32,774 nucleotides of DNA from Bacteroidales bacterium (GTDB lineage: Bacteria; Bacteroidota; Bacteroidia; Bacteroidales; 4484-276), in the NCBI GenBank assembly GCA_012523265.1, contig JAAYIU010000476.1:1-32774 (forward strand), written 5' to 3'. Numbering within the stretch: the stretch's first letter is position 1; every line of letters starts with the position of its first letter. Below the pieces are notes generated by a model. That model was given only the letters and a program-made list of their open reading frames with translations. It was not told the DNA's origin and ran no database searches. The translations under genes and the position numbers were made by a program. This document shows, piece by piece, positions 1-32,774 of this stretch.

Positions 1-762
1 GGAAAATCAAGAGCCGAAATTTCTGCTGTAAATATTGATGCACAGCGGGCGCAAGTATTAGTACAAATCCCTTATGCTTTTATGCAGGATAATGGAAATC
101 TGGGGGTGAAGGTGAAACTTTTTATTGCACAAATAGCCCTCGACAGCTACGATGTAAGGTGGGTTTTTATTGATGACAGCACAGTACCTGACCGGTGGAA
201 TGTATTAGTAAGTCAGCCCACTTTGGGAAGTCAACAGGGAGATATGGTCCTCACACTTTCCCCTACTGATTATTCTGACGGTGACTTTCAATACCTGGCT
301 GATTTTATATATAAAAAGGATACCCTTGTTTTTTCTAAACTTCTAGATTATCGCATTCCCAAATTTCATCAAAGTACTGGCAGATATTATAATTACCTGA
401 CTCCAAAATCTTCACATGGTTTAGTTTTTCATCAGTTTGCCAGCGACGTTATTGATCTATGCAAAGATTCGGTTTTTTATCTTCCAATTGAAAATTCTAA
501 ATTGGAAATCAATCTTGAAAAACTTCAAGCTGAATATGAGCTCGCCTTCACCGATGTAATCACTCAAAACAATAGTTGCAAATTTCTTTACAAAAAACAG
601 GAACAGGGATGGTTTTTGGGAATTGTGGAAGGTGGCATATTAAGTTATGAAGAAATAAAATATTTAGATGACACAATCATGAATTTGTCTTTTGCCGATT
701 ACAATCATATAGTTTGGTATGATCCGAAGCGCAATGAGGTAAGTTATCGGATGATTCCGTGA
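1..762 (+). CDS. Hypothetical protein, 5'-truncated by window edge
   Basis: The reading frame is open from base 1 to a TGA at 760-762, giving 253 residues, so the gene very probably starts upstream of the window; the first internal ATG (82) is not a convincing start because coding continues in frame before it. I do not recognise the family. The visible part is soluble-looking, without membrane segments or repeats, rich in aromatic and acidic residues, and ends in YRMIP. It is more AT-rich, with more A/T-ending codons, than the housekeeping genes that follow, which fits an accessory or transferred gene but does not prove it. The next gene, fbaA, is convergent, and an oriented terminator lies between them. 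No function is assigned. Confidence 0.75.
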   Translation, partial: GKSRAEISAVNIDAQRAQVLVQIPYAFMQDNGNLGVKVKLFIAQIALDSYDVRWVFIDDSTVPDRWNVLVSQPTLGSQQGDMVLTLSPTDYSDGDFQYLADFIYKKDTLVFSKLLDYRIPKFHQSTGRYYNYLTPKSSHGLVFHQFASDVIDLCKDSVFYLPIENSKLEINLEKLQAEYELAFTDVITQNNSCKFLYKKQEQGWFLGIVEGGILSYEEIKYLDDTIMNLSFADYNHIVWYDPKRNEVSYRMIP

Positions 763-901
763 TGCGTCTTCCCCACACTATGATTAAATAAATAGAAACC
801 TCATTCAAATTGATTTGCCCAAGATGGGTTTAAATACTTTACAGCTTCACCCCTTATGCACGGTAAATCATGTGCACTTTTGATATCTTCCTCAAGCAAA
901 C

Positions 902-935
902 AAAAAACCCGCATCATTCGTTGATGCGGGTTTTT
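902..935 (-). terminator. Intrinsic terminator of fbaA (possibly bidirectional)
   Basis: A perfect 9-bp GC-rich stem, CCCGCATCA (908-916) with TGATGCGGG (922-930), has a 5-nt loop and is flanked by an A-run on the left and a T-run on the right. It therefore reads as a rho-independent terminator on both strands. It lies 25 bp past the fbaA stop on the minus strand and about 140 bp past the plus-strand gene, so its main role is probably to end fbaA transcription. Confidence 0.85.
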
Positions 936-959
936 CTATTTAAAGCTTCTTACGAAATG

Positions 960-2039
960 CTACAGTGTGTTTTTACTGTTGAGGTCGTCGAAAGCAATTT
1001 CGAGGCGACGGATCATGCTTTGCTCGCCTTCGCGCAGCCACTTACGTGGGTCGTAATATTTCTTGTTGGGGATATCATCTCCGTCGGGGTTTCCGATTTG
1101 TCCCTGCAGGTAATGTTCGTTTTTCTTGTAATAATTCATCACGCCTTCCCAGGTAGCCCATTGGGTGTCGGTGTCGATGTTCATTTTTACTACACCATAA
1201 CCGATGGCTTCGCGGATTTGCTCCTGTGCTGATCCGCTGCCGCCATGAAACACAAAGTTGACAGGATTGGGTTCGGTGTGGTGTTTCTTATGGATGTATT
1301 CTTGCGAATTTTTAAGGATTACCGGTTCAAGTCTTACGTTGCCGGGCTTGTAAACGCCGTGCACATTACCAAAAGAAGCGGCAATGGTAAAGCGATGGCT
1401 TACCGCCATGAGTTGTTCGTAAGCGTAGGCTACTTCTTCGGGCTGGGTGTAGAGGCGCGAACTATCTACGCCTGTGTTATCCACGCCGTCTTCTTCGCCG
1501 CCGGTAATGCCCAGCTCTATTTCGAGGGTCATGTCCATTTTCTTCATGCGCTCAAGATATTTCTTGCAGATAGCAATGTTTTCTTCCAGCGGCTCTTCGC
1601 TAAGGTCGAGCATGTGGGAGCTGAACAACGGTTTGCCGTGCTGCTTGTAATATTTCTCACCTTCGTCGAGCAGTCCGTCGATCCAGGGGAGCAGTTTTTT
1701 GGCGGCATGGTCGGTGTGAAGAATTACCGGCACCCCATAGAGTGCGGCCAACTTGTGGACGTGCATGGCGCCACTCACCGCACCGACGATGGCAGCTTGC
1801 TGGTTTTCGTTGGAGATGCTTTTGCCGGCATAGAAAACGGCACCCCCATTAGAAAACTGAATAATTACCGGCGACTTGGCTTTAGCGGCTGCTTCCATCA
1901 CGGCATTCACCGAGTTGGTTCCTACCACGTTTACAGCAGGGAGGGCAAAATGCTTGCGCCGGGCTATCTCGAAAATCTTCTGTACGTCGTCACCGGAAGC
2001 CACACCGGCTTTTACTACTTCTAATACTTTATCAGACAT
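960..2039 (-). CDS. fbaA: Class II fructose-bisphosphate aldolase
   Basis: A zinc-dependent class IIa aldolase of 359 residues, the same length as E. coli FbaA and collinear with it. It interconverts fructose-1,6-bisphosphate with DHAP and glyceraldehyde-3-phosphate in cytosolic glycolysis and gluconeogenesis. Visible motifs are the catalytic Asp and zinc His in HTDH (residues 108-111), a Glu at about 174 in ELGITGGEEDG, a zinc His at 227 in NVHGVYKPGN, and a zinc His at 265 in HGGSGS. The ATG start fits the family N-terminus (GVASGDDVQKIF near residue 12). A -7 box lies 28 bp upstream and a strong terminator downstream, so it looks monocistronic. The reverse strand carries a long antisense ORF that I regard as a shadow. 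Confidence 0.97.
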   Translation of the reverse strand: MSDKVLEVVKAGVASGDDVQKIFEIARRKHFALPAVNVVGTNSVNAVMEAAAKAKSPVIIQFSNGGAVFYAGKSISNENQQAAIVGAVSGAMHVHKLAALYGVPVILHTDHAAKKLLPWIDGLLDEGEKYYKQHGKPLFSSHMLDLSEEPLEENIAICKKYLERMKKMDMTLEIELGITGGEEDGVDNTGVDSSRLYTQPEEVAYAYEQLMAVSHRFTIAASFGNVHGVYKPGNVRLEPVILKNSQEYIHKKHHTEPNPVNFVFHGGSGSAQEQIREAIGYGVVKMNIDTDTQWATWEGVMNYYKKNEHYLQGQIGNPDGDDIPNKKYYDPRKWLREGEQSMIRRLEIAFDDLNSKNTL

Positions 2040-2067
2040 AATTACAATTATTTAAAGTTTTGGATTG

Positions 2068-2075
2068 CAAAGTTA
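2068..2075 (-). promoter_or_regulatory. Bacteroidota -7 box upstream of fbaA
   Basis: Read on the minus strand this is TAACTTTG, a full match to the Bacteroidota primary-sigma -7 consensus TAnnTTTG, 28 bp before the fbaA ATG. I do not see a clear TTTG -33 partner at the usual distance, so the assignment rests on the -7 box and its position. Confidence 0.55.
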
Positions 2076-2108
2076 CAACTAATAACGCATCATTATGGTT
2101 ATTAACCA

Positions 2109-3182
2109 TTAAGATACCTTAAAGTAATCAGTGAGAAAGCGATCGATGAGCCTTGGAACTGCGAATTGGTGCAGTTGATCCAGCCTTACAGAGCTAAATT
2201 TTGTGTCGCGCTCCGCCCGGAAATCCCCGTTGGCCTGTATTACCACAAATCGGGCGTGCAGCCGCTGGTGCGTAAGCTGATGTGTGTAAAGGCTGCTTGT
2301 ATGCGTCACAACAAAATTGTTGGCAGGTAAAATGCTTCGCCACTCAGGAAGCGAAAAAAGTTGTTCGGGCGGTATTTCCGTTTGCGTTTCTATCACCGGA
2401 AAAGTATAAAGGCCTTGCCAGATGTCGCCGGCTGCGCGTTTTGTTAGTAGCACTGAAGGCTCATTGTGATTTTTGTGAAGCACCACCACATAATAAAAGG
2501 TGCGATGCCTGATTTTGACTTTGGGTTTTTTTACCGGCAGCATTTTTACAATTTTTTGCTGATGTGCTGCACAGTGGCGGGCAAAGACACACTGGCCGCA
2601 GTCGGGATTGACGGGTATGCAATGGCACGCGCCAAACTCCATCATGGCCTCGTTGAAAGTGCCGGGATCACCGGCTGGCATGAGCTGCTGCACCAGCTCC
2701 CTCACAATTTTTATCCCTGCCGGGCTGTCGATGGGTTCGTGCACAGCAAACCAGCGGCTTACCACGCGCAACACGTTTCCATCGATGGCCGGCTGCCGCT
2801 CACCGAAAGCTATCGAAGCAATGGCTGCCGCAGTGTAAGGCCCGATGCCGGGAAGCTGCAGCAGGTCGCGGTAATTGTCGGGGAAGATGCCGCCATGCTT
2901 TTGAACGATGATTTGAGCAGCAGCGTGCAGGTTGCGCGCACGGGTGTAGTAGCCCAGCCCCTGCCAAAGCTTCAAAACATCATCGATATTGGCAGCAGCC
3001 AACGCCTGAACAGTAGGATATTGTGAGACAAAAGCGTGATAATATTGCAGACCCTGGGCAACACGCGTTTGCTGAAGAATCACTTCGGAGAGCCAAATTT
3101 TGTAGGGATCGCTGGTTTGTCGCCAGGGCAAATCGCGGCGATTTTGGTGGTACCATGTAAGCAATCGTTGGATGTCGGGCAT
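2109..3182 (-). CDS. mutY: A/G-specific adenine glycosylase
   Basis: MutY removes adenine mispaired with 8-oxoguanine in base-excision repair. I place the start at the ATG at 3182 (357 aa); an upstream in-frame TTG at 3227 would add 15 residues that do not resemble the family N-terminus. Motifs counted from the ATG: catalytic Glu33 in WLSEVILQQT, helix-hairpin-helix LPGIGPYTAAAI (110-121), catalytic Asp134 in PAIDGNVLRV, and the 4Fe-4S ligands Cys188, 195, 198 and 204 with C-x6-C-x2-C-x5-C spacing. The C-terminal part (about 225-357) fits the NUDIX-like 8-oxoG recognition domain. It is on the same strand as fbaA and upstream of it, but fbaA has its own -7 box. Confidence 0.95.
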   Translation of the reverse strand: MPDIQRLLTWYHQNRRDLPWRQTSDPYKIWLSEVILQQTRVAQGLQYYHAFVSQYPTVQALAAANIDDVLKLWQGLGYYTRARNLHAAAQIIVQKHGGIFPDNYRDLLQLPGIGPYTAAAIASIAFGERQPAIDGNVLRVVSRWFAVHEPIDSPAGIKIVRELVQQLMPAGDPGTFNEAMMEFGACHCIPVNPDCGQCVFARHCAAHQQKIVKMLPVKKPKVKIRHRTFYYVVVLHKNHNEPSVLLTKRAAGDIWQGLYTFPVIETQTEIPPEQLFSLPEWRSILPANNFVVTHTSSLYTHQLTHQRLHARFVVIQANGDFRAERDTKFSSVRLDQLHQFAVPRLIDRFLTDYFKVS

Positions 3183-3368
3183 TCTGTATGGGTTGTTGGT
3201 AGCGGGCAGAACGATGAAAATGAGCAAATTGTTATTTCATCAACAGATTGATTATGAACCTGAAGAGATTTGTGTTGTGTAATCACAAAATTTTAAAATC
3301 GGACACTATTTGGCTGATAATCATTTTTTTAAAAATTTCCTAAAATGATGGCTGATAGAAAATAATTA

Positions 3369-3376
3369 TATATTTG
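3369..3376 (+). promoter_or_regulatory. Bacteroidota -7 box of the HU gene
   Basis: TATATTTG is a full match to TAnnTTTG, 45 bp before the HU ATG, inside an AT-rich stretch typical of strong promoters. The -33 region has no clear TTTG. It probably drives HU and the 31-codon gene behind it. Confidence 0.6.
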
Positions 3377-3421
3377 CACCCCTATTTACAAATCTAACAA
3401 TCAAAACATTAAATAGAAATC

Positions 3422-3712
3422 ATGACAAAAGCAGAAATTGTAGCAGAGATTGCAAACAAAACAGGAATAGAAAAACTTGTTGTTCAAACCACCGTCGAAG
3501 CCTTTATGGAATCGATCAAGAACTCGATGACCAGTGGCGAAAATGTTTATCTGAGAGGATTTGGTAGTTTTACCATCAAAAAAAGAGCTGAGAAAACAGG
3601 CCGTAACATCTCTAAAAATACTACCATCATCATCCCTGCTCACAACATCCCCACATTTAAGCCTGCAAAATCATTTGTAAACGAAGTTAAAGAGAACGTT
3701 AACGTAAAATAG
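3422..3712 (+). CDS. HU family DNA-binding protein
   Basis: A 96-residue histone-like nucleoid protein. It opens with MTKAEIVAEIANKTGIEK, the HU helical dimerisation region, then has the conserved core VYLRGFGSFTIKKR (about 40-55) and an arm region ending NIPTFKPAKSF with the conserved Pro and Phe-Lys-Pro. Members bind and bend duplex DNA without strong sequence specificity and act as dimers. An AT-rich promoter with a TATATTTG -7 box precedes it. The next gene, a tiny basic ribosome-type protein, starts 14 bp after the stop, so the two are probably co-transcribed up to the hairpin at 3838-3892. Confidence 0.95.
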   Translation: MTKAEIVAEIANKTGIEKLVVQTTVEAFMESIKNSMTSGENVYLRGFGSFTIKKRAEKTGRNISKNTTIIIPAHNIPTFKPAKSFVNEVKENVNVK

Positions 3713-3726
3713 AAAGGACGCACACA

Positions 3727-3822
3727 ATGCCAAGCGGAAAAAAGAGAAAAAGACATAAAATGTCAACCCACAAGCGCAAAAAACGCTTACGGAAAAACAG
3801 ACATAAAAATAAAAAGAAATAA
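3727..3822 (+). CDS. 31-aa hyperbasic AURKAIP1/COX24-type protein
   Basis: A complete 32-codon ORF with ATG at 3727 and TAA at 3820-3822. It is easily missed because of its size. The product starts MPSGKKRKRHKMSTHKRKKR and is almost entirely Lys, Arg and His with a KKRLRK-type core. I recognise this as the short Bacteroidota protein usually annotated as AURKAIP1/COX24 domain-containing, related to the C-terminus of mitochondrial ribosomal protein mS38. By that relationship it should be a ribosome-associated RNA-binding peptide; this is family inference, not proven by the sequence. It sits 14 bp after HU and before a strong hairpin terminator, so it is the distal gene of a two-gene unit. Confidence 0.85.
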   Translation: MPSGKKRKRHKMSTHKRKKRLRKNRHKNKKK

Positions 3823-3837
3823 TTTTTAACCTGTTAC

Positions 3838-3892
3838 AAAAATTATTACATGATGTCGTTGTGTGATGGCATGGTGTAATAATTTTTTTTTT
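3838..3892 (+). terminator. Long-stem intrinsic terminator between the HU unit and rng
   Basis: A perfect 13-bp arm AAAAATTATTACA (3838-3850) pairs with TGTAATAATTTTT (3875-3887), followed by more T residues, with a 24-nt internal segment that can itself fold through two CATG tetramers. The stem is AT-rich but long and ends in a T-run, so it looks like a terminator or attenuator 16 bp past the small basic gene and about 65 bp before rng. Confidence 0.7.
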
Positions 3893-3956
3893 AAAAGCAA
3901 GCCTAAAAATTGCAAACGAAAAAACTTCTGATGCGTATTACCAAACTGCATAAAGC

Positions 3957-5507
3957 GTGGACAGGGATTTAATCATCAATTCAAATTCTTCCGGAGTTGA
4001 TATTGCGTTACTCGAGGACAAATATCTTGTAGAGCTTACAAAGGAAAAATCCAACAAGAAATATTCGGTTGGCGATGTGTACCTGGGTAAGGTCAAAAAA
4101 CTTATGCCCGGACTCAATGCTGCTTTTGTGAATGTTGGCTACGAAAAAGATGCTTTTTTGCACTACCTCGATCTGGGGCCACAGGTGCGGTCATTGATAA
4201 AATTTACCAAACTGGCCAGTGCCGGCAAGATTCCCAACGTGCCGTTGAGCGAGTTCAGGCTTGAGCCTGATATCGAAAAAACAGGGAAGATTTCAGATGT
4301 CTTCTCTGTTAATCAACCTATCCTGGTGCAAATTGCTAAGGAGCCTATTTCCACTAAGGGGCCGCGCATTTCTTCGGAGATAAGTTTTGCCGGACGCTAC
4401 CTGGTGTTGGTGCCATTGGCCGATCGCATCTCGGTATCGCAGAAAATCCGCAGCCTCGAAGAACGCAAGCGCCTGAAGAGGTTGATCAAAAGCATCAAGC
4501 CCAACAACTTTGGCGTAATCGTTCGCACTGCTGCCGAAAACAAACTGGTAGCTGATCTGGATGCCGACCTTAAAGATTTGCTTGGCAAATGGGATATTAT
4601 TGCTACCAAACTCAACAAAGCCGAGCCGCCCACCAAAATCGTCAGCGAGCTGGATCGCACCTCCGCGATTCTGCGCGATCACCTCAACGAATCGTTCAAC
4701 AATATCCATGTTGACGATGCTTCGCTGGCCGATGAGGTGCGTATCTTTATCAAACAGATAGCTCCCGAAAAAGCCGGCATCGTTAAGCATTACAGCGGAG
4801 CCAAGCCTATCTTCGAGCATTTTGGTGTAGATAAACAGATCAAAAATTCGTTTGGGAAAATCGTCACCATCAAAAGTGGTGTTTACCTGATCATCGAACA
4901 AACCGAGGCGATGCACACCATCGACGTCAACTCGGGACACCGGGTGAACAAAGATAAAAACCAGGAGAGCAACTCTCTGGAAGTAAACCTGGAGGCAGCC
5001 ACCGAAATAGCCCGTCAGATGCGGTTACGCGACATCGGCGGCACCATCGTGGTCGATTTTATCGACATGACACAGGCCAAGCATCGCCGTCAGCTTTACC
5101 AGCACATCAAAGACGAAATGGCCAAAGACAAGGCCAAGCACTCCATTTTGCCGCCCAGCAAATTTGGGCTGGTGCAGATTACGCGCCAGCGGGTACGCCC
5201 GGCGATGAATGTTCAGATACTCGAAAAATGTCCTGTTTGCAACGGTACCGGCGAAAACAAAGCCGCCATCCTCATCATCGACGAAATCGAAAACAATTTG
5301 CAATACCTGCTGCAGGAACAAAACGAGAAGAACCTTACCATTACGGTGCATCCATTTGTACATGCACAGCTCACCATCGGTTTCCCATCGTTGCGCATGA
5401 AATGGATGTGGCGTTACAAGCAGCGCATCCACATCAAACCCAGCGCCTCGCACCACTACCTGGAGTATCATTTTTTTAATAGTAAAAATGACGAGCTTAA
5501 GATGTAA
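3957..5507 (+). CDS. rng: Ribonuclease E/G family endoribonuclease
   Basis: A 516-residue RNase G-type enzyme that cleaves single-stranded RNA near monophosphorylated 5' ends in rRNA maturation and mRNA decay. The start is GTG (3957); the protein then reads DRDLIINS, matching the usual Bacteroidota N-terminus, so a non-ATG start is well supported. The S1 RNA-binding domain spans about residues 35-115 (VGDVYLGKVKKLMPGLNAAFV). The catalytic metal-binding Asp residues are D323 in TIDVNSGH and D367 in VVDFIDM. The zinc-link dimerisation motif CPVCNGTG has Cys425 and Cys428. It lacks the long C-terminal scaffold of E. coli RNase E. A 13-codon ORF (3931-3972) overlaps its start. Confidence 0.95.
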   Translation: MDRDLIINSNSSGVDIALLEDKYLVELTKEKSNKKYSVGDVYLGKVKKLMPGLNAAFVNVGYEKDAFLHYLDLGPQVRSLIKFTKLASAGKIPNVPLSEFRLEPDIEKTGKISDVFSVNQPILVQIAKEPISTKGPRISSEISFAGRYLVLVPLADRISVSQKIRSLEERKRLKRLIKSIKPNNFGVIVRTAAENKLVADLDADLKDLLGKWDIIATKLNKAEPPTKIVSELDRTSAILRDHLNESFNNIHVDDASLADEVRIFIKQIAPEKAGIVKHYSGAKPIFEHFGVDKQIKNSFGKIVTIKSGVYLIIEQTEAMHTIDVNSGHRVNKDKNQESNSLEVNLEAATEIARQMRLRDIGGTIVVDFIDMTQAKHRRQLYQHIKDEMAKDKAKHSILPPSKFGLVQITRQRVRPAMNVQILEKCPVCNGTGENKAAILIIDEIENNLQYLLQEQNEKNLTITVHPFVHAQLTIGFPSLRMKWMWRYKQRIHIKPSASHHYLEYHFFNSKNDELKM

Positions 5508-5566
5508 GTGTGATTGCCTGTTTCAACCATCGGAACGTTGCCGTTAAATCAGAAATTCAAAAACCA

Positions 5567-5608
5567 AATAAATCTCAATAGCCAAGGCCGCTACATTTGA
5601 GATTTATT
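5567..5608. repeat. 12-bp inverted repeat in the rng-trpS gap
   Basis: AATAAATCTCAA (5567-5578) is perfectly complementary to TTGAGATTTATT (5597-5608), with an 18-nt loop, ending 14 bp before the trpS ATG. It is followed by A residues, not T residues, on the plus strand, so it is a poor intrinsic terminator. It could be an mRNA 3'-end structure for rng or a leader hairpin of trpS. Confidence 0.6.
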
Positions 5609-5622
5609 AAAAAATTAGCAAC

Positions 5623-6618
5623 ATGGAAATTGTCGTCAGCGGAATCCGGCCCACCGGAAACCTACACTTAGGAAATTATTTTGGTGCCCTCAGCAACTTT
5701 TTAAAAATGCAGCAAACCCATCACTGCTTTTTCTTTATTGCCGATTACCATTCCCTTACCACACATCCCACCCCTTCCGATCTTCATGGCAACGTGAAAC
5801 AGGTGCTGGTGGAATATCTTGCTGCAGGCATCGATCCCGAAAAGGCAACATTATACATTCAAAGCGACCTGCCCGAAACCGCCGAACTGTACCTGCTGCT
5901 CAACATGAATGCCTACATGGGTGAGCTGGAACGGGTGACAACTTTTAAAGAAAAAGCGCGTAAGCAAGCCGAGAACGTCAACGCCGGCTTGCTTACCTAC
6001 CCATCGTTGATGGCTGCCGACATTATTATTCATAAAGCGCATAAAGTGCCTGTGGGCAAAGACCAGGAGCAACATCTGGAGCTGACGCGCACTTTTGCAC
6101 GCCGCTTCAACCGCATGTACAACCATGAGTTTTTCCCGGAGCCTACCGCTTTCAACTTCGGTGCGGAGCTGATAAAAATTCCAGGACTGGATGGCAGCGG
6201 AAAGATGGGAAAATCAGAAGGTGAAGGCAACGCCATTTTCCTGGCCGACGACCCGAAGATAATCCGCAAAAAAGTGATGCGTGCCGTTACCGATGCCGGC
6301 CCCACCACACCTAACCAACCTATGACCGAGGCTGTGGCCATCCTTTTCAGCCTGATGCGCACAATGTCGAAACCCGAAACCGTCGATCATTTCCTGAACG
6401 AATACAACGCCTGCACCATACGATATGGGGATTTGAAAAAGCAACTTGCCGAAGATATCGTCAACTTCACCGCACCGATTCGTGAAAGGATTCACGAACT
6501 GGCTGCCGACGAAAAATACTTGTCGAAAGTAGCCACCATGGGCGCCGAAAAAGCCCACGAAAGCGCCGGCAAAACCATCAGCGAAGTGCGCGAGATTATT
6601 GGCTTCAGGAAGTTTTAA
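5623..6618 (+). CDS. trpS: Tryptophanyl-tRNA synthetase
   Basis: A class Ic aminoacyl-tRNA synthetase of 331 residues, the normal bacterial size. It charges tRNA-Trp with tryptophan using ATP. The first ATP-binding signature is PTGNLHLGNYFGAL (10-23), where HLGN stands for HIGH. The second is KMGKS (194-198) in GSGKMGKSEGEGN, a Gly variant of the usual KMSKS. The ATG start is immediately followed by the family N-terminus (EIVVSGIRPTG). It lies on the same strand as rng, about 115 bp downstream and with an inverted repeat between them, so it may have its own promoter, although I see no full TAnnTTTG box there. Confidence 0.96.
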   Translation: MEIVVSGIRPTGNLHLGNYFGALSNFLKMQQTHHCFFFIADYHSLTTHPTPSDLHGNVKQVLVEYLAAGIDPEKATLYIQSDLPETAELYLLLNMNAYMGELERVTTFKEKARKQAENVNAGLLTYPSLMAADIIIHKAHKVPVGKDQEQHLELTRTFARRFNRMYNHEFFPEPTAFNFGAELIKIPGLDGSGKMGKSEGEGNAIFLADDPKIIRKKVMRAVTDAGPTTPNQPMTEAVAILFSLMRTMSKPETVDHFLNEYNACTIRYGDLKKQLAEDIVNFTAPIRERIHELAADEKYLSKVATMGAEKAHESAGKTISEVREIIGFRKF

Positions 6619-6802
6619 CAGACGGGCATTTATTAAAATTATTGGCTCCTAGAAATGTTAGGGTGGGTTTATGGAAAGATATTGATGTAAAAATATTGCA
6701 GGCTAAAGCCCGCCGATTTCTGACAGTGCTTTCTTGAGATGTTACAGATGGACTACACACAATAAATAATATCAGAGCAATTTTTATTAATTGTTAATTG
6801 GA

Positions 6803-6818
6803 ATTTATTTGTTAATTG
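6803..6818 (+). repeat. Copy of the dispersed AT-rich intergenic motif
   Basis: ATTTATTTGTTAATTG differs by one base from the consensus ATTTATTTGTNATTTG also found at 10913-10928 (reverse), 11202-11217 and 26979-26994. It sits in a run with three close copies of TTGTTAATTG (about 6790-6832) upstream of hflX. No inverted partner was found nearby, so it is a solitary copy. Confidence 0.5.
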
Positions 6819-6912
6819 TCTTTTGTTAATTGGAACTTTCCCCGTAATGGCCGGGGTTGCAATATCCGATGAACTGAAAGCATTCCCAAACTGTTTGTTG
6901 AAAAAAGAAATT

Positions 6913-8106
6913 ATGGCGCAAAATATCGAAACGGCTGTCCGAAAGGAGAGGGTAGTGCTGGTAGGGTTGATCACCGGCAAGGCTGATGAAGCCCGCATAG
7001 AAGAATATCTCGACGAGCTGGAATTTCTGGTGGAGACCGCCGGCGGCATCCCCATGAAACGGTTCACGCAAAAACTCGATCGCCCCGACACACGAACTTT
7101 TGTGGGATCGGGTAAGCTGGAGGAGATACACCAGTATGTGGTTGCCGAAGAGATCGACCTTGTGGTTTTCGACGACGAGCTGGGCGCCTCACAGATCAAA
7201 AATATCGAGAAGATTTTGGAGGTTCGCATCCTGGACCGTACCAATTTAATTCTCGACATCTTTGCCAGCCGGGCGCGCACGGCTCACGCCAAGACGCAGG
7301 TAGAGCTGGCGCAATACGAATATCTGCTTCCACGCCTCACGCGTATGTGGACGCACCTGGAGCGCCAGCAAGGCGGCATCGGCATGCGCGGCCCCGGCGA
7401 AACAGAGATAGAAACTGACCGCCGCATCATCCGCGACAAGATAAGTCTACTCAAAAAAAAACTCGAACTCATCGATCGGCAAATGGTGGTGCAGCGCAAA
7501 GCACGCGGCAACATGGTGCGCGTGTCGCTGGTGGGATACACCAACGTGGGCAAATCGACCATCATGAATCGCATGGCCAAAGCTGAGGTGTTTGCCGAAG
7601 ACAAGCTCTTTGCCACCCTCGACACCACCATCCGCAAAGTGGTGATCGAAAACCTGCCCTTCCTGCTCACCGACACCGTTGGCTTTATCCGCAAACTCCC
7701 GCACGGACTGGTGGAATCGTTCAAATCCACCCTCGACGAAGTGCGCGAAGCCGACCTGCTGCTGCATGTGGTGGACATTTCGCACGACGATTTCGAAGAG
7801 CAGATAAACGTGGTCAACGAAACCCTGAGCGAAATTGGCGCCGCCGACAAACCTACCATCATGGTCTTTAATAAAATGGATGCTTACACCTGGAAAACCA
7901 AAGATGCCGACGACCTGACAGAATCTACCGACGAAAACGTTACGCTGGAGGAACTCCGCAAAACCTGGATTGCCAAAAGCAATGCGCCGGCAATATTCAT
8001 TTCGGCCAAACACAAGCAAAACTGGGATGCTTTGAAAACGCTTATTTACCAAAAGGTGAAAGAAATCCACGCCGCACGCTTCCCGTACAATAATTTCCTC
8101 TATTAA
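6913..8106 (+). CDS. hflX: GTPase HflX
   Basis: A ribosome-associated GTPase that splits or rescues stalled ribosomes under stress. I use the ATG at 6913 (397 aa, starting MAQNIETAVRKE); extension to a TTG at 6823 would translate the AT-rich intergenic repeat and is unlikely. The HflX N-terminal nucleotide-binding region contains VGSGKLEEI (about 64-72) and the conserved GGIGMRGPGETEIE (154-167). The G domain has Walker A GYTNVGKST (208-216), switch/G3 DTVGF (254-258) and G4 NKMD (320-323). A coiled-coil linker (about 170-200) separates the domains. lnt starts 36 bp after the stop and may be co-transcribed. Confidence 0.95.
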   Translation: MAQNIETAVRKERVVLVGLITGKADEARIEEYLDELEFLVETAGGIPMKRFTQKLDRPDTRTFVGSGKLEEIHQYVVAEEIDLVVFDDELGASQIKNIEKILEVRILDRTNLILDIFASRARTAHAKTQVELAQYEYLLPRLTRMWTHLERQQGGIGMRGPGETEIETDRRIIRDKISLLKKKLELIDRQMVVQRKARGNMVRVSLVGYTNVGKSTIMNRMAKAEVFAEDKLFATLDTTIRKVVIENLPFLLTDTVGFIRKLPHGLVESFKSTLDEVREADLLLHVVDISHDDFEEQINVVNETLSEIGAADKPTIMVFNKMDAYTWKTKDADDLTESTDENVTLEELRKTWIAKSNAPAIFISAKHKQNWDALKTLIYQKVKEIHAARFPYNNFLY

Positions 8107-8142
8107 TACTTTTATCAGGCTAATAAAAAAGTTGCTTAGCTG

Positions 8143-9783
8143 ATGAACTTTCCAAAAAAACATCTTTACCTGTTGTCCTTGTTGTCGGGGTTGCTGCTAT
8201 CTGCCGGCTGGCCGATGTACGGTTTTCCCTTTCTGCTCTTTGTAGGATTTGTCCCGCTGCTTTTCATCATCGATCAGCTTGATGCGCGTCCTGAGCAGCA
8301 CCATCGTTTCAGTAGCTTCCAGTTCAGCTACGCAGCATTTTTCGTTTGGAATGCCCTCACCACCTGGTGGATCTGGAACTCGACGATATTTGGCGCTATC
8401 ATGGCGGTACTGGTCAACAGCCTGTTTTTTGCGGTTGTTTTTATGGTTTTTCACCTCAGCCGGCGCAGCTTTTTCCGTCAGTCCGACGCCATCTATCTGC
8501 TCATCGTTTATTGGATAGCTTTCGAATATTTTCATCTCGACTGGGATTTGTCGTGGCCATGGCTCAACCTGGGCAACGGCTTTGCCATGTACACGCCCTG
8601 GGTGCAGTGGTACGAATACACCGGCACGCTGGGCGGTACGCTGTGGATACTGCTGGTTAATATTTTCGTTTATCAGCTTATCAAAAATATCCTTCAAAAC
8701 GACGGTCGGCGAAGACTTATCGTGAATGTTGCAAAGACAACTTTTCTGATCATTATTCCAATGATTATTTCGTGGGTGATGTATCAGAGCTATGAAGAAA
8801 AAGGGGTTGTGGCCGAAGTCATCGTCACGCAGCCCAATGTAGATCCGTGGTCGGAGCAGTTTGTGCTGCCATCGAGCAAGATGATAGAGATGAATCTGAA
8901 ACTTGCCGATTCGCTCATTACCCCTGAAACGGATTTTGTGGTGGCGCCCGAATCGGCCATCCAGGAAGATTTGTGGCATGCCACCATCGGGCAGTCGCGT
9001 GCGGTGAAACAGATACGCGGGTTTATCGACCGCCACCCGAAGGTGAGCGTGGTAATCGGCGCCTCCACCTACCGGCTTTTTGCCGAAGGCGAACCGCTAA
9101 CGCCCACGGCGCGGAAGTTTGACGATGTGGATAAATATTACGAAGCTTTTAATTCGACTTTGTTTATTAATAAAAATGAACCCGTACAACTTTATCATAA
9201 ATCCAAGCTGGTGCCGGGGCCGGAGAAGATGCCCTTTCAGCGAATCCTTAGCCCGTTGCAAAATCTGGCTTTCGACCTGGGCGGAACCGTAGGAAGTTTG
9301 GGCTACTCAAAACGCCGCGAAGTTTTCAGCAGCATCGACGGAAAATTTACCGTTCCGGGCATCATCTGTTACGAATCGATCTATGGGGAATTTACAGCAG
9401 AATTTGTGAAAAATGGCGCCAACCTCATCTTCATCATCACCAACGACGGCTGGTGGGGCAACACCGCCGGCCACCGCCAGCACTTTGCCTACGCCCGACT
9501 GCGTGCCGTCGAAACGCGCCGCGACATCGCCCGCTCGGCCAACACCGGCATCTCCGGGTTTATCGATCAACGCGGCGACATCATGCAGGCCTCCGAATAC
9601 TGGCAACCCGCAGTGCTCCGCGCACAATTACACGCCAACAACGACATCACCTTTTATACCCGCTACGGCGACTACCTCGGACGCATCAGCGGTTTCCTGG
9701 CCATTTTTATGGTACTCATTGCTTTTGTAAATGGTGTTTTAAAAAAGAAAAAATACAATAGGGAAATGAGTGGTGAGATTTGA
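8143..9783 (+). CDS. lnt: Apolipoprotein N-acyltransferase
   Basis: An integral inner-membrane enzyme of 546 residues that adds the third acyl chain to the N-terminal Cys of lipoproteins, the last maturation step. The N-terminal half carries about six hydrophobic segments (residues 8-215), followed by a periplasmic CN-hydrolase (nitrilase) domain and a last membrane helix near 520-535. The catalytic triad is visible: Glu270 in VVAPESA, Lys355 in YHKSKLVPGPEKMPF, and Cys409 in PGIICYESIYGE. It follows hflX by 36 bp. At least three lipoproteins are encoded in this window and are expected substrates. A 13-bp direct repeat overlaps the stop codon. Confidence 0.95.
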   Translation: MNFPKKHLYLLSLLSGLLLSAGWPMYGFPFLLFVGFVPLLFIIDQLDARPEQHHRFSSFQFSYAAFFVWNALTTWWIWNSTIFGAIMAVLVNSLFFAVVFMVFHLSRRSFFRQSDAIYLLIVYWIAFEYFHLDWDLSWPWLNLGNGFAMYTPWVQWYEYTGTLGGTLWILLVNIFVYQLIKNILQNDGRRRLIVNVAKTTFLIIIPMIISWVMYQSYEEKGVVAEVIVTQPNVDPWSEQFVLPSSKMIEMNLKLADSLITPETDFVVAPESAIQEDLWHATIGQSRAVKQIRGFIDRHPKVSVVIGASTYRLFAEGEPLTPTARKFDDVDKYYEAFNSTLFINKNEPVQLYHKSKLVPGPEKMPFQRILSPLQNLAFDLGGTVGSLGYSKRREVFSSIDGKFTVPGIICYESIYGEFTAEFVKNGANLIFIITNDGWWGNTAGHRQHFAYARLRAVETRRDIARSANTGISGFIDQRGDIMQASEYWQPAVLRAQLHANNDITFYTRYGDYLGRISGFLAIFMVLIAFVNGVLKKKKYNREMSGEI

Positions 9784-10035
9784 GAGATGAGCGGTGAGAA
9801 GAAGGGAATTGGATTTATTTAGAAAAATCACGTGGTTTTTTAAAAAGCAGAATAATTGAATTCTGAAGCATCATTGAGGTCTTGGTATCGTGAAGTTGAG
9901 GCGCCATCCGATTGCACCTCCGAAGCAAATCAAAATTCATCGCAAAGGCGCGGAGCCGCGAAGTGAAATCCAAAAGACACCTTTGAAGAACGCTGCCTCT
10001 TAGCGTCTCAGCGATGAATAATAACTGAAAGTGAT
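9784..10035. other. Intergenic region with degenerate repeat
   Basis: There is no credible gene here. It begins with the second copy of ATGAGYGGTGAGA (9766-9778 and 9787-9799, flanking the lnt stop) and a weak palindrome around CACGTG (9823-9841) that could terminate lnt. The segment at about 9950-10020, read on the minus strand, contains GAGACGCTAAGAGGC and GCGGCTCCGCGCCTTTGCG, resembling the dispersed cgcagagacgc-type intergenic repeats common in Bacteroidota. A 74-codon minus-strand ORF through it looks like translated repeat, not a protein. Confidence 0.45.
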
Positions 10036-10863
10036 TCACTCCTCCGGCTGCGCTATTCCAAAAGATTCCCGCAACTTTTTCAACTCTGCCAATGGAATGC
10101 CTTCGGCCTGAAAGCCTGCATTGCGGCAGATAAAGAATATGTCGGCTGATTTCCCGGCGATGTCAATCAAGTCGAAAGCCTCGCGGGCGTTTTCGCCAAT
10201 GGCCAGGCAGCCATGTTTTTCCCACAAAACTATTCTGTGTCTGTCCAGCGCGGCAAGCGTAGCCAGCGCCAGGGCGTCGCTACCGGTTTGCATATAGGGA
10301 ACAAAACCCAACCCATCGTGGATATATACGCAGGTTTCGGGTTGCATGCTCCACAAAATATTGTTGATAACCGATTGGTTGCAAAACTCCCGGATGTGTG
10401 TCATGGCAATGAGCCGGTTGGGATGCGTGTGAATGACAACTTTCTCGGGACGATTTTCAGCGCACAATTTGTCGTGTATCGCCAGGTGTGTGGGCAACTC
10501 GGAGGTAGGAGGTTTCATCTTTTCCGGCGCAGGCTTTTTCAATTGCCGGTATGCCTTGCCACCGTCGATAATCTGCAGTAAGCACATATTTGCCGGAATG
10601 TCGGCCGCCACATCGCGCATACGTGAATTGGAAGCCGTAACCAGCAGCAATTGGTCGTTGAGATTTGCAAAAGTGCGTGGCAGCGCTACCGGCGCCTCAA
10701 AATCTGAATCGCCGGGAGGCGCATCGAAATATTGGGTGATGTTGTACGAAAGGTTTCCGGCGTTGCGCTCCGCCCATCCTTTGTGCCACAGAAATCCGGC
10801 AACGGTAGTTATTTCATCACGTACCTGACCAATTCCGGCGATACCTGTAATTAATACGCTCAT
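10036..10863 (-). CDS. rhaD: Rhamnulose-1-phosphate aldolase (class II)
   Basis: A zinc aldolase of 275 residues that cleaves L-rhamnulose-1-phosphate to DHAP and L-lactaldehyde. Its length and layout match E. coli RhaD, including GFLWHKGWAERNAGNLS (23-39) and VTASNSRMRD (75-84). The catalytic Glu is E122 in SELPTHLAIH. Zinc ligands are H145 and H147 in IHTHPNRL and H217 in WEKHGCLAIGE. I start at the ATG at 10863; the longer reading from 10908 adds 15 residues without family similarity. It stands alone: no rhaA/rhaI, rhaB or rhaT homologue is in the window, and repeats lie on both sides. A fuculose-phosphate-type aldolase is a less likely alternative. Confidence 0.88.
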   Translation of the reverse strand: MSVLITGIAGIGQVRDEITTVAGFLWHKGWAERNAGNLSYNITQYFDAPPGDSDFEAPVALPRTFANLNDQLLLVTASNSRMRDVAADIPANMCLLQIIDGGKAYRQLKKPAPEKMKPPTSELPTHLAIHDKLCAENRPEKVVIHTHPNRLIAMTHIREFCNQSVINNILWSMQPETCVYIHDGLGFVPYMQTGSDALALATLAALDRHRIVLWEKHGCLAIGENAREAFDLIDIAGKSADIFFICRNAGFQAEGIPLAELKKLRESFGIAQPEE

Positions 10864-10912
10864 AATTTTTTTGCGTAAAGATAATTTTTTTAAAGCTCCA
10901 AAACACAAATGC

Positions 10913-11217
10913 CAAATTACAAATAAATCGTAACTATATAGCTGGCTTCGTTGAATTCCAAATCATCATGACCCCATCCCCTGCCCTTCCCCTGAAGGGG
11001 AAGGGAGTCCAGCCGCACAAGCCACTGCTGCGGCCAGTGCGCTGGCATTCTCTCCGTCGGTTGACGAAGGAGTTAGAGGGGGTCTCAGAAAGTGGCCATT
11101 ATAACCAAAGCAAATGAAACGCACCTAAATAGTTACAATAAATCTCAAGCAACAAATCCCAAATATTCAGAAGGTTTGTTCATTGAATTTTAGTCATTGA
11201 AATTTATTTGTGATTTG
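10913..11217. repeat. Inverted pair of the AT-rich 16-mer
   Basis: CAAATTACAAATAAAT (10913-10928) is the reverse complement, with one mismatch, of ATTTATTTGTGATTTG (11202-11217). The same 16-mer recurs at 26979-26994 and, with one change, at 6803-6818. The pair encloses 273 bp, including the GC-rich palindromic element, so it may mark the ends of an insertion or a target-site preference. Confidence 0.6.
10970..11084. repeat. MITE/REP-like GC-rich palindromic element
   Basis: About 115 bp bounded by GACCCC (10970-10975) and its inverted match within GGGGGTC (11078-11084). Near the left end a perfect 10-bp stem CCCTTCCCCT/AGGGGAAGGG has a GA loop (10984-11005), and a second hairpin CACTG/CAGTG lies around 11023-11040. 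Sequences of this style (gacccc...cccctgaagggg...ggggtc) occur between genes in many Bacteroidota. It has no ORF, so it would be non-autonomous. Copy number cannot be seen here because only one copy is in the window. Confidence 0.6.
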
Positions 11218-11295
11218 ATTTATTGTCATTTATAATTTGCACCTGCAATATTTTGTTTTAACGAATTTTAAAAACGTTGCCTTCCAAAATCCTTG

Positions 11296-11303
11296 TACTT
11301 TTG
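11296..11303 (+). promoter_or_regulatory. Bacteroidota -7 box of the peroxiredoxin gene
   Basis: TACTTTTG fully matches TAnnTTTG, 46 bp before the ATG at 11350, and is embedded in TGTACTTTTGCC. The same TGTACTTTTGC core occurs upstream of mrdA. A weak GTTG (11276-11279) is the only -33 candidate, and its spacing is short. Confidence 0.6.
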
Positions 11304-11349
11304 CCACCGAATTGTAAAACAAACATTTAACACAAAAAGACAATATTTT

Positions 11350-11982
11350 ATGGCAGTTTTAACAGGAAAAAAGGCGCCGCTATTCGAAGCAGACGCGGTG
11401 ATTAATGGCGGCGAGATGGTCGAGAAATTTACCCTCGAACAATTCATCGGCAAAAAGTATGTGGTATTCTTTTTCTATCCATTGGATTTCACCTTTGTTT
11501 GTCCCACCGAAATTCTTGCTTTTCAGGAGCAGATGGAAGAGTTTGAAAAGCGCAATGTTGCTGTGGTAGGCTGTTCTACCGATTCCAAATATTCGCATTG
11601 GGCCTGGCTCAATACCGAGAAGAAAGACGGCGGCATCAAAGGTGTGAAGTTCCCATTGGTATCCGATCTTACCAAAACCATCTCGAAAAATTACGATGTG
11701 CTCGACGGCGATTTCGATTACAATGATGACGGCGAGCTGGAGTTTGACGGAACGGGAGTAGCTTACCGCGGACTGTTTCTCATCGACAAACAAGGCGTGG
11801 TGCGCCATCAGGTGGTTAACGATATGCCGCTTGGACGAAGTGTAAAAGAAACCCTGCGCATGATTGATGCCTGGCAGTTTTATGAAGAAAATGGTGAAGT
11901 GTGCCCTGCCGACTGGCATCGCGGCGACGAAGGCATGCAGGAATCGCACGAAGGTGTGGCCAGCTATCTTGCAAAACATTAA
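11350..11982 (+). CDS. 2-Cys peroxiredoxin (AhpC/TSA, Prx1 type)
   Basis: A thiol peroxidase of 210 residues that reduces H2O2, organic peroxides and peroxynitrite in the cytosol. The peroxidatic Cys is C51 in FTFVCPTEILAF and the resolving Cys is C185 in NGEVCPADWHRG, the arrangement of typical 2-Cys enzymes that form intersubunit disulfides. I start at ATG 11350 (MAVLTGKKAP), which fits the family; the upstream TG-type extension from 11293 would run through the promoter. No ahpF lies next to it, so the reductant is probably thioredoxin. A strong terminator follows at 12007-12030. Confidence 0.95.
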   Translation: MAVLTGKKAPLFEADAVINGGEMVEKFTLEQFIGKKYVVFFFYPLDFTFVCPTEILAFQEQMEEFEKRNVAVVGCSTDSKYSHWAWLNTEKKDGGIKGVKFPLVSDLTKTISKNYDVLDGDFDYNDDGELEFDGTGVAYRGLFLIDKQGVVRHQVVNDMPLGRSVKETLRMIDAWQFYEENGEVCPADWHRGDEGMQESHEGVASYLAKH

Positions 11983-12006
11983 TAACAAAATTTCTTTTTT
12001 AACGAC

Positions 12007-12030
12007 AAAGCCCCCGGCAGGGGGTTTTTT
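12007..12030 (+). terminator. Intrinsic terminator of the peroxiredoxin gene
   Basis: CCCCC (12011-12015), GGCA loop, GGGGG (12020-12024), then six T residues, with A residues on the left. It lies 25 bp past the peroxiredoxin stop and 13 bp before the next ATG, so the following nitroreductase is either read through or has a promoter overlapping this hairpin. Confidence 0.85.
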
Positions 12031-12042
12031 AATTCATAAAAA

Positions 12043-12657
12043 ATGAATCTCAAAAAAGCTAATCCAAGATTTCCCATTCATCACCTGCTGAAAAAACGCT
12101 GGAGTCCGCGGGCGTTCAATGGCCAACCCATTGAAACGGAGAAGTTGCAGCGTATTTTTGAAGCTGCACGCTGGTCACCTTCCTCCAGCAATGAGCAGCC
12201 GTGGGCTTTCATAGTGGGAATAAATGGCGATGAGACATACGAAAAAATTTTCAGCACCCTGGATGCCTTTAACCAGTTGTGGGTGAAAACTGCACCGCTA
12301 CTGGCCATCACTGCCGGTCGCACCATCAGCCTGAAAAACGGAATGCCGGCAGAATGGTTTAAATATGACGTGGGTCAGGCCGTGGCGCACCTCACTTTTC
12401 AGGCTACCCACGAAGGGCTTTATGTGCACCAGATGGCCGGCTTCGACCGCGATAAAGCGCACCAGTTGCTCGAAGTCCCCGACAAATACGAGGTCATCAC
12501 TGCTTTTACCATTGGGTATCCCGGCGACTACAAAGTGTTGCACCAAAATCTGCAGGCCAGTGAGATAGCGCGCCGAGAAAGGCTGCACACCGATGATTTC
12601 GTTTTTTCGGGTGCTTTTGGCCAGGCTGCCGATTGGATAAAACCTGAAAGAGATTGA
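12043..12657 (+). CDS. Nitroreductase family FMN oxidoreductase
   Basis: A 204-residue NfsA/NfsB-type flavoprotein fold. Members bind FMN as homodimers and reduce nitro compounds, quinones or flavins with NAD(P)H; the physiological substrate is not predictable here. Visible features are the N-terminal RWSPRAFNGQPIE (about 19-31), close to the usual R-S-x-R-x-F FMN-binding segment, then ARWSPSSSNEQPW (41-53), the family P-S-x-N-x-Q-P motif. The C-terminal TIGYPGD (about 156-162) fits the conserved G-Y loop. It starts 13 bp after a terminator that closes the peroxiredoxin gene; proximity to a peroxide-detoxifying gene suggests a shared redox role, but co-transcription is doubtful. Confidence 0.9.
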   Translation: MNLKKANPRFPIHHLLKKRWSPRAFNGQPIETEKLQRIFEAARWSPSSSNEQPWAFIVGINGDETYEKIFSTLDAFNQLWVKTAPLLAITAGRTISLKNGMPAEWFKYDVGQAVAHLTFQATHEGLYVHQMAGFDRDKAHQLLEVPDKYEVITAFTIGYPGDYKVLHQNLQASEIARRERLHTDDFVFSGAFGQAADWIKPERD

Positions 12658-12713
12658 CGAATTACGGTTGATAATTGAAAAAGATTTTTATTTGGTGTCT
12701 GACAGTTTAAAAC

Positions 12714-13760
12714 ATGATACAAAATCAGTTTATAATTAAAATTTTTACTGGTAACATTTCAGGCCATTTGATGGTGGTAATGATAACACTTGTGATGATA
12801 ACCGCCGGATGCAACAACGAATCCCGGCAGCAGGCGGGAAATAGTTCCGAAACAAAGGAACAGCCTGTGCCCGTTCCGCAATTCGACGCCGACTCGGCAT
12901 TTTCTTTCGTAAAGCAACAGGTCGATTTTGGGCCGCGTGTGCCGGAAACCAAAGCGCATGCTGCCGCGGTAGCCTGGCTGACGGCATCTTTACAACAATG
13001 GGCCGACACGGTGAGGGTGCAGGATTTTGTGACGCGCGTGTATGACAATCGGATTTTTAAGGGTAAAAATATTATTGCCTCTTTCAATCCCGGCTCAAAA
13101 AATCGGATTTTCCTTTCGGCACATTACGACTCCCGTCCTTTTACCGATCACGATGCCGATGCAGCCACCCACAAGACGCCCATCAAAGGCGGCAACGACG
13201 GTGCCAGAGGAACCGGCGTGCTGATGGAAATAGCGCGCCAACTGCATCTGCATCCGGTAAACCGGGGCATCGACATTATTTTGTTCGACCTGGAAGATTA
13301 TGGTCCGCCGCAAGATACCCAGACAGATCAGGGAAGCGACTGGTGGGGGCTTGGATCGCAATATTGGTCGGCCAACCCGCACAAGCCTGGCTACACCGCA
13401 CGATATGGTATTTTACTCGACATGGTGGGCGCTGCCGACGCCACCTTTCCGCTCGAGGGTTTTTCGATGTATTATGCCCCCGACATCACCAAGAAAGTGT
13501 GGGAAACCGCAGTGGCGGCTGGCTATGGAGATTATTTTGTTTTTGATAAAGGAACCTACATCACCGACGATCATTACTTTATTAATACCATCGCCAAAAT
13601 TCCTACGCTCAACATCATCCACCTGGATCCGACATCGGCCAACGGCACTTTTTATGACCCCTGGCACACCCTCGCCGACGACATTACGCAGATAGACCCG
13701 GCAACCCTGAAAGCCGTGGGACAAACACTGCTGACAGTAATTTATCAGAAGAGCTTTTAG
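12714..13760 (+). CDS. M28-family lipoprotein, probable glutaminyl cyclase
   Basis: A 348-residue zinc enzyme with a lipoprotein signal whose lipobox ITAGC places the lipid on Cys33; a shorter start at the internal Met20 is possible. Metal-site residues of the M28/glutaminyl-cyclase fold are H137 (SAHYDS), D162 (GGNDGARG), E194 (DLEDYG), D236 (LLDMVGA) and H318 (DPWHTLADD). The DPWHTLADD end, the WWGLGSQYW insert (210-218) and the TDDHYFINTIAKIP segment resemble Bacteroidota type II glutaminyl cyclases more than aminopeptidases. Such enzymes turn N-terminal Gln of exported proteins into pyroglutamate. It would act anchored to the periplasmic face of a membrane. A di-zinc aminopeptidase remains the alternative. 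Confidence 0.85.
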   Translation: MIQNQFIIKIFTGNISGHLMVVMITLVMITAGCNNESRQQAGNSSETKEQPVPVPQFDADSAFSFVKQQVDFGPRVPETKAHAAAVAWLTASLQQWADTVRVQDFVTRVYDNRIFKGKNIIASFNPGSKNRIFLSAHYDSRPFTDHDADAATHKTPIKGGNDGARGTGVLMEIARQLHLHPVNRGIDIILFDLEDYGPPQDTQTDQGSDWWGLGSQYWSANPHKPGYTARYGILLDMVGAADATFPLEGFSMYYAPDITKKVWETAVAAGYGDYFVFDKGTYITDDHYFINTIAKIPTLNIIHLDPTSANGTFYDPWHTLADDITQIDPATLKAVGQTLLTVIYQKSF

Positions 13761-13822
13761 GTAAGACTTGGTATAAATTCACATTTGGTGTGTGGAGAAA
13801 AGCTTGCTATCGAAAACGAGTT

Positions 13823-14947
13823 TTATCGAATCAATTCGTGTAAACTTTGTGGTGTAATCGTGGTTAATTTTTCCACGCCATATTTTTCAGCAAAGGATGC
13901 CGGTAGTCTGGGTTTCCGCTTACTACTCCATTTAAACGCAAAAGCCCGTAGTTCGCCATTCATTTCTTCCACAAGATCGATCTCGGCACCATCATAAGTG
14001 CGCCAAAAATAGAGGTTTGCGTACCGGTTGCTGTTATGATTTTGCTTGATGAATTCGCTTACGCAAAAGTTTTCCCAAAGCACTCCGATATCCTTCCGGG
14101 CAGTAACCGGATTATAGTTATTGGTCAAAGCGTTTAAAATGCCATTGTCATAGAAGTAATATTTTCTGTTTTTTTTAATTTCGTTGCGCAAGTTAGTACT
14201 GTAGGAGCCAAGATTAAAAATGACAAATGTTTTTTCCAGGAGATCCAAGTACAATTCAATACTAATTCTGGAAATTTTAAGCAAATTGGATAACTCATTT
14301 ACTGACACCTGAGACCCTACCTGCAAAGCCAGAGATGTTAATAATTTCCTGATAACCGATGGATTTTTAACCTGCTCATAAATCAGAATGTCCTTGTAGA
14401 GATAGTCGCTGCTTAATTCGTTTAGCATCTTCTTTTTATCATCAGAATCCAAATCTATAATTCCCGGATAGCTGCCAAACACCAATAAGTTGTTGAGGTT
14501 ATTAATTACCCAATACCAACCTTTGGTATCAGCAATTTCTGAAAGCGACAGCGGATACATGATAAATTTTACATTTCTCCCGGTCAATGGTTCACCAATT
14601 TGATTGGCAAGATCGAAGCTGCTCGATCCGGTGGCAATGATCTTGTATTGTTTCAATTCATCATAAAATAACTTTAGGATGCTTCCAATTTCATTAATCT
14701 TTTGTGCCTCATCCAAAGCAATTAGGGTGTTACCCGAAAATAGTGTTTTGATGGAATCCGGATTTTTGCTTTCAAGGATATTCGCAATGGCTGGAATTTC
14801 ACAATTCAGGATTAAAGCTCCGGCTGTATCCTGAAAAATTGCTTTAAGCAAGGTTGTTTTTCCTACCTGACGGGAACCATAAAGAATTATTATCTCTTTT
14901 TTGGGAATCCACTTTTCGATTGTCGGTGTAAGCACTCTTTTGTACAT
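13823..14947 (-). CDS. AAA ATPase with DUF4143-type C-terminus
   Basis: A 374-residue P-loop protein of the large archaeal/bacterial ATPase family with a DUF4143-like C-terminus, common as solitary accessory genes. Walker A is GSRQVGKT (24-31), Walker B LIALDEAQ (75-82), and a sensor-like ATGSSS lies at 106-110. A winged-helix region spans about 195-245. The C-terminus carries a PD-(D/E)xK nuclease-like strand with E322 and D324 (GAEIDLV), but the expected ExK Glu is Ala337 (FAFKW; codon at 13937-13939), with Lys339 kept, so nuclease activity is doubtful. Biological role is unknown. It is more AT-rich than its neighbours, is flanked by repeats and converges on the M28 gene, all consistent with acquisition. 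Confidence 0.9.
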   Translation of the reverse strand: MYKRVLTPTIEKWIPKKEIIILYGSRQVGKTTLLKAIFQDTAGALILNCEIPAIANILESKNPDSIKTLFSGNTLIALDEAQKINEIGSILKLFYDELKQYKIIATGSSSFDLANQIGEPLTGRNVKFIMYPLSLSEIADTKGWYWVINNLNNLLVFGSYPGIIDLDSDDKKKMLNELSSDYLYKDILIYEQVKNPSVIRKLLTSLALQVGSQVSVNELSNLLKISRISIELYLDLLEKTFVIFNLGSYSTNLRNEIKKNRKYYFYDNGILNALTNNYNPVTARKDIGVLWENFCVSEFIKQNHNSNRYANLYFWRTYDGAEIDLVEEMNGELRAFAFKWSSKRKPRLPASFAEKYGVEKLTTITPQSLHELIR

Positions 14948-14973
14948 TAGGCCAGATTTTGCATAAATAAATG

Positions 14974-14981
14974 CAAATTTA
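14974..14981 (-). promoter_or_regulatory. Bacteroidota -7 box of the ATPase gene
   Basis: Read on the minus strand this is TAAATTTG, a full TAnnTTTG match 26 bp before the ATPase ATG. A TTTG on the same strand at about 15006-15009 is 24 bp away, slightly long for a -33 element. Confidence 0.5.
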
Positions 14982-15035
14982 AGCCAAATATTGCATAATT
15001 CATTACAAATTTCAGCCTGTTTATAGTTATTGACC

Positions 15036-15064
15036 TTTCTATGTCAGTTGGCTGACGATAGAAA
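15036..15064. repeat. Imperfect hairpin, 12-bp arms
   Basis: TTTCTATGTCAG (15036-15047) pairs with CTGACGATAGAAA (15052-15064) with one bulged base and a TTGG loop. Neither side has a T-run, so it is not a standard terminator. It lies between the ATPase promoter and the downstream end of the hydrolase gene. Confidence 0.55.
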
Positions 15065-15098
15065 GTCGCTGTCAGGGATCAGCCGTAGCTTGAAACAA

Positions 15099-15135
15099 AT
15101 TCGCGTTAATTCGTCAAATTAGCGATAATTAGCGG
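15099..15135. repeat. Four-unit ATTNGCG-like tandem motif
   Basis: Four related heptamers follow one another with short spacers: ATTCGCG, ATTCGTC, ATTAGCG and ATTAGCG. This resembles the degenerate aattcgcg/attagcg intergenic repeats seen in Bacteroidota. No ORF passes through it. Confidence 0.4.
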
Positions 15136-15188
15136 ATGGTAGTCTTTTGATAATTGTACCCCGAACTTTAAATCAGAACCTTTCAGAG

Positions 15189-16607
15189 TTATTGCCGCAG
15201 CAAATCGCGGTAGTCGGCGCGGTGGTGTAAAGGCTCAAAAGCCGTTTCCGCTGACAAACGTTCCAGATCAGAAAAGCCAAGAATGCGGGCTTGTTGCAGA
15301 TATTCGATAGCAAGCTGGGGTTGGTTTTGTTTCATTTTAACAATGGCTTCCAGATAAGCATGCTCCGGGTTGAGCGGCTCGATAGATCGATAAATTTCGA
15401 TTGTTTTTTCGGCTTGCGCCAAATCGTTTTCTTCGATAGCCTGGCGGGCAAACATATAGCTGAGCAGCCCGTTGAAGCCAAGCATCCTGTTGTGAAGCCG
15501 GCGGGTATAAACATCATCGGAGGTTTGTTTCAGGTTTCTGATCTCCTGATTCCACCAGTCTCTCTCCTTTTCCGTAAAGGCTTTCAAAAAATTGTTTTGC
15601 ATGCCGATCTCCTTTTCGAGCGAGCGTACCATCAGCCCCAACTGCTTTTTGTAAGCGGCGTTAGTGCGGATGGTGCTGAGTTGTTTTTTAAAATTTGCCA
15701 CATTACCGATTCCATCAAAAACGGCGATTGCGCGCTGCGCTGTTTCAGCAGCATCAAAATATTGGTTATTCCCGAGTTGGCTGTCGATTTTATTTTGATA
15801 AAATTCAGTTGCTTTTTCTATAAACGCCACGTCGCCTTCCCGGATTTCCATTAAACTTATGGCATAAAATGTCTCGCGCATCACGTCAATAGGTGGCCAG
15901 TTGTGGTCGCCCTCAAAGATGATGAGCTGGTTGCGGAACCCATTGCGCGTCAGGAAGCGGTCGTTGTTGATAAGTTCGTTGAGGTTAAAATCTTCGTATC
16001 CGGCCATTCCCACATAATAAAAAGCGGCATCAGGTTTTTGCTGCAGTTCCGGAAAACCCGCTCCGGCGCCGACAACCGCCACCACATCCTGTTGCTCGAG
16101 TCCTACTGATACGGCAACGCGTGCTCCCCCCGAAAATCCCATTGCAACGATATGCTGCATATCTATCCGCGCCAGGGGCTGCACTTCCCGAAGCATCTGC
16201 TGATAAATATCAAGGCCTTCGCTCAGCGTTTGGCCGTTGCGCGAGCGGTTGGAGGCCACCAGCACAAAACCAAATTCTTCAGCCAGTTTTTTGTATTTAT
16301 TAATAACAAGGCTTCCGCGTGCGTGCGGATCAAAAGCAAAAATCACAGGCCAGCCCGCTGATGGTGTAGTTGCTGTGGGCACAAAATATTCGAAAGCTCG
16401 TGCGGGAGCCTTTTTCACCGGCGCGGCTGGTGCCACAGTATTATCAGGAGCGATGGTTTCGTTAATCTCCACCGCCGCAGTATCGGTCGGCGCTATGATA
16501 GATGTATCAATAGTTTTTTTATCATCAGATTGGTTACCGGAATTGTTGCAGGCAATAGCTATTAACACCAGGATAACAGGGAAAATCAGAAACAGTAATT
16601 TTTTCAT
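15189..16607 (-). CDS. Lipoprotein with alpha/beta-hydrolase domain and TPR-like tail
   Basis: A 472-residue predicted lipoprotein: hydrophobic signal (3-19) and lipobox-like IAIAC giving lipidated Cys20. A low-complexity Thr/Pro/Ala linker (35-68) leads to an esterase/PHB-depolymerase-like hydrolase domain (about 70-245). That domain has PVIFAFDPHARG (87-98), the nucleophile elbow GFSGGAR with Ser159, and a likely catalytic His235 in GDHNWPP. The rest (about 250-472) is helical, with TPR-like AIEENDLAQAEKTIEIYRS and the final repeat ending in a short Tyr-Arg-Asp region. Substrate unknown; ester or peptide hydrolysis at the membrane is likely. It follows the PhoH gene with a 2-bp gap, so the two are co-transcribed. 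Confidence 0.82.
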   Translation of the reverse strand: MKKLLFLIFPVILVLIAIACNNSGNQSDDKKTIDTSIIAPTDTAAVEINETIAPDNTVAPAAPVKKAPARAFEYFVPTATTPSAGWPVIFAFDPHARGSLVINKYKKLAEEFGFVLVASNRSRNGQTLSEGLDIYQQMLREVQPLARIDMQHIVAMGFSGGARVAVSVGLEQQDVVAVVGAGAGFPELQQKPDAAFYYVGMAGYEDFNLNELINNDRFLTRNGFRNQLIIFEGDHNWPPIDVMRETFYAISLMEIREGDVAFIEKATEFYQNKIDSQLGNNQYFDAAETAQRAIAVFDGIGNVANFKKQLSTIRTNAAYKKQLGLMVRSLEKEIGMQNNFLKAFTEKERDWWNQEIRNLKQTSDDVYTRRLHNRMLGFNGLLSYMFARQAIEENDLAQAEKTIEIYRSIEPLNPEHAYLEAIVKMKQNQPQLAIEYLQQARILGFSDLERLSAETAFEPLHHRADYRDLLRQ

Positions 16608-16609
16608 AA

Positions 16610-18244
16610 TTATAATAATTCATTAGCCAGATTTGCCAGGTCGGAGCGCTCGCCTTTTTCCAGGCGCACGTGGGCATGCAGATCGTGTTGTTTGATGCGG
16701 TCGATCAGGTACGAAAGCCCGTTACTTTGTGCGTCGAGGTAGGGCGTGTCGATTTGATAGATGTCGCCGGTGAAAACTATTTTGGTTCCCTCACCGGCTC
16801 GCGTGATGATGGTTTTCACTTCGTGGGGCGTCAGGTTTTGCGCTTCGTCCACGATAAAAAATACGTTGGAGATGCTGCGCCCGCGGATGTATGCCAGCGC
16901 TTGTATCACCAGCTTCTCGCTTTCGAGGGCGCCGGTGATATTTTGAAACTCCTTGTCGTGCTCGCCGTATTGGTTTTGGATAAATTTTAAGTTATCGTAA
17001 AGTGGCTGCATGTAGGGATCAATCTTGGACTTAAAGTCGCCGGGCAGAAAACCGATGTCTTTGTTGCTCAGCGGCACGATGGGGCGGGCAAGGTAAATCT
17101 GTTTGTAATTGCGGCGTTGGTTCCAGGCGCCCGCCAAAGCCACCAGCGTTTTGCCGGTGCCGGCCACGCCCTGCAGCGTTACGAGTTTGATGTTGGGATT
17201 GGTAACGGCATGCAGCGCAAAAACCTGTTCGGCGTTGCGCGGGGTGATCTTGGAAATCTGATGTTTGTCGAGGCGCTCCACGAGCTGGTTGCGCGGGTTG
17301 TACCAACCCAACGCCGAGGCGCCGTTGGATTGTAATATGAGATATTGGTTGGGCGCCGGCAGCTCTATTGCCAGGTCGGTGTATTCGCAAAGTCCTTCGC
17401 TATAGAGGCGGCTGATGCCGCGCGGATCAACACTTTCGTAGCGCGAAATGCCGGAGTAAAGCGAATCGACATTTTCGATCTTGCCGGTCATAAAATCTTC
17501 GGCGGGCAGGTTGAGGGCTTTGGCTTTGATGCGCAGATTCACATCTTTTGTCACCATCACTACCCTGCGGTCGGGATGCTGCTGCTTGAGTTGTAGGGCG
17601 GCATTCAGTATGCGGTGATCGCCTTTGCGCTCGCCAAAAACTTTCTCGGCGTCGATGGTTGCGGAGCCATGGTCGTTCATCACTACTTTAAAGCTTCCTT
17701 TGTTGCCGTTGCCGAGCGGTATCCAATTGCTCAGCGAAGTATTGTCGGAAAGCCGATCCATGATGCGGATAAACTCGCGCGCCTCGAAGTTGATGGTGTC
17801 GTTGCCTTTTTTAAACTGATCCAACTCCTCAAGCACGGTTATCGGGATGGCAATGTCGTTGTCCTCGAAGCTATTGATGGAGTTGTGGTTATAAAGAATC
17901 ACCGAAGTGTCGAGCACAAAGATTTTTTTCTCGCCTTTTTGTTTAGCTGAAGCAGCGGCTTTTTTGGCCGGCTCCACAGTGGGATTTACCAGATGGGCTT
18001 TGCCGGGTAACGGGTCGGGCGCCGTCATTTTTTCGGCTAAAGGCTGTTTTTTAGCAGCGCTTTTTCTGGGCTTCTCTTTATCTGTTCCTACCGTTTTGGG
18101 CTTAGCCTTTTTAGTTGATTTGGCTGCTGATGCGCTCACTTTCTTCTGCTGTTCGTCGGGCATTAGGGCAGCAGCTTCGGTTTTCTTGCTCTGCGATCGC
18201 ATTTTCTTTTCGATCGGTTGCGCTATGGTTGTTTTTTTAGCCAT
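16610..18244 (-). CDS. PIN-PhoH family ATPase/ribonuclease
   Basis: A 544-residue PIN-PhoH fusion (PhoH2/YlaK type), a family for which RNA unwinding and cleavage is known in some members. The PIN domain runs from about 107 to 255: first acidic residue D112 in FVLDTSV, then E139-E140 in VLEELDQF, and D234 in VTKDVNL. The PhoH ATPase domain follows (about 335-544): Walker A GVAGTGKT (359-366), Walker B FFIVDEAQN (462-470), and TGDIYQID. The first ~105 residues are an added Lys/Ala/Pro-rich low-complexity tail, absent from the shorter standard version. The hydrolase lipoprotein starts 2 bp after its stop. dprA is divergent, 178 bp away. Confidence 0.93.
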   Translation of the reverse strand: MAKKTTIAQPIEKKMRSQSKKTEAAALMPDEQQKKVSASAAKSTKKAKPKTVGTDKEKPRKSAAKKQPLAEKMTAPDPLPGKAHLVNPTVEPAKKAAASAKQKGEKKIFVLDTSVILYNHNSINSFEDNDIAIPITVLEELDQFKKGNDTINFEAREFIRIMDRLSDNTSLSNWIPLGNGNKGSFKVVMNDHGSATIDAEKVFGERKGDHRILNAALQLKQQHPDRRVVMVTKDVNLRIKAKALNLPAEDFMTGKIENVDSLYSGISRYESVDPRGISRLYSEGLCEYTDLAIELPAPNQYLILQSNGASALGWYNPRNQLVERLDKHQISKITPRNAEQVFALHAVTNPNIKLVTLQGVAGTGKTLVALAGAWNQRRNYKQIYLARPIVPLSNKDIGFLPGDFKSKIDPYMQPLYDNLKFIQNQYGEHDKEFQNITGALESEKLVIQALAYIRGRSISNVFFIVDEAQNLTPHEVKTIITRAGEGTKIVFTGDIYQIDTPYLDAQSNGLSYLIDRIKQHDLHAHVRLEKGERSDLANLANELL

Positions 18245-18373
18245 AATATCTTTCTCTGAAAAATCCTGCTTAAAGGATGATGCATTAACGGACGAACAAA
18301 GGAAATGATTTTAATGAAGCTGCATTTTTAAAATAAATGAGAATTCGCTTGCACATTTGAAAAAAACAAAGCA

Positions 18374-18402
18374 TTTGGCTGGTGCCAAAAAATCTATATT
18401 TT
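18374..18402 (+). promoter_or_regulatory. Likely dprA promoter
   Basis: TTTG (18374-18377), 17 bp, then TATATTTT (18395-18402), one base from TAnnTTTG. The -7 box ends 20 bp before the dprA ATG. The pairing of both elements makes this the most complete promoter in the window, though the -7 box is not perfect and the spacer is slightly short. Confidence 0.5.
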
Positions 18403-18422
18403 TATGCTTTCAATTTTAAGAA

Positions 18423-19517
18423 ATGTTAGAATATCAAATAGGAATAACGCTGCTGCCCGGTGTTGGTGATGTGATTGGTAAAAAGCTCATCGCCTACTGC
18501 GGTGGTGCTGAAGCAGTTTTTAAAGAAGGCCGCGCGTCGCTCGAAAAAATTCCGGGTGTGGGCAGCCGCCTTGTCGATGCCGTCCTTTCGCATAATGTGC
18601 TGGATCGTGCAAAACAAGAAGTTGAATTTATCGAAAAGAATAATATCCAGCCGCTGTTTTATCTCGACAAACAATATCCGGCACGCCTGAAAAACTGCGA
18701 CGACAGCCCCATTATGCTTTATCAGAAAGGCCATACCGACCTCAATACCGCCAAGGTGGTAAGCATCGTAGGTACGCGCCAGGCCACGGAGTATGGCAAA
18801 GAAATCTGTAACAAAATTGTAGAAGGCCTGGTTGCCTATAACGTGCTGGTGGTAAGCGGGCTGGCCTATGGCATCGACACCTGCGCGCACAAAGCTGCCC
18901 TGGATCATGGCCTGCACACCGCCGCTGTGCTGGGCCATGGCCTCGACAGAATTTATCCTTATCTCAATAAACCCTTATCTCAAAAAATTTGCGACCAGGG
19001 GGCGCTTCTCACCGAGTTTATGAGCCAAAGCCTCCCCGACCGGGAGAACTTCCCCAAGCGCAACCGCATCATTGCCGGTATCTCCGACGCCGTGGTGGTG
19101 GTGGAAGCTGCCCGCTCCGGCGGAGCGCTGATTACCGCGGAGATTGCAAACAGCTATAACCGCGATGTTTTTAGCGTGCCGGGGCGTATTGGCGATGAGT
19201 TTTCGGAAGGGTGCAACAAATTAATAAAAATCAACAAAGCCGCGCTACTACAGTCTGCCGACGATATTGCTTACATAATGGGGTGGCAACGCAAGGAAAA
19301 CATGCAGGCCGGCATACAGCGCCAACTCTTTGTAGAGCTTACCCCACTCGAAGAAAATATTGTAAACATGCTGCGCAACGCCGACACGCTGGGGCTTGAC
19401 GAGATAAGCCTGGCTTTGTCGCTGCCGGTAAACAAGATAAGCAGCACGCTGCTCACACTCGAATTTCAGGGATTGGTGCGCGCGCTGCCCGGCAGTATTT
19501 ACCGCCTCAACCGGTAG
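18423..19517 (+). CDS. dprA: DNA-processing protein DprA
   Basis: A 364-residue DprA/Smf. In transformable bacteria it binds incoming single-stranded DNA and loads RecA; it is also kept by many species with no known competence. An N-terminal helix-hairpin-helix region (about 1-60: LLPGVGDVIGKKL, IPGVGSRL) precedes the Rossmann core with SIVGTRQATEYG (114-125), VSGLAYGIDTCAHKAAL (144-160), GHGLDRIYP (171-179) and FPKRNRIIAG with the conserved Arg. SGGALITAE follows, and a C-terminal winged helix lies at about 300-364. It ends 5 bp from the convergent alcohol dehydrogenase gene. No com genes lie nearby. Confidence 0.96.
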   Translation: MLEYQIGITLLPGVGDVIGKKLIAYCGGAEAVFKEGRASLEKIPGVGSRLVDAVLSHNVLDRAKQEVEFIEKNNIQPLFYLDKQYPARLKNCDDSPIMLYQKGHTDLNTAKVVSIVGTRQATEYGKEICNKIVEGLVAYNVLVVSGLAYGIDTCAHKAALDHGLHTAAVLGHGLDRIYPYLNKPLSQKICDQGALLTEFMSQSLPDRENFPKRNRIIAGISDAVVVVEAARSGGALITAEIANSYNRDVFSVPGRIGDEFSEGCNKLIKINKAALLQSADDIAYIMGWQRKENMQAGIQRQLFVELTPLEENIVNMLRNADTLGLDEISLALSLPVNKISSTLLTLEFQGLVRALPGSIYRLNR

Positions 19518-19522
19518 CGTGT

Positions 19523-20680
19523 CTAAAGCCGGTGGCTCAGGATGCTGCGCACCTTTTCGGGGGTCACCTTTTTTTGTTCACCCAATGCGGTAAAGCCATT
19601 GTCCTTCAGGTTTTCGATGATCTTGTCGATGGTATCTTCGCCCAGGTCATAATCCGAAAGCCTTGTGGGAACCTGCAGGGAGTTAAAAAACTCTTCGGTG
19701 CGCCGGATGCCTTCTTCTATCTGTTCCTGCTCACTACCTGCCCTGACATCCCACACACGCTGGGCAAACTGCAGCAGCTTATCTCTCTTTTCTTCTTGCA
19801 TCACCTTCATCATGCCCGGCCAAATTATAGCAAGCGTGCGCGCGTGATCGATATTATGCAGCACCGTAAGTTCGTGGCCGATGCTGTGGGTAGCCCAATC
19901 GGTAACTACGCCGGTGGCCAGCAACCCGTTGAGCGCCATACTCGCCGCCCATACAATATTAGCAGCAGCTTTCATATCGCCTGATTCTCTGACATATTCA
20001 GGACCTTCATCGATGAGCACTTTCAGGATTCCTTCGGCCATGCGATCCGTCACAGCGGCGCCCTGCGGATAGGTGAGGTATTGTTCGGTGACATGGATGA
20101 AAGCATCGGTGACGCCGTTGCCGCGCTGCCGTGCAGAGAGCGTACGGGTAAAGGATGGGTCGAGCACCGAAAACTGCGGAAAAGTATGCGGCGGTGCGCC
20201 AAAAGAAAGTTTCTTGCCAATTTCCTTGCGCGACACCACAGCAAAGGCATTCATCTCACTACCTGTGGCCGGCAAGGTAAGGACAGCACCAAATGGCAAA
20301 GCCTTTTCCACTTTGGCACCTTTGGCCGGCATATCCCAGGGATCGCCTTCAAAAGGTACGGCAGCAGCAATAAACTTGGTGCCGTCGATTACAGAACCGC
20401 CGCCGACAGCCAGCAAAAAGTCAACCTGCTTATCGCGACAAAGCTCCACGGCTTTCATCAACGTGCTGTATTGCGGATTGGCTTCGATGCCGCCAAACTC
20501 GAGAATCTCATAGTTTTTTAAAGCTTTTTTTACCTGGTCGTAAGTACCATTTTTTTTAATAGAGCCACCACCGTAAGTCATAAGCACCACAGCATCCGAC
20601 GGGATTTCCCGGACGATTCTGCTGATGGTGTTCTCACCAAAAATGATCTTTGTGGGATTGTAATACGTGAAATTGTTCAT
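19523..20680 (-). CDS. Iron-containing alcohol dehydrogenase (YqhD/BDH type)
   Basis: A 385-residue group III alcohol dehydrogenase that probably reduces aldehydes with NADPH in the cytosol, related to E. coli YqhD and clostridial butanol dehydrogenases. The dinucleotide site includes YGGGSIKKNG (36-45) and AVGGGSVIDGTKF (91-103); the GGGS phosphate loops and the Lys-Asn after the first are typical of the NADP-type subgroup. Metal ligands are D192 and H196 (TDAFIHVTEQ), a His in THSIGHE (264-270), and H279 (IDHARTLAI). The ATG at 20680 fits the family start (NNFTYYNPTKIIFG). It converges with dprA and is separated from rodA upstream by 217 bp without a gene. Confidence 0.95.
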   Translation of the reverse strand: MNNFTYYNPTKIIFGENTISRIVREIPSDAVVLMTYGGGSIKKNGTYDQVKKALKNYEILEFGGIEANPQYSTLMKAVELCRDKQVDFLLAVGGGSVIDGTKFIAAAVPFEGDPWDMPAKGAKVEKALPFGAVLTLPATGSEMNAFAVVSRKEIGKKLSFGAPPHTFPQFSVLDPSFTRTLSARQRGNGVTDAFIHVTEQYLTYPQGAAVTDRMAEGILKVLIDEGPEYVRESGDMKAAANIVWAASMALNGLLATGVVTDWATHSIGHELTVLHNIDHARTLAIIWPGMMKVMQEEKRDKLLQFAQRVWDVRAGSEQEQIEEGIRRTEEFFNSLQVPTRLSDYDLGEDTIDKIIENLKDNGFTALGEQKKVTPEKVRSILSHRL

Positions 20681-20897
20681 GTTTTTATTTTAATAAAATA
20701 TTCATTTTTCATTTCTTCTGACACAAAACCTGCTTTTGCTTTGTCAACAGATAACACGCCAGGGGAAAAAGTGTTCGGGGGCTGCCGGAGCACCTGCAGG
20801 ACTTGAGCTTTAGCAAAGCTGTCGGGGTGTTTTCTTAAGTGCGTAAAATTAGCGTAGGATGGTGAATCCCTGCCTGGACACCACGCTGGCTTTTTAG

Positions 20898-22199
20898 CTA
20901 AAGGATGTTCAGTCGGTTGGCGTCGAGTTTTATAAAAATAAACAGCAGGATAGTGAAAGCCCACAGCGAGGAGCCGCCGTAGCTAAAAAAGGGCAACGGG
21001 ATACCAATCACCGGGAATAGTCCCAGGGTCATGGCGATGTTGACGGCAAAATGGAAAAATAAAATGGACGCCACGCCATAACCATAGATTCGACTGAAGG
21101 CGGAGCGTTGTCGTTCGGAGTGCAGGATGATGCGAACAATGAGCAATACAAACAACGCCACCACCAACGTGCTGCCGATAAAACCCCACTCTTCGCCTAC
21201 AGTGCAGAAGATAAAATCGGTGCTTTGTTCGGGGACGAAATTATACTTGGTTTGGGTGCCTTTAAGAAACCCTTTGCCTGCAAAGCCTCCCGATCCTATT
21301 GCGATAAGCGACTGGTTTACGTTATAGCCGGCGCCCTTGGTATCGGTTTCTTTTCCCAACAAAACATTGATGCGGCTGCGATGATGCGGCTCAAGCATAT
21401 TATCGAAAGCATAATCAACCGAAAAGACAAACCCGGAAGCAAGCACCAGAAAGGTTATCAGAATAGCAACACTTCGCAAAGTTCGCCGCATCAATATCAG
21501 CAGCAGCGCAGTCACCAGCAGCAAGCCCGCTATGATTATCCACTGCTCGATGAGCAGCGCCATCAGAAATAAAATGACGACAATTAATGCGATGATGAGC
21601 ACGTGGCCGGTCATCCCTTCGCGATAAAAAACAAAGATGAAAGCAGCGTACACCAACGCCGAACCGGTATCGTTTTGCAAGAAGATAAGTCCTGCCGGAA
21701 TAGCCAGAATAAGGAATGCTTTAAAAACAGAGCTGAATTTACGAAAGTCGATATTAGAACCACCCAGATAATTGGCTACCGCCAGACAGGTTGCAAATTT
21801 GGCAAACTCGGCCGGCTGAAGCGAAAAGCTGCCAATCTGAAACCACGACTTGCTGCCCGCGATCTCTTTACCAAATATCAGTACACCTACCAGCGCCGCT
21901 ATCGTCAACAGATAAATAACCATCGAGAAGGCAGAGAAAAATTTGGCGTCGGTGAGCAGAATTATCAGCGCCAGCACCAGCGAGCTTCCGATAAAAATCA
22001 TCTGCTTGCCATAACGCTGCGAAAGATCGATGATGGAGCTGTGATCTTCGTCGTAGATGGCTGCGTAAATGTTAACCCATCCCAGCAAAACCATCACCAG
22101 ATAGAGCAGAACCAGCCACCAGTCGATATTGCCGAATATGTTTGTGCGTGATCTCAATTTTTGGTGATTAAATTCGTTTCGAGCATTTTCTTTTAACAC
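20898..22199 (-). CDS. rodA: Rod-shape SEDS glycosyltransferase RodA
   Basis: An integral membrane SEDS-family peptidoglycan glycosyltransferase of 433 residues, partner of PBP2 in cell elongation. About ten hydrophobic segments run from residue 28 onward. Recognisable conserved pieces are SWFQIGSFSLQPAEFAKF, the FLQNDTGSALVY segment, and FVPEQSTDFIFCTVGEEWGF, which contains the SEDS signature near the active site, followed by GIPLPFFSYGGSS. Its start overlaps the end of mrdA by 7 bp, so translation is likely coupled. Both genes run on the minus strand. An ORF at 20677-20964 in another frame is a shadow. Confidence 0.96.
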   Translation of the reverse strand: MLKENARNEFNHQKLRSRTNIFGNIDWWLVLLYLVMVLLGWVNIYAAIYDEDHSSIIDLSQRYGKQMIFIGSSLVLALIILLTDAKFFSAFSMVIYLLTIAALVGVLIFGKEIAGSKSWFQIGSFSLQPAEFAKFATCLAVANYLGGSNIDFRKFSSVFKAFLILAIPAGLIFLQNDTGSALVYAAFIFVFYREGMTGHVLIIALIVVILFLMALLIEQWIIIAGLLLVTALLLILMRRTLRSVAILITFLVLASGFVFSVDYAFDNMLEPHHRSRINVLLGKETDTKGAGYNVNQSLIAIGSGGFAGKGFLKGTQTKYNFVPEQSTDFIFCTVGEEWGFIGSTLVVALFVLLIVRIILHSERQRSAFSRIYGYGVASILFFHFAVNIAMTLGLFPVIGIPLPFFSYGGSSLWAFTILLFIFIKLDANRLNIL

Positions 22200-23977
22200 C
22201 AGGGCGACTTAAAATCGCCCAGCAGATATTTCATCATCATCAGGGTAGCAATAGGCGCCGCATAGGTAGAGCCATAGCCGGCATTTTCGACCACCACTGC
22301 AATGGCAATTTTGGGATTCTCCACAGGCGCAAAGGCAATAAAGATGCTGTGGTTTTCGCCGTGAGGATTTTGAACCGTTCCTGTTTTCCCACCCATAGTA
22401 ATGCTGTCGTGGGCGTAGTAACGTGCGGTACCGTGGCTGCCAGCATATACCCGACGCATCCCTTCAGCCACCGGCTCGAAATGCCGTGGTTCGACCATTG
22501 TATTATGACGGATAAATTCGAGTGGGGTGCGTACGCCATTTTTTACAATAGCTTTCCCGATATGCGGATCGTAGTAAAATCCGCGGTTGGCAATAATTGC
22601 TGAGAGATTGGCCAACTGCAGCGGCGTAACCAGCAACTCGCCCTGCCCGATAGAAAGCGAACGGATGGTCATGCTGCGCCACACATTTTTACCAAAGTAC
22701 TTGTCGTAATATTCAGGTTCAGGCACGTTGCCGCCACGCTCTACCAGCAGATCGGTATTGAAAGTTTTTCCCAGATTAAAAGCAAGCAGATACTGCCGCC
22801 ACTTTTCGTAGGCCCGGCGTGTGGAACCATACGCCGGATTGTCGATGATGGCTTTGAAAACACTCCAGTAATATGGGTTGCACGATTGCTCGATAGATTC
22901 GATCAACTGCAGCGGCGAGTAATGGTTGTGGCTGCACCGAATTGGTAATGCGCCCACACCCGCACATTGGAATTCGGTAGATGGACTGATGACGCCCTCT
23001 TGCAGTCCTACCAGCGCATCCACCAGTTTAAAAGTGCTTCCGGGGGGATACATGGCCAGCAAGGCTCTGTTGAAAAGTGGCACCAGTGTATCGGTGGAGA
23101 GCAGGTTATAATTTTTGCTGCGCACCCTTCCGATGAGCAAATTGGGATCGTACGACGGGCTGGAGATCAGCGCCAGGATTTCGCCGGTGGCAGGTTCGAT
23201 GGCCACAATGCTACCTTTTTTGTTGGCCATGAGTTGCTCGCCATACGCCTGAAGGTTTGCATCGATGGTAATGTAAAGATCGGTGCCGGCAATGGAAGCG
23301 GAATCGTAGCGGCCTTCCATATAGCGGCCTTTCACGCGGTTGAAAACATCTACCATCGAGATGCGCAGACCTTTTTTACCACGCAAAGTACTTTCGTAGG
23401 ATTTCTCGATACCGCTCTTGCCGATGTAGTCGGCCGATTTGTAATAAGGATTGGCTTCGATCTCTGCCGGGCTTACTTCGCCGATGTAGCCCAACGTATG
23501 TGCCGCCGAGGGGCGTGGATATTTACGTAAAGTACGCGACTGAACAAAAAAGCCCGGATATTTATAGAGCCGCTCCTCGATAAAACCATACTGCTCCTTG
23601 CTCACCTGTTCCACAAAAATACTTGGCTTGTGCATGGAGTAGCTGCGTGCTTTCTGCAAACGCTTGCGGAACTCTTCGCACGAAAGATCAAGCAGGCTGC
23701 AAAATTCGGTTGTGTCAGGATTCTTTACAAGCCGCGGCACCACCATCAGGTCGTAGGCAGCTTCGTTGTAAACCAGCAATTCGCCATTGCGGTCCAAAAC
23801 CAAGCCACGCGCAGGATATTGTACTTCGTAACGCAACACATTGTTGGTGGCCGAGAGCACATACTTTTCGTTGATGAGCTGAACGTAAAATAGCCGTAAA
23901 ACGAAAATCAGTCCCGCGGCAATAACAATTGCAGAGACTACAAATTTTCGGTTTTCAAATATCTTCTTCTGAACCAT
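22193..23977 (-). CDS. mrdA: Penicillin-binding protein 2 (elongasome transpeptidase)
   Basis: A class B PBP of 594 residues that cross-links peptidoglycan during elongation with RodA. It has one N-terminal membrane anchor (about 13-33), a pedestal/dimerisation domain starting at VQYPARGLVLDRNG (52-65), and a C-terminal transpeptidase. The active-site serine is S314 in STFK, the second motif is SCN (365-367) and the third is KTG (531-533, GKTGTVQNP). Length is typical. It overlaps rodA by 7 bp. In many Bacteroidota the mre genes lie just upstream; here the upstream gene is an unrelated lipoprotein. A full -7 box lies 32 bp before the ATG. Confidence 0.96.
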   Translation of the reverse strand: MVQKKIFENRKFVVSAIVIAAGLIFVLRLFYVQLINEKYVLSATNNVLRYEVQYPARGLVLDRNGELLVYNEAAYDLMVVPRLVKNPDTTEFCSLLDLSCEEFRKRLQKARSYSMHKPSIFVEQVSKEQYGFIEERLYKYPGFFVQSRTLRKYPRPSAAHTLGYIGEVSPAEIEANPYYKSADYIGKSGIEKSYESTLRGKKGLRISMVDVFNRVKGRYMEGRYDSASIAGTDLYITIDANLQAYGEQLMANKKGSIVAIEPATGEILALISSPSYDPNLLIGRVRSKNYNLLSTDTLVPLFNRALLAMYPPGSTFKLVDALVGLQEGVISPSTEFQCAGVGALPIRCSHNHYSPLQLIESIEQSCNPYYWSVFKAIIDNPAYGSTRRAYEKWRQYLLAFNLGKTFNTDLLVERGGNVPEPEYYDKYFGKNVWRSMTIRSLSIGQGELLVTPLQLANLSAIIANRGFYYDPHIGKAIVKNGVRTPLEFIRHNTMVEPRHFEPVAEGMRRVYAGSHGTARYYAHDSITMGGKTGTVQNPHGENHSIFIAFAPVENPKIAIAVVVENAGYGSTYAAPIATLMMMKYLLGDFKSPWC

Positions 23978-24009
23978 TCTACTTTCGGATTATAAAAAAT
24001 ACGGCACTG

Positions 24010-24017
24010 CAAAAGTA
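24010..24017 (-). promoter_or_regulatory. Bacteroidota -7 box of mrdA-rodA
   Basis: Read on the minus strand this is TACTTTTG in the context TGTACTTTTGC, identical to the box before the peroxiredoxin gene. It ends 32 bp before the mrdA ATG. No clear -33 TTTG is visible. Confidence 0.6.
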
Positions 24018-24120
24018 CACACCAAGCCGGTAGGTATTTATTTTAATAACTAAATCTTTTGATGCCGGAAGGTAAAATCCCAAAAGTAGATAAAACAAAA
24101 TCCAAATAAGGAAGCCCTTC

Positions 24121-24639
24121 CTACGGGTTGCGCACTACGATGAGTGGCGTAATAACGGTGTCGCTGTGGTGGCCAGCGCGGTCGACCATGTGCACCCTGA
24201 ATTGTATTGTATCGAAGGCTGCTGTGGAGCGCGGATCGTAAAGTGGCTTGATGGTATCTTCTATCTCGCCTTTGATCCATCCGCTGTAATCGTCGGGGGT
24301 GAGCGGGCCAAAACGGTTGTTGAAATTTATCGTGTCGAACTTCCCGCTGATGTTGTTGTAAACAGTTCCGGGCACCAGCGCGCCATCTTTCATTACATAA
24401 TAAGCCACAAAGAAATTGTAAGCGGTAGTGTCGAATTGTGAAATGCCCAGGTCGCCATCGCCGTCGGTATAGGTGATGCGCAGGATGCCCAGCGTGTCAA
24501 AACCTAAAGGATGCACCAGCTTGGTAAAACCGGCAAATTCGATGTGCGGGATGATGGGGTAAGTTTCCTTTTTCATACACGAACCCATCAGCAAACCCAT
24601 TGCGATAAGCAACAATACTATTTTTGAAGGCGTTTTCAA
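24121..24639 (-). CDS. Small Bacteroidota lipoprotein, unknown function
   Basis: A 172-residue lipoprotein with signal helix 5-18 and lipobox LMGSC, lipid on Cys21. The mature part contains LRITYTDGDGDLGI (about 52-65), a segment I associate with a common Bacteroidales lipoprotein family of unknown role, and PRSTAAFDTIQFRV near the end, suggesting a small beta-sandwich. No enzymatic motif is visible. It is divergent from the LuxE-like gene (77 bp between starts) and upstream of mrdA on the same strand, but mrdA has its own -7 box 104 bp downstream of its stop. Surface or periplasmic location is inferred only from the signal. Confidence 0.8.
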   Translation of the reverse strand: MKTPSKIVLLLIAMGLLMGSCMKKETYPIIPHIEFAGFTKLVHPLGFDTLGILRITYTDGDGDLGISQFDTTAYNFFVAYYVMKDGALVPGTVYNNISGKFDTINFNNRFGPLTPDDYSGWIKGEIEDTIKPLYDPRSTAAFDTIQFRVHMVDRAGHHSDTVITPLIVVRNP

Positions 24640-24716
24640 TTTGTGTTGTTAATCGGATGTCAATAATAATGTTATTAAAATAATTTTTCGTTTTAAAATG
24701 CAAATCCTCAATCCTC

Positions 24717-25703
24717 ATGAAAAACCCCTATCCGGATCAAATTTTCGAGATCGAAGATGATGATAGTTTCAACGAGCTGGCGTTAAAAATATTTCGCTAT
24801 CAATACGATGGCAACAAGATTTACCGCTCCTTTGCGGATCATCTTAAAGTGAACGTCAGCCGCATAAATCGTCCGGAGCAGATTCCATTTTTACCAATTG
24901 AATTTTTTAAGTCGCAGCGCGTTCTTAGCGGCAGCTACACGCCTGCCGGATATTTCGAAAGCAGCGGAACAACGCAGGCTGCAACGAGCCGGCACTATTT
25001 TCCTGATCTGGCGATGTACGAAAAATCTTTCCTGCGCGGTTTTGATCGGCTTTTTGGATCTTCTGAAAAATATAACATTCTGGCGCTTTTGCCTTCCTAT
25101 CTCCAGCAAAAGCATTCGTCGCTGGTTTACATGGTCAGCAAACTTATCGTGCAATCAGGGAAAAAGGAAAGCGGATTTTATCTGGATAATTACGCAGCGC
25201 TGGCCGAAAAGCTCGACGCGTTGCACCACTCAGGAGAGACGGTGATACTGATGGGTGTAACTTATGCGTTGCTCGATTTGATCGAAAATTACGACCTAAA
25301 GCACACCCGGCTCGTCGTGGTGGAAACCGGCGGCATGAAAGGTCGCCGCCCCGAAATGATACGCGAAGAGCTGCACCGCCGGCTTACTGCAGGTTTTGGT
25401 GTTAAAAAAATCCACTCCGAATATGGCATGACCGAACTATTTTCGCAGGCCTGGTCGGTGGGTGATGGAATTTTTAATGCGCCACCGTGGATGAAAATAA
25501 TGATTCGCGAAGTGAACGACCCGCTGTCGATGGCTGCAAAAGGAAAAACCGGCGGCATCAATGTCATCGATCTGGCCAATCAGCATTCGTGCTGTTTTGT
25601 TGCTACACACGATCTGGGGAAAGTGTATCCCGATGGCTCCTTCGAAGTGCTTGGCCGCTTCGACCACGCCGATGTAAGAGGCTGCAATCTATTGGTCGAA
25701 TGA
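24717..25703 (+). CDS. LuxE/PaaK-family acyl-adenylating protein
   Basis: A 328-residue protein of the LuxE acyl-protein synthetase group, which belongs to the ANL adenylate-forming superfamily. Visible features are LPIEFFKSQRVLSG (59-72), the nucleotide-binding ESSGTTQAATSRH (81-93), a Gly-rich ETGGMKGRR segment (about 200), and SEYGMTELFSQA, matching the adenylation Y-G-x-T-E motif. LuxE activates fatty acids and transfers them as thioesters, but there are no luxC, luxD or luxAB genes here, so bioluminescence is not implied. Possible roles are acyl activation for lipid or secondary metabolism. It is transcribed away from the small lipoprotein and followed by the pseudouridine synthase 72 bp downstream. 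Confidence 0.88.
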   Translation: MKNPYPDQIFEIEDDDSFNELALKIFRYQYDGNKIYRSFADHLKVNVSRINRPEQIPFLPIEFFKSQRVLSGSYTPAGYFESSGTTQAATSRHYFPDLAMYEKSFLRGFDRLFGSSEKYNILALLPSYLQQKHSSLVYMVSKLIVQSGKKESGFYLDNYAALAEKLDALHHSGETVILMGVTYALLDLIENYDLKHTRLVVVETGGMKGRRPEMIREELHRRLTAGFGVKKIHSEYGMTELFSQAWSVGDGIFNAPPWMKIMIREVNDPLSMAAKGKTGGINVIDLANQHSCCFVATHDLGKVYPDGSFEVLGRFDHADVRGCNLLVE

Positions 25704-25737
25704 TTCTTATACTAAAAGCAGAGTTGATTAGTTTTGT

Positions 25738-25745
25738 TAATTTTG
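25738..25745 (+). promoter_or_regulatory. Bacteroidota -7 box of the pseudouridine synthase
   Basis: TAATTTTG fully matches TAnnTTTG and ends 30 bp before the ATG at 25776, in the context TAATTTTGCC. A TTG at 25724-25726 is too close to serve as the -33 element. Confidence 0.55.
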
Positions 25746-25775
25746 CCGATCAAAAAAAAACGCGCTTAAATTATT

Positions 25776-26768
25776 ATGGCAGACAAAGATAAGCCCCGAA
25801 TAAGGGGCGAAAGAAAAAAACCGGGTGACTTCTCAAAATTTATAAAAAAGGAAACCACTCCCGCCAAGCCAGCAAAGCCAGGGCGACCTTCCAAATTCGC
25901 TAAGCCAGGACGTCCATCGAAATCGTCAAAAACATCCCGTCTTATCAGCGAGCGCTTTCGCGATGAAGAACAAGGAAAAAAATCTGCCCGTGGCAAAGCT
26001 CCCGCCGAGAGAGGACGCCGCCGCACACGGAAAGTAAGCGAATATGTTAAAGATGGCGGCGTCATCCGCCTTAATAAATATATTGCCAACGCCGGCATTT
26101 GCTCGCGCCGCGAGGCCGACAACCTCATTGTGAGTGGCGCCGTGCAGGTAAACGGCGTGGTGGTGAGCGAACTTGGCTCGAAAGTAAAACCTACCGACAA
26201 GGTGCAAATTGGCGGCGAAACACTCGCCTCCGAAAAGCATCGCTATGTGCTGCTCAACAAACCCAAAGGCTACATCACCACTACCGACGATCCCGCCGAC
26301 CGCCGCACCGTGATGATGCTGGTAGAAAATGCATGTAAGGAACGCATCTATCCCGTCGGGCGGCTCGACCGCAATACGTTGGGACTGCTCCTTTTTACCA
26401 ACGACGGCGATCTGGCCAAAAAACTTACCCATCCTTCGAGCCAGGTGCGCAAGATTTACCACGTGCAAACCGACCAACACGTGCGCCCCTCCGATCTGGA
26501 ATCCATCGCCGCCGGCATCCAGCTCGACGACGGCCTCATTAAACCCGACGCCGTAGCGTATGTAGGCGACGGCAAAGACAAAAGGGAAATTGGCCTCGAG
26601 CTGCATTCCGGCAAAAACCGCATCGTGCGCCGCCTCTTCGAATCGCTGGGATATAATGTAACCAAGCTCGACCGGGTGTTTTTTGCCGGCCTCACCAAGA
26701 AAGACCTGCCCCGCGGCCGCTGGCGTCATCTCACCCCCGAGGAAGTTAATTTCCTGCGCATGGTGTGA
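25776..26768 (+). CDS. RsuA/RluB-family rRNA pseudouridine synthase
   Basis: A 330-residue enzyme that isomerises one uridine in rRNA. The S4 RNA-binding domain is at about 96-150 (IRLNKYIANAGICSRREADN). The synthase domain contains the catalytic Asp198 in PVGRLDRNTLGLLLFTNDG and the C-terminal EIGLHSGKNRIVRRL-like region (about 270-290), so RluB (23S) is likelier than RsuA, but RluE/F cannot be excluded. The first ~90 residues are a Lys/Arg/Pro/Ser-rich tail with two copies of KPGRPSK (34-40 and 43-49), an AT-hook-like motif. A terminator lies 35 bp past the stop. Bases at 25926-26867 on the minus strand are a long shadow ORF. Confidence 0.93.
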   Translation: MADKDKPRIRGERKKPGDFSKFIKKETTPAKPAKPGRPSKFAKPGRPSKSSKTSRLISERFRDEEQGKKSARGKAPAERGRRRTRKVSEYVKDGGVIRLNKYIANAGICSRREADNLIVSGAVQVNGVVVSELGSKVKPTDKVQIGGETLASEKHRYVLLNKPKGYITTTDDPADRRTVMMLVENACKERIYPVGRLDRNTLGLLLFTNDGDLAKKLTHPSSQVRKIYHVQTDQHVRPSDLESIAAGIQLDDGLIKPDAVAYVGDGKDKREIGLELHSGKNRIVRRLFESLGYNVTKLDRVFFAGLTKKDLPRGRWRHLTPEEVNFLRMV

Positions 26769-26802
26769 TGCTTTCGCAGTCATTTTATAAAATAAAAATA
26801 AA

Positions 26803-26828
26803 AAAACCCCGCCACACGACGGGGTTTT
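26803..26828 (+). terminator. Intrinsic terminator of the pseudouridine synthase
   Basis: Stem CCCCG (26807-26811) pairs with CGGGG (26820-26824) around an 8-nt loop, extended by AAAA/TTTT on the sides. It is symmetrical enough to work on both strands. Confidence 0.8.
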
Positions 26829-26854
26829 CTGTTTTATAATTTCGGCACTTTTGG

Positions 26855-26990
26855 TGACAAATTCCAAAATTCAAAGAAACAACCACCAATTGTCGGTGGA
26901 AACAATCACAAACAAATTTCAGTTATAAAAATTCAATAATCACCAATTGGTGAAGAAAGTTGAAAATTGTTTTTTGGAATTTATTTGTCA
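26855..26990. repeat. AT-rich inverted-repeat element with CACCAATTG hairpins
   Basis: TGACAAATTCCAAAA (26855-26869) is inverted at 26972-26990, which reads TTTTGGAATTTATTTGTCA with a 4-base insertion. Between them are a CCACC/GGTGG hairpin (26883-26899) and the perfect 12-bp palindrome CACCAATTGGTG (26941-26952). AATTGGTG recurs at 27005-27012. The right arm contains the 16-mer motif ATTTATTTGTCATTTG (26979-26994) seen elsewhere in the window. No ORF is present; this is the gap between the terminator and the 3' end of the T9SS operon. Confidence 0.6.
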
Positions 26991-27021
26991 TTTGGAATTT
27001 GCTTAATTGGTGTTTTAAGAA

Positions 27022-30018
27022 CTACGGCATCATCAGTATTTTCCGGATGGCGGTGCTTTCGCCGGTGCGGATGCGCATGAAACAAACGCCTGCGGCAACG
27101 TTTTGTGGCTGCCAGGTGATTTGCTGCTTGCCAGCCTCCAGGATTCCGTCAAAAACCACATCCAGAAGAGTTCCGTCAGGAGCAAGTACTTCGATGTTGC
27201 AACGGGTGGCAGCAGCCGTAGCAAAAGCAATGGTAACCTGTCCGGACGAAGGGTTGGGATAAACCAGCGTTTGCATCTCCGGCTCCGGCTGGCTGATACC
27301 GACGGTGACGTCAAAAATCAATGGCTCCGACTCCACCGATTCGTTTTGCGTATAATCTACAGTAGTTACCGTGAAGGTTGCGTAGTCGTTGTTATCGGTA
27401 ACATATACCAACTGCGAGCCAATGGTTTCGGCTACCAGCTCGGAGTTGCCGTCGCGATGGAGATAGACATTAAAATGGTCGAAGTCGTTCATGTCAGGAT
27501 AATCCCAGGAGAGCAGCACGGTAATCGGGGCCTCAGCGCGATCCCACCAGATAAAACCATTTTGTGGTGGCTCCGGCATCAAATCTTCCGCATCGAAAGT
27601 GAGGGTACCATAACCGGCAGGGTCGAAAATTTGCATGTTTTGGGCAGGCCAGTATCCATCGAAGTTGGAGGGATCGTCGAGCACAAATAAAAAAAGTCCG
27701 CTTTGGTTGTCTTCGTTGGGCGAGATCTTCCAGTCGGCGTCATCGCCTATCGGAATCATAAATTCATACACCACCACACCCGTAGCATCCGATACTTCAA
27801 TCTGTGGATTTTCGAGCAACACCACATCTCCCACACCGCCCGTGTTGTAGATAGGGCGATAGCGAATCTCGTTTCCGGCAGCGTAATAAACAGCCCAGTA
27901 GTTTCCCTCGGAGTTGTCGCCGGGAGCAGGATAAACCCTGTCCATATTATCGTCGATGTACAAAGCCACCTCATCATGATCTTCAAGCACAGTATCGTTG
28001 GTGTTGATACAGGCCACGTAAAGCTCGGTCATGGCTTCGTTCATTTTGTAATACATCGTCACGCTTCCCACCAGATTGGGCATGTTGTCGTTCGTGCCCA
28101 GAAAATCGGAAGCATCCATTATAAAAGCGTCGTCCCATTCGCCTTCCGAAATCGTCCCGTCAATCACCGGAACGGAACCGCCATAAACAGAGATATTATC
28201 AATTACAAATCCGCTTGCAGTGTAGCCTGCAGCCACCTCAGAATAAGGCGACTGCACATCACCCGGAAATATGGCCGTAACGGCGTAATAATAGGTGGTG
28301 AGCGGAAGCACGTCAGTGTCGGAAAACTCCAGCGCGATGTTAGCAACAGTACCAATCGGCTCTTCAGGAAACTGCGCCTGCTCTATGGTTTTACGATAAA
28401 TCTTAAAACCTTCTACAGCTATAGGATCGCCGTAATCCCACCAAAGATCAACAGAAAGTGCGGCACCCTGGGTGGCCATCAAATCATAGGGAGCCTCACC
28501 GGTGACTTCGAGCGTAAAATCCAGATGGGTCTGACCGCTTTCGGTAATCACCACATTATCGACCGTTACCGGATAAAATCCAACTTTGGAAGCCTGCACA
28601 GTGTAAGTGCCGGCAGGAATAAATCTTACGAGATAATCACCGTTTTCGCTGTAAGCATAATAGTTGTCGATTCCCTGGATTTCAATTTTAGCAAAATCCT
28701 CATTAATGGAGCCGGCAAGAGCGCCGCCCCCGGGATTGGTGTTGACGTTGTAAATCAAACCGCCGCTGCCCATTGCACGGGCATGTACAGCTTTGCCCGT
28801 CACGCTGCACATCATACCATCGCCCGAAAGATCTATGGCGTTGAAGGAGCCGGGTGTGGTGAGCGTAAAAATGGGTTCGTTGGATTCTCTGCGGAAGAAA
28901 TATGCGTCGGGTTTGGAATGGTCGAGCGGACCGTAACCCGCTGCTGCTAATATAGAGCCGTCGTCGGAGAGGCTTACTGCCGCGATCTCATCGCCGCAGT
29001 TGCCAAAAACCCAACGAGGCACCGACGAATAGGTGTCGAAAAGGTAAATCTCGCCATCGTAGCCACCCGACAAAAATACCAGTGTGCCAATGGCCGCCGT
29101 TTTGCCGTCAGCCGAAACGGCCATACCTACCACCCATGCCGAGCTGCCGCCGCCGCCCACTTTAAAATACCATTCCTCCTGGTAAGTTCCCAGGCTTTCG
29201 TGGTATTTGTATAAATAAGCATAGCCGCTGTAGTCGCCGTTGAGCAGGATGTTGCCATCATAACTAAACGAAGGCGGATTTTGGTTTTTATAACCAGCAT
29301 CAAAAATCACTTCGCCGGTTTCGGTATCGATTACCCACAACTTATTGGCGCCGGAATACTGACATACTGCCATTCTGGAACGGTCGCCGGAAGCAGCGGC
29401 AGTGGTAGCCGTGCTAATAAAACCTGTTTGCCACAATGGAGCTGTGTTGCCCACCTCATAGGCCGAAGCCATACATTTGGCATCACTTTCGTTTTCCAAA
29501 ACGTACACTGTGCTCCCGTCTTCGCTCAGAAAGGTAGCCACCAATTGTCCTGGTAATGTCAGCTCCCACACCAAGGCCTGGGTGGCGGTGTTGTAGATGT
29601 GCACGGAGTTGTTGAAGGCAACATTGATAAACATGCCATCGGAGGTCATGTCGATGGGATATTCCCATTCGGTGGGAACCGCCATTTCCCACAGGGGTAC
29701 ATTACTGTCATCCCACAACGACACGCGTTCGTTGTTGAGCCACCACGAGTTGAAGGTGAGTCCCTGCTCATCATCTACCACGATGCGCGAGCCGATACCT
29801 GCCGGATCAGTAAACTGCCAGTTGATTCCCGGCGCCATGGCGGCATCATCCATCAGCTTTCCGTCGGGCAACACGGGAGGAACTGTGGTAGTGGTGGTTT
29901 CGATACTTCGACCCGTTTGCGGATCAGTGATTGTTTTTTGAAGCCAATGATTTTGCGCCACAGCAAAGGGCACAAAACCCATCAGCAGAACCGTGAAAAT
30001 CCAGAACTTCCTGTTCAT
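27022..30018 (-). CDS. Secreted 998-aa beta-propeller protein with T9SS sorting domain
   Basis: A multidomain secreted protein. The signal peptide (1-21) ends VAQNHW, giving an N-terminal Gln after cleavage. Residues about 60-420 form repeated WD40/PQQ-like blades (pattern LSDDGSILAAAG, VSADGKTAAIG). Then come a carboxypeptidase-regulatory-like domain (about 430-505), a fibronectin type III domain (509-605), a CBM9-like region (about 610-810, PVIDGTISEGEWDDAF) and a second FN3 (815-905). A type A T9SS sorting domain follows (916-998, YPNPSSGQVTIAF, ending KILMMP). It should cross the outer membrane by T9SS and be attached to or released from the surface. Ligand unknown; the CBM9-like part hints at glycan or sugar binding. 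It starts 6 bp after the upstream gene's stop. Confidence 0.93.
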   Translation of the reverse strand: MNRKFWIFTVLLMGFVPFAVAQNHWLQKTITDPQTGRSIETTTTTVPPVLPDGKLMDDAAMAPGINWQFTDPAGIGSRIVVDDEQGLTFNSWWLNNERVSLWDDSNVPLWEMAVPTEWEYPIDMTSDGMFINVAFNNSVHIYNTATQALVWELTLPGQLVATFLSEDGSTVYVLENESDAKCMASAYEVGNTAPLWQTGFISTATTAAASGDRSRMAVCQYSGANKLWVIDTETGEVIFDAGYKNQNPPSFSYDGNILLNGDYSGYAYLYKYHESLGTYQEEWYFKVGGGGSSAWVVGMAVSADGKTAAIGTLVFLSGGYDGEIYLFDTYSSVPRWVFGNCGDEIAAVSLSDDGSILAAAGYGPLDHSKPDAYFFRRESNEPIFTLTTPGSFNAIDLSGDGMMCSVTGKAVHARAMGSGGLIYNVNTNPGGGALAGSINEDFAKIEIQGIDNYYAYSENGDYLVRFIPAGTYTVQASKVGFYPVTVDNVVITESGQTHLDFTLEVTGEAPYDLMATQGAALSVDLWWDYGDPIAVEGFKIYRKTIEQAQFPEEPIGTVANIALEFSDTDVLPLTTYYYAVTAIFPGDVQSPYSEVAAGYTASGFVIDNISVYGGSVPVIDGTISEGEWDDAFIMDASDFLGTNDNMPNLVGSVTMYYKMNEAMTELYVACINTNDTVLEDHDEVALYIDDNMDRVYPAPGDNSEGNYWAVYYAAGNEIRYRPIYNTGGVGDVVLLENPQIEVSDATGVVVYEFMIPIGDDADWKISPNEDNQSGLFLFVLDDPSNFDGYWPAQNMQIFDPAGYGTLTFDAEDLMPEPPQNGFIWWDRAEAPITVLLSWDYPDMNDFDHFNVYLHRDGNSELVAETIGSQLVYVTDNNDYATFTVTTVDYTQNESVESEPLIFDVTVGISQPEPEMQTLVYPNPSSGQVTIAFATAAATRCNIEVLAPDGTLLDVVFDGILEAGKQQITWQPQNVAAGVCFMRIRTGESTAIRKILMMP

Positions 30019-30024
30019 TTTTAG

Positions 30025-31974
30025 TTAGTTTTTAATTAATAAACCGCGATTTGTTTGTAGTTGTGTTTGTATGGTATAAAAATAAAGTCCCGAACTAAAA
30101 GTTTGTGTGTCGATCACAAGCGCACCTGGTGTATCAACAATTGTGGTTGCGTAAACCTTGCGACCAAAAGCATCGCTTATGGCCACAAAACAACTTCCTA
30201 CTATATCATCAGGCACCTGCAAAGTTAGCATATTACCAAATGGATTGGGAAACCATTCTGTTTTTGTTTGCACATCCGATCTCAGGCCTGTAATTTCGGT
30301 AATCGGTTGCAGATAAAAATCGTAGTTGGTATTCATCCCTTCCTGCACCGATATATTCTCAACAGTCATCGGGAGATAACCTTCCGCCTCACAGCTAAGA
30401 TTGTAAATGGCTTCCGTTAGCATCATGCTGTAATGTGCGCCAAAGGGAGTAGCAATGGTGATGGTTTCATCGTCGGCGTTCAGCGCTGTGATGGTAGCTT
30501 CGGAGATGGATAAATTGTTGGTGGCATCGCGCACAAAGCCCTGAATTTTTCCCGTCGCGCCCACGATGCCCAGCGTACCGTCGGGATGAATGTTTTGGGC
30601 ATAAATGTCGGTATTTCCGCCGCGGCTTTCTTCCCACACAGCCACCCATTGGTTGTTGTGCATCGTCGAAAGCACTGCGTGCGTTTTGCCACTTTGCACC
30701 GAGCACATATCTATAAACTGATCGTTCCACACATAGGCGCCATCGCTGTCGAGCATCACCGCCTGTACCTTTTCGTCGACCGAATTTCCAAAGACGGCAG
30801 CACCGTAAACGCATAGCGCTTTGTCCTGATAGCCGGAAGCCATGGGCAGCGAGTAGTCGTTGTTAGAAAGTGGCAGCAATATTTTACCATCATCGCTCCA
30901 CTTGCGGTTGCCCTGCGTGTCGAACTTCTGGGCATACAGCCCGCGCTGGTTTTGGTTGAGATCCTGCTCGCTGAAATAAACTACGATTTCCTGTGTTAGC
31001 GGCAGAAAAGCCGGCGAGGGATACATGTGCAGCCGGGCCATCGAAGTAGAAACAAAAGTATTCACAGGCATGGTAAGGGTGCCGTTAGCCGTCATGTGCT
31101 GCACCCAGCAGTTGAAGTGCGTCCCTACGTCGTTGCCGTATTTGGTAAAAACAATGCCGCCGGCATCATCCGGGCAAAAATCAAGCGTGATTACCGCTCC
31201 GGATCCTACCGGAGGGAAAACCTCCAAATCGGCAGGCCACATAAAAGTGCCGTCGGTGTCGAGCTTTTGTGCGTAGAGGCCGCGGTTGGCTGCCCAGAAA
31301 GGGCCTGTTTCTTTGTGCCAGATCAGTAATGCGTGGTCGCCGTCGGCGGGATGCAAAAACGGAAAGGTATAGGAAGTTTCGGTCGATGAAAGCATGATGC
31401 CAGCGTCGCCCCAGAGCAAATCGCCCGCCGGGGATACTTTTTGCATCATCACCACATTGACGTCGCCCTGGCTTGGCCAGGCAAATACCAAATTACCAGC
31501 CTGGGTGGCGCACACCTGTGGGTTTACGTCGAAAGCATCGCTGTTGGAAAGCATCAGCCCATCGTCGCCCCACATCATTTCGCCGGCAGGCGACACACGG
31601 TAAGCCACCACGTTGTTATCGGTATTGCGGATGTCCTGAAACACTACCACAGCATAGCCCGTCTGATCGGCAGTAAGCGAATAGTCGGTGAGCCACGACA
31701 TTTGGGGGTGGTCGCTTACCAACAGTCCGCCCGGCGCCCACTGTTGATTGCCGTTGGCATCGAGTAGCTGCAAGCGCACGTTATAATTTCCATCTTCCGA
31801 CGAAAACCACGACACGTACATACTGCCGTCGGGACACACAGCCGCCTTGGGCAGCACCTGCTCGCCGGCAGCAGTGCTCAAACGAAGGTTTTCGGCAGGA
31901 TTGGATGAATACTGCGCCCAAAGAAGCGGGGCGGCAAAAACGAAAAGAAGAAAAATGGATAAAGACTTTTTCAT
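30025..31974 (-). CDS. Secreted 649-aa propeller-like protein with T9SS sorting domain
   Basis: First gene of a two-gene operon with the 998-residue protein (6-bp gap). The signal peptide (1-20) ends LLWAQYSS, leaving Gln at the mature N-terminus. Residues about 30-470 contain repeats of the form 'WGDDGLMLSN' and 'LLWGDAGIMLSS' with recurring aromatic-Asp-Gly segments, typical of beta-propeller-like blades. A carboxypeptidase-regulatory-like domain follows (about 475-560, GFVRDATNN and MTVENISVQEGM). The T9SS type A sorting domain is at 573-649 (WFPNPFGNMLTLQV, ending LLIKN). No catalytic motif is visible, so it is probably a structural or binding surface protein. Its promoter should lie in the 213-bp gap shared with the next, divergent gene. 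Confidence 0.9.
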   Translation of the reverse strand: MKKSLSIFLLFVFAAPLLWAQYSSNPAENLRLSTAAGEQVLPKAAVCPDGSMYVSWFSSEDGNYNVRLQLLDANGNQQWAPGGLLVSDHPQMSWLTDYSLTADQTGYAVVVFQDIRNTDNNVVAYRVSPAGEMMWGDDGLMLSNSDAFDVNPQVCATQAGNLVFAWPSQGDVNVVMMQKVSPAGDLLWGDAGIMLSSTETSYTFPFLHPADGDHALLIWHKETGPFWAANRGLYAQKLDTDGTFMWPADLEVFPPVGSGAVITLDFCPDDAGGIVFTKYGNDVGTHFNCWVQHMTANGTLTMPVNTFVSTSMARLHMYPSPAFLPLTQEIVVYFSEQDLNQNQRGLYAQKFDTQGNRKWSDDGKILLPLSNNDYSLPMASGYQDKALCVYGAAVFGNSVDEKVQAVMLDSDGAYVWNDQFIDMCSVQSGKTHAVLSTMHNNQWVAVWEESRGGNTDIYAQNIHPDGTLGIVGATGKIQGFVRDATNNLSISEATITALNADDETITIATPFGAHYSMMLTEAIYNLSCEAEGYLPMTVENISVQEGMNTNYDFYLQPITEITGLRSDVQTKTEWFPNPFGNMLTLQVPDDIVGSCFVAISDAFGRKVYATTIVDTPGALVIDTQTFSSGLYFYTIQTQLQTNRGLLIKN

Positions 31975-32187
31975 AAAATGTAAGTTTTAATGAATGATTA
32001 AAAAAATGAGGCGTGAAATTACAAACAATTTCTAACATGACAACTCGTTGTAATTCTTTCAATACGAAGAACAACACCTAAAATAGTTTGTGATGTATTG
32101 AGCAAGAGGGGTTAAGTGTTTTCCGGGTATTCTGTGGATGAATAAATTGATCTTCTTTTCAAATATTCAAACCTAAATTATGAAATT

Positions 32188-32774
32188 ATGAAAAAGTACT
32201 TCTTCCTAACATTGTTCCTTTTCACAATTGGCTTCCAGGCCAATCTTCACGCCCAAGGCTACCAGGATCTTTGGAATGCTACATTCACCCAAAATGGCGA
32301 TCGCAGTGAGGCTCAAATTCTTCACAATGATTTTTACAATAATGTTTTTGTAAGCATCAATTATCACGACACTGTTTTTTTGCCGGATACGGTGTTTTCA
32401 CATCCTACCCATCCTTATGTGGCGCTCAATGCAGCCGTTGCCAAATTCGATCAGGACGGGAATTTTTTGTTTGCACTTGACCTGTTTATAGATACAATAG
32501 GTTTTTATTGGATAAGGCCCGCCATGACCACAGACCGCAACAACAACATCTATCTCGCCTGTGCATTTGCAAACCGGATGAGCATACAGGACACAATAAT
32601 CCAGGATGAACAGCACGGCCTGTTTAATTTTCATCCATACGATCTCGCCATAATAAAGCTGTCGCCTGATCTCAAAATACAATTCATCAAACTCATCTCG
32701 GGTAATGCCAGTGACCAATGCGGGGGAATTTTTGTAGGTAATGACGGGTATTTATACCTGAACAGCATCCATAC
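32188..32774 (+). CDS. Secreted protein, 3'-truncated by window edge
   Basis: Open from ATG 32188 to the end of the window without a stop (195 codons visible). The signal peptide MKKYFFLTLFLFTIGFQANL ends HAQGYQDLW, with cleavage predicted before Gln. The visible mature part has long beta-strand-rich stretches with AKFDQDGNFLFALDL and IFVGNDGYLYLNSI, the style of SBBP/propeller-type repeats found in T9SS cargo, but the C-terminus that would show a sorting domain is off the window. A tiny ATGAAATTATGA lies just upstream (start 32180) and is probably noise. It is divergent from the two-gene propeller operon (213 bp between starts). Length and final domains cannot be judged here. Confidence 0.8.
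   Translation, partial: MKKYFFLTLFLFTIGFQANLHAQGYQDLWNATFTQNGDRSEAQILHNDFYNNVFVSINYHDTVFLPDTVFSHPTHPYVALNAAVAKFDQDGNFLFALDLFIDTIGFYWIRPAMTTDRNNNIYLACAFANRMSIQDTIIQDEQHGLFNFHPYDLAIIKLSPDLKIQFIKLISGNASDQCGGIFVGNDGYLYLNSIH

Follow-up and report, generated by a model that had tools for sequence, protein, structure and literature searches.

Adjacent genes for two predicted T9SS cargo propeller proteins in one family of Bacteroidales

Multidomain proteins of the type IX secretion system (T9SS) with no assigned role are numerous in genomes of this kind, and one locus of a Bacteroidales bacterium raises the question of what two such proteins, encoded side by side, might do together and whether it is their pairing that sets them apart. 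No publication on the pair was found among titles and abstract starts, most subscription journals lying outside the scope of that search.

The gene pair and its predicted export

The window, by which we mean the whole analysed stretch of 32,774 nucleotides, carries on its minus strand gene A (30025–31974), the first of the pair, and gene B (27022–30018), the second. The original prediction had given them as two open reading frames of 649 and 998 residues, 6 bp apart (30019–30024), and an ORF check of the window confirmed coordinates and strand, with A upstream of B. Both are annotated here as T9SS cargo propeller proteins, A from its reading frame, domains and structural model, and B from its reading frame and domains. 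Because the gene next 3' of B is convergent and the gene next 5' of A divergent in the ORF map, the transcription unit is limited to A and B at most, and the two are probably co-transcribed. A terminator-like stem-loop of 13 pairs past B (26801–26830, minus strand, readable on the opposite strand too) was picked up by a consensus scan only, and the promoter and terminator scans of the window gave counts at or below those of shuffles, the total of terminator sites not exceeding the shuffled one. The divergent gene upstream of A (32188–32772) runs off the contig end and has no NCBIfam match at cut-off.

Signal peptides of both proteins were recognised by eye, and at the C-terminus of each a T9SS type A sorting domain matches both Por_Secre_tail (PF18962) and TIGR04183 above cut-off (A residues 575–649, 30028–30252; B residues 919–995, 27034–27264; both on the minus strand). 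SprA of the T9SS translocon (TIGR04189) is present in the window's own genome; it is found in 371 of 393 genomes of the order, and no genome bearing A or B is among the 20 listed of the 22 that are SprA-negative. Since the sorting domains occur together with SprA in the genome, a role of A and B as type A cargo of the T9SS is well supported.

Two components of the T9SS itself resemble A and B in part. According to the passages of PMC5445135 that deal with them, PorE (PG1058) is periplasmic and combines a propeller with three further domains (carboxypeptidase-regulatory-like, TPR and OmpA_C-like), and PorZ (PG1604) is a surface protein with two large propellers and a CTD sorting domain. On that description, PorE is like A and B in having a propeller together with a carboxypeptidase-regulatory-like domain but unlike them in its TPR, its OmpA_C-like domain and its periplasmic place, whereas A and B carry sorting domains; neither TPR nor OmpA_C-like has a Pfam match in A or B at E up to 1, so that the layout of PorE is found in neither. 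PorZ, as described there, resembles A and B in its combination of propeller and C-terminal sorting domain but has two propellers, whereas one was found in A (by its model), followed by CarboxypepD_reg, and one in B (by sequence). PorZ does not appear among the best 60 of the 106 profile matches of B or in the best-50 fold lists of A, an absence that excludes nothing.

Propeller folds and accessory domains

Residues 25–471 of A (30562–31902, minus strand) are predicted to form a beta-propeller with repeats of about 56 residues. A model built from three sequences (mean pLDDT 69, pTM 0.63) aligns over these residues to many solved propellers among the best 50 matches of a fold comparison, and on the evidence of this model A contains the fold that a propeller lectin would have. 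A period scan of the A-family profile gave a repeat of 56–57 residues, which over about 450 residues suggests that the propeller is eight-bladed. The Foldseek TM-score of the whole chain is low (at most 0.39 by query among the best 50 matches), the A propeller profile has no sequence match to solved chains at E up to 0.1, and single-sequence searches of A, and likewise of B, recovered mostly CarboxypepD_reg relatives.

Among the best 50 fold matches of A, the highest Z belongs to the enzyme CylK (Z 22.7, 4.8 Å over 345 residues), and the Photorhabdus PLL/PHL lectins, which are like A in their propeller fold but 9–13% identical to it in the alignments, are found at Z 19.2–21.4. The same matches include two further enzymes, BT3686 (Z 21) and a rhamnose-glucuronate lyase (Z 18–19). 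Since enzymes score as high as lectins against the A model, the fold cannot separate a binder from an enzyme, and one or both propellers may be enzymes, such as a lyase or hydrolase of glycans whose C-terminal modules help to hold the substrate, a reading that the conserved K/H/R cluster GKAVHAR of B would also favour. We consider it unlikely, given that the identity to the fold matches (CylK, BT3686 and the lyase) is 8–14% in the alignments, that lectins score about equally, and that neither A nor B reaches the cut-off of any enzyme family in Pfam or NCBIfam. In these two collections only CarboxypepD_reg and the sorting domain reach cut-off, which agrees with the original prediction that the proteins are without known function.

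The propeller of B (residues ~64–430, 28729–29829, minus strand) was called from profile matches to solved propellers, the model built from three sequences being unusable (pLDDT 38). The best of the 106 matches of the B-family profile is the surface-layer protein 1l0q (E 2.6e-10), after which come BamB, TolB and WD40 proteins; as one match among 106, 1l0q shows only that B is a propeller. The match is partial and common to many propellers, and B differs from 1l0q in adding a GKAVH-type motif and T9SS domains. Seven SxDG-like motifs, 40–50 residues apart, were picked by eye out of ten pattern matches in B, and no clean peak emerged when B was scanned for a period. The propeller-like repeats of the original prediction are supported for A by model, fold and period and for B by the profile matches. 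Aligned to each other by hhalign over 218 columns, the propeller profiles of A and B match weakly (probability 84%, E 7.2e-6, identity 17%), with some signal in common, as expected of two propellers.

The B propeller ends in a motif of the form GKAVHAR..GSGG (residues 408–422, 28753–28797, minus strand), which was located by a pattern search of the B family. Of 30 B-family proteins, 29 have it at the end of the propeller in the form GK[A/G]VH..G.G and one, L138, reads GKAIH; it occurs in none of 33 A-family proteins. Since the pattern was devised after viewing an alignment of 21 members and three distant members, the count of 29 in 30 is a description and not an independent test.

Behind its propeller B carries a CarboxypepD_reg (residues ~437–504, 28507–28710, minus strand; PF13620, E 2.2e-9 over 455–504), a domain present in all 21 aligned members of the B family, 15 of which have the sorting domain as well. 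The two FN3 domains and the CBM9-like region that had been claimed for B were not detected by Pfam in the window's own protein, and the calls made from its relatives are weak. An FN3-like region with limits set by eye (residues ~508–603, 28210–28497, minus strand) corresponds to PF00041 matches in 6 of the 21 aligned members, with a PDB match of the window's B at E 0.18, and a possible second one (residues ~822–908, 27295–27555, minus strand) was seen in the alignment, by eye only. For the CBM9-like region (residues 605–815, 27574–28206, minus strand), Pfam finds CBM9_1 in 1 of 16 family members (E 1.5e-4), and in the PDB the profile of the region aligned to gelation factor alone, in short and doubtful stretches of E 0.019 at best; its IDG..GEW motif is found in 17 of the 21 aligned members, the remaining four ending at contig edges before the motif.

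Conservation of the pairing and origin of the layout

A search of twelve genomes of the window's family gave a B match in ten, G001 (64% complete) and G007 having neither an A nor a B match at 1e-10. In nine of these ten A lies directly upstream of B, in the same strand and order and with gaps of 5–141 bp (first-ATG ORFs); in the exception, G005, another gene is found upstream of B, and A, on a separate contig, faces a gene unrelated to it. Beyond the family, 19 B loci were compared, and beside B there was no A match at 1e-5, the lone A match there being to B's own CarboxypepD_reg (L142); the G108 match to B, which starts at the first base of its contig, was left out of the neighbourhood comparison. 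The pairing is therefore lineage-specific, and B does not need an adjoining A, so that the conserved neighbourhood for which a search had been proposed was found within the family but at none of these outside loci.

Retention of the pair in one family would also fit a structural role, in which A and B were parts of a surface scaffold or layer and had each other or further cargo, in place of an external ligand, as binding partners, and the place of the surface-layer propeller at the head of the B matches could be read in the same way. Such a role seems to us improbable, as that protein is one match among many propellers of other kinds and B without an adjoining A is the rule outside the family. 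A further explanation, and quite an unlikely one in our judgement, is that A and B are unrelated cargo proteins which are adjacent through shared descent and are regulated in common but have no joint function. It draws on the correlation of A and B identities (0.94 over 36 pairs of nine genomes), which is as with any two vertically inherited genes, and on a downstream block (20898–26768, with genes for a PBP2-like transpeptidase and a LuxE-like protein) that is retained 3' of the pair in the window, G011 and G008. However, the pair persists while its surroundings change: no two upstream neighbours fall in one cluster at the seven loci where these are visible, and L069 and L070 have other genes downstream than the window has, the remaining loci ending there.

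Both genes are also found further afield. In the order, 15 of 393 genomes have a B match at 1e-40 or below, as have 5 of 17 from one further family, and at 1e-30 or below B is matched in 7 of 385 genomes of a phylum sample in which the window's genome is counted; A matches at 1e-20 or below occur in 67 of the 393. A-like genes are present in 12 of the 15 B-bearing genomes of the order as compared with 55 of the other 378 (Fisher p 7.4e-8, kinship ignored) and, outside the family, in 8 of 11 against 55 of 377 (p 3.6e-5, kinship again ignored), in lists whose cut-offs differ (1e-20 for A and 1e-40 for B) and for which scoring stopped after the first few candidates of each genome. Kinship may explain this excess.

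The 33 collected members of the A family have the propeller in common and vary in their C-terminal part, where Por_Secre_tail is found in 24, CarboxypepD_reg in 12, PKD in two and a dockerin in one. The CarboxypepD_reg of the window's A (residues 477–556, 30307–30546, minus strand; PF13620, E 9.1e-10) is a genus-level addition, being present in all four A proteins of the window's genus and in none of six, one a fragment, from the remaining genera of the family, whose A genes align to the window's only up to residue 472–479. Among ten own-genome loci searched, three, which encode large proteins on contigs C413, C415 and C411, have copies 47–56% identical to it, a recurrence that suggests shuffling of such domains among the secreted proteins of this genome; a copy at a fourth is 33% identical, and the CarboxypepD_reg of B 29% over 52 residues. 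Since the domain of A is, within the family, confined to the genus and is nearer to these copies than to that of B, the likeness in layout between A and B is partly a later, separate addition. The shared layout of the original prediction thus stands in that both proteins have a CarboxypepD_reg and a sorting domain, but the former is, among the A proteins of the family, found in the window's genus alone; and the view that the paired architecture was the unusual part was not upheld, the pair being absent from all 19 outside loci examined, A-type propellers occurring in 67 of the 393 genomes of the order with changing C-terminal modules, and the CarboxypepD_reg of A having its closer relatives elsewhere in the genome.

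Other arrangements of A-type genes were seen in passing. In L118 (3134–12158 of contig C46 of G145), five A-type propeller genes, 24–28% identical to A, stand in tandem, flanked by two further large genes on the same strand. In L102, L103 and L107, from three other genomes, an A-type gene is followed by a large same-strand gene of common clusters, and the one that was scanned, in L102, encodes an FG-GAP/PKD protein bearing a sorting domain.

A candidate surface binding pair

The reading of A and B that we favour, held tentatively and at somewhat less than an even chance, is that of a co-transcribed, T9SS-exported, non-catalytic binding pair at the cell surface, with a polysaccharide as its likely target. 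The two genes would be transcribed as one unit, both proteins would cross the inner membrane via Sec, and their C-terminal sorting domains would then lead to type IX export to the cell surface or the outside. There A would contribute a lectin-like propeller and B a second one, carried on a stalk of CarboxypepD_reg, FN3-like and CBM9-like parts and with the conserved GKAVH-type site as its likely functional face; the polysaccharide could be the cell's own or environmental. We infer the binding role from the fold, the lack of an enzyme family match and the weakly supported CBM9-like region, as we infer co-transcription, secretion, joint action and a glycan ligand, and the surface binding module of the original prediction is a fair guess.

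In other respects A and B belong to an ordinary, large and known class of secreted proteins, and what is particular to them is the lineage-specific pair and the motif-marked B family. Six members of that family come from outside the class, three of them long (1248–1273 aa) and three short (542–556 aa), the short ones with matches to propellers and with a sorting domain but lacking CarboxypepD_reg. It is conceivable, if rather doubtful, that B represents an undescribed group of Bacteroidota secreted propellers marked by GK[A/G][V/I]H, ranging from these short propeller-plus-sorting-domain proteins to multidomain ones of up to 1273 aa, and that in one Bacteroidales family A was recruited as its fixed partner, the two together forming a double-propeller receptor at the surface for one particular glycan. 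The pair and the motif-marked propeller provide a concrete target, with a family signature, residues to alter and a partner for a test of joint function. In one further genome (G351, L082, 1–2901), a B-type propeller is preceded by some 400 N-terminal residues that are lacking in the other members.
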